From Imperialibacter sp. EC-SDR9 (lineage in GTDB: Bacteria > Bacteroidota > Bacteroidia > Cytophagales > Cyclobacteriaceae): DNA of 64,000 bases. This document shows positions 1-64,000 of the stretch, piece by piece. Each line of letters begins with the position of its first letter. Position 1 is the stretch's first letter. The stretch spans positions 593,857 through 657,856 of the forward strand of contig NZ_LR701637.1 of assembly GCF_902498805.1 (NCBI RefSeq). Direction: 5' to 3'. The translations under genes were made by a program, and so were the position numbers. The notes under the pieces are model-generated. The model did no database searches. It was not told the DNA's origin and saw only the letters and a program-made list of their open reading frames with translations.

Positions 1-669
1 AATGCTGTCTCCAATTCGGTTGTCAATCTTTTTAACGACGCCCTGGCAGCTATCGGTATCAATAACCTTTTGGCCTTTGAGGTAATGAAGTGGCCCATGT
101 GGTCGCACCTGCTAATCGGGTTTGTGGTGCGGGACTTTGTGCAATGGTGGGTGCATCGATTGCTGCACCGGTCGCCCTGGCTCTGGGAGTTTCACAAAGT
201 TCATCATTCGGTGGAGCAAATGGGCTTTGCTGCTCATCTCCGCTACCATTGGATGGAAAATGTGGTGTACCGCACGATTGAGTACATTCCGTTGGCATTG
301 ATCGGCATTGGGTTGAGAGACTTCTTTATCATCCATATTTTCACCCTGGCTGTTGGGCATTTCAACCACTCCAATATCAAAGTGCCATTGGGGCCATTTA
401 AATACTTTTTCAACAATCCTCAGATGCACATCTGGCATCATGCCTATGACCTTCCCAGGGAGAGGGGCTATGGGGTTAATTTTGGGATCACGCTGAGTAT
501 TTGGGACTATCTGTTCAAAACAGATTATATTCCTTACGACGGTCGGGACATTAAGCTGGGTTTCCCCGGCGTGGAGCAATTTCCGCACGATTTTGTGGGA
601 CAGAACCTTCATGGAATAGTGTCTGAGCACAAGAAGGAGAAAGCGAGTGCTGACAAAGTGCACACGTAG
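1..669 (+). CDS. Sterol desaturase / fatty acid hydroxylase family protein (5' end missing)
   Basis: The reading frame is open from base 1, so the start lies outside the window; a TTG at 70 is only an internal leucine candidate. The visible 222 codons carry the histidine clusters of the membrane di-iron hydroxylase/desaturase family: HRLLH (154-168), HKVHH (193-207), HFNH (358-369) and HIWHH (427-441), interleaved with hydrophobic stretches. Family members are integral membrane enzymes that use a di-iron centre and O2 to hydroxylate or desaturate sterols, fatty acids or carotenoid-like lipids. The substrate cannot be told from sequence. It lies 41 bases upstream of a flavin monooxygenase on the same strand, so co-transcription is possible. 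Confidence 0.88.
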   Translation, partial: NAVSNSVVNLFNDALAAIGINNLLAFEVMKWPMWSHLLIGFVVRDFVQWWVHRLLHRSPWLWEFHKVHHSVEQMGFAAHLRYHWMENVVYRTIEYIPLALIGIGLRDFFIIHIFTLAVGHFNHSNIKVPLGPFKYFFNNPQMHIWHHAYDLPRERGYGVNFGITLSIWDYLFKTDYIPYDGRDIKLGFPGVEQFPHDFVGQNLHGIVSEHKKEKASADKVHT

Positions 670-710
670 TAACAGCGCTCCTTTTCGTAGCAAATCCCTT
701 TCTTTGCAGG

Positions 711-1760
711 ATGACTCCAGCTGTGTACGACGTCATTGTGATTGGCGGAGGGCAAAGTGGCCTTGCTGTAGCTTATTATCTGAATAGGGCCGGTTTAAAT
801 TATGTTGTTCTTGACGCCAGCGACAACGCCGGCGGAAGCTGGCAGCATTATTGGCACTCGCTCCGTTTGTTTTCGCCTGCCCAATGGAGCTCACTACCCG
901 GCGTGCTCATGACGGGTGGCCCCGACTATTATCCCACCCGCAACGAAACAATTGACTACCTGAGAAAGTACGAGGAGAAATATAACTTCACCGTACAAAG
1001 AGGAGTGACGGTAATAGATGTAAAAAAGGCAGGTAGGCTTTTTGATATTGTCACCAGCAAAGGAACCTACCAGTCGAAGGCGGTCGTGTCTGCCACTGGC
1101 TCATTTACCAATCCCTGGATGCCGGAGTTGCCCGGAAGAGACAAATTCAAAGGGAAGGTTTTCCATTCCTCTGCCTACAAAAGACCGGATCCATTCAAGA
1201 GCCAACAGGTAGCAATTGTCGGCGAAGGGAATTCTGGCGCCCAGATACTTGCTGAAGTGAGCAAGGTGGCGCAGACTTTTTGGGTCACGTCAAAGCCGCC
1301 GAAATTCCTTCCTGATGAGGTAGACGGACGTTATCTTTTCGATGCAGCCACTCAAATGTATGAAGCCAAAAAGGCAGGGAAGGAATTCACTCCGCCGTCG
1401 CTGGGGGATGTGGTGATGGTTCCGCCGGTAAAAGAAGCCAGGAAAAGAGGAGTATTGGAGCGGGCTTACCCGCCAATCGATCATTTCACGGATCTGGGAA
1501 TTATGTTGGTGAATGGCCAGGAGCTGCTCGTCGACAGTGTGATTTTCTGCACCGGGTTTCGGCCTGCGTTGGATCACCTCAAGAGCTTGGCCCTCAATGT
1601 TAGTGCGGGGAAAGTGGCAACGGTTGCCACCCGGTCGGCCGAGGTGCCAGGCCTTTGGTTGGTGGGTTACGGCCAATGGACGGGCTTCGCCTCGGCTACG
1701 CTTATCGGCATGGGGAGGTCTGCAAAATCCACCGTAGAAGAAATCAAAGAATACGTGTAA
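711..1760 (+). CDS. ArsO-like NAD(P)H-dependent flavin monooxygenase
   Basis: This 349-residue single-chain flavoprotein has an N-terminal FAD Rossmann motif GGGQSG (residues 12-17) and a second dinucleotide motif, GEGNSG, starting near residue 171, which is the layout of flavin-containing monooxygenases. Length and overall character resemble the ArsO family, oxidoreductases often found in arsenic operons; that is a family resemblance judged by eye, not a proven function. No cleavable signal is seen, so it should be cytosolic. The ATG at 711 is the first in-frame Met before the FAD motif. An arsenic locus does occur in the window, but about 22 kb away, so the ArsO link stays tentative. A generic Baeyer-Villiger-type oxygenase is the alternative. 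Confidence 0.8.
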   Translation: MTPAVYDVIVIGGGQSGLAVAYYLNRAGLNYVVLDASDNAGGSWQHYWHSLRLFSPAQWSSLPGVLMTGGPDYYPTRNETIDYLRKYEEKYNFTVQRGVTVIDVKKAGRLFDIVTSKGTYQSKAVVSATGSFTNPWMPELPGRDKFKGKVFHSSAYKRPDPFKSQQVAIVGEGNSGAQILAEVSKVAQTFWVTSKPPKFLPDEVDGRYLFDAATQMYEAKKAGKEFTPPSLGDVVMVPPVKEARKRGVLERAYPPIDHFTDLGIMLVNGQELLVDSVIFCTGFRPALDHLKSLALNVSAGKVATVATRSAEVPGLWLVGYGQWTGFASATLIGMGRSAKSTVEEIKEYV

Positions 1761-1767
1761 ATACTGT

Positions 1768-1797
1768 TTTGTTGCAAATACTGACTGCCTACCTTTG
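1768..1797 (+). promoter_or_regulatory. Bacteroidota-type promoter before TonB receptor gene
   Basis: A TTTG at 1768-1771 is followed after 18 bases by TACCTTTG at 1790-1797, matching the -33 TTTG / -7 TAnnTTTG consensus known for Bacteroides and Flavobacterium. The box ends only 4 bases before the ATG at 1802, so the predicted transcript would start at or next to the start codon. Confidence 0.6.
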
Positions 1798-1801
1798 CCG
1801 G

Positions 1802-4000
1802 ATGAAACGGTCTTTCTTTTATGCTTTTTTCTTTGGGGTCTTGTTTTTCGCCGCTGAACTTTCCGCACAGTCTGTGCTTAAAGTCAGGGTGCTCGACGCC
1901 GACACACAAGAACCTCTCGTTGGCGCTACCATTCAAATAGCCGGAACCACGCAGGGAACGATAACAGACTTGAATGGAGAAGGCCAAATTACCCTTTCTG
2001 GTGCGGAGCCAATAAGTTTAGTGGCATCGTTCGTTGGCTATTCTTCCGTAAAGAAAAAGGTAGTGACGGGTACAACTGAGCTGGTTTTTAATTTGGAGCC
2101 TGAGGAAGCGCTTGAGGAGGTAATCGTTACTGCTACCCGTAGTAGCAGAACCATCGAGGATATCCCCATCAGGATGGAGGTAATCTCCGGGGAAGAGCTG
2201 GATGAAAAGGCCGCTATGAACTCCACAAACATTGCTATGCTGTTGAGAGAAAGCTCAGGCATTCAAATGCAGCAGACTTCTACCAACTCAGCCAACCAAA
2301 CCCTTCGAATACAGGGACTGGATGGCCGCTACACCCAGCTGCTTCGGGACGGACTTCCTTTGTACGGTGGTTTTTCCAGCGGGTTGAGCATCATGCAAAT
2401 ACCCCCGCTGGACCTTCGGCAGGTGGAGGTAATCAAAGGCAGCGCCTCTACTCTTTATGGCGGAGGTGCTATTGCTGGCCTGGTAAACCTGGTTTCGAAA
2501 ACGCCGGGTAGCGAGCCGGATCGGAGCATTATGCTCAACCAAACTACTGCAGGCGGCACCACACTCAACACTTTCCTGTCGGGTCGAAATGAAAAAAAGG
2601 GCTTCACACTCTATGCTTCTGCTAATCGCCAGCAGCCATACGATCCAAATGATGACGGTTTTTCGGATATTCCCAGAGTAAGGAGCATTGCCCTCAACCC
2701 AAAAATATTTTTCTACCCATCAGAACGCACAACGCTGAGCATCGGGTTGAACAGCTCATACGAAGCCAGAGAAGGAGGAGACATAGCAGCGATTGAAAAT
2801 GAAGGCGTAAGCGGCCGCAGTTTTAGTGAAGAGAATTACACAGGAAGACTCGGGTCGCTGATCAACTTTGTACATACGACCTCGAACGGTTCACAGTGGT
2901 CTTTCAAAAACAGTGTCAACCTGTTTGCCAGGAATATCGACTCTCCAATTTATAGTTTTTATGGTGAGCAGTTGGCTTCATTTTCTGAGTTGGCTTATAA
3001 TTTTAAGGTAGCGAAGCACGAACTGGTTACGGGGATGAACCTGGTGTCCGACCATTTTTCGGATCCGGGCGACAACTTTATGCCTGGCTTGGGAGATGTG
3101 GACAGATCATACAACTTTTTGACAGCTGGGGTATTTGCACAAGACACCTGGGAAGTTTCTGAGCAAAACACCCTGGAGTTGGGCCTTCGTACGGATTTTA
3201 ACAATGAGTATGGCGCTGTTTTGCTTCCCCGGCTTTCCTGGATGGTCAAACCATCAAGGCAGTTGACCATGCGCCTGGGAGGTGGAAGAGGTTACAAGCT
3301 TCCAACCATTTTCCTTGAGGAGGCCGAGCAAAGGGCCTTCACCAGGGTGCTGCCTTACAACGCCCTCAATCAGCAGCCCGAAATGGAAAGGTCGTGGGGC
3401 TCAAATTTTGATGTCAATTTTAGAACCGCCCTCGGAGACGACTGGACGCTGTCGGCCAACCAGCTCTTCTTCGTAACTCAGCTTGACAAGCCAGTATTTC
3501 TGGATGAGGTAGAGATGGATGGCTTTACTAATTATTACCTTTCCAACAGGCAAGAGCCTGTCGTTAGTAAGGGCTTTGAAAGTAACCTCAAGCTCGGATA
3601 TGATCATTGGAAGCTATTCTTGCAGTACTCTCTCACTCATGTAAATGTTGATGATGGGTCTGGCTACCGCCAGAAGGCAATAACTCCAAAGCATGCGGCA
3701 GGCTTTGTGATGATGTACGAAAAACATGAATCGTTTCGTATCGGCTACGAGCTTTACTATACGGGAAGCCAGTACCGATACGACAGGTCATCTACTCCGG
3801 ACTTCTGGATCATGGGCATAATGGCTATGAAGGAATGGGAGAAGTTTACCGTGTTCCTCAACTTTGAAAATTTTACTGACACCCGGCAATCGAGGTATCA
3901 GTCCATGGTGACTCCCCCTTACAACAACCCTACTTTTGCTGAGGTTTGGGCCCCTACCGACGGATTTGTTTCAAATGGAGGTTTTATCTATCACTTTTGA
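1802..4000 (+). CDS. TonB-dependent receptor with CarboxypepD_reg-like N-terminal domain
   Basis: This 732-residue outer-membrane receptor takes up a large substrate using TonB/proton-motive force. The order is a signal peptide (about residues 1-22, ending LSAQS), a CarboxypepD_reg-like beta-sandwich (VRVLDADTQEPLVGATIQIAG), a plug domain (roughly 125-235, with EVIVTATRSSRTIEDIPIR and the RIQGLDGRYTQLLRDGLPL stretch), then a 22-strand-type barrel ending in an aromatic (HF). The frame is open further upstream, but the ATG at 1802 is chosen because a signal peptide follows it directly and a promoter box precedes it. No SusD partner follows, so this is not a classical SUS pair. The plug resembles siderophore/metal-type receptors; the substrate is unknown. 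Confidence 0.93.
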   Translation: MKRSFFYAFFFGVLFFAAELSAQSVLKVRVLDADTQEPLVGATIQIAGTTQGTITDLNGEGQITLSGAEPISLVASFVGYSSVKKKVVTGTTELVFNLEPEEALEEVIVTATRSSRTIEDIPIRMEVISGEELDEKAAMNSTNIAMLLRESSGIQMQQTSTNSANQTLRIQGLDGRYTQLLRDGLPLYGGFSSGLSIMQIPPLDLRQVEVIKGSASTLYGGGAIAGLVNLVSKTPGSEPDRSIMLNQTTAGGTTLNTFLSGRNEKKGFTLYASANRQQPYDPNDDGFSDIPRVRSIALNPKIFFYPSERTTLSIGLNSSYEAREGGDIAAIENEGVSGRSFSEENYTGRLGSLINFVHTTSNGSQWSFKNSVNLFARNIDSPIYSFYGEQLASFSELAYNFKVAKHELVTGMNLVSDHFSDPGDNFMPGLGDVDRSYNFLTAGVFAQDTWEVSEQNTLELGLRTDFNNEYGAVLLPRLSWMVKPSRQLTMRLGGGRGYKLPTIFLEEAEQRAFTRVLPYNALNQQPEMERSWGSNFDVNFRTALGDDWTLSANQLFFVTQLDKPVFLDEVEMDGFTNYYLSNRQEPVVSKGFESNLKLGYDHWKLFLQYSLTHVNVDDGSGYRQKAITPKHAAGFVMMYEKHESFRIGYELYYTGSQYRYDRSSTPDFWIMGIMAMKEWEKFTVFLNFENFTDTRQSRYQSMVTPPYNNPTFAEVWAPTDGFVSNGGFIYHF

Positions 4001-4296
4001 AAACCCAGCGATATTTATTACATCGATAAGTGATACTACTTTGAATAAGGAATTTTTTTTCAATTATAGTATTTCGATGGCAATATGATATCTTTAGGGC
4101 TAACTACCTCAAATTCAGCAATAACTAATGTAAATCCGGTATTTGGGGCTTTTTAATACAGGTAACAACAATTTTTGTAAGCTGACAAGGAGGTTACTTT
4201 TATCACGCACGCAAGTATTTAGCACTATTAAAGGAATTAGTTTAATTATTCTTTTGTGGAGAATATACTGCAGGGGAGCCATCAACTGGATTACAT
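4001..4296. other. Non-coding stretch, nothing recognised
   Basis: This AT-rich gap lies between the TonB receptor and the Na+/Ca2+ exchanger. No RNA gene, clear terminator or conserved small ORF was seen; it presumably holds the promoter of the exchanger gene. Confidence 0.5.
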
Positions 4297-5262
4297 ATGT
4301 TAACGTACTTACTTTTTGTGCTGGGTTTTCCAGCATTGATCAAAGGGGCTGACCTGCTCGTTGACGGAGCCTCTTCACTTGCGAAGCGATTTAATATTTC
4401 AGATTTTATTATTGGGCTCACCATAGTTTCCTTTGGCACCTCCATGCCAGAACTGATTGTAAATATTTTTGCCAGTCTCGACGGCAATGCCGACATCGCC
4501 GTAGGTAACATTATCGGCAGCAATATTTCCAACATCCTTCTCATCCTTGGCATCTCTTCTATTATAAACCCCCTGCCGATTCAGCGAAACACCATCCTTT
4601 CAGAAATACCTTTCTCGCTGACAGCCACGTTGTTAGTTGCTTATCTGGCCAATGCCGCTTTATTTGGCGACCCTGGCACTCTGAGTATCAGCCGGTGGGA
4701 TGGCCTGATTTTGCTTGCTTTTTTTGCGCTGTTTATGGCCTATATTTTCAAGATAGCAGGGGAAAACAAAGAACAGGAAATGCAAAGCACCGAAAAGGTG
4801 GAAGTCATGCTATTGCCCAAATCTGTTTTGTATATTGGTGTCGGCATTCTCGGTTTGTTTATCGGCGGCAAATGGGTGGTGGATGGAGCTGTGGCCCTGG
4901 CTGAATATTTCGGGATGTCACAAACGTTCATAGGTCTCACAATTGTGGCAATAGGGACATCCCTGCCCGAGCTGGTTACGTCGGCCATGGCAGCTTACAA
5001 AGGCAATACAGATATAGCGGTTGGCAATGTGGTGGGCTCCAATATCTTTAATTTGCTCTGGATACTTGGCATCAGCGCCTTCATCAAACCGCTGGAGTTT
5101 TCTGTAGTGAACAACGCTGATATTCTGGTTTTGATTGTGGCCAGTGCTTTGATGATCCTGGCGCTTACTATTGGTAAGCGCAATGCTATTGATCGTGTGA
5201 ATGGAATCGTATTTGTTCTGTTGTATATAGCATACATCGCCTATCTGATTTACAGGGGCTAA
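4297..5262 (+). CDS. Calcium/sodium antiporter (CaCA family, YrbG-like)
   Basis: This 321-residue inner-membrane exchanger has the inverted two-fold repeat diagnostic of the Ca2+:cation antiporter family. Repeat one has GTSMPE at residues 47-52 and GNIIGSNISN; repeat two has GTSLPE at 220-225 and GNVVGSNIFN. The acidic residues of the two repeats form the cation site in the family. About ten hydrophobic helices are visible, with a cytoplasmic loop between the halves containing KIAGENKEQEMQSTEK. Length fits the YrbG group. The gene is convergent with the Kef-type antiporter, and the two stop codons abut with no spacer. Confidence 0.95.
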   Translation: MLTYLLFVLGFPALIKGADLLVDGASSLAKRFNISDFIIGLTIVSFGTSMPELIVNIFASLDGNADIAVGNIIGSNISNILLILGISSIINPLPIQRNTILSEIPFSLTATLLVAYLANAALFGDPGTLSISRWDGLILLAFFALFMAYIFKIAGENKEQEMQSTEKVEVMLLPKSVLYIGVGILGLFIGGKWVVDGAVALAEYFGMSQTFIGLTIVAIGTSLPELVTSAMAAYKGNTDIAVGNVVGSNIFNLLWILGISAFIKPLEFSVVNNADILVLIVASALMILALTIGKRNAIDRVNGIVFVLLYIAYIAYLIYRG

Positions 5263-7257
5263 TCAGGCTTTCACTTTTTGATTGAGCTTCAGGATGTTGC
5301 CGGGTTTGCCAAACACGTACAGCCTGTCGTCGAGCTTTATTTCCGTGTCTCCGTCTATGTCGGTAAGCAGCTCTTGCCCTCTTTGGATGGCCAGAATGAA
5401 GAGCTTGTAGCGGCTTTTTATTCTCGATTCTGCAATGCTTTTTCCGACGATTGATTTATCCTCCCGTTCCAATACAACACATGCCATCTCCAGGTCCTGA
5501 ATGCTGAGATTTTTTGCTGCCTGTTCGGTTCTCATTAGCGGGCTGCGGAGCATTTCATAGCTACCTGAGCGAACCTCCTGCGTAAAGGCCTCTATCTCAT
5601 TTAGCGGAACCAGGTAGTGCCGAAGTACCCGGGTAAAAATTTCGATTGAAGTTTCAAACTCCTCTGGAATAACTTCGTCAGCGCCAAGCTTTTTTGATTC
5701 TTCAATTTCGTTGATATAGCGGGTGCGAACAATGATATGCACTGTGTTGGAGAACTCTCTGATCTTAGCGACTATTCTTTTGGTAGAAGAAGGATCGGAT
5801 ATGGCGATGACCACCACACGGGCTGACTGAATCTGAACATGCCTTAAAATCACATCGTCGCTGGCGTCTCCATACATTATCGGCTCACCTCTCTCTTTTT
5901 CCTGTTTTACAGTGGCCGGGTTCATTTCAACAATGGCGTATGGAATAGCGGCCTTTCGTGCTGCTTTTGCTACATTTTTACCATTGATGCCGTACCCAAT
6001 GATTACCAGATGATCTTTCAGTTCATGCTCGTCAGGCTCTTCTGTTTCAACATCAGACGACAGTGCCTGAATCTTTCTTACCAGCGGGTTCGGCGTTTTG
6101 CTATGCACCACATCGGTAATTTTGGAAGCATAACTGAGAATGAATGGCGTAAGTCCCATGGTGATCAACGACACACTGAGAAAATACTGATAGGTTAATG
6201 GGCTAAGGATTTGGTTTTCGATTCCTGTTGCCGACAACAAGAATGCAAATTCTCCTACCTGGCAGAGCATGAGGCCGGAAAGAATGACTGTTCGGAAGGG
6301 ATACCTGAGCAGGACCGCCCCAAAGCCAGCAATCAGCGCCTTTCCAAAAAGTGTTAGAAAAGTTAAAAGTAAAACAACGCTAAGGTGGTCAAAAAGGAAT
6401 TTGAGATCGAGCAGCATGCCGATCGACACAAAAAAGAAGCTGATAAATATTTCTCTGAATGGCAGAATATTGGCAGTGGCCTGATGGCTGTAGTCTGATT
6501 CAGAAATGATGAGTCCGGCAAAGAATGCCCCCAGTGCCAGCGACAGACCAATGGAAGAGGTGAGCCATGCTGTGGCAAAGCAGATAACGATAATTGTCAG
6601 AATAAAGAGCTCACGACTTTTTGCCTGGGCCACTCTGAACAGCAGTTTTGGAACAATATACCGTGCCATTATTAGCACCAGACCCACCACCGCAACTACT
6701 TTTAGCAATAAAATGAGAATGGTTTCGCCAATATTTCCGGTCTTACCGGCGATGATTGGGGTAAAAAGTATCATGGGAACGACAATGATGTCCTGAAAAA
6801 TCAGAATACCAAGGGCAATGCGGCCGTGAGGGGTATTGATCTCGCCTTTTTCCTGCAGCAGCTTTAGCACGATGGCGGTGGAGCTTAACGATACAAGAAA
6901 GCCTGCAAAAATCGACTCCCTGAACGACAGCCCAAACATGTAAACAATGCCAAATGTGACCAAAATCGTGCCAGCCACCTGCACGGTTCCGCCAACAAAT
7001 ACTGTTTTCCTTATAGATGTTAAATGTTTGAAAGAAAACTCCACACCAATGACAAAAAGCAGGAAAATCACACCAATCTCCGACAGCATCTCGACTTCGT
7101 GCGAGGCCTGAATGAGCCCCATGCCGTGTGGTCCGGCAACCATGCCCGTAGCCAAAAGACCCAAAATGGAAGGTAGCTTAAAGCGGTTGAAGATGAGAAT
7201 CATCAACACGGAAATGCCAAGGATGATGACTATTTCGGTAAGAATCGGTATTTGCAT
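5263..7257 (-). CDS. Kef-type K+/H+ antiporter with RCK (TrkA-N/TrkA-C) domains
   Basis: This 664-residue monovalent cation:proton antiporter-2 (CPA2) protein has a membrane domain of about 12 helices (residues 1-390) typical of Na+/H+ exchanger folds. It is followed by a TrkA-N Rossmann domain starting near residue 415 (HLVIIGYGINGKNVAKAA, dinucleotide-binding glycines) and a TrkA-C domain in the last 100 residues. Proteins of this type mediate K+ efflux or H+ exchange, gated by nucleotide or thiol ligands. No KefF/KefG ancillary gene is adjacent. The GTG/ATG choice is clear, since the ATG at 7257 begins directly before the first helix. Confidence 0.93.
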   Translation of the reverse strand: MQIPILTEIVIILGISVLMILIFNRFKLPSILGLLATGMVAGPHGMGLIQASHEVEMLSEIGVIFLLFVIGVEFSFKHLTSIRKTVFVGGTVQVAGTILVTFGIVYMFGLSFRESIFAGFLVSLSSTAIVLKLLQEKGEINTPHGRIALGILIFQDIIVVPMILFTPIIAGKTGNIGETILILLLKVVAVVGLVLIMARYIVPKLLFRVAQAKSRELFILTIIVICFATAWLTSSIGLSLALGAFFAGLIISESDYSHQATANILPFREIFISFFFVSIGMLLDLKFLFDHLSVVLLLTFLTLFGKALIAGFGAVLLRYPFRTVILSGLMLCQVGEFAFLLSATGIENQILSPLTYQYFLSVSLITMGLTPFILSYASKITDVVHSKTPNPLVRKIQALSSDVETEEPDEHELKDHLVIIGYGINGKNVAKAARKAAIPYAIVEMNPATVKQEKERGEPIMYGDASDDVILRHVQIQSARVVVIAISDPSSTKRIVAKIREFSNTVHIIVRTRYINEIEESKKLGADEVIPEEFETSIEIFTRVLRHYLVPLNEIEAFTQEVRSGSYEMLRSPLMRTEQAAKNLSIQDLEMACVVLEREDKSIVGKSIAESRIKSRYKLFILAIQRGQELLTDIDGDTEIKLDDRLYVFGKPGNILKLNQKVKA

Positions 7258-7417
7258 AGTGGTTTTGTTGGGTGCAAATTACTAAAAGCTGGGGCAAGGA
7301 AGTTGGCATGAGTGAAATAGTTCAGTTTCAATTGGTGACAAAAATTGACATAAATTAACGCAAGGGTGACACTCGCTTTGTTTGTTATGATCATATTGAA
7401 GTTAAATCACCACCACC

Positions 7418-8095
7418 ATGAAACTACTCTCAGCCTTTTTTATCAACCTTTTCTTTCTGAGTGTTATGCCCTCTATGGCGCAGTCAAACGATTATGTAGC
7501 TCACGAAAAGGACTTTGGCCACTACACCTCTCTGGTTGTCGATGTTCAGGCCAATATTGAGGTGGATGCCAGTCAGCCTTCTCATGGCACTTTAGTGGTG
7601 TCTGAGGCTGATTTCGAGAACCTTAAATGGGAGCTACTGGGAGAAACATTGATTATTTCTGCGAAAGAAGGCAAATCTCTGGCTGGCCCGATTAATTTGA
7701 AGCTCGGTTCCCCTAACCTGGCCCGTATCGAGTCGACACATGAGTCGATCATTTATATGCATCACGTGAACGGAGAGAGTTTGAGCCTGGATCTACTCAA
7801 GGGCACTGTAAAGCTTGAAGGTAAAGTGGAAAACCTTCATGTGATGGCTGAGAAGGGCAGACTATATGGGTCAGGGCTTGAGTCAAAAAGCGCAGAAGTG
7901 AGGATTTGGGATGAGGGCTCGGTCGTCATACATGCAACTGAGTCGCTGGAAATAGAAGCAACCAACAATGGGAGAGTTATTTACAACGGCTCTCCGTCCA
8001 AAGTTACCAAGAGCACAAGTAGTGGTGGCGTGATCATGTCGGAGGAAGCTTTGCAGCAGCAGCGGGAAGTCGAGTACGTGAATTTTGGAGTGTAG
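7418..8095 (+). CDS. Exported DUF2807 (GIN-type head domain) protein
   Basis: This 225-residue protein has a clear signal peptide (MKLLSAFFINLFFLSVMPSMAQ) and then a beta-rich body with the pattern of the DUF2807 / putative auto-transporter adhesin head GIN domain: VDVQANIEVDASQPSHGTL near the start, followed by repeated short beta strands (ARIESTHESIIYMHH, GRLYGSGLESKSAEV, VIYNGSPSKVTKS). Such domains form right-handed beta-helical or propeller-like structures and are common, poorly characterised surface or periplasmic proteins in Bacteroidota. Its 3' end lies 3 bases from the end of the convergent lipoprotein gene. Function is unknown. Confidence 0.75.
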   Translation: MKLLSAFFINLFFLSVMPSMAQSNDYVAHEKDFGHYTSLVVDVQANIEVDASQPSHGTLVVSEADFENLKWELLGETLIISAKEGKSLAGPINLKLGSPNLARIESTHESIIYMHHVNGESLSLDLLKGTVKLEGKVENLHVMAEKGRLYGSGLESKSAEVRIWDEGSVVIHATESLEIEATNNGRVIYNGSPSKVTKSTSSGGVIMSEEALQQQREVEYVNFGV

Positions 8096-8098
8096 GCA

Positions 8099-9322
8099 CT
8101 ACAAATTTCCTGATGCGTCAATCTTAAGTATCCAGATATCATTTAGCCCAGCCCCCTCTGACTCGGTGCTGCCTAAGATATAGTAGTAGTCGCCTATCTG
8201 GATAATTCCGCTACCAGTGTCCCTGTTTTTACCCCCAAATACCTTAGACCATTCCTCAACCAAACCCGGGCCAACTTTTTTAACCACCAGGTCTCGTGTA
8301 GACGGCTGATCGCCAACTAATATGAAATTTCCTTCGGCAGTTAAAAGTAGGTCTTTGGCGAATATGTCAATAAAACTAGCATTCATTGGATCATCGGAAG
8401 ACGATAAGTTTAGCTCATGCAGAATGGTCTGAGATTTTGCTCCTCCAGCACTGGTACCTGAAGCCATCAGAAAAGCTACATCAGAGCCGTCCATTTTCTG
8501 GACATAGGAACCGGTACTATTTGTGATGTTTTCAATTTCGAAATCGAGAGTATATGCGAAATATATTTGTCCAAAATGGTCTTTCGGCATGTAGAAGCAT
8601 GAAAAACCTCTGTACGCATCGTTTTCATACTCTACGACGCTAGGGTATGTTGCAGCCAGAACGAGGTAGTTGTCATTTTTATCAATTGATATACCTTTCG
8701 AAATCATTCCTGGACCGTACAAGCCAATATAATGTCCGGAACCCAACAAGTCTCCCGCAGAACTGAATTCGATAACGACACTCATTTGCAAGCCGACCCC
8801 GGAAAAGCCGTCATCTTCATTTTTCAAATTTCCAACAGCCAGGTACTTTCCATTCTCGCTTCCTATCATACCCGTTATTTCGTCGCCGATTCCCAGGTCG
8901 TGAACTTTTTCCCAGTTAATTGATCCATCAGAAGACGACAGGTTGAGAATATAGGAGTTTGACTCGCCTTCGATATCATAGGTTTTGCCAAAGACAATAA
9001 TTTCATCAGTGGCATTAAGCATCAATCCATTTGGAACAGAGAATTTTCTGGTCTTAATCGTTCGATCAAACAGGATGTTGCCGTCTGCGGAAAGTTTGAT
9101 GACTCTTGCAAATGACGAATCCGAAGCTAAGTTTTGACTTTGTCCAAGTATAATAATTTCTCCAACTGAAGTAGTCTTAATATCAATTCCAAAGTCATCG
9201 CCCACTCCACCGAAAGTTTTGTCCCAGGTAGACTTGGCTGGCGACTCAATATCATTTCCGCACCGGGCCATGATAAAAGCCGTAGTTACTAAAATTAGTA
9301 TTGAAAAAACCTTATTTCTCAT
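8099..9322 (-). CDS. Putative lipoprotein with beta-propeller-like repeats
   Basis: This 407-residue protein opens with a hydrophobic signal and a Cys at residue 21 in a lipobox-like context (FIMARCGN). Arg at -1 is atypical for signal peptidase II, so lipidation is uncertain. The body repeats a weak unit such as WDKTFGGVGDDFG near the N-terminus and WSKVFGGKNRDTGSG near the C-terminus, each followed by strand-rich sequence (IIILGQSQNLASDSSF, YYILGSTESEGAGLND). This is the pattern of PQQ/Kelch-like or delta-60-type propeller proteins of Bacteroidota. No catalytic motif was found. A promoter-like pair (9340-9368) lies just upstream. Function is unknown. Confidence 0.7.
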   Translation of the reverse strand: MRNKVFSILILVTTAFIMARCGNDIESPAKSTWDKTFGGVGDDFGIDIKTTSVGEIIILGQSQNLASDSSFARVIKLSADGNILFDRTIKTRKFSVPNGLMLNATDEIIVFGKTYDIEGESNSYILNLSSSDGSINWEKVHDLGIGDEITGMIGSENGKYLAVGNLKNEDDGFSGVGLQMSVVIEFSSAGDLLGSGHYIGLYGPGMISKGISIDKNDNYLVLAATYPSVVEYENDAYRGFSCFYMPKDHFGQIYFAYTLDFEIENITNSTGSYVQKMDGSDVAFLMASGTSAGGAKSQTILHELNLSSSDDPMNASFIDIFAKDLLLTAEGNFILVGDQPSTRDLVVKKVGPGLVEEWSKVFGGKNRDTGSGIIQIGDYYYILGSTESEGAGLNDIWILKIDASGNL

Positions 9323-9339
9323 ACTGTATCTATGTTAGA

Positions 9340-9368
9340 CAAAAGTAGAAAATACAAGGCTAATTCAA
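9340..9368 (-). promoter_or_regulatory. Bacteroidota-type promoter before lipoprotein gene
   Basis: On the minus strand, TTG (9366-9368) and TACTTTTG (9340-9347) are spaced by 18 bases, matching the -33/-7 consensus. The box lies 17 bases upstream of the ATG at 9322. Confidence 0.55.
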
Positions 9369-9425
9369 CGAAAGTTCTTATTATTAAATATCTGAAGAGG
9401 TAAATGAATACCTTTACGACAAACT

Positions 9426-10943
9426 CTAGCTGAAAACTAATTTCAAATGTTCTTTGTCAGGGACCCTATTAGAAGTCAATTTACTAGCCACCACGTACAC
9501 CAGAAAAGAAACTACAAAGGCCGGAAAGACCTCATGAACCTGTTCCATGCCTTCAAAATTGAACCGGATTCCGAAGCGCCAGATCACATTCACCACCATG
9601 CCGGCAACCATGCTGGATAGCGCTCCGATGTCGGTGCCCCAGCGCAGGTAGAGCCCACCGAAAATGGTCGGGAAAAAGCTGGCGGCGAAAACTGACCCTG
9701 CAAAGGAAGACATTTCTACCACGCCCGCCGGAGGATACAGTGTGAAAAGGAAAACCACTACACAATAGCCAAGCATGGCCCACTTTGTGCGGCCGACAAT
9801 TTTCTTCTCCTCCATCGGCTTCCAGATATTCCAGATGTCTTTAACGATGGAAGTACCGGCGATAAACGTGACAGAGGCTAGCGAGGACATGCCAGCGGCA
9901 AAAAGCCCCATCATGCAAATGCCACTTACTGTTGGGCTATTGAGTTTGTTGAACATTACACCAACAACTTCATCCGTATTGTTGATGAGATAAGCAGCCT
10001 CTTCATCACTCACCATCACATGCACCAAAGCCCCCACGCACATTACACAAATCAGCGAAATACCAAGGAAAACAGGCGTCCAGGTCATGGCAAACTTCAT
10101 GCTGGCCTTGTCTTTGATCGAGTAAAAACGAATAATAAGCTTCGGGTCGGACACCTGCTTCATGCCTATCGTAAGCCCAATGGCAATGATATAGTACATG
10201 CTTGCCACTCCCCCAAACGTCATCATGCCGTCGCCAATAGGGTTTCCATCGGCCGTTACATGCTGGAGGTTGGCGAGCTTCTCCATTAGTGGTGAGTAGC
10301 CTCCTGCAAAGTAGAAAGGGATAATCAGCATAATGATAGCCACGATAAACATGAGGATGCCCTGCACCGCATCCGTCCACATCACGCCGTACATACCGCC
10401 CGCCATCGTATAGCCACAGGTGAAGAAGATCAGGATAAACGCACCAAGTCCGTAGTCGACTTCCAGCACGGTATTGAGCAAGTTAGCGCCGCCTTTGGCA
10501 ATGCCGGTCATATACCAGAGTGTGGCAAAAAGAATAATGAAGGAGGACAGCACCCTGATGCTCTTGGAAAGATTGCTTTGGTAGCGCAGGTGAAAATAGT
10601 CGGGCACCGTCACCGATTTTAACCGTATGGATTGACTGCGCATTCTGGGGCCCATCACCAGCCATGAGATCATGCAGAACACTACCCAAAAGAGCGCCAC
10701 ATAAGCCCAGGAAAGACCATATTTGAAAGACTCACCAGCCTGACCGATGTAGGTGCTGGTGCTAATGAACGTAGAGAAGAAGGCAAGAGAAACTACCCAA
10801 CCTGGTATTTTTCGATTGGCCAGATAGTACTCATTTACATTTTGGGAAGCCCTCTTTTGAAAGTGCCAGCCAATGTAGATAATAAGACCTACATAAACGG
10901 CAATCAACAAAAGTGTCAGGCCATGTTGCGCTAAGTAGTCCAT
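9426..10943 (-). CDS. Sodium:solute symporter (SSS family)
   Basis: This 505-residue transporter has about 13 hydrophobic helices and the LeuT-fold SSS signatures: an N-terminal helix followed by VNEYYLANRKIPGWVVSLAFFSTFISTSTYIG (key positions residues 36-67), GYTMAGGMYGVMWTDAVQG in the middle, and FAAGMSSLASVTFIAGTSIVKDI later. Family members couple Na+ to uptake of carboxylates, amino acids or vitamins. It is the last gene of an apparent minus-strand operon after a malonyl-CoA synthetase-like gene and a 41-residue membrane protein; the microprotein stop is 5 bases before this ATG. That context suggests a malonate- or carboxylate-like substrate, which is inference only. PanF-like pantothenate transport is the main alternative. 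Confidence 0.9.
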   Translation of the reverse strand: MDYLAQHGLTLLLIAVYVGLIIYIGWHFQKRASQNVNEYYLANRKIPGWVVSLAFFSTFISTSTYIGQAGESFKYGLSWAYVALFWVVFCMISWLVMGPRMRSQSIRLKSVTVPDYFHLRYQSNLSKSIRVLSSFIILFATLWYMTGIAKGGANLLNTVLEVDYGLGAFILIFFTCGYTMAGGMYGVMWTDAVQGILMFIVAIIMLIIPFYFAGGYSPLMEKLANLQHVTADGNPIGDGMMTFGGVASMYYIIAIGLTIGMKQVSDPKLIIRFYSIKDKASMKFAMTWTPVFLGISLICVMCVGALVHVMVSDEEAAYLINNTDEVVGVMFNKLNSPTVSGICMMGLFAAGMSSLASVTFIAGTSIVKDIWNIWKPMEEKKIVGRTKWAMLGYCVVVFLFTLYPPAGVVEMSSFAGSVFAASFFPTIFGGLYLRWGTDIGALSSMVAGMVVNVIWRFGIRFNFEGMEQVHEVFPAFVVSFLVYVVASKLTSNRVPDKEHLKLVFS

Positions 10944-10948
10944 GTTGA

Positions 10949-11074
10949 TCAGTGTCCCGGGGGGTTGTTGGTTTCGTCGTCCTTAATGCTAGCGCTGAAG
11001 CTGGAAACCAGAAAGCCATTAAGTGCAAGAAGTAAAAGCATCATCCAAAAGGGAAAGCTGATCCAGAAGCTCAT
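10949..11074 (-). CDS. 41-residue single-helix membrane microprotein (symporter accessory candidate)
   Basis: This short ORF is read by hand. It starts MSFWISFPFWMM, continues with a leucine-rich helix to about residue 25, then has a polar acidic tail (IKDDETNNPPGH). It sits 9 bases after the stop of the synthetase gene and 5 bases before the ATG of the sodium:solute symporter, with no room for another start, so it looks like a real middle gene of the operon. Small membrane proteins immediately upstream of SSS transporters are known elsewhere (for example YhdT before PanF, and small symporter accessory proteins). A role in assembly or regulation of the transporter is inference. No Shine-Dalgarno is evident, which is normal in Bacteroidota. 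Confidence 0.7.
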   Translation of the reverse strand: MSFWISFPFWMMLLLLALNGFLVSSFSASIKDDETNNPPGH

Positions 11075-11083
11075 AGCGTTGGG

Positions 11084-12568
11084 TTAGGTGTTGAACAATT
11101 TCTTCACGTCGTTTTTTGTCACTTTTCCCATTGCATTTCGGGGAAGCTCCGAAAGTGACAGGTATTTTCTCGGCACCCGGTAGCCCGGCATGCGAGCTTT
11201 GAGCCAGGGGGTGAGTTCTTCAGTGTCAAGCGAGGAGTCACCAACAATGGCAGCAGCCACTATTTCCCCCCATTCTTCATCGGGAAGGCCAACTACGGCG
11301 CAATCGCTGACGGCCGGATGGCTTCTGAGCACTTCTTCAATCTCCAGGGCCGATATTTTGTATCCACCCGATTTAATGATATCCACTGAATTCCTGCCAA
11401 GAATTTTGTAGTAGCCATTTTCAACCTCGGCAACATCGCCTGTTTTGAACCAGCCGTCGGAAGTAAAGGAAGTCATCGTTGCCTCGGGCTTCTGCCAATA
11501 TTCTTTGAAGACATTTTCTCCTTTTACCTGAATTTCGCCAGGCACAGAAGTGTTTTTCAGTTCAACATTTGCCTCATCCGCCAGCCTGATGCTGACCTCT
11601 GGCAGCGGTAGTCCAATAAACCCAGCTTTTCTTTCTCCCTCGTAGGGGTTGCTGATGGCCATGCCTATCTCAGTCATGCCGTAGCGCTCCAGCAGCCTGT
11701 GCCCGCTTATTGTTTCCCATTTTTCCATCACCGACACCGGCAACGCTGCAGAGCCCGACACCATTAACCGGAAGTTTCTCATGGCGGCAGACAGGGCTTC
11801 TTGCTGCTTTTTATCTAAGCTTTCGAAGTGAGCAATGAGTTTGAAATAGATGGTGGGCACGGCCATGAACACATTGAGCTGGCCTGCTGCAAATAGGGAG
11901 AATACTTTTTCTGCTGAAAAGGAAGGTAAGAACTCACAAGCAGCTCCCGACCACAAGGCACAGCTAACCACGTTAATGATGCCGTGCACGTGATGAAGTG
12001 GCAAAATGCATAAAGTGTGATCTGTAGATGTCCAGCCCCAGGCGGTGACGAGTGTAGAAATTTGCGCCTCCAGGTTAGCATGCGTCGTCACCACTCCCTT
12101 CGGCAGGTTGGTGGTGCCACTGGTATACAGGATCATCGCCCGGCGTGACTTTTCAATCTGCGGCAGTGCTGCTGGCTTGCTGTCGTTTTCAGGTTCCAGC
12201 ACAATGAATGTGATTGACTTGGTCTCAGCATAGGACTGTAGTATTTCCCTGAACGACGGTGAAACTACAACCACCGAGGCCTCGGTGTCCTCAATCACAT
12301 ACTGAAGCGATGGAAGAGGGTGGCTCGTGCATAACGGCACCGCAACACCTCCAGCCTGCCAAATACCCCATTGCACCTTGACGTAGTCAAACCCTGGCTC
12401 TACCAGAAAAGCAATTCGTCGTTCCTTTAAATCAGAAGCGCCATCTAATAGGAGCGTGGCAAACTGCTGAGAGGCAAAAAGAAGCTGTTGGTAAGTGTAC
12501 GAACTGCCATTTGATACAATGGCAGCTTTCTGAGCGTAAATTTTAGCCTTTTGAAAGAGTTGTAGCAT
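11084..12568 (-). CDS. ACSF3/MatB-like malonyl-CoA (acyl-CoA) synthetase
   Basis: This 494-residue ANL-superfamily adenylate-forming enzyme has the ATP-binding P-loop motif YTSGTTNLPKG at residues 148-158, LLERYGMTEIGMAISNP in the middle (adenylation A5 motif), the hinge GRNSVDIIKSGGYKI, and the C-terminal catalytic lysine region NAMGKVTKNDVKK. Compared with family members I know, the stretches LPLHHVHGI, NVFMAVPTIYFKLI and RLMVSGSAALPVSVMEKW match ACSF3/MatB malonyl- or methylmalonyl-CoA synthetases much better than long-chain acyl-CoA ligases. The expected reaction is malonate + ATP + CoA to malonyl-CoA. It is the first gene of a three-gene operon with a membrane microprotein and a sodium:solute symporter. 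Another short dicarboxylate is possible as substrate. Confidence 0.85.
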   Translation of the reverse strand: MLQLFQKAKIYAQKAAIVSNGSSYTYQQLLFASQQFATLLLDGASDLKERRIAFLVEPGFDYVKVQWGIWQAGGVAVPLCTSHPLPSLQYVIEDTEASVVVVSPSFREILQSYAETKSITFIVLEPENDSKPAALPQIEKSRRAMILYTSGTTNLPKGVVTTHANLEAQISTLVTAWGWTSTDHTLCILPLHHVHGIINVVSCALWSGAACEFLPSFSAEKVFSLFAAGQLNVFMAVPTIYFKLIAHFESLDKKQQEALSAAMRNFRLMVSGSAALPVSVMEKWETISGHRLLERYGMTEIGMAISNPYEGERKAGFIGLPLPEVSIRLADEANVELKNTSVPGEIQVKGENVFKEYWQKPEATMTSFTSDGWFKTGDVAEVENGYYKILGRNSVDIIKSGGYKISALEIEEVLRSHPAVSDCAVVGLPDEEWGEIVAAAIVGDSSLDTEELTPWLKARMPGYRVPRKYLSLSELPRNAMGKVTKNDVKKLFNT

Positions 12569-12663
12569 TGAGTAGGTTCCTAACTAACAACATAAGCAAA
12601 ATTGACCCGACCAACAAGCGTTTACTCCTGGTTGGCGACGACTTGGTTTGACCAAAGTAAGCG

Positions 12664-13443
12664 CTACCTGCTTTTTGAGAACATCCAGGGAAGCAGGTCA
12701 GGCTCCACATAGGCATTTTCCCAGCTATTGTGATTGACACCCGGATATTCTGTGAACCGCACATCGGCTCCTATCTCCTTCAGCTTTTCGTTAAGTTTCC
12801 TTGAATTGTCGACGGCAATCACGCCATCCACACTGCCGTGGAAGAGCCAAAAGGGTATTTTTGCCTGCTTTTTTGAGTAGGCATTGAGGTCGGCGCCACC
12901 ACAGACGGCGGCAATGGCAGCGAACATTTTCGGATACCGATACACAGCCTCTAACGACCCCATGCCGCCCATGGAGAGGCCGGTGATGTAGACCCGCTTG
13001 CTATCGACGGACTCACTTTTCGCCACGCTGTTCGTAAGGTCAATGGCCAGTTGCAAGCCTTTGGTGATGTCGTAGCCGTAGTTAAAATCAAGCTCCAGTG
13101 GGTACTTTGTTCTTTCAAATTTGACCGATGCCCAGTATGAGTCCTCAGGACATTGCGGGGCGATGACGATACAGGGGAACTTGCTCCTGTTTTCAGGTTC
13201 CAGAAAAGCTTTCACGCCATTCACCAGCTGCTTTTCATTGTCAGTACCCCGTTCACCCCCACCATGTAGAAACAGCACCAAGGGGTACTTTTTAGTCTTG
13301 TCATAGTTTTCTGGATACAAAATCCGGTAGGGCAGCACGTCGCCTTTTTCGCTGATAAATTCTTTTTTCTCAAAAAGAGAGAAGTCCTGAGCACGACTTG
13401 TGAATGTGGCCGTCAGGATTAGCAGGGTGAGTAGTTTGTTCAT
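12664..13443 (-). CDS. Secreted alpha/beta-hydrolase esterase
   Basis: This 259-residue protein has a signal peptide (MNKLLTLLILTATFTSRAQ) and a complete catalytic triad: nucleophile Ser157 in GLSMGG, Asp206 in HGSVDGVI and His238 in PGVNHNSW. An oxyanion-hole HGGGERG occurs near residue 60. The family is the phospholipase/carboxylesterase and prolyl-oligopeptidase-like esterases often attached to carbohydrate degradation systems (for example removing acyl or feruloyl decorations). It starts 3 bases after the stop of the GH3 gene upstream, so the two are almost certainly co-transcribed and probably act on the same glycan in the periplasm. The exact ester substrate is unknown. Confidence 0.85.
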   Translation of the reverse strand: MNKLLTLLILTATFTSRAQDFSLFEKKEFISEKGDVLPYRILYPENYDKTKKYPLVLFLHGGGERGTDNEKQLVNGVKAFLEPENRSKFPCIVIAPQCPEDSYWASVKFERTKYPLELDFNYGYDITKGLQLAIDLTNSVAKSESVDSKRVYITGLSMGGMGSLEAVYRYPKMFAAIAAVCGGADLNAYSKKQAKIPFWLFHGSVDGVIAVDNSRKLNEKLKEIGADVRFTEYPGVNHNSWENAYVEPDLLPWMFSKSR

Positions 13444-13446
13444 AGT

Positions 13447-15336
13447 CTATTCGTAAGATAAGCCAAAACCAAATGTATATAGTGGATCTTTGCTATCATA
13501 AGGAACATCTTCCATTTGGTTTCTTACTGCTTCCATTGAAGAAGGCAGTTCGAACGGCAGCTTGCCGCCGGGAGATGCTTTGCCAAAGATGACGTCCAGG
13601 ACAGCCTCATCGGTGGCACCAAAGTCGGCGATCAGCGCTTTGGATCCGGCACTTATTTCAGGGATCACTGCTGGCCGATCCAGGTAGATGTTGACAATGG
13701 TTGGAACGGTGTTTAGCAGCTCTAAAATCTCTTTCTTTTCGGGGTTCTTGAAGTCCAGGTCGCCATGATGAAAGCCACGGGCCATAAAGTTTTCTGACTC
13801 AACAGGCACCCAGGGCGTATTGATACGGATGATGGCAAAATCAGCCTCTTTGGGCGATTTCACAACGGTTCCGTACCGGGCGGCAATAGAGTCGGCTATG
13901 TTTTTTACGAAGATTTTAGGCTTGCCCTGCAGGGGCAGCACGTTTCCATCGTTTTTCAGCAAGGTCATGGCCCTTCTTTGGGAGGCTTGACCAGCGGCGA
14001 TAGACGAAGGCTTGCCTATTACCCTGGCGACATTGGCTTCGTCCACAAACGGGTTGTCGAACAGCCCGAGTTGGAATTTCTGCTTCAATAATCTTCGGGC
14101 CGACTCGTCGATTCTGGCCTCTGTTACTTTTCCTGCTTCAACAAGGTTCACTACCAGACCAGGCACACTTTCACCGCCAAATTGATCTACTCCAGCGTCG
14201 ATGGCTTTTTTCACTCTGTCTTCTTCGCTCAGGTTTTCAACGCCCCAGGCACGGGCCGGCCAGATGGTGTTACCCATATTTGCATCGGTAATCAGGCCCC
14301 AGTCGGTGCAGACTACGCCGTCGAATTTATATTTGTTTCTCAGCAGATCCGTAATGATCATTTTGTTGAACGCCATCGCTACATTTTCGTCTGTCTGATC
14401 GGTTGGAATGCCATAGTAAGGCATGATGGAGGCGGTGCCAGCTTCAAATGCTGCTTCGAAAGGAATGAGGTGGTAGTCGAAGTTGTTGCCCGGATAAACC
14501 TGGCCTTTTTGAAATTCAAAGTGGGGATCCAGCCCGTCCTTTTGCGGGCCGCCACCCGGAAAATGCTTGGTCATGGTGGCCACACTATTAGGCCCCAGCG
14601 TGTCTCCCTGAAAACCTTTGATATATGCTTTGACCAGCTTGGCCGTTAATTCAGCGTCCTCGCCGAAAGTGCCGCTGATACGGGGCCAACGAGGCTCAGT
14701 GGCCAGATCAATCTGGGGGTGAAGTGACACCTTCATGCCCACGGCAAGGTATTCGCCTCTGGCAATTTCGGCAAATTGGCGTACCATCTGCGGATCGCCT
14801 ATCGCTGCAAAACCCAGCGTTTCGCACCATTGCGAGAATGAGTTGGCTGCCATAGCAAATATATTGGCACTGAAGTGATTGCGGGGATCGGAGGCAATGG
14901 TGACTGGTATGCCCAGCCTGGAGTCCTCAGCAACCTTTTGCATGGCATTGTAGCCTTTGGCCAGCATTTGCACATCGGGAATCTGCCAGAAATTGAAGTG
15001 GTTCATCTTCATTTCGTTGATCGATTGCAGTGACGACGGCAGCCTGGCGGCAAAGCCCTCTGCTCCGGGTTGTTTTTCCAGCGTGCCATCGGCGTTTACA
15101 AAAGTGCCGTTGATGAACATGAGGCCTGCTTTTTCTTCGATGGTCATTTGAGCAAGCAGATCGCTTACTCTTTCTTCAACCGGTGCTGATGAATCTTCAT
15201 ACACATCCATTTTACCGTTTTTATTCAGGTCACGATAGTCAACCGTCTTGTTTGTTGGGCTGTTGCACGAGCAGACGCTGAGCAGCGAAGCCAAAAGAAG
15301 TGACGAGGCAAGTTTGAAGGGGGTTGTGTGATGCAT
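13447..15336 (-). CDS. Glycoside hydrolase family 3 beta-glucosidase-like lipoprotein
   Basis: This 629-residue protein starts at the ATG at 15336, because a lipoprotein-type signal (FKLASSLLLASLLSVCSC) follows; the open frame further upstream is an artefact running into the divergent regulator. After the signal comes a calcium-loop-like DLNKNGKMDVYED (about residues 36-48), then the GH3 TIM barrel with KHFPGGG and the catalytic nucleophile Asp345 in VVCTDWG, then the GH3 C-terminal alpha/beta sandwich with MTLLKNDGNVLPL. Expected activity is exo-hydrolysis of beta-glucosides from the periplasm or cell surface. It is co-transcribed with the esterase and divergent from an NrtR-like regulator. 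Confidence 0.93.
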   Translation of the reverse strand: MHHTTPFKLASSLLLASLLSVCSCNSPTNKTVDYRDLNKNGKMDVYEDSSAPVEERVSDLLAQMTIEEKAGLMFINGTFVNADGTLEKQPGAEGFAARLPSSLQSINEMKMNHFNFWQIPDVQMLAKGYNAMQKVAEDSRLGIPVTIASDPRNHFSANIFAMAANSFSQWCETLGFAAIGDPQMVRQFAEIARGEYLAVGMKVSLHPQIDLATEPRWPRISGTFGEDAELTAKLVKAYIKGFQGDTLGPNSVATMTKHFPGGGPQKDGLDPHFEFQKGQVYPGNNFDYHLIPFEAAFEAGTASIMPYYGIPTDQTDENVAMAFNKMIITDLLRNKYKFDGVVCTDWGLITDANMGNTIWPARAWGVENLSEEDRVKKAIDAGVDQFGGESVPGLVVNLVEAGKVTEARIDESARRLLKQKFQLGLFDNPFVDEANVARVIGKPSSIAAGQASQRRAMTLLKNDGNVLPLQGKPKIFVKNIADSIAARYGTVVKSPKEADFAIIRINTPWVPVESENFMARGFHHGDLDFKNPEKKEILELLNTVPTIVNIYLDRPAVIPEISAGSKALIADFGATDEAVLDVIFGKASPGGKLPFELPSSMEAVRNQMEDVPYDSKDPLYTFGFGLSYE

Positions 15337-15353
15337 GGCCGTCAAATTAATGT

Positions 15354-15413
15354 GTGATATTGACGCAATGTAATATTTTCTTTTTAAACTTGAATGACGT
15401 AATATTCTTTTTC
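15354..15413. promoter_or_regulatory. Repeated GTRATATT sites in the GH3/regulator divergent region
   Basis: The 108-base gap between the GH3 gene and the regulator contains GTGATATT (15354-15361), GTAATATT (15370-15377) and GTAATATT (15399-15406). The last two are preceded by TGACG (15361 and 15395) and followed by a CTTTTT run. Direct repeats in a divergent promoter are the expected place for the regulator's binding sites; that they are operators is inference. Confidence 0.4.
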
Positions 15414-15444
15414 GTATTTGCCGGACAGATTGATTTGTTAGAAA

Positions 15445-16200
15445 ATGTCGGAATTTCTGGATACCGCCGCTGAGAGATACCACCCCGGATTGTCGGTGGA
15501 CTGCGTGATCTTTGGCTTTCATGAGAATGAGCTGAAAGTGCTGCTGCTGAAAATGAAGCATACGGCAAAATGGGCGCTCCCCGGTGGATTTGTTGAAAAA
15601 CAGGAACACATGGATAAAGCAGCTATTCGTGTGCTGGAGAAGCGGACTGGTTTGGCCGACATTTTTCTTCAGCAATTTCACACGTTTGGCGACCCCGCCA
15701 GGCACGACCATGAAATGGACCTGGAGCTTTTTAAGCAAAGTGGCCGGGATCCGGTAAAGGATCACTGGTTTTTGCAGCGCTTTATTACAGTGGGCTACTA
15801 TGCCCTGATCGAGTTTTCGAAAGCGAATCCACGACCCGACGACATTTCTGAAGCCTGTGAGTGGAAAAGCATTGACCAGTTGCCAGCGATGATACTTGAT
15901 CACAGGAAGATACTGGAAAAAGCACTGGATACACTCAGGTTTCAAATCAACTACCAGCCCATCGGGCACAAGCTTTTGCCTGTAAAATTTACTATGCCTG
16001 AGCTCCAGAAGCTATACGAGACTATTCTGGGCAAAGAGCTGGATCGCAGGAATTTCCAGCGCAAGATGCTGGCCTATGGTATTTTGAAAGACCTTGGCGA
16101 GAGAAGAAAAGGGGGTGCTCACAAAGCACCTTATCTCTACAGTTTTGACGTAAAAAAATACAACGCTGCCTTAAAAATTGGGCTGAAGGGGAGCTGGTAA
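15445..16200 (+). CDS. NrtR-type transcriptional regulator with degenerate Nudix domain
   Basis: This 251-residue protein has an N-terminal Nudix-fold domain (about residues 1-140) and a C-terminal winged-helix region (about 155-240, LPVKFTMPELQKLYETILG), the architecture of NrtR/AraR/XylR regulators. In the Nudix box the canonical catalytic REUxEE reads RVLEKR (Arg62, Val63, Glu65, Lys66, Arg67), so hydrolase chemistry is very unlikely and the domain should act as a ligand sensor. In Bacteroidota such proteins often control sugar catabolism and sense phosphorylated sugars or nucleotide sugars. It is divergent from the GH3-esterase operon, its probable target. The start at 15445 is the only sensible Met. 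Confidence 0.85.
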   Translation: MSEFLDTAAERYHPGLSVDCVIFGFHENELKVLLLKMKHTAKWALPGGFVEKQEHMDKAAIRVLEKRTGLADIFLQQFHTFGDPARHDHEMDLELFKQSGRDPVKDHWFLQRFITVGYYALIEFSKANPRPDDISEACEWKSIDQLPAMILDHRKILEKALDTLRFQINYQPIGHKLLPVKFTMPELQKLYETILGKELDRRNFQRKMLAYGILKDLGERRKGGAHKAPYLYSFDVKKYNAALKIGLKGSW

Positions 16201-16235
16201 AACCCTTACTAAGCCGCAAGACTTAGTAAGGGTTT
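16200..16235. terminator. Bidirectional hairpin between regulator and DinB gene
   Basis: A perfect 14-bp stem (AAACCCTTACTAAG at 16200-16213 and its complement at 16222-16235) has an 8-base loop and sits between two convergent genes, starting at the last base of the upstream stop. T-runs are short (TTTT on the minus strand). Confidence 0.7.
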
Positions 16236-16243
16236 AAAAAGTA

Positions 16244-16768
16244 TTAAAATAACTTCTCGTTCGGCGGAGTGGCACCAGCCAGCCTGATATATGGAGTCGT
16301 TTGTCCCCTGTGGTGTGTTTGGTGCTCAAAGGCTTTGCCGAAGGCTACCTCCCGGGTCATGTCCATACCAAAGAGATTAACCGTTTCGGCCATCTGAGCC
16401 GCAGTCATTCCCTTTAGCGCATTAATCACGAAATCATAACTGTCCGACACCATTTTTACAGTCACTTCTTTCGACTTGCCTGCAGACTTTTCCGCTCCAC
16501 CACGCTCAATGGGGCTGGCCGTTCCGGTGATCCCGGCTGTAAATCCAAAGTTCGCATCTGCCAGGTGCAGCAGCTGCTGTTCGAACGATCTGATTTCAGG
16601 CGTAGGCTTATAGCCATACTTGTCGGCTGGCATGGCCTCCAGGTATTCCAAAGTGAAGGCCTTGGCCCTTTCCCATTCCTTAACAAGGTAGGCTGGGTCT
16701 GCAGCTAAGCATTTGCTGCCACTGACCAATGCAAGTAGCGCAAGCGTTAGATAAAAATTCTTTTTCAT
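16244..16768 (-). CDS. Exported DinB-family protein
   Basis: This 174-residue protein has an N-terminal signal (MKKNFYLTLALLALVSGSKCLA) and a DinB-like four-helix bundle. Metal-ligand candidate histidines are spread as in the family: LLHLADANFGF near residue 67 and HQTHHRGQ near 150. DinB-fold proteins bind Zn2+ or Ni2+ and include thiol transferases, but most Bacteroidota members are uncharacterised. A signal peptide on a DinB protein is less usual and implies a periplasmic role. No operon partner is evident. Confidence 0.85.
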   Translation of the reverse strand: MKKNFYLTLALLALVSGSKCLAADPAYLVKEWERAKAFTLEYLEAMPADKYGYKPTPEIRSFEQQLLHLADANFGFTAGITGTASPIERGGAEKSAGKSKEVTVKMVSDSYDFVINALKGMTAAQMAETVNLFGMDMTREVAFGKAFEHQTHHRGQTTPYIRLAGATPPNEKLF

Positions 16769-16857
16769 GGTTGTAGGGTTTTAATAAGGGTATGAAAATA
16801 CGCCTTTTTCAAATTATTAAGGTAAGCCCTTGAATAAATTAAAGTTACCTTTTTAGA

Positions 16858-17382
16858 TTAACCCAATGGCAGCTTCATCAGAAGGTCGGTTTGTGGGTCG
16901 TTGCCCAGCATAAAGGTGTGACTACCGAATTGCTGGAAGCCATATCGTTTGTAAAATCGGATGGCTCCTTCATTTTTCTCCCACACACCCAGCCAAAGGT
17001 ATGGGAACCGCCCCGCTTTGCCGATGCTGATGGCATAGTCCAACAGCTGTTGTCCTATGCCTTTCCCCTGGTGTGCTGGCATCACATAAATGCGCTGAAG
17101 CTCAATGCCCGGCTCGGTGGCGATGTCTGTTTGCGCTGCGCCGTGATTAAGCTTGATATAGCCGACAACCTCCCCGCCCATCATGGCCAAGTAAAACTCC
17201 GACCCCTCGGTGTCGAGTTCCTTTTTCGTTTGTTGCAGTGAAAAGGCCTCTGCCATATAGGCTTCAAAATCGTCCGGGTCGTTGAGGTGCTGGAAGCCCA
17301 CCCGAAAGGTTAGCTCTGCTATGTCAAGCAGGGTCTCTGCCTGATCGGTTCCGACTCTTTTGAATGAGGTAGTTTTACTCAT
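16858..17382 (-). CDS. GNAT acetyltransferase, PaiA-like
   Basis: This 174-residue GCN5-related N-acetyltransferase has the acetyl-CoA pyrophosphate-binding motif HQGKGIGQQLL (Q/RxxGxG/A type) following the strand IELQRIYVMPA. The C-terminal part (LGVWEKNEGAIRFYKRYGFQQFGSHTFMLG, about residues 130-160) resembles the PaiA spermidine/polyamine acetyltransferases. Substrate assignment to polyamines is by resemblance only. It starts 2 bases after the stop of the hypothetical gene upstream, so the two form an operon. Confidence 0.85.
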   Translation of the reverse strand: MSKTTSFKRVGTDQAETLLDIAELTFRVGFQHLNDPDDFEAYMAEAFSLQQTKKELDTEGSEFYLAMMGGEVVGYIKLNHGAAQTDIATEPGIELQRIYVMPAHQGKGIGQQLLDYAISIGKAGRFPYLWLGVWEKNEGAIRFYKRYGFQQFGSHTFMLGNDPQTDLLMKLPLG

Positions 17383-17384
17383 GT

Positions 17385-17672
17385 TCAGTCCAGCAAAGTT
17401 TTAACGATGTGCTCCCATTCCTGGTCAAGGGTAGTTGCTGGCCTTACTTTACCAGCTCGTCGGTACCAATAGTCGGCGTTCCAAATATCACCTTCTTTGC
17501 GGTGAAGATAGGCGTGCACCCAGGCGGCGTTTTCGCTTTCCAAGTCCTGAACCGTTTCGTGCGACTTGTCCCAGCTGCCCTTTCCGTCCCACCAGAGCCC
17601 TTTTAATTCTTCATTCAGGTTTACTGGGGGAGCTTCTCCCTGTATCGATACCTTATATTCGTCGAAAGTCAT
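17385..17672 (-). CDS. Small hypothetical cytosolic protein
   Basis: This 95-residue protein has no signal or membrane helix and is rich in Trp (LKGLWWDGKGSWDKSHE, DIWNADYWYRR) and charged residues. Similar short proteins with a WWDxKGxWxxAH-like motif occur in several bacterial groups, but I do not know a name or function. It lies just ahead of the PaiA-like acetyltransferase gene with a 2-base gap, so it is probably co-expressed with it. Confidence 0.6.
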   Translation of the reverse strand: MTFDEYKVSIQGEAPPVNLNEELKGLWWDGKGSWDKSHETVQDLESENAAWVHAYLHRKEGDIWNADYWYRRAGKVRPATTLDQEWEHIVKTLLD

Positions 17673-17947
17673 AATGTCATTTTATTTGCCTCGAAAGTAT
17701 GCGTTCATTGACTGGCTGTCAATAAAAAAATGAATCAAATCTGGTATACTGAAAACCCAGTCACTTGGTTGTTACAGCGACTCGCCAAAGCTATCGCTTT
17801 CAATATTATAACCGCTTTTAACATTAATTAACACTTCCACGTAAACCATGTTTGTTTATGTAGCAAGGGTTGAGGTAACTTAGCCTTTTGTTAAAGAGCC
17901 AAAAGTTCAACAATACGTAGTTTACATCCAGGAAAAGTTCGTGCATA

Positions 17948-18934
17948 ATGGAAACATCGACAACAGATCTTAAGAGAGAGCACCAGGAGAAAATAAAAAA
18001 GGTAATAAGTGAGGTCGGAAAAGTAGTTGTGGGTCAGGAATATATGATCAACAGGCTTTTGATAGGGCTATTTACCAACGGCCACATTCTACTGGAGGGT
18101 GTGCCCGGACTGGCAAAAACGCTTACCGTAAATACACTGGCAAATGTGTTGCATCTCGATTTTAAGAGGATACAATTTACTCCGGATTTGCTGCCTGCCG
18201 ATTTGGTAGGTACAATGATATACAATCAGCAAAAGGCCAACTTCGAAGTGAAAAAAGGCCCCATTTTTGCCAACATCATCCTGGCAGATGAGGTGAATCG
18301 CTCGCCGGCTAAAGTGCAATCGGCGCTGCTGGAAGCCATGCAGGAAAAGCAGGTGACCATTGGCGAAACTACCTTTTATCTCGACAGGCCGTTTTTGGTG
18401 CTGGCCACACAGAACCCGGTGGAGCAGGAAGGCACCTACCCGTTGCCAGAGGCGCAGGTCGACCGTTTTATGCTGAAGGTTAATATTGAATACCCCACGA
18501 AAGCGGAGGAGTTAGAGATCATGCGCCGAATGGCCAACATGAGTTTTAATGCGAAAGTAAACACAGTGCTTTCAAAAGAAGATATTTTTGCAATCCGTGA
18601 CGAAATCAATCAGGTTTCCATCTCTGAATCACTGGAGAAATACATAGTGGAGCTGGTTTTTGCCACAAGAACGGCGGCTGACAATGGTCTTAAAGACTTT
18701 GCCGGCTATATCCAATTTGGAGCTTCTCCCAGAGCTTCTATTAATCTGAACCTTGCGGCCAAGGCCATCGCTTTTTTCGATGAGAGAGATTACGTATTAC
18801 CGGAAGACATCAAGGAAATAGCCAGCGACGTGCTCAACCATCGTATTCTTCTTAACTATGAGGCAGAGGCTGACGGAATTACTACCCAGCAGATCGTTAA
18901 AGAATTGCTCAACAAAGTATCTATTGGTAAATAA
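17948..18934 (+). CDS. MoxR-family AAA+ ATPase
   Basis: This 328-residue MoxR ATPase has Walker A GVPGLAKT at residues 51-58, Walker B ILADEVNRSP near 115, the sensor-1 LATQNPVEQEGTYPLPEAQ region and the C-terminal lid helices. MoxR proteins are chaperone-like ATPases that act with von Willebrand factor A or DUF58 proteins in assembly of enzyme complexes or envelope functions (Bat, RavA-type systems). Here no DUF58, VWA or Bat gene follows, and a strong terminator closes the transcript, so its partner must be elsewhere. The ATG at 17948 is supported by direct lead-in to the N-terminal helix. Confidence 0.93.
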   Translation: METSTTDLKREHQEKIKKVISEVGKVVVGQEYMINRLLIGLFTNGHILLEGVPGLAKTLTVNTLANVLHLDFKRIQFTPDLLPADLVGTMIYNQQKANFEVKKGPIFANIILADEVNRSPAKVQSALLEAMQEKQVTIGETTFYLDRPFLVLATQNPVEQEGTYPLPEAQVDRFMLKVNIEYPTKAEELEIMRRMANMSFNAKVNTVLSKEDIFAIRDEINQVSISESLEKYIVELVFATRTAADNGLKDFAGYIQFGASPRASINLNLAAKAIAFFDERDYVLPEDIKEIASDVLNHRILLNYEAEADGITTQQIVKELLNKVSIGK

Positions 18935-18969
18935 GCGACTCAATAGCTTATTGCTGAGCCCATATTGAT

Positions 18970-19023
18970 TTACCCCTGCGACGTAACACCATGTTAACAA
19001 ACGTCACGCAGGGGTAATTTTTT
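18970..19023 (+). terminator. Rho-independent terminator after MoxR gene
   Basis: The stem TTACCCCTGCG (18970-18980) pairs with CGCAGGGGTAA (19007-19017), with a second short ACGT/ACGT pairing inside, and is followed by a T-rich run to 19023. It is 36 bases downstream of the stop. Confidence 0.85.
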
Positions 19024-19129
19024 TAAAATTAGTTTAATCATATCGTAACATCGCTTTTCCTCCCTCTTAACATTAAGTGCTCAACTTTGCGGCTCAAAGA
19101 CTTTTGAAATCAAAAAACAAAGTTGAATC

Positions 19130-20401
19130 ATGAACAAGATCTTATCATTACTTTTTATGGCGGGCATTTTAGTGTTCGCATCATCATGCGGCGGCGACGA
19201 TGAGCCGGAGCCGGAAAAAACTGCAGAAGAGCTTCAGGCAGAAGCGATTGCCACAGCTCAGACGGCAGTTGATGCCAAAGCTACTTCAGATGCATCCGCA
19301 ACAGGTGCTACCGACGCTTCTGTATTTGAGGGTTGGACCTTGTCCTCAGTGAAGGGACTTCTAGGTGGAACTGACAAAACACCAAGCGCTCCTTCAGCAG
19401 CTGCGCCAGTTATAAAGGTTGCGGCTAATATTGAGGAAGATACTGAATGGACAAAAGGGAACGTATACCAGCTTGATACTCGTGTAACTGTACTAGACGG
19501 AGTAACACTTACCATTGAAGCGGGTACAATTATAAAAGGAAACGCAGAACTGAGCGGAGCAAATGCTGCTGTGCTTATGATAGCCAGAGGTGGTAAGATC
19601 ATGGCGGAAGGAACTGCTGATGAGCCAATCATTATGACGTCAACTGATGACGACATTCAGCCTGGAGATCTTTCAGGTACTACTTTGACTGACGAAGATA
19701 CAAAATGGGGTGGATTGGTTGTTCTCGGTAAGGCTCCTGTAAGTGCCAAAACCGAAGATCCTCAGATCGAAGGTGTGGATGCAGCTGATACCAATGGTAG
19801 ATATGGGGGAACTGCTGCTGATGATAATTCAGGTGTTATCAAATACGTGTCTATTCGTCACGGCGGCGCAGAGATAGCTGAAGGAAGTGAGATCAATGGT
19901 CTGACACTGGGTGGCGTTGGCACAGGTACTACCATCGAGAACATCGAAGTATATAACAACTCTGACGATGGCATCGAGTTTTTTGGCGGAACTGTTAATG
20001 TAAAGAACGTGCTTATCTACTCAGTTGGTGATGATGCCTTGGACGTTGATCAATCTTATGCCGGAACTGTTGACAACTTCGTTGTATACGTAGACGGTGG
20101 TTCAGATGAAGGACTTGAGATCGACGGCAGAGAAGGTAGCCTGGATAAGTCATTCACAATTAAAAATGGCACCATCAAGGCGCTTGGTGACAAAACTACT
20201 ACTGGCGACTTCAAAGCTAAAGCCAAAGGAACTATTACTAACGTTGTGTTTGAAAATGGAAAAGTGAAATTGGCGGCTGCGTTTGACGTAGCAACTTACG
20301 AGCAGACTGAGGATGCGTCGAAGAATACAGCGGACGGATCGTTGGTTTTCTCGAAGGTAAAGACTTCCGCATTCGAGATTTACACTGATAGCTTCAAATA
20401 A
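19130..20401 (+). CDS. Repeat-rich lipoprotein, parallel beta-helix-like
   Basis: This 423-residue lipoprotein has the lipobox ASSC at residues 18-21, followed by an acidic DDEPEPE linker (Bacteroidota lipoprotein export-type acidic residues after the Cys) and an Ala/Thr-rich coil (about 30-80). The main domain (about 100-410) has repetitive short strands: VTLTIEAGTIIKGN, KYVSIRHGG, TIENIEVYNNSDDG, NVLIYSVGDDALDVDQS, a right-handed beta-helix pattern. It belongs to an uncharacterised Bacteroidota family. The next plus-strand gene, 235 bases later, is a large TonB receptor, which suggests a two-component outer-membrane system, but each appears to have its own terminator or promoter. Confidence 0.8.
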   Translation: MNKILSLLFMAGILVFASSCGGDDEPEPEKTAEELQAEAIATAQTAVDAKATSDASATGATDASVFEGWTLSSVKGLLGGTDKTPSAPSAAAPVIKVAANIEEDTEWTKGNVYQLDTRVTVLDGVTLTIEAGTIIKGNAELSGANAAVLMIARGGKIMAEGTADEPIIMTSTDDDIQPGDLSGTTLTDEDTKWGGLVVLGKAPVSAKTEDPQIEGVDAADTNGRYGGTAADDNSGVIKYVSIRHGGAEIAEGSEINGLTLGGVGTGTTIENIEVYNNSDDGIEFFGGTVNVKNVLIYSVGDDALDVDQSYAGTVDNFVVYVDGGSDEGLEIDGREGSLDKSFTIKNGTIKALGDKTTTGDFKAKAKGTITNVVFENGKVKLAAAFDVATYEQTEDASKNTADGSLVFSKVKTSAFEIYTDSFK

Positions 20402-20449
20402 TAAGCACCGAAGCAAAGATAATTCATAAATAAGACTCGTACTGAAAAT

Positions 20450-20487
20450 GGTAGTTGTGGTTTGCCACGGCTACCTTTTTTGTTTTT
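20450..20487 (+). terminator. Rho-independent terminator after lipoprotein gene
   Basis: The stem GGTAGTTGTGG (20450-20460) pairs with CCACGGCTACC (20465-20475), including two G:U pairs, and is followed by a run of T's. Confidence 0.8.
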
Positions 20488-20603
20488 CCATACTGACACC
20501 ACCCGATTCAATATTACGGAAATGTTATCAAACCCTAACTTTTGAGTCTTTTTATTAAAAAACTGATAAAGTTCCCCTAATCAGTTCCAGCCCTGTCGGT
20601 GTC

Positions 20604-20611
20604 TACCTTTG
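20604..20611 (+). promoter_or_regulatory. TAnnTTTG -7 box before TonB receptor gene
   Basis: TACCTTTG lies 25 bases upstream of the ATG at 20637, and no convincing -33 TTG was found, so this is a weaker promoter call. Confidence 0.45.
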
Positions 20612-20636
20612 CAGCGAAATAATTTTGAGTCTATTT

Positions 20637-23447
20637 ATGAAGAAGTTCTTTATTGTTGCGCTGGCGGTTTGTATCTCCTCGTCGGCATTTTCTCAAGCCG
20701 GGTTTTTAAGAGGTAAAGTTTACGACCAAATTTCCGGTGAAGCCTTGTTTGGGGCGGCTGTTATCAAGAAGGGCACTACCACTGGTGCCGTTGCCGATTT
20801 CGATGGCAACTTTTCACTCACCCTTGAGCCTGGCACCCATACCATCGAAGTGCAATTCGTCTCTTATCAGTCCAAAACTATCGAAGGCGTTGAAATCGTT
20901 GCTGGGCAAACTACCACACTCGACATTCCTATCAGTGAGGATGTGACCGAACTTGAGTCGGTAGTTGTTACTGCCGAAGTAATCAGAAACAATGACGTTG
21001 GTTTGCTGTCTGTTCAAAAGAAGTCTATCAACACCATGGATGGCATTTCTTCTGCTTCTTTCAGAAGAGTAGGTGATAGCAACCTGTCTTCAGCCATGAA
21101 CAGGGTGACTGGCGTGACCATTCAGGGTGATAAGTATGTGTACGTACGTGGCCTTGGCGACAGGTACACAAAAACGTCGCTGAACGGCATGATCATCCCT
21201 GGCCTCGACCCAGATAGGAATGACGTTCAAGTTGATTTGTTCCCAACAGGGGTTCTGGAGAATGTGATTGTTTATAAGACATTTACGCCTAACCTTGTGG
21301 GTGATTTCGCAGGAGGTTTAGTCAATATTCAGACAAAGGCGTTCCCTGAGGAGAAAACCAGTTCAGCATCCCTGAGCTTTGGCTACAACCCTGCCATGCA
21401 TTTCAATAGCAACGCCGTGTCATACAAAGGCTCATCTACTGATGCGCTGGGCTGGGACAACGGAGCAAGAGCGCTTCCAATATCAGCCAACGCTTCTATT
21501 CCAACATTGCCTAATTCCTTTGTAGAAGAAACAACAAAGAAGTTCTCACCTCTTTTAGGAACATCCCGGTCTACCAACTTCATGAACACCAATTTTTCTC
21601 TGTCGCATGGTAATCAGGTGCAGAGAAGCAAAGTGACCTGGGGCTATAATGCCATATTCAACTACACCAACACCAACACTTTTTACGAAGGCTTCGCAAG
21701 AAAGCGTTTTGAAAAAGACCGTACTTCTGCCGAGGTTAGTCTTGAGAGAGACTTTACGGCCGTAGGTGATTTGAGCACCAATAACGTGCTTTGGAGTGCA
21801 TTGGGGACATTGGCGGCCAAAGTGGATAATCACACTATTGGAACCAACATGTTCCACACTCAGAATGGTGTAAGTACAGCGCTGGATCGTGAAATAGACT
21901 TCACTACCCTAAATAACCCTACACTTGTCCATAATGATATCCTGGCCTATACACAACGCCAGATGACCAACAATATCTTGTACGGCAAGCATCAGTTTGG
22001 TAAACTGAGGGTGGACTGGACGAATTCGCTGTTGGTTTCAGGAATTTCAGATCCGGACTATCGTGATACCCGAATCAATGAAGACGATGGAGAATTCGCT
22101 TTTAAGAATGGCGGAACGATTAACAGGTTCTGGAGAGAATTGAAAGAAACGAATGAAAGCTTCAAGGCTGATGTGGTTTACGAGCTAAACGACAATAATA
22201 AGCTGAAGGCCGGAGGCATGGTTGCCTTCAAGTGGAGAGAGTTCACGGTTAACTCTTTTAACTATGCTCCAATTTCTACTTTTCGGGTAGAACAGAATGA
22301 TCCAAATTGGTTGCTAACAGAACCGAACCTCTATTCCGCAGAAAATCCGGGTGGACTCTACATTCAGAACAATAGCAATGCATACAATAACTACGACGGC
22401 TTCCAGTCGATTTATGCAGCCTATGTGATGAACGAAATGAACATCACGAGCAAACTGAAGTCGATATATGGCGTGAGGGTTGAAAACGTTAAGATGTTTT
22501 ATACGGGGGTCAGGCTAAACGAGGACAACTCCAGCCAGCTTGAAAACAACACCAAAACATTGGACAAAACTAACCTGCTGCCGTCTTTGAATTTTGTATA
22601 TGCGCTACAGGAGAATATGAACCTGAGAGCGTCATTCAATAAAACGCTAGCACGGCCATCTTTCAAGGAGAAGTCTTCAGCCTTTATCGAAGACCCTATC
22701 ACCAGAATACAATTCTCTGGTAATTTGGATCTGAAGCAAGCACAAATACTCAACTATGACTTCAGGTGGGAGTATTTCTTCACTCCAGGCGAAATGGTGT
22801 CGGCCTCAGTTTTTTATAAAGACTTTACTGATCACATCGCACTGGTTTTCTTCCCTAACAATCCCGGTCAGCTAAAGCCAAGGAATGTGGGCGAAGCCCG
22901 GGTGTATGGTGCTGAGTTTGAAGTAAGAAAAGACCTGAGCTTTATCACTCCTGCTTTGCAGAACTTTTCAGTAGGCTCCAACGTGTCGATTGTCGCCTCA
23001 CGAGTTAACAGAAAAACAGTAACTGTAAGTGAGCAAGGGCAAACTGAATACGACAGTGAAGTGAGCTACAAAGGGGGCGACGCATCTTCTGTAAAGCTTT
23101 ATAGAGAGATGACAGGCCAGTCACCTTATGTGGTAAACGCCTACCTGCTGTATCAGAATGATGAAATTGGGTTTTCTACAAACTTGTCTTACAATGTGCA
23201 GGGTGAAACGATCACATTCATCGGCATATCTAATATCCCAGACGTTTACCAAAGGCCATTCAATAGCTTAAACCTGAATGTGACACAGCAGTTTGGAGGA
23301 AACCGCCAGTCGGCACTTAGCTTTACTGCGAAGAACCTTCTCAACGCAAAAGATCAGCAAGTGTATAAGTTTGGTGACGAGGAGGAGTTGTTCTCTCTGT
23401 ATATGCCTCAAAGGCTTTTCTCTTTGAAATATACTTATACATTCTAA
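20637..23447 (+). CDS. TonB-dependent receptor with CarboxypepD_reg-like domain
   Basis: This 936-residue outer-membrane protein has a signal peptide (FIVALAVCISSSAFSQ), a CarboxypepD_reg-like domain (GKVYDQISGEALFGAAV to about residue 110), a plug with YVYVRGLGDRYTKTSLNG and PGLDPDRNDVQVDLFPTG (about residues 165-215), a DFAGGLVNIQTK motif and a C-terminal barrel ending in an aromatic. The plug signature differs from SusC and siderophore receptors and marks an abundant but little-studied Bacteroidota group. The ATG at 20637 is preferred over an upstream TTG because the signal peptide starts there. The preceding lipoprotein is a possible partner. The substrate is unknown. Confidence 0.93.
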   Translation: MKKFFIVALAVCISSSAFSQAGFLRGKVYDQISGEALFGAAVIKKGTTTGAVADFDGNFSLTLEPGTHTIEVQFVSYQSKTIEGVEIVAGQTTTLDIPISEDVTELESVVVTAEVIRNNDVGLLSVQKKSINTMDGISSASFRRVGDSNLSSAMNRVTGVTIQGDKYVYVRGLGDRYTKTSLNGMIIPGLDPDRNDVQVDLFPTGVLENVIVYKTFTPNLVGDFAGGLVNIQTKAFPEEKTSSASLSFGYNPAMHFNSNAVSYKGSSTDALGWDNGARALPISANASIPTLPNSFVEETTKKFSPLLGTSRSTNFMNTNFSLSHGNQVQRSKVTWGYNAIFNYTNTNTFYEGFARKRFEKDRTSAEVSLERDFTAVGDLSTNNVLWSALGTLAAKVDNHTIGTNMFHTQNGVSTALDREIDFTTLNNPTLVHNDILAYTQRQMTNNILYGKHQFGKLRVDWTNSLLVSGISDPDYRDTRINEDDGEFAFKNGGTINRFWRELKETNESFKADVVYELNDNNKLKAGGMVAFKWREFTVNSFNYAPISTFRVEQNDPNWLLTEPNLYSAENPGGLYIQNNSNAYNNYDGFQSIYAAYVMNEMNITSKLKSIYGVRVENVKMFYTGVRLNEDNSSQLENNTKTLDKTNLLPSLNFVYALQENMNLRASFNKTLARPSFKEKSSAFIEDPITRIQFSGNLDLKQAQILNYDFRWEYFFTPGEMVSASVFYKDFTDHIALVFFPNNPGQLKPRNVGEARVYGAEFEVRKDLSFITPALQNFSVGSNVSIVASRVNRKTVTVSEQGQTEYDSEVSYKGGDASSVKLYREMTGQSPYVVNAYLLYQNDEIGFSTNLSYNVQGETITFIGISNIPDVYQRPFNSLNLNVTQQFGGNRQSALSFTAKNLLNAKDQQVYKFGDEEELFSLYMPQRLFSLKYTYTF

Positions 23448-23507
23448 TTCCGTATCGAGCACAGCGATTTTCTGCTAAACCGGCAATGGTAAAATAGGGG
23501 CAAAAGA

Positions 23508-23545
23508 AAACGAAAGAAGGGAGCATGTGCTACCTTCTTTCGTTT
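23508..23545 (+). terminator. Hairpin terminator after TonB receptor
   Basis: The 13-bp perfect stem AAACGAAAGAAGG (23508-23520) pairs with CCTTCTTTCGTTT (23533-23545), with an AGC/GCT extension inside the loop, between two convergent genes. Confidence 0.8.
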
Positions 23546-23571
23546 AAGGCTCTTTCTAACAGCAGGCCTGC

Positions 23572-24024
23572 TTATTTCCTTCCGATGATAGTAACAGTAA
23601 AGTTGTCTACATTTTGCAGACTGTCGTAGTGAGTGGCTGCGAAGCTAATGGCTTCAATAGGAGCCTGCATTTTTATCCACCTCATTACCTTCTCGTCCGG
23701 CGATTTGGTGGGTTCACCCAAAGCTTTTGCATTGAAAGCCTCTAGTGCTTCTTCTGAAAAAGGGAGTCCATGAGGGCCTTTTACAGAAATGTAGCTGGCT
23801 TTGTTGTCAACATACTCCACCTCCACATTATACATCTTAAAATGCTGCGCAAGAGCTGGGCCAGCTAGTGTTTCACTAGCATAGGTGCTGTCTGGCTTGC
23901 CTAAAATAGCCTCTACTTCCTCAGGAGAGTGTCTTAAAATAGCCGGGGCGTCTACAACTACCCTATGTTTGCAACCAATCAGGGTAAAAAATAGCAACCC
24001 GGAAAAAAGAATAGTCTTGTTCAT
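23572..24024 (-). CDS. Small putative lipoprotein
   Basis: This 150-residue protein has a good lipobox, LIGC (Cys18), after a short hydrophobic signal. The remainder begins with SPEEVEAILGKPDST, a helix-turn motif also seen in small BamE/SmpA-like lipoproteins, then a beta-rich region. I do not recognise the family, and a BamE relation is only a hint. It lies alone between a terminator hairpin and the arsenic locus, with no operon partner. Confidence 0.65.
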   Translation of the reverse strand: MNKTILFSGLLFFTLIGCKHRVVVDAPAILRHSPEEVEAILGKPDSTYASETLAGPALAQHFKMYNVEVEYVDNKASYISVKGPHGLPFSEEALEAFNAKALGEPTKSPDEKVMRWIKMQAPIEAISFAATHYDSLQNVDNFTVTIIGRK

Positions 24025-24109
24025 GTTATGTTTGCTTTGCTGCGAAAATAACTAATCGACCTGGCCCGCCCAATATTTGGCCGTTTTATGAATAACAGGT
24101 GGTTGTTTT

Positions 24110-25171
24110 TCACGAGCCTTTAGAGGGGGCAGCCGGGTAATATTTCTTTTTCAGCCAAAACGCCACCTTCACCAAAAGAATCAGCGCAGGCACTTCCACC
24201 AGCGGACCTACCACTCCGGCAAAGGCCTGGCCGCTATTAAGCCCAAACACCGCAATGGCAACTGCAATGGCCAGCTCAAAGTTGTTGCCGGCAGCGGTGA
24301 AGGCAATCGATGCATTCTTGTCGTATTCCGCACCCATGGCCTTGCTGAAGAGAAAGCCGATGATAAACATCAGGGCAAAGTATACCAGCAGCGGCACGGC
24401 AATGCGCAGCACATCCAGTGGTATCTCCACAATCATCTCCCCTTTGAGGCTGAACATCACCACAATGGTGAACAGCAACGCAATGAGCGTCATGGGGGCC
24501 AGGGTAGGGATAAATGTGTGTTTGTACCATGCTTCCCCTTTTGCCTTTACCAAAATGATGCGGCTGAGCAGCCCTGCGAGAAAGGGTATGCCCAGGTAAA
24601 TGGCTACGCTTTCGGCAACGGTGGCAATGGATATGTCGACAATGGCACCCTGGAAGCCAAAGTAGGGCGGCAGCACCGTGATGAAGATCCACGCATAAAA
24701 GCTGTAGGCAAACACCTGAAACATGCTGTTGAGGGCTACCAGGCCAGCTCCGTATTCGGCACTGCCCTCAGCCAGGTCGTTCCACACCAGCACCATGGCG
24801 ATGCAGCGGGCCAGGCCGATCAGGATCAGTCCGACCATGTATTCCGGATAGTCACGCAAAAACACAATAGCCAGCACAAACATCAGTACAGGTCCAATCA
24901 CCCAGTTGAGTATAAGTGATATGGAAAGGATCCTGACATTGCGAAATACCTGTGGCAGCAGCTTGTAGTCAACTTTGGCCAGGGGCGGATACATCATCAG
25001 GATCAACCCAATGGCGATGGGGATATTGGTAGAACCACTGCTGAACGAGTTGATGAAGCCCGGACTTTCAGGAAGGAAGAATCCAAGGGCCACTCCCACT
25101 GCCATGGCCAGGAAAATCCAGATTGTAAGGTAGTTGTCGAGAAAACTGAGCTTCTTTTTTTGTGCGTTCAC
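24110..25171 (-). CDS. acr3: Arsenite efflux transporter ACR3
   Basis: This 353-residue membrane protein has ten hydrophobic helices with the ACR3 hallmarks: [16 protein letters not shown], whose Cys is the conserved arsenite-binding thiolate, and [15 protein letters not shown], whose Glu is required for transport in studied homologues. It extrudes As(OH)3 using the proton motive force. It is the last gene of the arsM-arsC-acr3 series on the minus strand, 4 bases after arsC ends, so expression is coupled. It is not an ArsB-type carrier. Confidence 0.95.
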
Positions 25172-25175
25172 TGCC

Positions 25176-25787
25176 TTATTTTATCTGGGAAAAGACATAG
25201 AACATTTCGGCAGCAATTTGCTGACAGCGCTCATCGTATTTCGCTGTTTCCAGAGCTGTGCCGTCGAACGCCTTCGGATCGTCATACATCACAGGTATGC
25301 GGGCTTCGGTGCCAGGGATATATGGACAGTTTTCCTCGGCATGAGAGCAGGTCATTACAGCCGAAAAGTTGGTGGTGGCGTTGGCAGGGTCATCGTACAA
25401 TTTTGAAAAGGCAGTGATCGGCTCACCATCTTCGGAATAGAAAATAAAGTAGACCGGATTGGTTTGCTTTTCCTTTTTAGTAACATGAAAGCCTGCCCGC
25501 TCTATGGCTGCCACAGCCCGTTCGTTGAAGGCTGTTACCTCTACTCCGCCCGAGTAGGTTTGCACGTCAACACCGTAATAGTCGGCGGCTGTTTGCGCCC
25601 ATATCTGCGAAAACTGACTGCGACGGGAGTTGTGCGTGCAGATAAAGTTAAGTTTTGCTTCCCGCTGCCCGTCCTTTTTGGACTGCACATAGTCGATCAG
25701 GGTTTGCAGGACAGCTTTTCTTTCCTCTGGGATTTGAGTCAGCGGAAGCGCTTGTCGGTAGGCTTCCAACTTAGGTAATAGTTGCAT
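25176..25787 (-). CDS. arsC: Arsenate reductase ArsC, low-molecular-weight phosphatase type
   Basis: This 203-residue reductase has a phosphate-binding CX5R loop, Cys50-T-H-N-S-R-Arg56, and two resolving cysteines, Cys147 and Cys154, in [10 protein letters not shown]. They are spaced seven residues apart as in the thioredoxin-coupled ArsC (Cys82/Cys89 type). It reduces As(V) to As(III) for export by the adjacent ACR3. The chain carries an N-terminal helix extension of about 45 residues relative to the minimal enzyme, which is seen in other Bacteroidota members. The downstream DDP acid loop is also present. It sits between arsM and acr3. Confidence 0.93.
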
Positions 25788-25811
25788 AGTGATGAGATGG
25801 TTGTTTCGTTC

Positions 25812-26696
25812 TTAGCAGCAGCCTGACCCCGGCGCACAGGCATTGCTGTTGAGTTCGTTCAGGCTGAGTTTGATTTTTTCAGTTTTGTTACCGGGCTTTT
25901 GCGCAAAAACAGTGATGCTGAAAATGCCGGTTTCGCCATGGTTAAATGCATCTGTTTCGACTGCCGAGAGATACTTGCTCAAAATATCGTTCGGAATGAG
26001 AATTGCCTTTTCCTTCTGAATGGTGATGTTCTCAAATCCAGTTTCACTGATGTATTTCAAGTATTCGTCTTTTTGAATGGCACCAGCCACGCAGCCGGCG
26101 TACATTTCGGCGTCTTCCTGTAGCGCTTTTGGGAGGTCGCCCACAAGCACAATATCTGAAATGCTGAAGTGACCTCCGGGCTTGAGCACCCGGTATATTT
26201 CTTTGATAACGTTCTGTTTGTTGGGCACCAGATTGAGCACACAATTGCTTACAATCACATCGGCCCCATTGTCCGATACGGGCATTTCTTCTATGTCGCC
26301 CTGGCGGAATTCTACGTTGTTATACCCAAGCTTTTCTGCGTTGGCTCGGGCCTTTTTGATCATAGCGTCCGTAAAATCAACACCGATTACTTTGCCAGTT
26401 TCGCCGGTTTCATGCCGGGCCAGGAAACAGTCGTTTCCAGCACCCGACCCTAAATCAATTACGGTATCTCCTTTTTGGATTTTAGCGAACTGTGTCGGAA
26501 GTCCGCACCCGAGGCCAAGGTCGGCACCTTCGTGGTAGCCATCCAGTCCGGTGTAGTCGTCGGTCATGATATTGTATACCTCGTTCGAGGTTCCACCTGC
26601 ACCGCAGCACGACGACTGATTAACGGCGATGTCTTGCTCAGCGATTCTGCTGTATTTGTCACGAACTATTGACTTAAGCTCTTCAGAGGTTTTCAT
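25812..26696 (-). CDS. arsM: Arsenite S-adenosylmethionine methyltransferase ArsM
   Basis: This 294-residue Rossmann-fold methyltransferase has the SAM motif VIDLGSGAGND near residue 79 and the As(III)-binding cysteines Cys64 (LGLGCGLP), Cys152 (VSNCVLNL) and Cys202 (AGCVAGAI) expected of ArsM, plus an N-terminal Cys30-Cys31 pair and a C-terminal CAPGSGCC tail. It adds methyl groups to arsenite, giving methylated and volatile species. It is the first gene after arsR and is preceded by a copy of the putative ArsR operator (26712-26727). Confidence 0.95.
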   Translation of the reverse strand: MKTSEELKSIVRDKYSRIAEQDIAVNQSSCCGAGGTSNEVYNIMTDDYTGLDGYHEGADLGLGCGLPTQFAKIQKGDTVIDLGSGAGNDCFLARHETGETGKVIGVDFTDAMIKKARANAEKLGYNNVEFRQGDIEEMPVSDNGADVIVSNCVLNLVPNKQNVIKEIYRVLKPGGHFSISDIVLVGDLPKALQEDAEMYAGCVAGAIQKDEYLKYISETGFENITIQKEKAILIPNDILSKYLSAVETDAFNHGETGIFSITVFAQKPGNKTEKIKLSLNELNSNACAPGSGCC

Positions 26697-26711
26697 ATTT
26701 CTTAGTGTTTA

Positions 26712-26727
26712 ATTGCAATATTACGAT
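26712..26727 (-). promoter_or_regulatory. Putative ArsR operator upstream of arsM
   Basis: ATTGCAATATTACGAT on the plus strand is identical to the copy before arsR (27080-27095), and 12 of 16 positions match its own reverse complement. It lies 16 bases upstream of the arsM ATG. Confidence 0.65.
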
Positions 26728-26745
26728 GCTTGTTTGTAAATTTTT

Positions 26746-27066
26746 TTAGCAACAGAAGGGGTGCCTGTCAAACATTTTGTTGAAAAGGCCCTTGATCTCC
26801 GCCCACCGAACCGGGTCGATGCAGTAACTTACGGATACCCCCTCGATGGTGCCTTTGATAATGCCCATGTCTTTGAGTTCCCTCAGATGCTGGCTAATGG
26901 TTGCCTGAGCCAAACCCAGCTCTTCCACCAGGTCACCATTGATACACGCATTGGTTTTGAGCAAATAATCAATGATAGCCACACGGGCAGGATGAGCAAA
27001 TGCCTTGGCGATAAGGGCCAGGTCATTTTGTTCAGCAGTAAAGAGGTCTGTCTTTGTTACACCCAT
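26746..27066 (-). CDS. arsR: ArsR-family arsenic repressor
   Basis: This 106-residue winged-helix repressor has the recognition helix ELGLAQATISQHLRELK (about residues 49-65) typical of ArsR/SmtB. The alpha-3 metal site is atypical: CINGDL has only Cys41 rather than the CxC of classical ArsR, while Cys82 and the C-terminal Cys105-Cys106 are available. Arsenite may therefore be sensed by a rearranged thiol set, as is known for some ArsR lineages; that is inference. It heads the locus and has its own operator copy upstream, with arsM starting 49 bases after its stop. Confidence 0.93.
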   Translation of the reverse strand: MGVTKTDLFTAEQNDLALIAKAFAHPARVAIIDYLLKTNACINGDLVEELGLAQATISQHLRELKDMGIIKGTIEGVSVSYCIDPVRWAEIKGLFNKMFDRHPFCC

Positions 27067-27079
27067 GATTTTTAATTAC

Positions 27080-27095
27080 ATTGCAATATTACGAT
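27080..27095 (-). promoter_or_regulatory. Putative ArsR operator upstream of arsR
   Basis: The identical 16-mer ATTGCAATATTACGAT lies 13 bases upstream of the arsR ATG, implying autoregulation. Confidence 0.65.
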
Positions 27096-27169
27096 TAATC
27101 AAAGTGCAGACCAAGCAGGCACTGTAAAATTTTATCCTATATATTGATAAACAAGTAGAACGAGAGCAC

Positions 27170-27625
27170 ATGACCACTGACATCATACTTCCGATATGGA
27201 AAATGGGCCGAACCAGGCTCACCAACCAGCTGGCAACCATTACACCCGAAAGCCTTTCCCGCAGAATCCACCCCGACAGCAATTCGATAGGTTGGCTACT
27301 CCGCCACATAGCGGAGGTGGAGCTCCTTTTTGCCAAAAACGTATTTGGAAGACCTTTGCAGGTGAAGCTATCAACAGTGGGGCAGGGCATAAAGGACTTG
27401 GGGCACTTTACCAACCTTGAGGAGCTCAAAGGGCTGCTCGACGAATCGGGCAGGGAGTTGGAGGCGGCCATTTTGGATCAAGAAGATGGAAGATGGACTA
27501 CTGAGATTACTACCCGGGAGTTTGGAACGATTACCAAAGCGGAAGCACTCTCCCGCATCACTACGCACACCGCATGGCATGCTGGTCAAATAGCGATTAT
27601 TAAAAAGTATGATACAGCCGGATAA
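27170..27625 (+). CDS. DinB-family protein
   Basis: This 151-residue cytosolic four-helix-bundle protein has the family histidines in SIGWLLRHIAEVE (about residue 46) and HTAWHAGQIAIIKK near the C-terminus, which would bind a divalent metal. It starts at the ATG at 27170 with the helix IWKMGRTRLTNQL following. It is divergent from arsR and unrelated to arsenic by motif. It is distinct from the exported DinB protein at 16244. Catalytic role is unknown; thiol-dependent transferases are one possibility in the superfamily. Confidence 0.85.
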   Translation: MTTDIILPIWKMGRTRLTNQLATITPESLSRRIHPDSNSIGWLLRHIAEVELLFAKNVFGRPLQVKLSTVGQGIKDLGHFTNLEELKGLLDESGRELEAAILDQEDGRWTTEITTREFGTITKAEALSRITTHTAWHAGQIAIIKKYDTAG

Positions 27626-27634
27626 AAGCTGGCA

Positions 27635-28273
27635 CTATCCGAAACGCTTCTTCGAATGCAACACAGCATCATTAATTCGTTTTTTTATTTCAGACACGGT
27701 CAATTTTTCCTTCAGTTTGGGCGGATCAATGGCGGGGTCGATATCATCAAAGTAGTTGACTGACCGTAAGGCGATGAGTGGATTGAAATTGGGGTATTTG
27801 GTGGCGTAGAAGGCTATCATCTGCTCCAAAGAGAAATGCTCCAGGAGGTAGTAGACGTCGATAAAGTCCTTGAGTCGCTTGCCGGAGTTGGAAATGGCAT
27901 TGAGTTTCATGGCAGCAATGTCTTCTTTTCCAAGAAACGTGATGCCCTCTTCAGTTATTGGAGGCATCACTAGCGGGTAGTTATGGCGGACGAAGTCAAC
28001 CTTTACGCCTTCGATAAAGCCGATAATAGTGTTCCTGACATTCAACTTGATATCAAAATCAAACCCTGAAGCATTGATATAGTCAATAAGACGCTGGTTG
28101 TTTATTTCCTGGGAGGTAAAAAGGTCAATGTCGATTGAGTTGCGGTGACCAAGCTGCAATGTCAAAGAGGTGCCGCCGACCAAATAGAATTCTCGCAGCT
28201 CAGTAAGTTGCTGGAGTTTTTGTGTCAACGCAAACGTCGCATCTGAAATTAGAAAGGGATCTTTATGCAACAT
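27635..28273 (-). CDS. AbiEii/AbiGii-type nucleotidyltransferase
   Basis: This 212-residue protein has the nucleotidyltransferase signature LVGGTSLTLQLGHR followed by the metal-binding DIDLF (GGxSL...DxDL), the core of AbiEii toxins and related MNT-like enzymes. The ATG at 28273 is preferred over an upstream extension because the overlapping gene ends at 28263 and the domain starts soon after. AbiEii proteins transfer nucleotides to targets such as tRNA and are paired with an antitoxin. The small upstream gene is the likely partner and overlaps by 11 bases, indicating translational coupling. Whether it is an active toxin here is unknown. Confidence 0.85.
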   Translation of the reverse strand: MLHKDPFLISDATFALTQKLQQLTELREFYLVGGTSLTLQLGHRNSIDIDLFTSQEINNQRLIDYINASGFDFDIKLNVRNTIIGFIEGVKVDFVRHNYPLVMPPITEEGITFLGKEDIAAMKLNAISNSGKRLKDFIDVYYLLEHFSLEQMIAFYATKYPNFNPLIALRSVNYFDDIDPAIDPPKLKEKLTVSEIKKRINDAVLHSKKRFG

Positions 28274-28517
28274 CCAAAAAGTCGGATTTAAGGAAGAACT
28301 TTGACCACTCCTTCTCTCGTGTGCCCAACTGGGCACTCCAGTCTATCGTTTCAAGAATCTTAGGTTCTCCATAGTACCTAATAATCTCCTTCCATTCCTC
28401 AAGGTTTCCCAATTGAAGCACTCTTTCAATGACGATCTTGTATGACTTGTCATAATTGAAGGTCTCAAGATCGTACTCCCACAGCAAGTGGCCGGGTAAA
28501 TTGGGTTTGGTACTCAT
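28263..28517 (-). CDS. Small partner of AbiEii-type protein (DUF6922-like)
   Basis: This 84-residue acidic protein opens MSTKPNLPGHLLWEYD and carries VIERVLQLGNLEEWKEIIRYYG. It resembles the small DUF6922-type proteins that precede AbiEii-like nucleotidyltransferases in Bacteroidota. It takes the antitoxin position and overlaps the toxin-like gene by 11 bases, but it is not an AbiEi winged-helix protein. A neutralising or scaffold role is inference. Confidence 0.65.
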   Translation of the reverse strand: MSTKPNLPGHLLWEYDLETFNYDKSYKIVIERVLQLGNLEEWKEIIRYYGEPKILETIDWSAQLGTREKEWSKFFLKSDFLDVA

Positions 28518-28618
28518 GACTTATACAATCTGCGAAAAGTATCGTTGAACAAGCGGATGTAAGCCTAATTTACGAAAAGCGATTTAACTAATGCGAAAAA
28601 GTTACCTGAAGCGACGGC

Positions 28619-30220
28619 CTAAGCCTCGCTATCTGCCATCCTGTTGTGTTCCGACTGGAAAGCGAAGTCGATTTCCGGATACTTGGAAATCATCACGTCC
28701 AGCATTCCTTTCGATTCCGCCAAATAAACGGGTAACCCGTCTTTATCTAGTGCGATAGAGTTGGCCTTAAAGTCCAGGAAGTCCTTGAGTTTGGCCGGGT
28801 TGTTGGAACTGACCCAGCAGGCTTTGTACATCGGCATGGGGCGAAAACGACAGCTGGCTCCATATTCATGAAGCAGGCGATATTGAATAACGTCAAACTG
28901 CAGCTCACCCACAGTGCCCACAATTTTTCTGTTGCCGGGTTGCTTGATAAAGAGCTGCGCCACGCCTTCGTCGGTGAGCTGGTGAATCCCTTTTTCCATC
29001 TGCTTCGATTTCATTGGGTCGGCATTTTCCAGTTCTCTGAAAATCTCTGGAGAGAAGCTGGGAATGCCTTTGTAGGTAATCATTTCACCCTCGCTCAATG
29101 TGTCGCCGATCTTGAAGTTGCCGGTGTCGTAAAGGCCCACAACGTCGCCCGGAAAGGCCGAGTCGATGGTCTCCTTGTCCTGAGCCATGAAGCTGGTTGG
29201 GTTGGCAAAGCGCACATTCTTATTGAGCCTTACGTGGTGGTAAAACTTGTTACGCTCAAACACCCCACTGCACACCCTGAGGAAGGCAATTCTGTCACGG
29301 TGACGAGGGTCAAGGTTGGCGTGAATCTTAAATACAAACCCCGAAAAGTTATTTTCAGTAGGAAGCACCTGGCGCAGATTCGTCTCTCTTGGCAGAGGTG
29401 TTGGGGCGATTTCTATGAATGTGTCGAGCAATTCCTGCACGCCGAAATTATTCAAGGCACTGCCAAAAAACACCGGAGCCAGAAGCCCGTCCAGGTAGTT
29501 TTCCTTGTCAAAAGGCTCGTAGGCCATTTCCACGAGCTCAGCATCTTCCCGGAGGGTGTCGGCATCTCTGCCAATGATTTCTTCTAGTTGGGGGCTTTGG
29601 AGATCTGAAAATGATACAATGTCTCGCTCAACGGCAGTTTTGTTGGCATTGAAGAGGTTGAGGTGCTTTTTATAAAGGTTATAAACGCCTTTAAAATCAG
29701 AACCATTATTTATCGGCCAGCTTAGCGGGCGCACTTTAATACTCAGCTTGTCCTCCAGCTCGTCCATAAGCTCAAAAGGGTCTTTGCCCGGTCGGTCCAT
29801 TTTGTTCACGAACACAATCACCGGTGTGTCTCGCATGCGGCACACACTCATGAGTTTTTCGGTTTGCTCTTCCACGCCCTTCACAGAGTCCACCACAAGT
29901 ATCACACTGTCGACGGCCGTAAGTGTCCGGTAGGTGTCTTCTGCAAAGTCTTTGTGACCGGGAGTGTCCAGCAGATTGATCTTTATGCCTTTGTATTCGA
30001 AGCCCATCACCGAGGTAGCCACGGAAATACCACGCTGCTTCTCTATCTCCATAAAGTCGGAGGTGGCGGTCTTCTTAATTTTGTTGTTCTTAACGGCTCC
30101 GGCTGACTGAATAGCACCACCAAAAAGAAGTAGTTTCTCTGTCAAAGTGGTTTTCCCCGCATCGGGGTGACTGATAATGGCAAATGTTCTGCGGCGATCT
30201 AATTCTGCAGTGTTCTTCAT
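28619..30220 (-). CDS. prfC: Peptide chain release factor 3
   Basis: This 533-residue translational GTPase has the P-loop SHPDAGKTT at residues 17-25, switch-2 DTPGHKDF and NKMD for guanine recognition. Domain II and the RF3-specific C-terminal region follow ([19 protein letters not shown]). Its length fits RF3 (about 530) and is shorter than EF-G. It recycles RF1/RF2 from the ribosome after peptide release. A TATATTTG promoter-like box lies about 70 bases upstream on the minus strand. Confidence 0.97.
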
Positions 30221-30290
30221 ACAACTCCTTAACTAATCGTGATTTACTCTGAATTTGGTGGATAAAAAGGCCTCATTCCCAAAGATTTTG

Positions 30291-30298
30291 CAAATATA
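30291..30298 (-). promoter_or_regulatory. TAnnTTTG -7 box before prfC
   Basis: TATATTTG on the minus strand lies 70 bases upstream of prfC. The nearest TTG is only 12 bases further upstream, so the -33 element is uncertain. Confidence 0.4.
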
Positions 30299-30349
30299 AG
30301 TCTTTAAAGACAAGGGATCGACATGCGGTGTGATAAATAGGAACTTACA

Positions 30350-31093
30350 CTAGTGTCCGCTTTTTTGAATATAGTTCAGAAGGGTCTTTTTCAATGAGTC
30401 AATTTCCTTTTGGGAAGCGTCTACTGCCGACGCTTTCTCTGCTATCAGCTGACCCAGATCATTAATGGCAGTAACCAGTTCCCCATCTTCAAAAGCAACG
30501 TCTTTATCGGCACTTCGGGCCTTCGACTTTTCCAGCTTAGCTATGAGCTTCTGTCTTTTTGCTACGGCCCGTTGATGATCGGCGCTGGTTTTTCTGGCTT
30601 GTTTTTCGGCGGCAACTATCAGTTGCTGGATATAGTCACCATAGAATTTCGACTTGAATTCCTGAAGGAAATTCTTTGTCTGCTGCATATACTCTTTCCT
30701 TGTCGGCGCATCCATATTAACGCTATTCAGTACAAGCGTTAATATGGAAGAGTTACCATCGATCATTATTTCAGAAAACATTTCTATTGGCACATTCGAC
30801 GAACCTTTTTTAGGGGGCACTGAAAGTTTCCAGTAAGTTTTTCGGTTCTTTACCCTGGCTACGGTTTTAAGGTACCGCCACCAACCCTTTTGCAGGTTTT
30901 TTGGAGGGAAATCAAACTGAGCTGAGTAACCGGAGTGCTTGTCGCTGCCAATTGCTAGAGAGGATGATGTCACGGCCGAACCGAAATCAGGTATTCTTGT
31001 TGAGGTAGTAGTGGCATTTTTGCTTTGAGCCGACAAGCCTCCTGCTGAAATGAAGATTATTAAAACAGAAAGCAGGAATATGCAGTTTTTCAT
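30350..31093 (-). CDS. Hypothetical exported protein with C-terminal coiled coil
   Basis: This 247-residue protein has a signal peptide (FLLSVLIIFISAGGLSAQ), a low-complexity Thr/Ser segment, a beta-rich middle and a Lys/Glu-rich C-terminal half with heptad-like spacing (RQKLIAKLEKSKARSADKD, IAEKASAVDASQKEIDSLKK). I do not recognise the family. It lies between prfC and the TIGR01777 gene without an operon partner; periplasmic location is inferred. Confidence 0.65.
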   Translation of the reverse strand: MKNCIFLLSVLIIFISAGGLSAQSKNATTTSTRIPDFGSAVTSSSLAIGSDKHSGYSAQFDFPPKNLQKGWWRYLKTVARVKNRKTYWKLSVPPKKGSSNVPIEMFSEIMIDGNSSILTLVLNSVNMDAPTRKEYMQQTKNFLQEFKSKFYGDYIQQLIVAAEKQARKTSADHQRAVAKRQKLIAKLEKSKARSADKDVAFEDGELVTAINDLGQLIAEKASAVDASQKEIDSLKKTLLNYIQKSGH

Positions 31094-31200
31094 TCAAACA
31101 CCATTTCTTATCTAACGCAAATGTTGGCTAAAAATGCGTAATTAATACGGAAGTTGAAAAGTGAATTATACAGAGGTAACAAGCAGCAAAAGCATCTGGT

Positions 31201-32124
31201 ATGACAGAGACAACGAAAGGCAAAATACTGGTAACGGGAGGAAGCGGTTTAATTGGAAGCCGCCTGAGCGAGTTGCTGACCGAGGCTGGGTACGAAGTGG
31301 CTTGGCTGAGCAGGTCTTCCGGAAAGGCCGACAAGTATAAAACCTATAAATGGGATATTGAAAAGGGGGCGATACAAGATGGTGCCCTGGAAGGCCTTGA
31401 AGCAGTTGTGCATTTGGCAGGTGCAGGAATCGCCGATAAGCGCTGGTCGGAAGCCAGGAAAAAGCTGATACTGGAAAGCAGAACCAAGTCGACGGCATTG
31501 CTTATGGAAAGGCTCTCGGCTCTCGGGTTAAAGCCAAAAGTGTTTATTGGAGCCTCTGCGATTGGTTATTATGGTGCCGATACTGGCGATGCTATGATTG
31601 ATGAAAAGTCACCAGCTGGAGACGATTTTCTTGCTCAAGTTGTAAAGTCGTGGGAAGGATCATCTGCACCCGTTGAAGACATGGGAATCAGGCGGGTACT
31701 TATTCGGGTGGGCGTGGTGCTGAGCGCAAAGGGCGGTGCACTTCCGCAACTTTTGACTCCAATAAAATTTGGGTTCGGTGCCCCTTTGGGAACGGGCAAG
31801 CAATGGATGAGCTGGATTCATATCGATGACCTTTGCCGCTTGTTTGTGGAAGCCATTCAGAATACTGCCTATGAGGGAGTTTACAACGGCGTAAGTCCAT
31901 CGCCAGTCACTAACAAAGAAATCACAAAAGAAGCTGCAAAAGTATTGAAGAAGCCGCTTTGGCTGCCACCCGTTCCTGGCTTCGTTCTGAAAGTGGCGCT
32001 TGGTGAAATGGCGCAGATTGTCCTGGGTGGTAGCAAGATTTCCTCCAAAAAAGCTGAGAGTATGGGATTCAAGTTTGATTGTCCCCACCTCAAAGGTGCT
32101 TTGGAAAGCATTTTGCTGAAATAG
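31201..32124 (+). CDS. TIGR01777-family NAD-dependent epimerase-like protein
   Basis: This 307-residue extended SDR protein has the N-terminal dinucleotide motif VTGGSGLIGSRL (residues 11-22), the SDR active-site YYG (GASAIGYYGADTGD) and the C-terminal DUF1731-like tail (LGGSKISSKKAESMGFKFDCPHLKGAL) typical of YfcH/SDR39U1. It is thought to bind NADPH, but the substrate of the family remains undefined. It is a single gene followed by an MltD-like enzyme after 112 bases. Confidence 0.93.
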   Translation: MTETTKGKILVTGGSGLIGSRLSELLTEAGYEVAWLSRSSGKADKYKTYKWDIEKGAIQDGALEGLEAVVHLAGAGIADKRWSEARKKLILESRTKSTALLMERLSALGLKPKVFIGASAIGYYGADTGDAMIDEKSPAGDDFLAQVVKSWEGSSAPVEDMGIRRVLIRVGVVLSAKGGALPQLLTPIKFGFGAPLGTGKQWMSWIHIDDLCRLFVEAIQNTAYEGVYNGVSPSPVTNKEITKEAAKVLKKPLWLPPVPGFVLKVALGEMAQIVLGGSKISSKKAESMGFKFDCPHLKGALESILLK

Positions 32125-32188
32125 TCTTTGCCACTGCCAATCAGCAAATCATGTTTTCACCTTCGTTTTAATTGTCTCGATTTAAACG

Positions 32189-32196
32189 TATTTTTG
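32189..32196 (+). promoter_or_regulatory. TAnnTTTG -7 box before lytic transglycosylase gene
   Basis: TATTTTTG lies 40 bases upstream of the ATG at 32237. The nearest upstream TTG (32172-32174) is 14 bases away, shorter than the usual spacing. Confidence 0.45.
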
Positions 32197-32236
32197 CGTT
32201 TTGGCAATTCTGTACTGCCCCCAAGAAAATAAGAGT

Positions 32237-33229
32237 ATGCGTAAATTCATCATGTTGCAGCTTTGGCTCGGCATCCTTATCATCGGCGGTTATTTTGTTT
32301 ACAAGCGCACCACGGGCAAAGATGAATACCTGACGCCGCCGCCCGCTTCCATGGAAACAGTGCCTCTGGAGGTCACCCTGCCAGATAATTACGTCAAAGT
32401 GTTCGAGTTGCCAGATACCCTGAGTTTTGCAGGAGAGCCGGTGCCCTTACATATGACAGATGTGAGGGAACGACTTGACAGGGAAATACATGTCAACTCC
32501 TACTGGCACAGCAGCACGATCTTCCTTATCAAACGATCCAACCGCTGGTTGCCTTTGCTTGAAGAGCTGCTCAAAGAAAATGGCATTCCTACAGATTTTA
32601 AGTATTTGTCAGTGATTGAAAGTGGCCTTGAGAATGTTGTTTCTCCAAGGCAGGCAGTAGGTTTCTGGCAAATACGAGAAGGTACTGGCAATGATTTTGG
32701 CCTGGAGATCAATCGGGAGGTTGATCAGCGCTACGACCCGATTGCTTCTACAGCGGCGGCGGCCAGATACATGCTCAAGGCCAAAGAAAAGTTTGGGAAC
32801 TGGACAAACGTGGCGGCGTCTTACAACATGGGAATGAAAGGCCTGGCCGACGAGCTTGAGGAGCAGAAGACAAATTCCTACTACGACTTGTTGCTAAACG
32901 AAGAAACTTCCAGGTACATGTTCCGCTTGCTGGCCATCAAAGAGATACTTGAGCACCCTAAAAAGTATGGATATGATATTCCGCAGGAGTTACTGTACCC
33001 TGTGATTCCGCTCGATACATTGCGGGTTACGGAAGACATACCCAGCCTCGTTGACTTTGCCCAGGCGAGAGGCTTGTCATACAAGGAACTCAGACTGCAC
33101 AATCCGTGGTTAAGGAGGGGTGCTTTAAATGTCAGGAAAGGAAAAAGCTATTTGCTCAGGCTACCGAAGGGGCATGTTGAAGTACTGCCAACTGACAATC
33201 AAACCGATGCCTTGAATTCCGGAAATTGA
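32237..33229 (+). CDS. MltD-like lytic transglycosylase with LysM-like tail
   Basis: This 330-residue membrane-anchored protein (helix QLWLGILIIGGYFVY, about residues 7-22) has a soluble SLT/GH23 domain with catalytic Glu128 in VIESGLEN, then FWQI and ASYNMGMKGL motifs. The C-terminal 70 residues, VTEDIPSLVDFAQARGLSY onward, look LysM-like. It cleaves peptidoglycan between MurNAc and GlcNAc with anhydro product formation. The ATG at 32237 is chosen over an upstream TTG because the membrane anchor begins there. Confidence 0.9.
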   Translation: MRKFIMLQLWLGILIIGGYFVYKRTTGKDEYLTPPPASMETVPLEVTLPDNYVKVFELPDTLSFAGEPVPLHMTDVRERLDREIHVNSYWHSSTIFLIKRSNRWLPLLEELLKENGIPTDFKYLSVIESGLENVVSPRQAVGFWQIREGTGNDFGLEINREVDQRYDPIASTAAAARYMLKAKEKFGNWTNVAASYNMGMKGLADELEEQKTNSYYDLLLNEETSRYMFRLLAIKEILEHPKKYGYDIPQELLYPVIPLDTLRVTEDIPSLVDFAQARGLSYKELRLHNPWLRRGALNVRKGKSYLLRLPKGHVEVLPTDNQTDALNSGN

Positions 33230-33263
33230 TTTAATTTAAAAACGTTTTGTATCCATCAACAGC

Positions 33264-36155
33264 ATGCCAAAAGATACTTTAAAAGCACCAAAACCCACAA
33301 CAGAAAGCAATGGGGAGCAGTTGGTGAATGGGGCCACAGATGGTATTGACTTTCTCGAGATTTTCGGAGCCAGGGAGCACAACCTGAAAAACATTGACCT
33401 GAGGTTCAAAAGAAATCAGTTGGTGGTCATTACGGGCATTAGTGGTAGCGGTAAGTCATCGCTGGCGTTTGACACTATCTACGCAGAAGGCCAGCGCCGC
33501 TACATGGAAAGCTTCAGCGCCTACGCACGTTCGTTCATTGGCGAGCTTGAGAGACCCGATGTCGATAAAATCAATGGACTTAGTCCGGTTATTTCTATTG
33601 AACAGAAGACCACTTCTAAAAACCCTCGTTCTACTGTAGGTACGGTCACTGAAATTTATGATTTTCTTCGTTTGCTTTACGCCAGGGCAGGCGACGCCTA
33701 TTCTTACCTCACAGGCAAGAAAATGACCAAGCAAAGTGAGGATCAGATCATCAGGCAGATTCTTAAACAATACGATGGCCAAAAATTGGCTATCCTCGCT
33801 CCGGTTGTCAAAGGCCGAAAGGGGCACTACAGAGAGCTTTTTCAACAAATCAGGAAACTGGGCTTTTCGAGGGCCAGGATCGACGGTGCCTTGGAAGAAA
33901 TCACCCCCAAGATGCAGTTGGATCGCTACAAAACCCACGACATCGAAATTGTGATTGACAGGGTGGTGGTAAGCGAGAAAGACGCCAATCGCATTACCCA
34001 GTCTACTAAAACGGCAATGACGCAAGGCAAGGGCGTCATGATGATTTTGCTTGAAGATGGAAACGTGGCTCATTTTTCCAAGACACTGATGGATCCTGAG
34101 ACAGGGCTTGCATACGACGACCCGGCTCCAAATACCTTCTCCTTCAATTCACCCTACGGTGCCTGCCCGGACTGCAATGGCCTGGGGGTTATTCAGGAAA
34201 TATCCAGAGAGTCGGTCATGCCCGATCCCAATATCAGCATTAGCCGGGGAGGAATAGCACCCTTGGGTGAATACCGGGATATATGGATTTTCAAGAAGCT
34301 GGAGGTCATTCTCAAAAGACACAGGTTAAGTCTGGCCACGCCAATTAAAAACATACCTGAAGAGGCGTTGAAGATAATACTGTTTGGCGACGATGAGCCT
34401 GTAGCAGTTGCCTCAGTCAAATACCCCGGCACAGAATGGAATACTAAATTTGAAGGCATCATCAATTTCCTTGAAAAGCAAAAGGACGGCGGCTCTGACA
34501 AAATGCAGCAATGGGTGGATGAATTTACAGTAAGTACCATCTGCCCATCCTGCCATGGTGCCCGGCTTAAAAAAGAAGCACTGCACTACAAAATCGACAA
34601 AAAGAACATTTCCGAGCTGTCTTTTATGAACATCACCCAGCTTTCGGAGTGGTTCGAAGGACTGGAGACCCGGCTGGACGAGCGACAGAACATCATAGCA
34701 GCCGAGGTATTGAAGGAAATCAGGAAGCGAATCGGGTTTTTGTTGGATGTTGGCCTGGATTACCTGAATCTGGATCGGCCCCTCAGAACGCTTTCCGGTG
34801 GAGAGGCTCAACGTATTCGTTTAGCCACACAAATAGGCACCCAGCTAGTTGGTGTGCTCTATATCCTTGATGAACCAAGCATTGGCCTGCACCAGCGTGA
34901 CAACGTGAAGCTCATCAAGGCGCTGAAAGACCTGAGGGATCTTGGCAACACAGTGATTGTAGTGGAGCATGACCGTGATATGATGATGGAAAGCGACTTC
35001 CTCATTGACATTGGGCCGGGAGCTGGAAGGCACGGTGGCCAGGTGGTAGCTGCTGGCACCCCCCAGGAGGTTTTAGAAAGCAATTCGCTGACTGCCGGCT
35101 ATCTTAATGGAATTAATAAGATCGCTGTGCCGAAGGAAAGAAGAAAGGGAAAGGGCGAAAGCATTGTGCTGAAAGGAGCAACAGGCCACAACTTGAAAAA
35201 TGTCACCCTCACTTTGCCAATTGGCAAGATGCTCTGCATCACTGGGGTGTCGGGCAGTGGCAAGTCTTCGCTGATCCACGAAACACTTTTCCCTATTCTC
35301 AGGAAGCATTTTTACGGCAGCAGATCCGAACCGCTCCCTTATACTGAGATCAAGGGAGTTGAACATATCGACAAAGTGATAGAAGTGGATCAGGCGCCTA
35401 TTGGCAGAACACCACGATCAAACCCAGCCACTTATACCGGTGCCTTCTCGGATATTCGTCTGTTGTTTTCGAACCTTCCTGAGGCGAAGATCAGGGGCTA
35501 CAAGCCTGGTCGCTTCTCGTTCAACGTAAAGGGGGGTCGTTGCGAAACTTGCGAAGGGGCGGGGATGAAAGTCATCGAAATGGATTTCCTGCCCGACGTG
35601 CATGTGCCGTGTGAAACATGTAAAGGCAAGCGCTACAACAGGGAGACGCTGGAGGTGAGGTTCAAAGGCAAGTCAATTTCAGACGTACTTGACATGACGG
35701 TGGAGCAAGCCGTAGAGTTTTTCGAATTCCAACCCAAAATACTCAGACGGATTCAGACCTTGCACGAAGTCGGTTTGGACTACATCACGTTGGGCCAGCA
35801 TGCCACAACGCTTTCAGGTGGAGAGGCACAGCGGGTGAAGCTGGCAACTGAGCTTTCGAAGAAAGACACAGGCAAGACGCTGTACATTCTTGACGAGCCC
35901 ACCACCGGTCTGCACTTCAAAGACATCCAGCACCTGATTGACGTGCTGAACAAGCTTGTGAACAAAGGCAACACAGTCCTGATCATTGAGCACAACCTCG
36001 ACGTAATTAAAGTAGCTGATCACGTCATTGACCTGGGACTTGAAGGTGGCGACAAAGGGGGGCAGATACTTGCGGAAGGCACACCTGAAGAAGTGGCAAG
36101 AAAGCAGGTAGGGTATACTTCGAAGTTTCTGAAGGAAGAACTCGAACGGGCATAA
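33264..36155 (+). CDS. uvrA: Excinuclease ABC subunit A
   Basis: This 963-residue double ABC ATPase is the DNA damage sensor of nucleotide excision repair. Walker A motifs GISGSGKSS (from residue 58) and GVSGSGKSS (from residue 661), two LSGGEAQR signatures, and zinc-binding CPDCNGLG, CPSCHGARL and CETCEGAGMKV clusters are all present. Length is typical. uvrC also occurs in the window, but uvrB does not. The start at 33264 gives a short N-terminal tail of about 30 residues before the conserved core, which is common in Bacteroidota. Confidence 0.98.
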   Translation: MPKDTLKAPKPTTESNGEQLVNGATDGIDFLEIFGAREHNLKNIDLRFKRNQLVVITGISGSGKSSLAFDTIYAEGQRRYMESFSAYARSFIGELERPDVDKINGLSPVISIEQKTTSKNPRSTVGTVTEIYDFLRLLYARAGDAYSYLTGKKMTKQSEDQIIRQILKQYDGQKLAILAPVVKGRKGHYRELFQQIRKLGFSRARIDGALEEITPKMQLDRYKTHDIEIVIDRVVVSEKDANRITQSTKTAMTQGKGVMMILLEDGNVAHFSKTLMDPETGLAYDDPAPNTFSFNSPYGACPDCNGLGVIQEISRESVMPDPNISISRGGIAPLGEYRDIWIFKKLEVILKRHRLSLATPIKNIPEEALKIILFGDDEPVAVASVKYPGTEWNTKFEGIINFLEKQKDGGSDKMQQWVDEFTVSTICPSCHGARLKKEALHYKIDKKNISELSFMNITQLSEWFEGLETRLDERQNIIAAEVLKEIRKRIGFLLDVGLDYLNLDRPLRTLSGGEAQRIRLATQIGTQLVGVLYILDEPSIGLHQRDNVKLIKALKDLRDLGNTVIVVEHDRDMMMESDFLIDIGPGAGRHGGQVVAAGTPQEVLESNSLTAGYLNGINKIAVPKERRKGKGESIVLKGATGHNLKNVTLTLPIGKMLCITGVSGSGKSSLIHETLFPILRKHFYGSRSEPLPYTEIKGVEHIDKVIEVDQAPIGRTPRSNPATYTGAFSDIRLLFSNLPEAKIRGYKPGRFSFNVKGGRCETCEGAGMKVIEMDFLPDVHVPCETCKGKRYNRETLEVRFKGKSISDVLDMTVEQAVEFFEFQPKILRRIQTLHEVGLDYITLGQHATTLSGGEAQRVKLATELSKKDTGKTLYILDEPTTGLHFKDIQHLIDVLNKLVNKGNTVLIIEHNLDVIKVADHVIDLGLEGGDKGGQILAEGTPEEVARKQVGYTSKFLKEELERA

Positions 36156-36160
36156 ATAAA

Positions 36161-36188
36161 AAATCCCACTGAAAAAACAGCGGGATTT
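36161..36188 (-). terminator. Hairpin terminator, better on the minus strand
   Basis: AAATCCCACT (36161-36170) pairs with AGCGGGATTT (36179-36188) with one mismatch. Read on the minus strand the hairpin is followed by TTTTTT, so it mainly serves the gene at 36269-36595; it also lies 6 bases after the uvrA stop. Confidence 0.7.
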
Positions 36189-36210
36189 CCACACCTAAAC
36201 CTACCATGTG

Positions 36211-36232
36211 TTACCCCGATGAACCGGGGTAA
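36211..36232. other. Second hairpin in the uvrA/minus-gene intergenic region
   Basis: TTACCCCG (36211-36218) and CGGGGTAA (36225-36232) form a perfect 8-bp stem with a 6-base loop. There is no T-run on either strand, so it is a structured element rather than a classical terminator. Confidence 0.6.
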
Positions 36233-36268
36233 ACCACCTACTTAAACTAACTACTAACCTTTATGTTT

Positions 36269-36595
36269 TTAGTCTTCCAACATGTAGTAGCTGTTTCCAG
36301 CGTACTCCATCAGGAACTCACTTTTCTTTATCAGTGATCTTTCTTTTGAAGAAGGATCTTTTTCCAACACCTCCTGAAGTGGCTGCTCCAGCAGCACATT
36401 CCAGCTTTCGTCAAACACTACAATTTTATCCTGCAACACAGGAATGTCTTTGACACTTAATTCGTTATTGAGGCTGTTGATGATTTCTGCGATCTCCGCC
36501 TGCGAGAGCTTGTAGGGATTTTTAGCTACAAGGTCGCTCGTGAAGGTGCTTCCTATCAAGACTATACCTGCAATGCTCAAAAAAATACTTTTCAT
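36269..36595 (-). CDS. Small exported protein
   Basis: This 108-residue protein has a signal peptide (MKSIFLSIAGIVLIGSTF, cleavage near VAKN) and then a helical-and-strand body with no known motif (YKLSQAEIAEIINSLNNE, VVFDESWNVLLEQPLQEV). The ATG at 36595 is chosen because the signal peptide starts there; the open frame extends to a TTG at 36649 without support. A TAATTTTG box is centred 65 bases upstream. I do not recognise it. Confidence 0.65.
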   Translation of the reverse strand: MKSIFLSIAGIVLIGSTFTSDLVAKNPYKLSQAEIAEIINSLNNELSVKDIPVLQDKIVVFDESWNVLLEQPLQEVLEKDPSSKERSLIKKSEFLMEYAGNSYYMLED

Positions 36596-36980
36596 AATTT
36601 TGGTCTTTTCCAATTCTTTAACAATGTTCTGTTTCTTGGTTCTGACCAAAATGAACGCAAAATTATATTCTTTGTTTCTTATTTTTACAGAACATATTAA
36701 TGAAGAGGTGCGTTCTGAGGTAAGAAAAGTGAGCGAACTTCGGAAAATGGGACAAGCTTACTCCAGTTTTATTTAAAAAGTACAATTTATGAGCTGATGA
36801 ACCTTGCCAAATTAGCTATGAAGAGAGACGGAAGAGGGGAATATTTTAAGAACTAAGGCGGTCACAATATCAAAATAATAATTGTTGAAATTTAAAAAAC
36901 ACAGAATATAATTCTGGTATAATTTAGCAAAAAAATAGAACAATTATAAGAAGTTAGTCAATGTACCTTTATCTCCTATT
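36596..36980. other. AT-rich intergenic region with a promoter-like box
   Basis: This gap separates the small exported protein (minus) from the NADH dehydrogenase gene (plus). It holds TAATTTTG on the minus strand (36658-36665) and otherwise AT-rich sequence. A 41-residue plus-strand ORF at 36651 has no recognisable protein character and I do not count it as a gene. Confidence 0.5.
36658..36665 (-). promoter_or_regulatory. TAnnTTTG -7 box before small exported protein gene
   Basis: TAATTTTG on the minus strand lies 62 bases upstream of the ATG at 36595. No clear -33 element was found. Confidence 0.4.
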
Positions 36981-38330
36981 ATGTCAGAACAAATAAAAAA
37001 ATCGGGCGATATCATGATTCCTCAGACCTCCAAAAAACGAGTGGTAATCATCGGAGGAGGATTCGGAGGCTTAAAAATAGCGAAAGGTTTGAGGAAAAAA
37101 AACTTTCAGGTAGTTCTTTTTGATCGACACAACTACCACACTTTTCAACCTCTCCTTTATCAGGTGGCTACTGCAGGGCTTGAACCCGACTCTATCGCAG
37201 GTCCTTTGAGAAAGCGACTAAAGAATTTCAAAGACTTCTACTTTCGAATGGCCACGGTTGAGTCTGTCGACACATCTAGGAATTGTATAATTACAGAGAT
37301 TGGAGAACTGACCTATGATTACCTTGTCATAGCCAACGGGTCGCTCACCAACTATTTCGGCGACAGTGAGCTGGAGAGGAATGTTTTTCCGCTCAAGCAA
37401 ATACCCCATGCACTCAACCTGAGAAGCCAGCTTTTGCAGTCATTTGAGAAAGCTGTGTTGCAATCTGACACGGAAGAAAAGCAAAGCCTGATGAACTTTG
37501 TGATTGTCGGAGGCGGCCCCACGGGAGTTGAGCTGGCAGGGGCGCTTGGAGAATTGAAATTGCATGTGCTGCCGAAAGATTACCCTGAGATCAACTTCAA
37601 AAAGATGATGATCTATTTGGTGGAGGGCCTGCCAAGGCTGCTCAATGGAATGAGCCATGAGGCCGGGGAAAACGCTTTCAACTACCTTAAACGATTTGAT
37701 GTGCAGGTGTTGGTTGATAAGCGCTTGAAGTCCTACGACGGGAAAACCGTCGTGTTGGATGACGGCATGAGTATCCCGGCAAGTACGCTGATTTGGGCGG
37801 CCGGTGTAAAAGGCAACATTTTGCCCGGAGTAGCAGATGCCTCTGTTTTCAAAAGCCGTATCAAAGTAGATGAGTATTGCAAGGTGATTGGCACCGACAA
37901 TGTTTATGCCATTGGCGACGTGGCTTATTTCCCTACAGAGGCCTACCCAAATGGCTTGCCCATGCTGGCTCCTGTGGCCATTCAGCAAGGAGCCTTACTT
38001 GCAAAGAACCTTGTCAACCTCGACAAGGGGAAGGAAATGAAGAAATTCGAGTACCTTGATAAGGGCAGCATGGCCACCATTGGAAGAAACAAAGCCGTTG
38101 TCGATTTGCCAGGCAACATAAGAATGAAAGGATTCATCGCCTGGTGGGTTTGGATGTTCATTCACCTGCTGTCCATTATTGGCTTCCGCAACAAGTGGAT
38201 CGTGCTTAGCAACTGGATATGGAATTATTTCACGTTTGACCGAAGCACAAGACTTATCATAAGGCCTTATGTGAAGAAGCCTGCCAGACAAGAAAAAGAA
38301 CCTGAGAAGGAGGAAGTTACCTCCCGTTGA
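36981..38330 (+). CDS. Type II NADH:quinone oxidoreductase
   Basis: This 449-residue flavoprotein has an FAD motif, GGGFGG (residues 25-30), and an NADH motif, VGGGPTGVELAGAL (about 176-190). Membrane-association comes from C-terminal amphipathic/hydrophobic helices (GFIAWWVWMFIHLLSIIGF), as in NDH-2. It transfers electrons from NADH to quinone without pumping protons. The C-terminus adds a charged tail (RQEKEPEKEEVTSR). A downstream ATG at 37014 is a possible alternative start, giving an 11-residue shorter protein. It is monocistronic. Confidence 0.93.
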   Translation: MSEQIKKSGDIMIPQTSKKRVVIIGGGFGGLKIAKGLRKKNFQVVLFDRHNYHTFQPLLYQVATAGLEPDSIAGPLRKRLKNFKDFYFRMATVESVDTSRNCIITEIGELTYDYLVIANGSLTNYFGDSELERNVFPLKQIPHALNLRSQLLQSFEKAVLQSDTEEKQSLMNFVIVGGGPTGVELAGALGELKLHVLPKDYPEINFKKMMIYLVEGLPRLLNGMSHEAGENAFNYLKRFDVQVLVDKRLKSYDGKTVVLDDGMSIPASTLIWAAGVKGNILPGVADASVFKSRIKVDEYCKVIGTDNVYAIGDVAYFPTEAYPNGLPMLAPVAIQQGALLAKNLVNLDKGKEMKKFEYLDKGSMATIGRNKAVVDLPGNIRMKGFIAWWVWMFIHLLSIIGFRNKWIVLSNWIWNYFTFDRSTRLIIRPYVKKPARQEKEPEKEEVTSR

Positions 38331-38423
38331 AAGGGCCCGCTAACGGTTTGAAATTGAGAAACACTCCACTTAACCGGAATGTATTAGACCAAGTGTGGAT
38401 TTTATTTATATTTCGCCCATAAG

Positions 38424-39452
38424 ATGATCAATAAGAGGCGGATATATTGGATTTGTCAGATTGGTGGATGGTCGATTTACGGCTTCAGCAATTTGTTTTT
38501 GCTGTCGACGGCAAAAACACTCACGCTATCCGACATCACCGGACAAATCATTTCGACCGCTTTCTATATTCTTATTACGCACTTTTTAAGAATACTGATG
38601 ATCAGGCGGAATTGGCTGGGCAATTCATGGCCAATTCTTATCCCAAAGGTGATATTTGCCACATTTCTGGTAGGCATTATCGACTACTTCTTTCTATTGG
38701 CGCTTCAGTACAGTCTGGGCACGTTGATGAAGAGTGATTTCAGTTTTGAAACAATGAGTGCGAACGTCCTCATCTCCTGGACACTCACCTTTATTTGGGC
38801 GTTGATTTATTTTACCTTTCATTATTTTGAGAGGTACAACAAGTCTCTTCAGTTTGAAGCAACCATCAACGAAATAGAGCTCAACAACCTGAAGTCGCAG
38901 CTGAACCCGCATTTTATCTTCAATGCACTCAATAGTATCAGAGCCCTTGTTGACGAAAACCCATCGAAGTCGAAAATAGCCATTACACAGCTGTCGAACA
39001 TACTGCGATATTCCCTGATTCTCGACAAAAAGAAGCTTATTCCTTTTCAGGACGAGCTCCAAACGGTAAAGGACTATCTTGCGCTGGAGACCATAAGGTT
39101 TGAAGAAAGGCTTAAGACAGAATTTCAAATCCATCCCGATTCTTATCTTTACATGGTGCCGCCTATGATGATTCAGACATTGGTGGAGAACGGAATTAAA
39201 CATGGCGTGTCGAATCTTAAGCACGGCGGGCATATTAAGGTGACCACGGAAGTGAAAAACAATACACTAATGGTGCAGATCCGAAACAGCGGCTCTTATA
39301 AAAATGGAGTGGTGAGCCCCAACGGGGGCTATGGTCTTCAAAACACCAAACGCCGGTTGAAGCTGATATATGGTAGCGGGGCCTCCTTTGAAATTGCCAA
39401 CGAGGGCACAAACATGGTGTTGACTGAACTAAAATTTCCTGAAACAATTTAA
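38424..39452 (+). CDS. LytS-type sensor histidine kinase
   Basis: This 342-residue protein has four predicted membrane helices in residues 1-140 and a His_kinase (PF06580) domain: phospho-acceptor His163 in QLNPHFIFNALNSI, the N-box LVENGIKHG and the G-box GGYGLQNTKRRL. Its partner response regulator begins 21 bases downstream. LytS/LytTR systems of Bacteroidota have diverse roles, and the signal cannot be read from the membrane part, which has no extracellular domain. Confidence 0.95.
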   Translation: MINKRRIYWICQIGGWSIYGFSNLFLLSTAKTLTLSDITGQIISTAFYILITHFLRILMIRRNWLGNSWPILIPKVIFATFLVGIIDYFFLLALQYSLGTLMKSDFSFETMSANVLISWTLTFIWALIYFTFHYFERYNKSLQFEATINEIELNNLKSQLNPHFIFNALNSIRALVDENPSKSKIAITQLSNILRYSLILDKKKLIPFQDELQTVKDYLALETIRFEERLKTEFQIHPDSYLYMVPPMMIQTLVENGIKHGVSNLKHGGHIKVTTEVKNNTLMVQIRNSGSYKNGVVSPNGGYGLQNTKRRLKLIYGSGASFEIANEGTNMVLTELKFPETI

Positions 39453-39473
39453 TTACTGATAATAGATTTAGAC

Positions 39474-40202
39474 ATGAGAGCACTGATAATCGACGACGAG
39501 AGGTTGGCACGTAAGGAGCTAACAACTCTACTGAGCGTACACAAAGACATTGAACTGATAGGAGAAGCCGTCAATGCTGATGATGCGTTTGAAAAAATCA
39601 ACACCATGCAGCCAGACCTGATTTTCCTGGATATACAAATGCCGGGCAAAACTGGGTTTGAACTTCTTGAGAGCCTTGAAAGAGTGCCAAAAGTTATATT
39701 CACAACGGCGTACGATGAATTTGCCATCAAGGCGTTTCAGTATAATGCGCTCGATTACCTGCTAAAGCCCATACAGCCGGAAAGATTAAACGAAACCGTC
39801 AAGAAACTATTCAACGAAGGAGTAGCACAGGGCGAGGAAGATTTGTCAGGTATGCCTCAGAAAAAGCTGGGCGCTAGCGATCAGGTATTTGTAAAGGATG
39901 GCGACAAATGTTGGTTTGTCAGACTTTCAAACATCAGGTTGTTTGAATCGGATGGCAACTATATAAAGGTCTATTTCGACAACTTCAAACCCATGATTCA
40001 TAAGTCGCTCAACGCTCTTGATGAACGATTGGATGACAGAACTTTCTTCAGGGCAAGCCGCAAGCATATCGTTAATCTCGACTGGGTGGAATCCATAGAG
40101 CCCTGGTTCAATGGTGGCCTAATGGTTCAGCTAAAAGGTGGTGAGAAGGTGGAAGTGAGCAGAAGACAGGCAGCCAAATTCAAAGACATGATGTCTCTGT
40201 AA
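39474..40202 (+). CDS. LytTR-family response regulator
   Basis: This 242-residue response regulator has receiver-domain acidic residues IIDDER at the N-terminus, phosphorylation site Asp53 (IFLDIQMPGKTG) and the Lys in LLKPI, then a C-terminal LytTR DNA-binding domain (about 140-240, ending VEVSRRQAAKFKDMM). It is the cognate of the adjacent sensor. It ends 2 bases before the convergent small gene ends. Confidence 0.95.
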   Translation: MRALIIDDERLARKELTTLLSVHKDIELIGEAVNADDAFEKINTMQPDLIFLDIQMPGKTGFELLESLERVPKVIFTTAYDEFAIKAFQYNALDYLLKPIQPERLNETVKKLFNEGVAQGEEDLSGMPQKKLGASDQVFVKDGDKCWFVRLSNIRLFESDGNYIKVYFDNFKPMIHKSLNALDERLDDRTFFRASRKHIVNLDWVESIEPWFNGGLMVQLKGGEKVEVSRRQAAKFKDMMSL

Positions 40203-40204
40203 GG

Positions 40205-40570
40205 CTACTGCTTCACAATATTGATAATCTCCTTTTCGATGTGCCAGTCCTTGGCAAGGTTTAGCATGGCGGTTGCCTCCATTTCAGTGAGGTAGCCTTT
40301 TTTGTCATTGTCCTGCCACACGGAAAGGAGGTATTTTATTCTTTTCTCTTTCTCAAGCTTGCTTATTACCTTGTTCAGGTATTCCCTGGAGCGGTCAAAG
40401 GCAGAAAGATAGTCCTCAGCAATAAAAGTATTGGCCCATTGCAACTCGTCAAACGCATCGAGCGATTCCGCTGAGTCGTTCAGCATGTTTTGCTCATCTT
40501 CATCTAATCCATGGTAGTGGAAGATAAGCGATTTAAGAAGCATAAAGGCCTTTTTCTCTTCTTTTTCCAT
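40205..40570 (-). CDS. Small hypothetical cytosolic protein
   Basis: This 121-residue all-helical, highly charged protein starts at MEKEEKKAFMLLKS. An AGGA sequence sits about 10 bases upstream of this ATG, supporting it over the TTG at 40597. There is no signal peptide and no membrane helix. The C-terminal LTEMEATAMLNLAKDWHIEKEI could be a protein-interaction helix pair. The gene lies 42 bases downstream of hemW on the same strand and may be co-transcribed. Function is not recognised. Confidence 0.65.
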   Translation of the reverse strand: MEKEEKKAFMLLKSLIFHYHGLDEDEQNMLNDSAESLDAFDELQWANTFIAEDYLSAFDRSREYLNKVISKLEKEKRIKYLLSVWQDNDKKGYLTEMEATAMLNLAKDWHIEKEIINIVKQ

Positions 40571-40612
40571 TCTAATCCTAAGGTGTGCGGCAATCAATCT
40601 CCTTTTTGCTTA

Positions 40613-41737
40613 CTACAGCATAAGTTGAGAAGTGATTTCATCAGCAAAAAGTTTGCCTTTTTTTGTTAAATATAGTGTACTATCGGTTGTAAATAATAAT
40701 GCTTCCCTATGAAGAAGGGAAAGCTCCTTCTCTTTTTCCTTCAAAAGGTCAACACCGAACTTTGTGCCGGCCATTTCAAGGCTGGTGCCCCACATGGTGC
40801 GAAGCGTGGTCAGCAGGTACTCGTTGAAGGCCTGACTGGCTTCAAGCACCTCCACTGTACATGGAATTTTACTACCGCTAACGGCCTTGATATACAAAGC
40901 ATTGTTGGCAATATTGTATTGTCTGGTTGAGCTATTGTAGGAGTGGGCACTTGGACCAATGCCCAGATAGGGTTTTTGTTGCCAATAGGCGGTGTTATGT
41001 TTCGAGTACCTCCCGGGTTTGGCGAAATTAGAGATCTCGTATTGTTCATAGCCAGCCCCTTCCAACACTGAAACCAGCGTTTCAAACTGCTCGGCGGCAA
41101 AATGATCGTCTATCGGGGCCAGCTTGCCCGTTTTTTGCCATTGGCCAAAGGCCGTTTTTTCTTCAATTGTCAGGCAATACGCCGAAATGTGCGGAACATT
41201 TAATTCAATCGCTTTTTGCAGATCATTTTGCCACACTGAGTGATCTCTGAAGGGTATGCCATAAATCAGGTCAATGCTGATGTTCTCAAAACCGGCCTTT
41301 TGTGCAAGCTCTACGCATTTCAGCGCCTGGCTGCTACTATGCGACCGGTTCATAAATCTCAGATGTTCATCCCAAAACGATTGAATCCCGATGCTCAGCC
41401 TGTTGACTCCAAGTTTCTTGAAAGTGTCAAGCTTAGCTGTTGTCAAATCCTCCGGATTAGCTTCCAGCGTCACTTCCGCCACCTTCGCCCACCCAAAGCT
41501 TTCTTTCAATGCGTCAAAAACATGCTGCAAGTCGCCCTCGTCAAGCAGCGACGGTGTTCCACCGCCTAAATAGACGGTTTCTATGGCTTCATTGTTTAAA
41601 TACCCTTTTTGAAGCGTAATTTCATGGCAGATTGATGCAATAAGGTCACTTTTTAGCTTCAGCGAGGTGCTGAAATGAAAGTCGCAATAGTGACATGCCT
41701 GCGAACAAAAAGGAATATGAATGTAAATTCCGGCCAA
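40613..41737 (-). CDS. hemW: Radical SAM protein HemW (coproporphyrinogen III oxidase-like)
   Basis: This 374-residue radical SAM protein has Cys11, Cys15 and Cys18 in IPFCSQACHYCDFHF, the 4Fe-4S motif, and LGGGTPSLL plus SIGIQSF downstream. HemW (formerly HemN-like) is now considered a heme chaperone delivering heme to respiratory enzymes rather than an oxidase. HemN would have the longer N-terminal extension, which is missing here. Its 5' end overlaps the divergent BamA-like gene by 21 bases if that start is right. Confidence 0.93.
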   Translation of the reverse strand: MAGIYIHIPFCSQACHYCDFHFSTSLKLKSDLIASICHEITLQKGYLNNEAIETVYLGGGTPSLLDEGDLQHVFDALKESFGWAKVAEVTLEANPEDLTTAKLDTFKKLGVNRLSIGIQSFWDEHLRFMNRSHSSSQALKCVELAQKAGFENISIDLIYGIPFRDHSVWQNDLQKAIELNVPHISAYCLTIEEKTAFGQWQKTGKLAPIDDHFAAEQFETLVSVLEGAGYEQYEISNFAKPGRYSKHNTAYWQQKPYLGIGPSAHSYNSSTRQYNIANNALYIKAVSGSKIPCTVEVLEASQAFNEYLLTTLRTMWGTSLEMAGTKFGVDLLKEKEKELSLLHREALLFTTDSTLYLTKKGKLFADEITSQLML

Positions 41738-43471
41738 GAGCGTTTACTTTATCCAGCAAAACTAAGCAAAACATTGGGGAGACTCGCAAGCTACCTGTTG
41801 GCATGGGGGACGTTAACTCTTTTCGGTACCACCGAAGCGATGTCGCAGGCATACACAATAAACATTCAACCTGCCGACTCACTGGCTCGTTATGCCCTAA
41901 GAGCCCTGGACAATAGAAAATTTACAGATTCTCTTCAGGTAGTTTCAACCCTTAACCAAATCACCTCGAAGCTCCGGCTCGACGGATACATCTTCGCTGA
42001 TTTTCATGACCTACGTTGGAAAGGTGATACGGTCAACGGATTTCTGTCGGCAGGCAAAAGGCAATACTTGTCTCTCCGAAATGCCAACGACGGCAAACAA
42101 TATTCCTCCTGGAACAACCTTCAAAGCAACGCAACATTCAACAAAGACCTTGAGTCTTACCTCAACAATGGCTATCCATTTGCCAGGCTTTACTTTAAAG
42201 AGGCTACATTTTCGTATGACACCCTTAGAGCCACGCTTGATGTTGAAAAGGGGCCGCAGATTGTTTTTGATTCACTTGTCGTGATTCAGAAGGGCAGAAC
42301 AAAGACCAACTTCCTTCAAAAGTACCTTTTCATAGCTGAGGGCACCCCTTACTCGGAGAGGGCCTTTCAGGGCATCGCTTCAAGAATTAACAACAGCGGA
42401 TATTTAAGAACCACGTCAAGCCCCCAGGTGGAGTTTTATGCTGGTAAGGCGAGAGTTAGTCTTGCTCTCGACGAATTGCATGTCAACCAAATTGATGGAG
42501 TCATTGGGTTTTTGCCGGATCAAAACTCCGAAACGGGCAAGCTGCTGCTAACCGGTCAGGTCGAAACCGACTTGCATAACCTCTTTGGAACTGGTAAACA
42601 TGTGTATTTAAACTGGCAGAACTTCAATGTGGCTTCTCAAAAGCTGGACGTGGCCTACGATCATCCCGTGCTGCTTGGCTCGCCGCTCGATTTTCATGGT
42701 GGTTTTCAGCAGCTCAAACAAGACTCCTCTTTTGTCACCAGATCGGCCCAGGCTGGCTTTAAGCTTCCCATTGGCTATTTTCTGAAGTTTGGGTTTGGGC
42801 TAGACTTCAGACAAAACAGCCTGTTATCGGCTAATCGAATCAGTAGTACCGAGAAATTGGTCAATGCCGATAGCCGCTTGAACCAGTACCAGGTGGCTAT
42901 AACTTATACTCAGCTTGATGACATGCTGCTGCCGTCAAAAGGCATGTCATCGGGACTGACAATTGGCGTTGGTCAAAAAGAGATAGTCAGAAATAGCATA
43001 GTCGATCCCGAGCTATACAATGATGTCCAGCTCAAATCAATCCAGGCGACCATTGAAGGATATCTCGAAAACTATTTGAAGCCGGCGAAGGCTGTTGTTT
43101 TCGCCCAGCAGGTGTATGTGGGCTCCATTCTCAACGACCAGGTTTTCAGGAATGACCTCTTCAGGTTCGGTGGTTTGAGAAGGCTTCGTGGGTTCAACGA
43201 AAATCAATTTTATAGCCAGCACTATGGCGTGGGAGTGGCTGAGCTCAGGTTTTTGTTTCAGGAGGAAAGCTATTTCGTCACATTTGCTGACCAGGGAATT
43301 ATTAGCAGAGAAGCGGGCAGCTGGGTGTATGCTGCTGGGGTAGGAGGGGGCATGGTATTGAAAGTCAACAACGGGATTTTCAGACTGATGCTGGCGGTAG
43401 GAGGCACCAAAGGGCAGCCGATGGACGTAGCTCAGCCCAAAGTTCATTTCGGCTTTGTCAACCGGTTTTAG
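41717..43471 (+). CDS. BamA/TamA-like outer-membrane beta-barrel protein
   Basis: This 584-residue protein has a signal region (LASYLLAWGTLTLFGTTEAMSQA), POTRA-like repeats in about residues 60-260 (FDSLVVIQKGRTKTNFLQKYLFI) and a C-terminal 16-strand-type barrel with RRLRGFNENQF, the loop that inserts into the barrel in Omp85 proteins, ending NRF. The start is uncertain: ATG at 41717 has AAGGA a few bases upstream but overlaps hemW, and an in-frame TTG near 41776 would also keep the signal. It may assemble or translocate outer-membrane or secreted proteins; Bacteroidota carry several Omp85 paralogues. Confidence 0.85.
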   Translation: MNVNSGQERLLYPAKLSKTLGRLASYLLAWGTLTLFGTTEAMSQAYTINIQPADSLARYALRALDNRKFTDSLQVVSTLNQITSKLRLDGYIFADFHDLRWKGDTVNGFLSAGKRQYLSLRNANDGKQYSSWNNLQSNATFNKDLESYLNNGYPFARLYFKEATFSYDTLRATLDVEKGPQIVFDSLVVIQKGRTKTNFLQKYLFIAEGTPYSERAFQGIASRINNSGYLRTTSSPQVEFYAGKARVSLALDELHVNQIDGVIGFLPDQNSETGKLLLTGQVETDLHNLFGTGKHVYLNWQNFNVASQKLDVAYDHPVLLGSPLDFHGGFQQLKQDSSFVTRSAQAGFKLPIGYFLKFGFGLDFRQNSLLSANRISSTEKLVNADSRLNQYQVAITYTQLDDMLLPSKGMSSGLTIGVGQKEIVRNSIVDPELYNDVQLKSIQATIEGYLENYLKPAKAVVFAQQVYVGSILNDQVFRNDLFRFGGLRRLRGFNENQFYSQHYGVGVAELRFLFQEESYFVTFADQGIISREAGSWVYAAGVGGGMVLKVNNGIFRLMLAVGGTKGQPMDVAQPKVHFGFVNRF

Positions 43472-43560
43472 CAAGTGCGGCGCAGCAAGTTTCAGTTAAA
43501 AAACCCAAGTGTTTTGCTTATACAATTTAAGCTATCATTTTTGTGCCGATATGTTCGCCC

Positions 43561-44679
43561 ATGAGTAACTACCGCTATCTGCTACTTCTTTTCTCTTTTT
43601 TTGTTTTGTGCGAAGCCACTGCACAGGACGGCGGTGCTACCCGACGAATTCAGGAGGAAAGGTGGTTTTACAGCACTGAATCCAATAGTTTTGAGCCTTC
43701 TTTCAAGGTGACCTCACCCGATCCGGCACTTGTCGGATTTTATATCCAGCTAAACGGAGATTACCTCCATTTTTTGAGAATATGTGCTCCGATTGGCACT
43801 GCCGTTTGGGTGGATAGCCAGCTTATACTTGGCGAAACACAGGAAGATTGCTTTCAGCTTGATTTGGGCGAATGGCGAAGCCAGTTTGCCAGGGATTCTG
43901 TTTTTGTTGTGCTGCACAAAGACACGGGTTTGCTGTCATCGGCTGACATAACTGCAATCGCTCATGAGGAAAGCGGCGGGACGAATGACAAAGTAATTCT
44001 TCCTGTCAAGCGTTCTATCGACAAGAGAGATCATTTTATACTTTTGTTTACAATAGCCTTCTTAGTCACTACGGGTTTCTTCCGGCTGCAGTTCTCTCGT
44101 ATTTTCCGATCTTTTATCGACCTCAACAGGGTGCTAAGCTTCAGAGTAAGGGATGAAATGGTGAGCGGTTTCCGGCTTCTTTCCACTCCTTCCATCACCA
44201 TACACATGCTGGTTAGTATGTTGGCCGCATTCTTTTTGACTATCGGCCAATCTTACCTGTCTCCGGAGGCTGTCGGCGCCCCAACGCTATCAAACTATAT
44301 TAGCGAATGGGCTGTTTATGCATTGCTTATACTGGCATTCCTGTTGTCGAAGAGGTTCCTCATCCAAATTTTTGGAGAGATCTTCCAAATGAGAGGAGCC
44401 ATCTACCTACAAGTTTTTGAATACCTCCGCACCATTTTTATACTGCTTAGTATCGCACTTTTCGTCTACGTGCTCTTTTTCTATCTTTTCGGAACAGCGT
44501 CACAGTGGCTTATTAGTAATATGGCCGGTTTTGCAATTGCCTTCCTAATTTCCGTTATGCTTTTAATGTTTTATAAATTAGCTTTTGAAACCCGCTATCA
44601 AAAACTTCATTTATTTTCATATCTTTGCGCCACCGAAATATTACCAGCGATTCTTTTGATCAAATGGATGTTTTTTTGA
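43561..44679 (+). CDS. DUF4271 membrane protein
   Basis: This 372-residue protein begins with a signal-type helix (YRYLLLLFSFFVLCEATAQ), has an extracytoplasmic domain of about 140 residues, then six to seven membrane helices (for example DHFILLFTIAFLVTTGFF, SIALFVYVLFFYLFG). It belongs to DUF4271, a Bacteroidota family often found upstream of hemD, as here (42-base gap). ATG at 43561 is chosen over a GTG at 43543 because the signal starts right after. Function is unknown; the position suggests an envelope role linked to the neighbouring hemD and porP. Confidence 0.85.
   Translation: MSNYRYLLLLFSFFVLCEATAQDGGATRRIQEERWFYSTESNSFEPSFKVTSPDPALVGFYIQLNGDYLHFLRICAPIGTAVWVDSQLILGETQEDCFQLDLGEWRSQFARDSVFVVLHKDTGLLSSADITAIAHEESGGTNDKVILPVKRSIDKRDHFILLFTIAFLVTTGFFRLQFSRIFRSFIDLNRVLSFRVRDEMVSGFRLLSTPSITIHMLVSMLAAFFLTIGQSYLSPEAVGAPTLSNYISEWAVYALLILAFLLSKRFLIQIFGEIFQMRGAIYLQVFEYLRTIFILLSIALFVYVLFFYLFGTASQWLISNMAGFAIAFLISVMLLMFYKLAFETRYQKLHLFSYLCATEILPAILLIKWMFF
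44620..44627 (+). promoter_or_regulatory. TAnnTTTG -7 box upstream of hemD, inside DUF4271
   Basis: TATCTTTG lies 94 bases upstream of hemD within the 3' part of the preceding coding region; no -33 was found. Confidence 0.35.
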
Positions 44680-44721
44680 TCGAAAGTGTAGCAGTCACTC
44701 AAAACAGGAAATAGCGCAGAT

Positions 44722-45498
44722 ATGATCTTGGAAGATAAGAGTAGGCTTAAAAAGGTATCAAGTATCTTAGTTTCTCAGCCAAAACCTTCTGACCCAAATT
44801 CCCCATACTTCAAACTTGCAGAGCAATATAATATTAAGGTTGACTTCAGGCCATTTATAAAAATTGAGCCAACCAATATTAAAGAGTTCAGGCAGCAGAA
44901 GGTGGATATTTTGGCACACACAGCCGTGATATTTACCAGCCGAAATGCGGTTGACCACTTTTTCAGGCTCGCTGCTGAAAGCAAGATTGAGATACCAGCT
45001 GACATGAAATATTTTTGTATTTCAGAACAAACAGCAAACTATCTTCAGAAGTACATCGTCATCAGGAAGAGAAAAATCTTTACAGGTCTTCGAACAGCAA
45101 CTGACCTGATAGAGATTATTAAAAAGCACAAAAACGAAAAATACCTTTTCCCATGTTCCGACATAAGGAAGGAAGACATCCCTGTTTTTCTTGAGGAAAA
45201 TGGTTACAAGTTTTCTGAGGCTATCATATACAAAACTGTAGCAAGCGACCTCTCCGATCTTGAGGATGTTTACTACGACATATTGGCCTTCTTTAGCCCA
45301 TCGGGGATCAACTCACTGTTTGTCAACTTTAAGGATTTTAAGCAAAACGATACACGAATTGCAGTGTTTGGTCCTACGACAGCAAAGGCTGCCAGAGATG
45401 CGAACCTGGTGCTCGACATTGAAGCGCCTCTTCCCAATGCCCCTTCTATGACCGGCGCCATTGAGCTCTATATTAAAATGGCAAACGGATTAGCGTAG
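44722..45498 (+). CDS. hemD: Uroporphyrinogen-III synthase
   Basis: This 258-residue protein has the bilobed HemD architecture (two alpha/beta domains with a linker) and the weakly conserved motifs AVIFTSRNAVDHFFRLA (about residues 72-88), LFPCSDIRKEDIPVFLEENG and ILAFFSPSGINSLFVN (about 190). It cyclises hydroxymethylbilane to uroporphyrinogen III in tetrapyrrole synthesis. Gene order DUF4271, hemD, porP is known from other Bacteroidota. Because HemD is poorly conserved overall, confidence rests on this order as well as on the motifs. Confidence 0.88.
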   Translation: MILEDKSRLKKVSSILVSQPKPSDPNSPYFKLAEQYNIKVDFRPFIKIEPTNIKEFRQQKVDILAHTAVIFTSRNAVDHFFRLAAESKIEIPADMKYFCISEQTANYLQKYIVIRKRKIFTGLRTATDLIEIIKKHKNEKYLFPCSDIRKEDIPVFLEENGYKFSEAIIYKTVASDLSDLEDVYYDILAFFSPSGINSLFVNFKDFKQNDTRIAVFGPTTAKAARDANLVLDIEAPLPNAPSMTGAIELYIKMANGLA

Positions 45499-45591
45499 CT
45501 TCAGCTAAGGTTGGCAGGCTTTCAGGTTGTTGTAGAAAGTACTTTAGCTTTTACGCTAGTTTAACTACCTTAACGGCAACGAATAAGCTGC

Positions 45592-46548
45592 ATGAGAAAC
45601 AAATTGTTTTTTATTATTCTTCTGGCGGTTGCTGGTTACACGGCTTCCGCACAACAAGATGCTCATTTTAGCCACTACATGTTCAACCAGGCTCTTTATA
45701 ACCCAGCCTGGCTGACGCAGGAGAAAAGTGGCTATGTGTCTGCCCTGCACCGAACGCAGTGGGCCGGTTACGCAACTTCTTTCGACGGATCCGGCGGTGC
45801 TCCTACCACACAGCAGTTCAACTTCGGTATGCCGCTGGCAACCGTGCCCGGTGCAGTTGGCGTAACAGCCATTCACGATCAGCTGGGGCCGTTGACCAAC
45901 GTGCACCTGCAGTTTCTGGGAGCGTACTACAAAAACTTTAATCGGGGAAGGGTCAGCATAGGTCTTCGACCTTCATTGGTCATGCAAACCATAGACTTTG
46001 ATCAGTGGAGATTTGTTGATCCGAATGACCCACTTAACAAGGGAGGCCGGGAGTCTCAGCTTAGGCCAGACCTTAGCTTCGGAGCCATGTATTCCAACAC
46101 CGATTTTTATCTTGGAGTAGGCATCAACCATATTTTGTCGCCTTCTTTTGATTTTGGAATCGCACAAATAGAAAACAGGCTTGAAAGATCAGTTAACCTG
46201 ATGGCCGGGTACTCCTTTAAGCCCACTTACAATCTGGAAGTGAGTCCAAGCGTTCTTGTCAGGTCTACCTTCAAAACATTTACTTTTGATGTAAGCGCCA
46301 TTGCTACCTACCAAGATAAACTTTGGGGAGGCTTGGGCTTCAGGGAGTCTGAAGCTATGATTGTACTTCTGGGGTATAACTTCCTCAAAGACGGCATCTT
46401 GAAAGTCGGTTATTCTTTTGACTATGTAATTGAAAGCAGAGAGGCAAAACAGTCGACCTCTCACGAAGTTTTTGTCAGATACAAATTAGGTGGGCTCACA
46501 GGCGGCGGCGGAAAGAAAATCATCCGCACACCGAGGTTTAGGTTCTGA
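45592..46548 (+). CDS. porP: PorP/SprF-family type IX secretion outer-membrane protein
   Basis: This 318-residue outer-membrane protein has a signal peptide (FFIILLAVAGYTASAQQ), the family opening DAHFSHYMFNQALYNPAW and a beta-barrel body, ending in RFRF. PorP/SprF proteins are needed for, or accessory to, the T9SS and some anchor secreted adhesins. Its position directly upstream of gldKLMN matches the porPKLMN order of Porphyromonas, so a core T9SS role is likely. It is separated from gldK by 191 bases, so a separate promoter may occur there. Confidence 0.92.
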   Translation: MRNKLFFIILLAVAGYTASAQQDAHFSHYMFNQALYNPAWLTQEKSGYVSALHRTQWAGYATSFDGSGGAPTTQQFNFGMPLATVPGAVGVTAIHDQLGPLTNVHLQFLGAYYKNFNRGRVSIGLRPSLVMQTIDFDQWRFVDPNDPLNKGGRESQLRPDLSFGAMYSNTDFYLGVGINHILSPSFDFGIAQIENRLERSVNLMAGYSFKPTYNLEVSPSVLVRSTFKTFTFDVSAIATYQDKLWGGLGFRESEAMIVLLGYNFLKDGILKVGYSFDYVIESREAKQSTSHEVFVRYKLGGLTGGGGKKIIRTPRFRF

Positions 46549-46739
46549 TAGCGGAAGCTTTTTACTGCCCGAAGTGGATTATTTGTGAAACAAAACAGGG
46601 GTAATTAACGGAATTATTCTTTTTTTTGTTAAAATTGCGTTAACCGACTCTAAAAAAATTGGTATAAAAGACCTTAATGATAATATTTGTAAACTTTGTG
46701 TTGTTTTATAGTTGCAGGATTTTTTATAAACTAGGTGTT

Positions 46740-47780
46740 ATGAATAAAAAGAGTGTTGTAAAAAACTTAGCTCTTCTGATTATTTTTGCTGTCGTTTCAC
46801 AATCGTGTGGGCTACTTGGCCTTGGCGGTGGTGGGTATGACGACAGAGGAGAGCTTGTGGGTGTTCCTGACCGGGAAGGTTGGGAGATGACGATACCATT
46901 TGGAATGGTGTCAGTACCTCCGGGTACTTTTCACATGGGCCAGGCGGATGAAGATGTGGCTGCTACGCAGATCAACTTCAACAAGCAAATCACAATCGGT
47001 GGTTTTTACATGGACGATACTGAGATTACCAATAATGAGTATCGTCAGTTTGTTGTAGCAATGTCTGAGGGATCAGAAGTAGACATGCCAGAAGGTATTA
47101 CGCTGGAAGATATCTATCCCGATACTGCTGTTTGGGTAAGAGATTACACACACCATATGGGCGACCCTATGATGGTGTACTATTGGTCTCACCCAGCCTT
47201 TGATAACTATCCTGTGGTAGGAGTCGATTGGGAATCTGCGCAAGCATTTTGCGACTGGAGAACAGAGCATCTAAATTCCTATCGGGCAGACCAGGGCTTA
47301 TTCAGGATGCCTAACTTCAGGCTCCCATCTGAAGCTGAGTGGGAATATGCCTCAAGAGGTGGCAGAGATATGGCTAAGTATCCTTGGGGTAACCCATACA
47401 TAAGAAATACGAAAGGATGTTTGTTAGCCAACTTTAAGCCAGGCAGAGGTAACTATTTCGATGATGGATTTGCTTACACAGCGCCCGTAGCAACGTTTTT
47501 TGCCAATGATTTCGGTCTTTACGACATGTCAGGCAACGTAGCCGAGTGGTGCGAAGATGCATTTGATGAGGCTTCAGTTCCGTTAGTGTGGGATCTGAAC
47601 CCAACTTATAACGATGACAATGAACCTAGAAAAGTAATAAGAGGAGGATCGTGGAAAGACATCGCCTACTATCTTGAGACAGGTACAAGAACATTTGAAT
47701 ATAAGGACACTTCCAGAGCAAGTATAGGCTTCCGTTGTGCGATGACTTACCTCGGAAGGTCAGCTGGCAGTGAATTCTAA
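46740..47780 (+). CDS. gldK: T9SS outer-membrane lipoprotein GldK/PorK
   Basis: This 346-residue lipoprotein (lipobox SQSC, Cys23) has a FGE-sulfatase/SUMF1-type domain: VSVPPGTFHMGQADED, FRLPSEAEWEYASRGG, GNVAEWCEDAF and VIRGGSWKD. GldK/PorK forms, with GldN/PorN, the periplasmic ring of the type IX secretion system. The catalytic Cys pair of formylglycine enzymes is not expected to matter in this branch. The ATG at 46740 is chosen over an upstream ATG at 46677 because the lipoprotein signal begins here. It is the first gene of the gldKLMN operon. Confidence 0.95.
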   Translation: MNKKSVVKNLALLIIFAVVSQSCGLLGLGGGGYDDRGELVGVPDREGWEMTIPFGMVSVPPGTFHMGQADEDVAATQINFNKQITIGGFYMDDTEITNNEYRQFVVAMSEGSEVDMPEGITLEDIYPDTAVWVRDYTHHMGDPMMVYYWSHPAFDNYPVVGVDWESAQAFCDWRTEHLNSYRADQGLFRMPNFRLPSEAEWEYASRGGRDMAKYPWGNPYIRNTKGCLLANFKPGRGNYFDDGFAYTAPVATFFANDFGLYDMSGNVAEWCEDAFDEASVPLVWDLNPTYNDDNEPRKVIRGGSWKDIAYYLETGTRTFEYKDTSRASIGFRCAMTYLGRSAGSEF

Positions 47781-47823
47781 ACACTAACCTAAACCCATTC
47801 TAAGAACTTAAATTTTTAAACAG

Positions 47824-48630
47824 ATGAGCAAAAAAGGCGGATTTCAGGAGCTTCTCTTTTCAACAATAATGCCCAAAGTTTATGGTATTGGCGCTGCTGT
47901 CGTAATTGTCGGTGCCATGTTCAAAATCCTTCACCTTCCCGGTGCAAGTGAGATGTTGGGTATTGGACTTACCACAGAAGCAATTATTTTCTTTCTCAGT
48001 GCATTCGAACCGAAGCACAAGGAGGTAGACTGGTCAAAAGTTTATCCAGAGTTGGCTGACGACTTCGACGGTGGCCCGGCAAGACCCAGACCAGCTGCTG
48101 TTGCTGTGGGTGACGGAACAAGCCAGAAAATGGACAAAATTTTGGCAGAAGCTAAGATTGGCCCCGAGTTATTGGATAGTTTGGGTAAAGGCATGAGAGG
48201 TCTTGCAGACACGTCTAATAAGATGGCTGCATTAGGAGAAGCATCAGTTGCGACCAACGAGTACGCAAACAATGTGAAAGCCGCTTCTAAGTCGTTGACA
48301 GATATGAACAAAGCCTATGCTACTACAGCTACAGCTATGACAGAGATGGCCAACGCTTCAAAAGATGCTAAGGAATATCATTCTCAGGTTCAAAGCGTGA
48401 CTAAGAACCTTAGTGCACTGAATGCAGTGTATGAGATGGAACTTCAGGATGCTAATACTCACCTGAAGGCGATGCAGAAGTTTTATTCAAACATAGGTAC
48501 TGCCATGGAAAGCATTGCGCAGGCCGGTAAGGACACAGAGCAATTCAAAGGCGAATTGTCTAAACTTACAACGAATATTACGCAACTGAACAAAGTTTAT
48601 GGCAACATGCTTACTGCCATGAAGGGTTAA
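47824..48630 (+). CDS. gldL: T9SS inner-membrane motor protein GldL/PorL
   Basis: This 268-residue protein has two membrane helices (about residues 18-35 and 44-62), with Glu52 in the second helix (GLTTEAIIFFLSAFEP), the type of buried acid needed for proton use in GldL. A long cytoplasmic coiled-coil tail follows. GldL and GldM form the proton-driven rotary motor that powers type IX secretion and gliding. It starts 43 bases after gldK and is followed by gldM after 32 bases. Confidence 0.95.
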   Translation: MSKKGGFQELLFSTIMPKVYGIGAAVVIVGAMFKILHLPGASEMLGIGLTTEAIIFFLSAFEPKHKEVDWSKVYPELADDFDGGPARPRPAAVAVGDGTSQKMDKILAEAKIGPELLDSLGKGMRGLADTSNKMAALGEASVATNEYANNVKAASKSLTDMNKAYATTATAMTEMANASKDAKEYHSQVQSVTKNLSALNAVYEMELQDANTHLKAMQKFYSNIGTAMESIAQAGKDTEQFKGELSKLTTNITQLNKVYGNMLTAMKG

Positions 48631-48662
48631 TTTATTTCTACTAACCACCAAAAAGTAAAACT

Positions 48663-50246
48663 ATGGCTGGAGGGAAACAATCGCCGAGAGATAAGATGAT
48701 CGGTATGATGTACCTGGTACTGACTGCGCTTCTGGCACTGCAGGTAAGTAATAGCGTACTAGAGAAATTTGTTCTTATTAATATGAGCCTTGAGGCGACT
48801 GTCGTAGAGAAGGTTGCGGGGAATGTAAGCACAATCGGCAGGATAGAAGCTGCTGTCACAGAATCAGGCGAAAGAGCTGACGACGTGGCGGTGCTCGAAA
48901 AAGCCAAGGCACTTCGGGAAGAGACCGAGAAAACGGTTCAGGAAGTTGAGGCGTATAAGAATCGACTCATCGAAATTACCGGAAACAAAGACGAGCATGG
49001 TCAACTTGTTGGCCAAAAGGATATTGATGCTGCCCCAGCCCTATTCATTAATGCGGGTGAAGGAGATGTGTTGAAAGAGAAGTTGAATAAATTCTCTGAA
49101 TACCTTCGTCAAACTACTGGTGATGATTCATTCAAGGACATTGCTTTGGATGCCAAAGACGTGCCGGTATTCGCCAACGATCCCAATCAGAATACCAAGG
49201 GTTTTGCTGAGTTGAACTTTGGATCTAACACCCCAATGGTAGGCGCACTTGCCACACTTAGTCAACTTCAAATGGAATTGATTGACTCTGAGGCAAGGGC
49301 ACTTGAGACACTTGCAAGACAAGTCGGTGCAGCGGATCTTAAATTTGATCAGATTGTTGCCATGGTTCGGCCAGAGTCAAATATTGTAGCTGCCGGGACT
49401 AAGTTCCGTGCTGAATTATTTATTGCGGCATCATCCTCGTCTGCTAACCCAACAATGACAATTGATGGGAGAGAGATCCCGGTAGTGGGTGGAATGGGTC
49501 AGGTAGAATTTACTGCTACGCCTGGAAACTACGTGAACGGACGTGCTGAGAAGTCGTTTGAAGCTGCTATCACAGTAAACTCAAGAGGAAAGGATACGAC
49601 TTTCGTAAATACTGTTAAGTACTTCGTTTCAAAGCCAGTAATACAGGTGCAGTCAGCATCATTGTCAGCCTTGTATTTGAATTGTGGTAACGAACTGAAT
49701 ATTCAGGTGCCCGCAATGGGCGAAGCATATGATCCTTCATTTAATGTATCTGGTGGTACTGCCACAAAAGATCCTTCAAAGAAGGGCTTTGTTACAGTTG
49801 TGCCTCAGGCAGCAAAAGTGGACATAGCAGTATCGAGTGGCGGGAACTTGATTGGAACTGAAACTTTCACTGTAAAGAGAATACCCAAGCCTGAAATAGT
49901 TGTGTATGACCGTGGTAGAGCGGTTGATATGAAAATGGGTGTGGCTCAGCCACCAAGAGCGCTTCAATTGAGAGCTGAGCCTGATGAGTCTTTTCAGTCT
50001 TTGCTTCCGAACGACGCAAGATTCAGAGTGACCGACTCGGAAATTGCATTGGTAAGAGGTGCGAGAGCTGTTGTAGTTCGCCGATTCCAGGGGCCAGACA
50101 TCAACCTGGCTGATATAGCTGGGCAGGCAAGGAGCGGCGATGCAATAGTGATTGACATTAAGCAAGTACAACGTATGAATTTCAAAGGCGCCACAGAGGA
50201 CTTTAACAACTATGGCCCCAGAATTCTTACAGTTCGAATACAATAA
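48663..50246 (+). CDS. gldM: T9SS motor shaft protein GldM/PorM
   Basis: This 527-residue protein has one N-terminal membrane helix (MMYLVLTALLALQVSNSVL, about residues 16-34) entering the GldL ring, then the elongated periplasmic domains D1-D4 of GldM, including a helical D1 (about 40-220) and beta-sandwich domains after it. It connects the inner-membrane motor to the GldK/GldN ring. Length is typical. Confidence 0.95.
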   Translation: MAGGKQSPRDKMIGMMYLVLTALLALQVSNSVLEKFVLINMSLEATVVEKVAGNVSTIGRIEAAVTESGERADDVAVLEKAKALREETEKTVQEVEAYKNRLIEITGNKDEHGQLVGQKDIDAAPALFINAGEGDVLKEKLNKFSEYLRQTTGDDSFKDIALDAKDVPVFANDPNQNTKGFAELNFGSNTPMVGALATLSQLQMELIDSEARALETLARQVGAADLKFDQIVAMVRPESNIVAAGTKFRAELFIAASSSSANPTMTIDGREIPVVGGMGQVEFTATPGNYVNGRAEKSFEAAITVNSRGKDTTFVNTVKYFVSKPVIQVQSASLSALYLNCGNELNIQVPAMGEAYDPSFNVSGGTATKDPSKKGFVTVVPQAAKVDIAVSSGGNLIGTETFTVKRIPKPEIVVYDRGRAVDMKMGVAQPPRALQLRAEPDESFQSLLPNDARFRVTDSEIALVRGARAVVVRRFQGPDINLADIAGQARSGDAIVIDIKQVQRMNFKGATEDFNNYGPRILTVRIQ

Positions 50247-50257
50247 ATTATACAGGT

Positions 50258-51145
50258 ATGAAAAAGTTTGTTTATGTAATTGGTTTTGTTCTGTTTATCG
50301 CAGCCCTCTCAATGGGAGAATTGCAGGCACAGGAGGCAAAACCGGGGTATAACCCAAACTCGGAATTTCCGGTACATGAATCTCAGATCATGTTCAAGAA
50401 GGAGTTGTGGTGGAGAATGGATTTGCGTGAAAAGCAAAACCAGCCTTTCTACGCTATTAACGGCGAATTGCCAACTCTTTTGATAAAGGCCGTAAAGGCA
50501 GGGTTGCTATTTCCCTATATGAATGATTCCCTTACGAATAGGATGGGAAAGGAAATGTTCCTGGAAAATCTGAAGATGCCTGAAGAGGGTGGTGGGTTGA
50601 CTGAGGAGGAAAAAGCGATGGGCTTCGGTGCCGATTCCGGCGCTAGTGACTGGGGTGCCAGTGACTGGGGTGGAGGTGGTGCAGCTCCCGCTGGTGGTGG
50701 CGCAGCTGCTGCGGCTCCAGCTGCCTTGGAATTCAGTCCACGTGATTTTTCAATTTTTGAATTGCGTGAGGATTGGTATTTCGACAGGAACCGCTCAAGA
50801 ATGTACCATGATATTCAGTCTATAAGCATGTTTTTGCCTGCTGATAAGAACCCTGCTTTGTATGAGAAGCCAATTGCTTCGTTTAGATACAAGGATATAG
50901 TGGATTTGTTTGCAACCATGCCTGACGAAGCTGTCTGGTACAACGCTCAGAACATGGCAGAGCATAGAAAGATGTCAGATGCTTTTTTGCTAAGGCTCTT
51001 TAGTGCTACGCTGGTGAAATATTCTAATCCTCAGGATCAGCGGATTATCGATGTGTATTCAAAGTCGCAAAAAGAGGGAGTTCTTGCTTCCCAGAGACTG
51101 GAGTATGAATTAGTAGATTTCGAAAATGAATTGTGGGAGTATTAA
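50258..51145 (+). CDS. gldN: T9SS ring protein GldN/PorN with Gly/Ala insertion
   Basis: This 295-residue exported protein (signal FVLFIAALSMGELQAQ) has the GldN/PorN core in YMNDSLTNRM, REDWYFDRNRSRMYHDI and EALVYNAQNMAEHRKMSDAF-like stretches. A low-complexity insertion, GASDWGASDWGGGG followed by a Gly/Ala/Pro run, occupies about residues 128-156 between the N-terminal and C-terminal halves. GldN pairs with GldK in the periplasmic ring. It starts 11 bases after gldM, and the terminator follows at 51161. Confidence 0.93.
   Translation: MKKFVYVIGFVLFIAALSMGELQAQEAKPGYNPNSEFPVHESQIMFKKELWWRMDLREKQNQPFYAINGELPTLLIKAVKAGLLFPYMNDSLTNRMGKEMFLENLKMPEEGGGLTEEEKAMGFGADSGASDWGASDWGGGGAAPAGGGAAAAAPAALEFSPRDFSIFELREDWYFDRNRSRMYHDIQSISMFLPADKNPALYEKPIASFRYKDIVDLFATMPDEAVWYNAQNMAEHRKMSDAFLLRLFSATLVKYSNPQDQRIIDVYSKSQKEGVLASQRLEYELVDFENELWEY
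50639..50668 (+). repeat. 15-base tandem repeat in gldN
   Basis: Two 15-base units, GGCGCTAGTGACTGG (50639-50653) and GGTGCCAGTGACTGG (50654-50668), differ at two bases and encode GASDW twice at the start of the Gly/Ala-rich insertion. Confidence 0.75.
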
Positions 51146-51160
51146 TTACTTTCAGTATAT

Positions 51161-51187
51161 AAAAAAAGGGGCTTCAGGCCCCTTTTT
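51161..51187. terminator. Bidirectional terminator between gldN and uvrC
   Basis: AAAAAA-GGGGC pairs with GCCCC-TTTTTT around a short TTCAG loop. It terminates gldN on the plus strand. On the minus strand it overlaps the last codons and stop of uvrC (stop at 51174-51176). Confidence 0.85.
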
Positions 51188-53006
51188 TGTTTGTGTCTGT
51201 TGACGTAAAGTGATCCTTAACGAGTAATGCCTTCTTTTGGCCAATTAGTTTCGAAAGTTCAGTAATAGAAGCCCGCTTAATTTTTTCTACTGATTTCAAC
51301 TCACTTAGCAGGAGGCTTCTTGTCTTTTCACCAATGCCATCGATATCATCGAGAGCAGATTTAGTTTGAGTTTTAGACCTTTTGGCTCTGTGGAATGTGA
51401 TGGCAAACCTATGAGCCTCATCACGCAGTTGCTGGATGATTTTGAGCGATTCTGATTTCTTGGCTAAGTGAATTGGAATAGAGTCTTCTGGATAATAGAG
51501 CTCTTCCAGTTTTTTGGCTATACCGATAATCGGTACTTTCCCATAAATACCCAGCTCTTTAAGAGAGCTGACCGCTGCACTTAGTTGGCCTTTACCTCCG
51601 TCGATGATGATCAGGTTGGCGAGAGGAAGATCTTCGTCAATAACTCTCTTGTACCTTCGGTAGACAATTTCACGCATGGATCCAAAGTCGTCAGGACCTA
51701 CCACGGTTTTAATGTTGAAATGACGGTATTCCTTTTTGGCCGCCTTGCCATTGATAAAGCAGACCATAGAGGCCACCGGGTGCGTACCCTGAATATTGGA
51801 GTTGTCGAAACACTCTATTCTCATAGGTGTTTGCGTCAGCTTTAGATCCTCCTTCATTTGAAGGAGAACCCGGTTCTCCTTGGTTTGGCTTTGGAGCTTT
51901 TGATTGAAGCGTTCCTTTTTGAAGAAAAGGGCATTTTTTACAGACAGGTCAACCAGTTTCTTTTTGTCCCCTATTGCAGGTTGCGTTATGCTTAATGATT
52001 CGTCGTAAAGACTGACCTGTTTGTTGGTGAGGATTTCCTTGTTGCTGCTCTCGTACTTGCTGCGGAGGCTTACCATTAGCAATTGTAGTATTTCCTCATC
52101 AGTTTCGTCCAGCTTTCTTTTTATCTCCAGCGTGTCGGAAATATTGATAATGCCACCGTCCACCCTCATGTAGTTGACAAACGCTGAGGACTCATCTGAC
52201 ACCAGCGTAAATACATCTGTATTGGTAATCTTGTTGCTGACAATCAATGACTTTGACTGGAACTTTTCAAGTAGGTCTAGCTTGTTCTTAAACTTTTGCG
52301 CTTCTTCAAATGCCAGCTGCTCGGCTGCAGTTTGCATTCTCTCTTTGAAGTAGTTTCTCACAACAGATAGATTGCCTTTTAGCGCTTCTTTTGACTGATT
52401 GATTTCTTCCAGGTAGTCATTGTGATCCTGTAGCCCCTCGCAGGGCCCCAGGCAGTTCCCTAAATGGTATTCAAGGCAGACTTTGAATTTCTTTTTTCTT
52501 ATGTTTTGAGGAGAGAGGTCGAAATTACAAGTTCTTATTTTGTAAAGCTGGCGAAGGAGCTGTAGCACATTCTTCATGGCCTTCACACTGGTGTAAGGGC
52601 CGAAATACTCGCCCTTGGACCTGTCTACTTTTCTGGTAGAGATAATCCTCGGAAATTGCTCTTTTAGGATGACGATGTAAGGGAAGGTTTTGTCGTCCTT
52701 GAGCAGGATATTGTATTTCGGCTGATTTTCCTTAATCAGGTTATTTTCAAGAAGTAGCGCATCGAACTCAGAATTGACGATAGTGAATTCTATTTCGGCA
52801 ACCTCACTGACCATCTTGATGGTTTTGCGACTAAGCTGATTGGATCGGTTGAAATAGCTCGCCACCCGTTTTTTCAGGTCTTTTGCTTTACCTACATAAA
52901 TGAGCTTGCCGTGTTTGTTCTTGAACCTGTAGACACCGGGGTCATGCGGAAGCAATAGAACATCTTCCGTCTTGTAAGAAGTCAGCGAAATTTCACCGGA
53001 TGGCAT
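51174..53006 (-). CDS. uvrC: Excinuclease ABC subunit C
   Basis: This 610-residue dual-incision nuclease has an N-terminal GIY-YIG domain (PGVYRFKNKHGKLIYVGKA, about residues 23-41), a UVR motif region, the RNase H-like endonuclease domain (ECFDNSNIQGTHPVASMV) and C-terminal helix-hairpin-helix repeats (ALDDIDGIGEKTRSLLLSEL). It cuts on both sides of lesions recognised by UvrA/UvrB. Its final codons lie inside the terminator hairpin shared with gldN. It is followed upstream by the PBP gene after a 3-base gap, so it is the distal gene of that minus-strand series. Confidence 0.97.
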   Translation of the reverse strand: MPSGEISLTSYKTEDVLLLPHDPGVYRFKNKHGKLIYVGKAKDLKKRVASYFNRSNQLSRKTIKMVSEVAEIEFTIVNSEFDALLLENNLIKENQPKYNILLKDDKTFPYIVILKEQFPRIISTRKVDRSKGEYFGPYTSVKAMKNVLQLLRQLYKIRTCNFDLSPQNIRKKKFKVCLEYHLGNCLGPCEGLQDHNDYLEEINQSKEALKGNLSVVRNYFKERMQTAAEQLAFEEAQKFKNKLDLLEKFQSKSLIVSNKITNTDVFTLVSDESSAFVNYMRVDGGIINISDTLEIKRKLDETDEEILQLLMVSLRSKYESSNKEILTNKQVSLYDESLSITQPAIGDKKKLVDLSVKNALFFKKERFNQKLQSQTKENRVLLQMKEDLKLTQTPMRIECFDNSNIQGTHPVASMVCFINGKAAKKEYRHFNIKTVVGPDDFGSMREIVYRRYKRVIDEDLPLANLIIIDGGKGQLSAAVSSLKELGIYGKVPIIGIAKKLEELYYPEDSIPIHLAKKSESLKIIQQLRDEAHRFAITFHRAKRSKTQTKSALDDIDGIGEKTRSLLLSELKSVEKIKRASITELSKLIGQKKALLVKDHFTSTDTNKKGA

Positions 53007-53009
53007 GCC

Positions 53010-55286
53010 TTAAAAGATGTCGTCTTCTGATACCTTTTCAATATCAAGCCCCAGGGAATCGGCCTCTTGCGTGCGATCATGTTTTGAACAGTCAAGCTCC
53101 ACTGAAAGGCCGTTAACAGGTTTTGGAAAGGCCCCCTTTTCGATTCCAAGATCGGGGTCGGCGTACACCTTTAGCATAAATTTATTCCAGATTGGCATGG
53201 CTGTTCTGGCACCTTGCCCCATAGCCCAGTTGCGAAAGTGAATACTCCTGTCATCTCCACCAACCCAGCCACCTGCAACGAGATCCTTGGTTACTCCCAT
53301 GAACCAGCCATCGGAGGCGTTTTGTGTAGTACCTGTTTTTGCTCCAACTTGGTTATCTGCTTTTATTTCTCTTGAAAGGCCGCCACCGCTTCCATGAGGT
53401 TCTTCGGTGGCTCCTCGCAACATGTAGAGCATGGTGTAGGCAGTTTCCTCACTAAGGGCCTCCCGTGTTTGCGGAACAAAGTCTTGTAGCACTCTACCGT
53501 TCTCATCTTCAATACGGGTAATAAAGATGGGTTCTGTCCATACCCCCTGGTTCACGAAAGTGGAGTAAGCACCCACCATTTCATAAACGGAAACTTCGCC
53601 GCCAGCCCCCAAACACAATGCAGGAACAGCTGCCAATTCGCTTTGAATGCCGATGCGATGCGCATAGTCGACGACGGTCTGCGGCCCAAGTTTTTTCATC
53701 CAGTAGGCGGTAATCGTATTGACACTTTGTGCGAGGGCACTTCTGATGGTCATCATATTTCCTGTCGGGTTTCCCACAGCGTTGCTGGGTGTCCAGGTGG
53801 GTGGATCCTGCCCCGGGAAGGAAAAGGTGATGGGAGCATCGGCAACTTCATAGCAAGGGGAATAGCCATTATCTATGACAGCAGAATAAACGAAGGGCTT
53901 GATCGTCGAACCAGGCTGCCGTTTTCCCTGCATTACGTGGTCAAATTGAAAATATTTGTGATCTATTCCCCCGACCCAGGCTTTTATGTGGCCGGAATGT
54001 GGATCCATTGCCATGAAACCAGCCTGAAGAAAGTGCTTATAGTACTTTAGCGAGTCGTAAGCCGACATAAGAGTGTCAATTTCGCCATCCCAGCTAAATA
54101 CTTTCATGGGCCTTTTCAGGTTAAGTAATATATCGACTGAATCAGCGTCCTTGCCGTATTCTTTTACCAGGCTTTTGTAATAGCTGGTTCTTTGCATGGT
54201 AGTTTCAATGAAGTTTTCCATTTCTGTTCCATCTTCATTGATCCAGGGGCTTCTTCCTTCAAGGTGCTTTATAAAGACCGACTGGAGGGTGTCCATATGC
54301 TCTCTCATCGACTCCTCTGCGTAGGCTTGCATACGGCTGTCAATGGTCGTATAAATCTTGAGACCATCTTCGAAAAGGTCATAGCCGTGCTGCGTGGTCC
54401 AGTCCATCAGGAAATTTCTTATGACGGTTCTGAAGTAGGTAGCGAGACCTTCATTGTGTCCATCAACCTTGTACTGTAGATCGAAATCTTTGGCTCTGAG
54501 AGAATCGTAGGCTACCTGATCGATTCGGTCGTATTTGCGAAGGTTGTATAGCACCTCATTCCTTTTGCGCATGGAGATTTCTGGGTTGAGGATCGGGCTG
54601 TACCTGGTTGGCGCATTGACCAGGCCTACGAGGAGTGCAGCCTCATGGTAGTTAATTTGTTTGGGCTCTTTATTGAAAAAGGTTTTGGCGGCTGCTTTAA
54701 TTCCGAAGGCGTTGCTCCCAAACGGCACTGTGTTAAGGTACATTGCCAGAATTTCTTCCTTTGTGTAGTTCTTTTCCAGCTGCACCGCAATGATCCATTC
54801 TTTGAACTTCGTAATGATTTGCCCAAGGCCGGGTACACTATGCAGTTTGCCTTTGTTCTCCTGCTCAGTTTTATAAAGATTCTCTGCTAACTGCATCGTT
54901 ATGGTGCTGCCGCCGCCGGCAAAGCTGAAAGTGAGTTTTCCAACGACCGCTCTTACGAGTGCTCGTAAGTCGATGCCGGAATGCTTACTGAATCTGAGAT
55001 CTTCAGTTACAAGAAGCGTTTCTGTAAGTTCTCTGGAAAGCTCATCGTAAGTTACCGGAGTTCTGTTTTCTCTAAAGTATTTGCCAAGCAGCACATTGTC
55101 GGCTGAAAATAGCTGTGAGGCAGTTTCTTCTTCGGGATTTTCAAGGCTTTGAAGGCCGGGGAGTTCACCGAAAAGACCAAAGGAATTGTTTCCAATCATG
55201 TTAAAGAACACAGGAACACCAACCATTGTGCAAATGAAAACCACCCAGAGAGTGATCAATAGCCATTTGATTTTATTGCTCTTCAT
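53010..55286 (-). CDS. Class A penicillin-binding protein (PBP1A-type)
   Basis: This 758-residue bifunctional murein synthase has a short cytoplasmic tail, one membrane helix (WLLITLWVVFICTMVGVPVFF), a GT51 glycosyltransferase domain with Glu95 (TEDLRFSKHSGID) and GGGSTITMQLAENL, and a transpeptidase domain with Ser460 (STIK), SVN and KTG (KTGTTQNASDGW). It polymerises and crosslinks peptidoglycan. It is translationally coupled to the TPR lipoprotein gene through a TAATG overlap at 55284-55288. Confidence 0.95.
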   Translation of the reverse strand: MKSNKIKWLLITLWVVFICTMVGVPVFFNMIGNNSFGLFGELPGLQSLENPEEETASQLFSADNVLLGKYFRENRTPVTYDELSRELTETLLVTEDLRFSKHSGIDLRALVRAVVGKLTFSFAGGGSTITMQLAENLYKTEQENKGKLHSVPGLGQIITKFKEWIIAVQLEKNYTKEEILAMYLNTVPFGSNAFGIKAAAKTFFNKEPKQINYHEAALLVGLVNAPTRYSPILNPEISMRKRNEVLYNLRKYDRIDQVAYDSLRAKDFDLQYKVDGHNEGLATYFRTVIRNFLMDWTTQHGYDLFEDGLKIYTTIDSRMQAYAEESMREHMDTLQSVFIKHLEGRSPWINEDGTEMENFIETTMQRTSYYKSLVKEYGKDADSVDILLNLKRPMKVFSWDGEIDTLMSAYDSLKYYKHFLQAGFMAMDPHSGHIKAWVGGIDHKYFQFDHVMQGKRQPGSTIKPFVYSAVIDNGYSPCYEVADAPITFSFPGQDPPTWTPSNAVGNPTGNMMTIRSALAQSVNTITAYWMKKLGPQTVVDYAHRIGIQSELAAVPALCLGAGGEVSVYEMVGAYSTFVNQGVWTEPIFITRIEDENGRVLQDFVPQTREALSEETAYTMLYMLRGATEEPHGSGGGLSREIKADNQVGAKTGTTQNASDGWFMGVTKDLVAGGWVGGDDRSIHFRNWAMGQGARTAMPIWNKFMLKVYADPDLGIEKGAFPKPVNGLSVELDCSKHDRTQEADSLGLDIEKVSEDDIF

Positions 55287-57856
55287 TAATAGTTATTGTT
55301 AAAGAAGGTTAAGTAAGCTTCCAGGTCTTTGGTTTGATAAAAAACGTTGAAGTTTTCTCTAGTGATTACGAAATTATAAAATTTTATGGTGCCATATTCG
55401 TTAAGCAGGCTATTGTTGCTATTGAAATTTTGATAAAACTCAGCCGCCTCTTTTTTACCGGGAAACGAGTTAACTAAAATCATCGATCTTCTGGCGTCAA
55501 GAATCAAATTACCGAGCGTTAGTCCCTGAATTTGCAGATTGGTTTTGATATAAGTGTCAACTTTCCCAGGGAGTTCGTCAGGCAATTTTCCGTCAGGCGG
55601 ATAAATAATAACGAAGAAGTGGAGTTGATCGAACTCTTGTTTGAATTTTGCCTTTGCGCTATTGACCAGGTTTAGCTGGAAGTCATCGTATGCTTTCACG
55701 AGTGTTTTCGCATAAGGAATTAGCTCACTCTCGGAGTAGGTGGTGATAAAGTTGTTCAGCTCAAACTGGTATCTGTACACGTCGTCCAGCTTTGCAATCA
55801 GCATCACGTCCAGTAGCTTCATGTTGTCCGTAAAATCGTTATCGTCGTAAGTCAAAAGCCCCTCAGAAGTAATTTCTCTGGCTTTTTCGTACTCTCCCCG
55901 CTGATAATAGTTATATGCCTCTGCGTACATCTTCTGGAGCTTGGCTGACGCTAAGGAGCTCTCTTCCCGGTACCGTGGATTTACAATAAGCTTGGCAAAA
56001 ATGGATTCTGGAAAACGGCTGATTAGCTGTCTTTCATAATCAGAGTAAATAGCACTGTCAAGCTCTTTGTAGATGAGATACAGTTCATATAGTGCCTCAG
56101 GGGCATGCTCAGAATCCGGGAATCTTACAATGAGGGTGTTGAACGTGATGCCGGCGTTATCCTTTTCCAGTAACTGGAAATTGTAGATGTTGCCAAGCTG
56201 GAAATGGGCTTCCTCCACTTTCGCAAGCGCCTCATTTTGTGCCTCTTCAGTCAATGGAAGTGTTTTTATCAAATCTTCCTTCGAAATAGAAGCAATTGCT
56301 TCGTCAGGATTAGCCTGCACCGTTTGTTTTGGTGCCTCGGCATCCCTTACCGTTGCTGCAATCTCTCCCTGCTTCACTGACCGCCTCCAGTTGTCAGCCA
56401 GAGGCCTGTTGCCCCAAACTCTGGCGAATTCCTGCCTGCCCTGACTGACGGCCGAAGCGCTGTAAAAGTACCAGGTGCCCTGCTGTTGCACATTAATTTC
56501 CCTACCCTGTGTTTGGAAGTTTACTGCCTGGCTTCCACGTCGTCCTTTCTTACTCTCAGCAATGGCTTTCTCTTTGTCTTCTGCTTCCTTGGCCTTGGCA
56601 GCGATGTAATCATCGAGGTACTTGTCCAGCTCATCTTCTGGCATTTTTGCAAGCGTTAGCAGGCTGTCCTGAGTTTCGATGATGGTTACCTGTTCAACAA
56701 AAGCAGTAAGGATTTCAAGTCGTTGACTCAGCGCTTCATAATTAGGTTCGTCTTTTGGAAGCACACTTAGGGTGCTGTCGTAGTAGTTTTGAGCGGTCTT
56801 GTATTTTTTGAAATGCTTGTAGTACACTTCGGCTAGCTGAAGGTACGAGTAGCCCTTCTGGCGAGGGTTAGACGTACTTGACTTGATGGAGTTGTTGTAG
56901 TTTTCAATAGCCTCATCATAATTCCCCTGCTTTAGCTCAAAGTTGGCCAGCTCGTAGTAAATCTTGTCTTTGAAGTCAATGTTTTTCTCGTCCTTCAAGA
57001 GCTTCCGAAAATACCTTCTCACAGTTTTGAGGTCATCCGAATTGGTGAGCTGGGTGACCGATGCCATGTTGAGCTTGGCATAAAAGGACAGCTCATAGGG
57101 AGGGTTGTTCTGTAGGCAGGACTGATAGTTTTCATAAGCCAGTGCATCAAATGTCAATTGCTGATACACCTGACCAATAATGAAATAGATTTTTGCCCTC
57201 TCGTCGTGATTGGTTTCGAGAGGAACCGCTTCGACCAGGTTTTTCACCATGTTATCGAGATCGTCGGTCAACTGATAATAACGGGACTTAAAAAGAGCGA
57301 ACAGTCTTTTGTTGTCCTTGCTAAGTTTTTCTCTTTGCAGGTAGTCGATCACAGCGGTGGCGTTGTTGTACTCCCCGGCGTCAACAAATGTGCGAAAAAG
57401 CCAAACCAGCGCCAGGTGGCGGGTGTCCTTGTCTTTGCTCTTCACATTCACATACTTGAACGTCTCCACAGCATTTGGGAAATCGAGGCTAAAAAGCCGT
57501 GCCTTACCGACTGTGATGTAGCTGTCATCAACCCACTTACTGTTTTCATGCCGTTGAATAGCGATGGAAGCCTTCTTGACAACATCCTCTATCAGCTCCT
57601 CGTTAGCCTTGGAGAAAGACGAATCCATGAGAGGATAGATAGGTAAAATCCTGTTGTAATTTCTTTCGCCGTAATTAAGTAGATTTTGTTCAACTTCGAG
57701 GATTCGTTCTCTGGCGTAGAAATAGGCATTGTAGTGAGCAGTCGTATTATGATACACGTCGCCCACCGGAGTTATTTTGCTTCCTTTGCAGCCAATGAGG
57801 AAATAGGAGAAAAGAAGAAAACTGAGGAAATGGTATGGTAAAATACGTTGGGCCAA
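55286..57856 (-). CDS. porW: PorW/SprE-like TPR lipoprotein of the T9SS
   Basis: This 856-residue lipoprotein has the lipobox LIGC (Cys23) and the N-terminal TAHYNAYFYARERILEVEQ of the PorW/SprE family, followed by many TPR-like repeats (for example LALVWLFRTFVDAGEYNNA, LELKQGNYDEAIENYNN, FQLGNIYNFQLLEKD), with a Lys/Glu-rich linker around residues 410-440. PorW/SprE bridges the type IX secretion ring to the outer membrane translocon. It is coupled to the PBP gene by a one-base overlap and convergent toward gldN via uvrC. Confidence 0.85.
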   Translation of the reverse strand: MAQRILPYHFLSFLLFSYFLIGCKGSKITPVGDVYHNTTAHYNAYFYARERILEVEQNLLNYGERNYNRILPIYPLMDSSFSKANEELIEDVVKKASIAIQRHENSKWVDDSYITVGKARLFSLDFPNAVETFKYVNVKSKDKDTRHLALVWLFRTFVDAGEYNNATAVIDYLQREKLSKDNKRLFALFKSRYYQLTDDLDNMVKNLVEAVPLETNHDERAKIYFIIGQVYQQLTFDALAYENYQSCLQNNPPYELSFYAKLNMASVTQLTNSDDLKTVRRYFRKLLKDEKNIDFKDKIYYELANFELKQGNYDEAIENYNNSIKSSTSNPRQKGYSYLQLAEVYYKHFKKYKTAQNYYDSTLSVLPKDEPNYEALSQRLEILTAFVEQVTIIETQDSLLTLAKMPEDELDKYLDDYIAAKAKEAEDKEKAIAESKKGRRGSQAVNFQTQGREINVQQQGTWYFYSASAVSQGRQEFARVWGNRPLADNWRRSVKQGEIAATVRDAEAPKQTVQANPDEAIASISKEDLIKTLPLTEEAQNEALAKVEEAHFQLGNIYNFQLLEKDNAGITFNTLIVRFPDSEHAPEALYELYLIYKELDSAIYSDYERQLISRFPESIFAKLIVNPRYREESSLASAKLQKMYAEAYNYYQRGEYEKAREITSEGLLTYDDNDFTDNMKLLDVMLIAKLDDVYRYQFELNNFITTYSESELIPYAKTLVKAYDDFQLNLVNSAKAKFKQEFDQLHFFVIIYPPDGKLPDELPGKVDTYIKTNLQIQGLTLGNLILDARRSMILVNSFPGKKEAAEFYQNFNSNNSLLNEYGTIKFYNFVITRENFNVFYQTKDLEAYLTFFNNNY

Positions 57857-57932
57857 CTGAATCGATTTGAATTGCTAACGCTCAAAAATGTCTCAATAAT
57901 ACATAAAAATAAGAAGGTCTTATTTTATTCTA

Positions 57933-57940
57933 TAATTTTG
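57933..57940 (+). promoter_or_regulatory. TAnnTTTG -7 box before the M23/bactofilin/ATP synthase series
   Basis: TAATTTTG lies 23 bases upstream of the TTG start at 57964. No clear -33 TTG was found. Confidence 0.45.
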
Positions 57941-57963
57941 TGGCTCCCAGAACCTAAAAGGAT

Positions 57964-58839
57964 TTGAAAAATAAGAAAACATTATCCAGCTGGCTTACCA
58001 CTGGCTATCTGCTGATCATACGGAGTGAGGAGAATTTTGCGGAAAAAAGCACCATCAGGTTCAACTACGCAAGGCTTCTGCTTTTAGCCTTTGTAGTAGT
58101 ATCAGTTTTTTTTGCGATTTGCTTTTACCTGGCTACCACCATTTTAGCTAAATGGTACGATCCACGCCATCAGCAAATGGAAACCAATCGGAAATTAGTG
58201 AGTCTTTCACTCAAAGTGGATTCTATGCTTGTTGAGATGGATAACAAAGACTTGTACATCGATAACCTGAAACTGGTGCTTTCGGGCGACACAAGCATGT
58301 TGGAAACGGAGTCAGACCTAAGGGCCTCTGAGCAACAGGAAAGAGTGTTGTCGGCTTCTGAGATCAATAGCGAAAGACTGGCACCTATCGACTCTATTTT
58401 CAGACAAAGGTTCGAAAGCGCTGACTCTGAGATATTGCCTGTAAGCTCTTCTATTGGCTCTGACCTTCAGGACATCTACCTTTTTCAACCCATTTCGGGC
58501 ATTATTTCCGACAAATTCAACCCTAAGAACAACCACTATGGGACTGACGTGGTGGCAAAAAAGGACGAGCCGGTCAAGTGTGTGGCAGACGGAACGGTTA
58601 TACTCGCCGACTGGACACAAAATGACGGCTATGTAATTGGTATTCAGCACAGAAGTAATTTGATTTCAGTATACAAGCACAATTCGGAATTATTGAAAAA
58701 CGTTGGTAGCTTTGTCAGCGCCGGCGAGATTATATCTATTATAGGCAACACAGGCGAATTGACAACCGGGCCTCACCTGCATTTCGAGCTTTGGCACAAT
58801 GGAATGCCTGTGGATCCCGAAGAATTCGTAGCTTTTTAA
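57964..58839 (+). CDS. M23-family peptidase (LytM domain)
   Basis: This 291-residue membrane-anchored protein has a short cytoplasmic N-terminus, a membrane helix (about residues 35-58) and a coiled-coil linker, then the LytM domain with His191 and Asp195 (HYGTD) and HLH residues 271-273 (HLHFE) that bind zinc. The start is a TTG at 57964 with AAAAGG just upstream; an in-frame stop at 57955 leaves no ATG possibility. With the adjacent bactofilin it forms the kind of cell-shape pair known in Helicobacter (Csd1/CcmA). Confidence 0.88.
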   Translation: MKNKKTLSSWLTTGYLLIIRSEENFAEKSTIRFNYARLLLLAFVVVSVFFAICFYLATTILAKWYDPRHQQMETNRKLVSLSLKVDSMLVEMDNKDLYIDNLKLVLSGDTSMLETESDLRASEQQERVLSASEINSERLAPIDSIFRQRFESADSEILPVSSSIGSDLQDIYLFQPISGIISDKFNPKNNHYGTDVVAKKDEPVKCVADGTVILADWTQNDGYVIGIQHRSNLISVYKHNSELLKNVGSFVSAGEIISIIGNTGELTTGPHLHFELWHNGMPVDPEEFVAF

Positions 58840-58849
58840 TTTATTTATT

Positions 58850-59278
58850 ATGACCATGTTTAATAACAAGGAAATTAAGGAAGCCGAAGAGCTCAGCAAC
58901 TCCAGCAACATTATTGGAAAGGGAACTATCCTTCGAGGAGGTATTGAAACCTTCGGTAACATTCGGGTAGAAGGGAAAGTTATTGGCGATATTATCACTA
59001 AATCAAAAGCAGCGTTTGGTCATTCCTCTTACATTGAGGGAAATGTGTTGGCACAAAATGCTGAAATCGCCGGCACGGTGGACGGCAAAGTGGAAGTAAC
59101 GGAAATGCTTGTTTTAAAACCTTCGGCGGTTATTAACGGGGATATCGTCACCAACAAACTGGTTATTGAATCAGGTGCTTCTTTCAACGGAAAATGCCAG
59201 ATGGGTGTAACTGTTAAGGAAATAAAAATTGGAGAAAAAAATTCGGAAGAACGGCCGCTCCTCAAAGCCCAGTCCTGA
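58850..59278 (+). CDS. Bactofilin
   Basis: This 142-residue polymer-forming cytoskeletal protein has a right-handed beta-helix of short strands (GKGTILRGGIETFGNIRVEG, YIEGNVLAQNAEIAGTVDG, AVINGDIVTNKLVIESGA), the bactofilin signature, with short disordered termini. It starts 10 bases after the M23 stop. Its last 50 bases overlap the atpZ-like gene in another frame, so the ATP synthase genes run directly from this pair. Confidence 0.93.
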   Translation: MTMFNNKEIKEAEELSNSSNIIGKGTILRGGIETFGNIRVEGKVIGDIITKSKAAFGHSSYIEGNVLAQNAEIAGTVDGKVEVTEMLVLKPSAVINGDIVTNKLVIESGASFNGKCQMGVTVKEIKIGEKNSEERPLLKAQS

Positions 59279-59504
59279 CCAACCTGAGGCAGGAAAACTC
59301 AAAGACGCTGGCACCGGTTCAACCTTTCTGAAGTTTACTGGTGTCGGTTTTGAGATGTTGGCCACCATTGGCGTGGGAGTGACTGCCGGATACTATGCTG
59401 ACAAATACTTCCAGCTGCAGTTCCCAGTATTTTTGTTGTCGCTCTCGTTCATTTCGCTTTTTGGCTCTCTTTATCTGCTTTATAAGCGCCTTCCTAAAGA
59501 ATAA
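59229..59504 (+). CDS. atpZ: AtpZ/AtpI-type small membrane protein
   Basis: This 91-residue protein has two membrane helices (about residues 38-55 and 64-82) after a basic N-terminus, the form of AtpZ, a chaperone or Mg2+-handling accessory of the F-ATPase. It starts at a TTG at 59229 inside the bactofilin gene, with AAGGA ending 8 bases upstream, which supports that start; no ATG lies before the first helix. It ends in a TAATG junction with the next gene. Confidence 0.75.
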   Translation: MEKKIRKNGRSSKPSPDQPEAGKLKDAGTGSTFLKFTGVGFEMLATIGVGVTAGYYADKYFQLQFPVFLLSLSFISLFGSLYLLYKRLPKE

Positions 59505-59888
59505 TGAATAACTATCTCAAGCTGTTTATTTTTTCAGCAGTTGTCGTTGGGGCATATTTCGCATTAATGGCTTCCGACTTTGGTCAATACATCCATTCCA
59601 CGGCGATAGCAGCTATTATTTTCTACTCGCTCCAGTCCCTGCTGCTACTTTGGGCCGAGGGTAATTTTGTAAACAACGATGGTCAAAATTTCGTGCTTTT
59701 TGTTATTGGCAGTATTTCCTTTCGTCTTCTGACAAGTTTATTGGCGGCAATCACCTACCTTGTAGCAATTGGCGAAGAAAACACCAGTTTCATCATGACT
59801 TTCTTTGCTCTGTATTTATTATTTCTTGGGTTTGAATTATTTACGCATATGACTAACTTGCGCTCAAATTCGAAAAGCGTTCAAATTG

Positions 59889-59896
<8 letters not shown>
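59504..59896 (+). CDS. Four-helix membrane protein in the ATP synthase operon
   Basis: This 130-residue protein has four predicted membrane helices (about residues 5-22, 32-52, 60-85, 95-115) and no known motif. It overlaps the AtpZ-like gene by one base and atpB by 8 bases, so it is clearly part of the operon. It sits where AtpI or atpI-like proteins occur elsewhere, but the sequence does not show an AtpI signature. An assembly role is inference. Confidence 0.7.
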
Positions 59897-61207
<1,311 letters not shown>

Positions 61208-61217
61208 AAATGGCTTC

Positions 61218-61251
61218 ACGGAGGCTGCACTTAGTAGCCTCCGTTTGTTTT
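61218..61251 (+). terminator. Terminator-like hairpin between atpE and atpF
   Basis: The 9-bp perfect stem ACGGAGGCT (61218-61226) pairs with AGCCTCCGT (61236-61244) and is followed by TTGTTTTTG. It sits 10 bases after the atpE stop and 22 bases before atpF. Confidence 0.7.
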
Positions 61252-61273
61252 TGACTGTAAACGTGATAAAATA

Positions 61274-61768
61274 ATGGAACTCTTAACACCCGGGATAGGC
61301 CTTATATTTTGGCAAACGGTTATTTTCATAATCGTTTTTATTGTTCTGCTTACATTTGCCTGGAGGCCGATTGCTGACGCTCTTAAAGCGAGAGAAGGCT
61401 TCATCAACGATGCCCTGAAATCAGCTGAGCTGGCCAAAGAGGAAATGGCACAATTGAAAGAAGACAATGAGCTTCTTTTGGAGGATGCCAGAAAAGAAAG
61501 AGACCACATATTGAAAGAGGCTCTTGCTGCCGCCAATAGAATCAAGGAAGAAGCAAAAGCCGACACTTCAAAAATCGCCGAAAAAATGATAGCCGATGCC
61601 AAGTCTTCTATCGAAAATGAGAAGAAGGCTGCTCTGGCTGAGGTACAAAACCTCGTGGCTGAAATTTCTTTAGACATTGCTGAGAAGGTTTTGAGAAAGA
61701 ACCTTAGTGGCGACAAAGCACAAAAGGCACTTGTAGACGAATACATCAAAGACCTAAAAGTCAACTAA
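61274..61768 (+). CDS. atpF: F0F1 ATP synthase subunit b
   Basis: This 164-residue subunit b has a single N-terminal helix (ITLIFWQTVIFIIVFIVLLTF-like, about residues 8-28) followed by a long charged coiled coil (KEEMAQLKEDNELLLEDARKE and on). It is the stator stalk anchored in F0. It starts 66 bases after atpE and runs 1 base from atpH. Confidence 0.95.
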   Translation: MELLTPGIGLIFWQTVIFIIVFIVLLTFAWRPIADALKAREGFINDALKSAELAKEEMAQLKEDNELLLEDARKERDHILKEALAAANRIKEEAKADTSKIAEKMIADAKSSIENEKKAALAEVQNLVAEISLDIAEKVLRKNLSGDKAQKALVDEYIKDLKVN

Positions 61769-61769
61769 G

Positions 61770-62327
61770 ATGTCAGAATTCAGGATAGCCACAAGATACG
61801 CCAAGTCGTTGCTGGAATTGGCAGAGGAGAAAGGAGTGCTTGATAAGGTCAACGAAGACATGATCTCATTTGATCACTTGTGCGAGGCTAACAGGGATTT
61901 TACTTTGATGCTGAAAAATCCAATTATTCAGCACCACCGCAAGCTGGCCATTCTTAAAAAGATTTTCGCCGGCAAGGTGCATGACCTGACCCTGTCCATT
62001 TTTGATATCATCACAAGAAAGAACAGGGAGTTCATTTTGCCAATGCTCGCAAGCGAGTTTACCCACCAATACAATGTACGGAAGGGAATTTCAGAGGCAA
62101 CAGTAATAACTAATTTTGCACTGACGCCTGACTTGCGGAAAGAATTTACCAGGCTTTTGAAAGAGATTACCAAGAAGGAAATCGAGCTGACAGAGAAGGT
62201 AGATAAGGAGATGTTGGGAGGCTACATAATTAAAGTGGGCGACCTTCAATTAGACGACAGCGTCGATTCTCGTCTCAAAGATTTGAAGACGAAATTGATT
62301 TCAAGTTCATACATTAAGAAGTTTTAA
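61770..62327 (+). CDS. atpH: F0F1 ATP synthase subunit delta
   Basis: This 185-residue delta subunit has the family opening RIATRYAKSLLELAEEKG and the C-terminal VGDLQLDDSVDSRLKDLKTKL, which binds subunit b and the alpha N-terminus. Length is typical. It starts 1 base after atpF, and atpA follows after 21 bases. Confidence 0.95.
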   Translation: MSEFRIATRYAKSLLELAEEKGVLDKVNEDMISFDHLCEANRDFTLMLKNPIIQHHRKLAILKKIFAGKVHDLTLSIFDIITRKNREFILPMLASEFTHQYNVRKGISEATVITNFALTPDLRKEFTRLLKEITKKEIELTEKVDKEMLGGYIIKVGDLQLDDSVDSRLKDLKTKLISSSYIKKF

Positions 62328-62348
62328 AAACACCATAATAATACACTA

Positions 62349-63929
62349 ATGGCAGACGTAAGACCTGACGAGGTATCAGCGATTTTGAGAGAGCAACTCT
62401 CAAACTTCAGAACTGAAGCTGAGCTCGAAGAAGTAGGAACAGTTCTTCAGGTAGGTGATGGGGTGGCCCGTATTTACGGACTTACTCAGGCACAAGCTGG
62501 TGAACTTTTAGAGTTCGAAAACGGCTTGAAGGCATTGGTACTTAACCTGGAAGAAGACAACGTAGGTGCGGTATTGCTGGGGGACCCAAAAGGAATTAAA
62601 GAAGGTGCTACTGTAAAGCGCACAAAAACAATTGCCTCCATTAAAGTAGGCGATAGCATGTGCGGCAGGGTAGTAGATACACTTGGTAATCCTATCGACG
62701 GTAAAGGTCCTTTGACTGGCGACTTGTACGAAATGCCGCTTGAAAGAAAGGCGCCTGGTGTTATCTATCGTCAGCCAGTAAATGAGCCGCTGCAAACTGG
62801 TGTAAAGGCAATTGATGCGATGATTCCAATTGGTCGTGGTCAAAGGGAGTTGATCATTGGTGACCGTCAGACTGGTAAGACCGCTGTGGCCATCGATACC
62901 ATCATCAACCAGAAAGAGTTTTACGAAAAGGGCGAGCCTGTTTACTGTATATATGTGGCGGTAGGACAGAAGGCTTCTACCGTAGCAGGTATTGTTGCTT
63001 CTCTTGAAAAAGCAGGAGCGATGCCTTATACTGTTATCGTGTCGGCTGCTGCATCTGACCCTGCGCCAATGCAGTTCTTCTCACCATTTACAGGGGCATC
63101 TATAGGGGAGTACTTCCGTGATACCGGACGCCCTGCTTTGGTTATCTATGATGACCTTTCCAAGCAGGCGGTTTCTTACCGTGAGGTGTCATTGCTTCTG
63201 CGCCGCCCGCCGGGACGTGAGGCCTACCCGGGTGACGTATTCTATCTCCACTCTCGTTTGCTTGAGCGTGCTGCCAAAATCAACGACAACGATGAAATTG
63301 CCAGCCAAATGAATGACCTTCCAGAGTCATTGAAAGGCAAAGTAAAAGGAGGAGGGTCGTTGACAGCCCTTCCGATTATTGAGACACAAGCTGGCGACGT
63401 GTCTGCTTACATTCCGACTAACGTAATCTCAATTACTGACGGACAGATCTTCCTTGAAACCAACCTGTTTAACTCAGGTGTGCGCCCTGCGATCAACGTT
63501 GGTATTTCTGTATCAAGGGTGGGTGGTAATGCCCAGATCAAGTCGATGAAGAAAGTGGCAGGTACACTGAAGCTGGATCAGGCTCAGTTTCGTGAACTTG
63601 AGGCTTTTGCCAAGTTCGGTTCTGACCTCGATGCGTCTACCAAGCTGACTATTGACAGGGGTAGAAGAAACCAGGAAATATTGAAGCAGCCTCAGTTCAG
63701 CCCTATGTCGGTTGAGCATCAGATTGCTATCATTTACGTGTCAACAAAAGGCTTCCTTGATAAGGTGCCTTTGGACAAGGTGAAAGCCTTTGAGAAGGAG
63801 TTTTTGACACTATTATCAGCGCAGCATCAGGATGCCCTGGATTTGCTTCGTGCGGGTAAGCTGGAAGACAGTGTGATAAATACACTTGCAGAGACGGCTA
63901 AGAGTCTTCAAAAAAGTTACGTATCCTAA
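62349..63929 (+). CDS. atpA: F0F1 ATP synthase subunit alpha
   Basis: This 526-residue subunit alpha has the P-loop GDRQTGKT at residues 171-178, the [29 protein letters not shown] motif and the C-terminal helical bundle. It is a nucleotide-binding, mostly non-catalytic subunit of F1. An 8-bp hairpin lies between it and atpG. Confidence 0.98.
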
Positions 63930-63940
63930 ATAGAATGGTG

Positions 63941-63960
63941 AGTCCGCCCACTGGCGGACT
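63941..63960 (+). other. Hairpin between atpA and atpG
   Basis: AGTCCGCC (63941-63948) pairs with GGCGGACT (63953-63960) around a CACT loop, followed by only TTTTC. It may be a weak attenuator or an mRNA-stability element; it is too weak for a clear terminator. Confidence 0.6.
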
Positions 63961-63977
63961 TTTCAAATAGAAAGTAT

Positions 63978-64000
63978 ATGGCGAACCTAAAAGAGGTTAA
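63978..64000 (+). CDS. atpG: F0F1 ATP synthase subunit gamma (first codons only)
   Basis: The ATG at 63978 begins MANLKEV, which is how subunit gamma starts in this group, and the position after atpA is the expected one. Only seven codons and two bases of the next are in the window. atpD and atpC are not seen. Confidence 0.75.

Follow-up and report, generated by a model that had tools for sequence, protein, structure and literature searches.

The mat operon contains MatA and MatC. Another described system, the malonate:Na+ symporter MadL-MadM (PF03817/PF03818), comprises two membrane proteins, one small and one larger, that lie after the same type of synthetase as the locus described here and share its predicted substrate. 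A published E. coli assay ranks the malonate transporters MadLM, MdcF and MatC against each other through a flaviolin read-out, each being co-expressed with MatB (PMC12303837). MatB enzymes bind the malonyl carboxylate through a His/Ser/Arg pocket (H209, S277 and R299 in RpMatB; PMC6122825, Table 9), contact the CoA phosphate through R255, and are also described as methylmalonyl-CoA synthetases, with pocket residues that do not separate the two substrates (PMC6122825). Among transporters, SGLT2 requires MAP17, a subunit with a single helix that contacts TM13, according to a 2023 SGLT2 paper (PMC10803289). Small membrane proteins encoded next to SSS genes are also represented by TIGR03647 (Na_symport_sm, with TIGR03648 as the large subunit) and by NF045580 (symport_access).

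We examined a three-gene cassette within a 64,000-nucleotide stretch of DNA (the window), encoding a synthetase, a microprotein and a symporter (Table 1). The preliminary description had given this order, with gaps of 9 nt between the synthetase and the small ORF and 5 nt between the small ORF and the symporter; order, coordinates and spacing were all confirmed on the minus strand, the gaps falling at 11075-11083 and 10944-10948. Promoter and terminator scans returned no more candidates than in shuffled sequences. The cassette does not reproduce the MatA/MatC arrangement of the mat operon and, unlike MadL-MadM, its transport pair consists of an SSS symporter and a single-helix protein, which belong to other protein families. 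We consider it likely that this operon imports and activates malonate, with the microprotein acting as an accessory subunit of the symporter and the pair functionally replacing MadLM. What we observed directly is the order of the genes, their conservation, the swapping of both transporter and activating enzyme from genome to genome, and the enzyme's carboxylate-binding residues.

Table 1. Genes of the cassette, with positions in the window.
Feature	Length (aa)	Coordinates	Strand	Family and predicted function
Synthetase	494	11084..12568	minus	PF00501 + PF13193; ACSF3/MatB-like; predicted malonyl-CoA (possibly methylmalonyl-CoA) synthetase
Microprotein, single-helix membrane	41	10949..11074	minus	Predicted symporter accessory subunit
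Symporter, SSS-family (TC 2.A.21 / SLC5-type)	505	9426..10943	minus	PF00474; predicted Na+-coupled malonate importer

The synthetase shares its domain make-up and closest PDB relatives (4fuq/4fut, malonyl-CoA synthetase) with MatB/ACSF3 enzymes, scoring 222.9 bits for PF00501 (cut-off 29.9) and 62.2 bits for PF13193 (cut-off 24.5), and the best of 107 NCBIfam models was NF005702, 'malonyl-CoA synthase' (381.5 bits, under the cut-off of 558). These matches bore out the original assignment of the enzyme as ACSF3/MatB-like, and we take it to be linked to human ACSF3. The three RpMatB pocket residues were kept in every cassette synthetase (15/15), giving a His/Ser/Arg pocket and not the Phe/Gly/Gly that is commonest across the superfamily. 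The preliminary description had named a strong preference for long-chain acids as a result that would contradict its reading; the pocket speaks against such a preference, though only indirectly. Of 11 residues specific to the MatB group, four were kept in all rows (15/15) and M486 in 11/15. The cassette enzymes differ from MatB in carrying Lys at R255, a conservative change (15/15), and in five outer group-specific residues (M240, F273, H285, E351 and M364; all 15 rows). Since this pocket does not distinguish malonate from methylmalonate (PMC6122825), the operon might handle some other small dicarboxylate instead, methylmalonate above all or else a substituted malonate, with the microprotein still serving as a transporter subunit. 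We regard this as unlikely, however, as the families that replace parts of the cassette in other genomes, MadL/MadM and MdcA, are both named for malonate. A search for malonyl-CoA decarboxylase (PF05292) matched in 0/18 genomes and in none of the controls, so we give this result no weight.

The downstream gene, previously described as an SSS symporter, proved to be one, with 195.1 bits for PF00474 (cut-off 22.8) and 185.6 bits for TIGR00813 'sss', just over the cut-off of 184. It fell below the cut-offs for PutP (203.5 vs 515.5 bits), PanF (194.1 vs 328.05), ActP (40.8 vs 1099.25) and VC_2705/TIGR03648 (111.2 vs 320.75). An AlphaFold2 model (mean pLDDT 76.7, pTM 0.81) adopted the SSS-type LeuT fold, with SGLT2, SGLT1, SiaT and vSGLT as the nearest solved folds. 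SGLT2 and MAP17 resemble the window pair in combining this transporter fold (TMq 0.65–0.79 for SGLT2 entries) with a one-helix partner; the match to SGLT2 was no better than that to SGLT1, which was solved without MAP17, so the fold alone is no argument for the microprotein. Lys150 was invariant in the symporter's clade and was Lys in none of the other SSS proteins compared (0/14; two have Arg), making it a candidate carboxylate contact only. Relatives of the symporter with the same microprotein were found in two distant groups, and plasmid records gave no symporter match at E 1e-80.

A 41-residue ORF is by itself weak evidence of a gene, because 106 ORFs of at least 30 residues overlap window positions 7000–17000, and a simple scan found short hydrophobic ORFs upstream of several other SSS genes in the window's genome. 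A chance, functionless ORF is nonetheless refuted, leaving it a negligible probability, by its positional homologues and by dN/dS values below 1. The preliminary description had called for a comparison of close relatives for a small ORF before the SSS gene; we found a microprotein homologue there in every testable locus, in close and distant relatives alike (29/29, where testable means that upstream DNA was present; two further loci, L045 and L076, are cut by contig ends). dN/dS was 0.03–0.32 in the seven pairs where it was computable, indicating purifying selection. Given these homologues and this selection, the small ORF is, on sequence grounds, a real gene. Of the two membrane proteins of the window, the microprotein is changing more quickly: it is 83% identical to its counterpart in the genus mate, against 97% for the symporter, with dN/dS of 0.32 against 0.02. 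The microprotein model shows a helix at residues 3–35 (mean pLDDT 77.6).

The same alignments bear on whether the small ORF, instead of yielding a protein subunit, could be a leader whose translation links that of the synthetase to that of the symporter. The 9 and 5 nt spacing would suit such a leader, as would the 4-nt overlap with the symporter start in four Spirosoma loci, but in many loci the gap to the symporter is 39–279 nt (279 nt in L049), which tight coupling would not need. Moreover, it is the amino-acid sequence itself that is conserved between phyla (M1, N19 and V23 are invariant in the 29 sequences), and synonymous rates exceed nonsynonymous ones. We therefore hold a leader to be distinctly improbable and retain the reading of the ORF as a protein subunit. 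With regard to the loci counted, a pattern scan missed the microprotein in L072, L073, L074 and L081, where translations show it to be present; G787/L139 shares its layout with L039 (Spirosoma profusum) and is not a separate locus, and L070 and L046 (Syntrophaceae) are one locus.

None of the Pfam, NCBIfam or PHROGs models gave the microprotein a credible match. Weak Pfam/NCBIfam matches of single microproteins (best E 0.02, to a herpesvirus protein model) were rejected as chance similarity of membrane helices. Searched against PDB chains, the microprotein profile (A2) matched only 7ahc (E 0.0032) and 4bgn (E 0.83); the match at E 0.0032, to an ABC permease, was rejected on the same grounds. 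In the family (148 genomes), the 41-residue query gave a single clear homologue beyond the genome of the window (G028, E 3e-18), and matches in 67 further family genomes at E 0.0085 or worse were taken as chance and left unused. The phylum sample returned the window's own copy alone (1/395). Two weak profile matches in the order, G681 (E 0.002) and G576 (E 0.008), were dropped, as no SSS-like frame was seen by eye within the surrounding 3 kb.

Across 291 genomes of the order, strong microprotein matches and SSS matches (E 1e-60) were confined to one and the same pair of genomes. In each genome these searches scored no more than the top candidates (5 for SSS, 25 for the microprotein), and many of the genomes are MAGs, so the absences are not absolute. 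The synthetase lay upstream of the microprotein in 16/16 testable Bacteroidota/Rhodothermaceae loci. Where the same synthetase occurred without the SSS gene, MadL-MadM followed it in 17/19 examined loci from genomes of the window's order, probably Cytophagales; most of these 19 were picked among the closest of 54 candidates. Conversely, MadM (PF03818) was not found in any SSS-bearing genome entry, the window's genome included (0/32), by a search that recovered it in all four MadLM genomes put in (4/4). In the synthetase tree, which has a very long outgroup branch, the 15 SSS-linked rows did not form one clade, requiring at least 2 changes (AU p 0.0135). Exchange between MadLM and the SSS pair may have run either way.

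These loci also speak to whether the microprotein might serve the synthetase, for example as a membrane anchor, rather than the symporter. It lies between both genes and near both in the window, and co-localised uptake and activation is plausible, yet the synthetase occurs with MadLM in 17 loci whose genomes yielded no microprotein in the order-wide search, and in 13 loci the microprotein and symporter stay together with no copy of this synthetase nearby. A synthetase partner is accordingly very improbable to us, and a symporter subunit remains the preferred role.

The loci without a nearby synthetase come from the class of a Syntrophaceae MAG (G803), which we take to be Syntrophia. The microprotein was present in all of these with enough upstream DNA (13/13; L076 is cut at 158 nt). 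In 11/14 loci the pair had as neighbour either MdcA, the alpha subunit of malonate decarboxylase, or a CoA-transferase of family III: MdcA in 5/14, with both of the intact copies that were scanned exceeding the TIGR01110 cut-off, and the CoA-transferase in 6 more (one scanned, the rest assigned by BLAST clustering). The remaining 3/14 had neither. The window cassette uses an ATP-dependent ligase in the role that MdcA would take here. The scanned CoA-transferase had its closest matches, below cut-off, among enzymes for mesaconate and glutarate, so that another dicarboxylate is possible at these loci; together with an MmdA-like carboxyltransferase among the neighbours (methylmalonyl-CoA decarboxylase model, under cut-off), this is further evidence on the side of a dicarboxylate other than malonate, such as methylmalonate.

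For the window we favor malonate. The preliminary description had proposed a malonate-type uptake and activation unit, and this is supported both by the loci with MadLM after the synthetase and by those with MdcA beside the pair. The MatB pocket, the position of MadLM after the same synthetase, and the MdcA or CoA-transferase beside the pair all point to malonate, so that the microprotein and SSS symporter form the constant core, standing in for MadLM. We infer the substrate and the Na+ coupling: the symporter and its accessory subunit would bring malonate in with Na+, and the ACSF3/MatB-like enzyme would convert malonate, ATP and CoA to malonyl-CoA. The earlier suggestion that the microprotein assists the transporter gains from the way it stays paired with the symporter even where a different activating enzyme is present; physical binding is the part that we infer. 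A role as accessory subunit is probable for the microprotein, by analogy with MAP17 for SGLT2, and its helix would pack against the symporter and be needed for stability, surface level or activity. The likeness is one of role and not of homology, as the microprotein profile had no MAP17 match among the PDB chains of the file searched. The PDB itself holds SGLT2-MAP17 entries. On a broader reading we are evenly balanced: that an SSS protein and a single-helix protein of 30–55 residues make up a malonate:Na+ transporter that needs both subunits and has no relation to MadLM, the bacterial microprotein having evolved a MAP17-like role independently, and that the pair travels across phyla with the host's activating enzyme, whether MatB-like ligase, MdcA or CoA-transferase.

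If correct, this would add malonate to the substrates of SSS/SLC5 transporters; a term search of a review on SSS transporters of prokaryotes, published in 2021, gave no hit for 'malonate', 'subunit' or 'YhdT' in its main text (PMC7918813). It would allow a substrate to be assigned to these symporters, which now match PutP/PanF-type models below cut-off, and would define a family of small proteins that none of the libraries searched (Pfam, NCBIfam, PHROGs) models. It would also provide a small bacterial system in which to study how a single extra helix governs an SLC5-type transporter; in the 2023 SGLT2 paper, the role of MAP17 in conformational change is said to remain to be clarified (PMC10803289). 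Since the transporters are swappable behind the same synthetase, the MadLM exchange provides a clean genetic test. As for the short proteins already modelled beside SSS genes, neither TIGR03647 nor NF045580 (33 positions long) matched any of 17 microproteins (alignment A1) at E 1 or better. A TIGR03647/TIGR03648 pair is present elsewhere in the window's genome.

From the coordinates we confirmed the arrangement given in the preliminary description, in which synthetase, 41-aa ORF and symporter are separated by intergenic gaps of 9 nt (synthetase to microprotein) and 5 nt (microprotein to symporter) in this 6.8-Mb genome. When 13 larger window ORFs (3-22 kb) were compared with the surroundings of related symporters, only the symporter and the synthetase had relatives there, with the exception of a single weak match (26-29% across about 130-140 residues); therefore the shared cassette consists of these genes. 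Further upstream lies a glycoside hydrolase family 3 type protein (13447-15969, minus strand; beta-glucosidase/xylosidase models, all below cut-off), whose ORF opens at an upstream GTG, the true start probably being further in. A plus-strand ORF at 15445-16200, outside the 13-ORF comparison and presumably NUDIX-like judging from its sequence, resembles by eye the ORF that immediately precedes the synthetase gene of the Runella locus (L034:2463-3212).

Features of the cassette and its flanks (window positions)
Feature	Position	Strand	Remarks
Acyl-CoA synthetase	11084-12568	minus	494 aa, first in transcription order
Small ORF (microprotein)	10949-11074	minus	41 aa, second in transcription order
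SSS symporter	9426-10943	minus	505 aa, third in transcription order
Alpha/beta hydrolase gene	12664-13443		upstream of cassette
Gene downstream of cassette	8099-9322		no credible family match

The small ORF is a gene. Querying named species genomes with the symporter gave 16 related loci, and a 31-47-aa ORF showing the common pattern MDFLTaFPYW..I......NAi.V... precedes the symporter in all 15 that have upstream DNA, as well as in the genus mate (G028). In the class of G803 (G803 being the Syntrophaceae MAG that contains locus L046), 14 of 155 genomes searched carry the symporter, with the microprotein in 13/13 loci having sufficient upstream DNA. With duplicates removed and two loci excluded whose upstream DNA is cut by contig ends (L045 and L076), the neighbourhood comparison bore out the expectation of a small ORF conserved near an SSS gene, a homologue lying upstream of the symporter in 29/29 testable loci. 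M1, N19 and V23 are invariant across the 29 sequences, and dN/dS was 0.03-0.32 in seven pairs with finite dS (an eighth was saturated). In the window's order (291 genomes searched), strong matches for the microprotein were confined to two genomes, and the symporter (E 1e-60) to the same two. No member of a 17-row microprotein alignment had a credible Pfam or NCBIfam match, and none of a 29-row alignment a credible Pfam or PHROGs match. The AlphaFold2 model is a single helix (residues 3-35, mean pLDDT 77.6).

The cassette enzyme resembles malonyl-CoA synthetases: NF005702, malonyl-CoA synthase, ranks first among its NCBIfam models (score below cut-off), and the MatB structures 4fuq and 4fut are its best PDB matches. 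A published analysis (PMC6122825) gives 11 residues as specific to MatB-type enzymes; His209, Ser277 and Arg299 touch or line the site of the malonyl carboxylate, and Arg255 is in contact with a CoA phosphate. These first three and Met247 are retained in 15/15 cassette synthetases and Met486 in 11/15; the Arg255 position is Lys in all 15, and five outer MatB-specific positions are changed in every row. Two symporter loci (L041:593-4629 and L043:453-4645) have a common set upstream of the synthetase, namely an alpha/beta hydrolase, a cupin-like protein and a curcumin-reductase-like oxidoreductase (families scanned in L041).

Within the window's order, the synthetase (E 1e-90) was found in 56/291 genomes, two of which have the symporter according to an equally large search over the same handles. 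We took 19 loci from the other 54 (16 among the closest, 3 more distant), and in 17 of these the next two genes after the synthetase are homologues, by tblastn, of MadL and MadM, the known malonate:Na+ symporter (the MadM match of one locus, L134, is in two pieces). Pfam confirms both in three of the 17 and MadM in a fourth; the two loci without MadLM have the most divergent synthetases of the 19. Neither MadL nor MadM was found in 30 symporter loci (L034-L049, L070-L083) or in L139, laid out like the Spirosoma profusum locus, nor was PF03818 in any of the 32 genome handles that carry the symporter (31 should G787 and G796 be a single genome), in a search where 4/4 MadLM genomes gave a match. 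In the synthetase tree, to be read with caution for its distant outgroup, the SSS-linked rows do not form a single clade, with at least two transporter changes (AU p 0.0135).

In the class of G803, the cassette synthetase is absent from 14/14 loci, and the microprotein-symporter pair adjoins malonate decarboxylase alpha (MdcA) in five. Two intact MdcA copies scanned scored 853 and 851 bits, over the TIGR01110 cut-off of 789; mdcA is one ORF in L071-L073 and two ORFs beside two undetermined bases at L046:6610-8204 (= L070:8355-9949), a split that is probably an assembly matter. A family-III CoA-transferase adjoins the pair in six more loci (BLAST clustering), the one scanned coming closest to models of dicarboxylate CoA-transferases, with scores below cut-off. 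MmdA-like carboxyltransferases are close by in three loci (two scanned), and neither MdcA nor CoA-transferase was seen in 3/14 (L074, L076, L081). In L082, MdcA stands where the window has the synthetase; directly adjoining it and the pair, a 93-aa ORF (L082:12871-13149) matches the N-terminal part of MatC, a dicarboxylate carrier (PF07158, MatC_N; 29.5 bits), and may be what is left of a malonate carrier that was replaced. For Bradyrhizobium, a malonate-utilisation set that combines MadL and MadM with malonate decarboxylase genes is already known (PMC4861915, in part).

Across loci the microprotein and symporter are constant and the malonate-activating enzyme changes; in relatives the enzyme is constant and the transporter behind it changes. 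The simplest account is that the SSS pair would import malonate, which the cassette enzyme would then CoA-activate; methylmalonate would look the same as malonate in these data. The carboxylate-pocket residues of MatB, MadLM behind the same synthetase and MdcA beside the same pair support the earlier reading of the cassette as a putative malonate uptake-and-activation unit with an SSS transporter and microprotein partner. Such uptake-and-activation cassettes are known in kind; this one would differ in its SSS transporter and in a microprotein partner without a family model in the libraries searched. Among the titles and abstract openings that open-access full-text searches brought up, none dealt with an SSS malonate transporter or with this microprotein.

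The symporter model most closely resembles SGLT2 and SGLT1. The single-helix subunit MAP17 touches SGLT2 at TM13 and is necessary for transport (PMC10803289, in part), making an SSS-type transporter with a single-helix subunit there and a predicted pair of the same make-up here; since no MAP17 match was found with the microprotein profile, the comparison is an analogy. Every member of the symporter clade has Lys at position 150 (within a predicted helix, residues 124-160), against 0/14 other SSS proteins compared; Lys150 is a candidate carboxylate contact. A small protein adjoining an SSS gene is an arrangement already known, from the TIGR03647/TIGR03648 small/large pair (VC_2705 type) in the window's genome (G000:C39:23384-24739; L091/L097) and from E. 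coli, where yhdT overlaps panF (PMC5120140, in part). Another SSS gene of this genome (G000:C12:9585-11042; L096/L099) has, 15 nt upstream, a hydrophobic ORF of 48 aa (37 aa from an inner Met) with no NCBIfam match, perhaps another small companion of a symporter, as yet unnamed.
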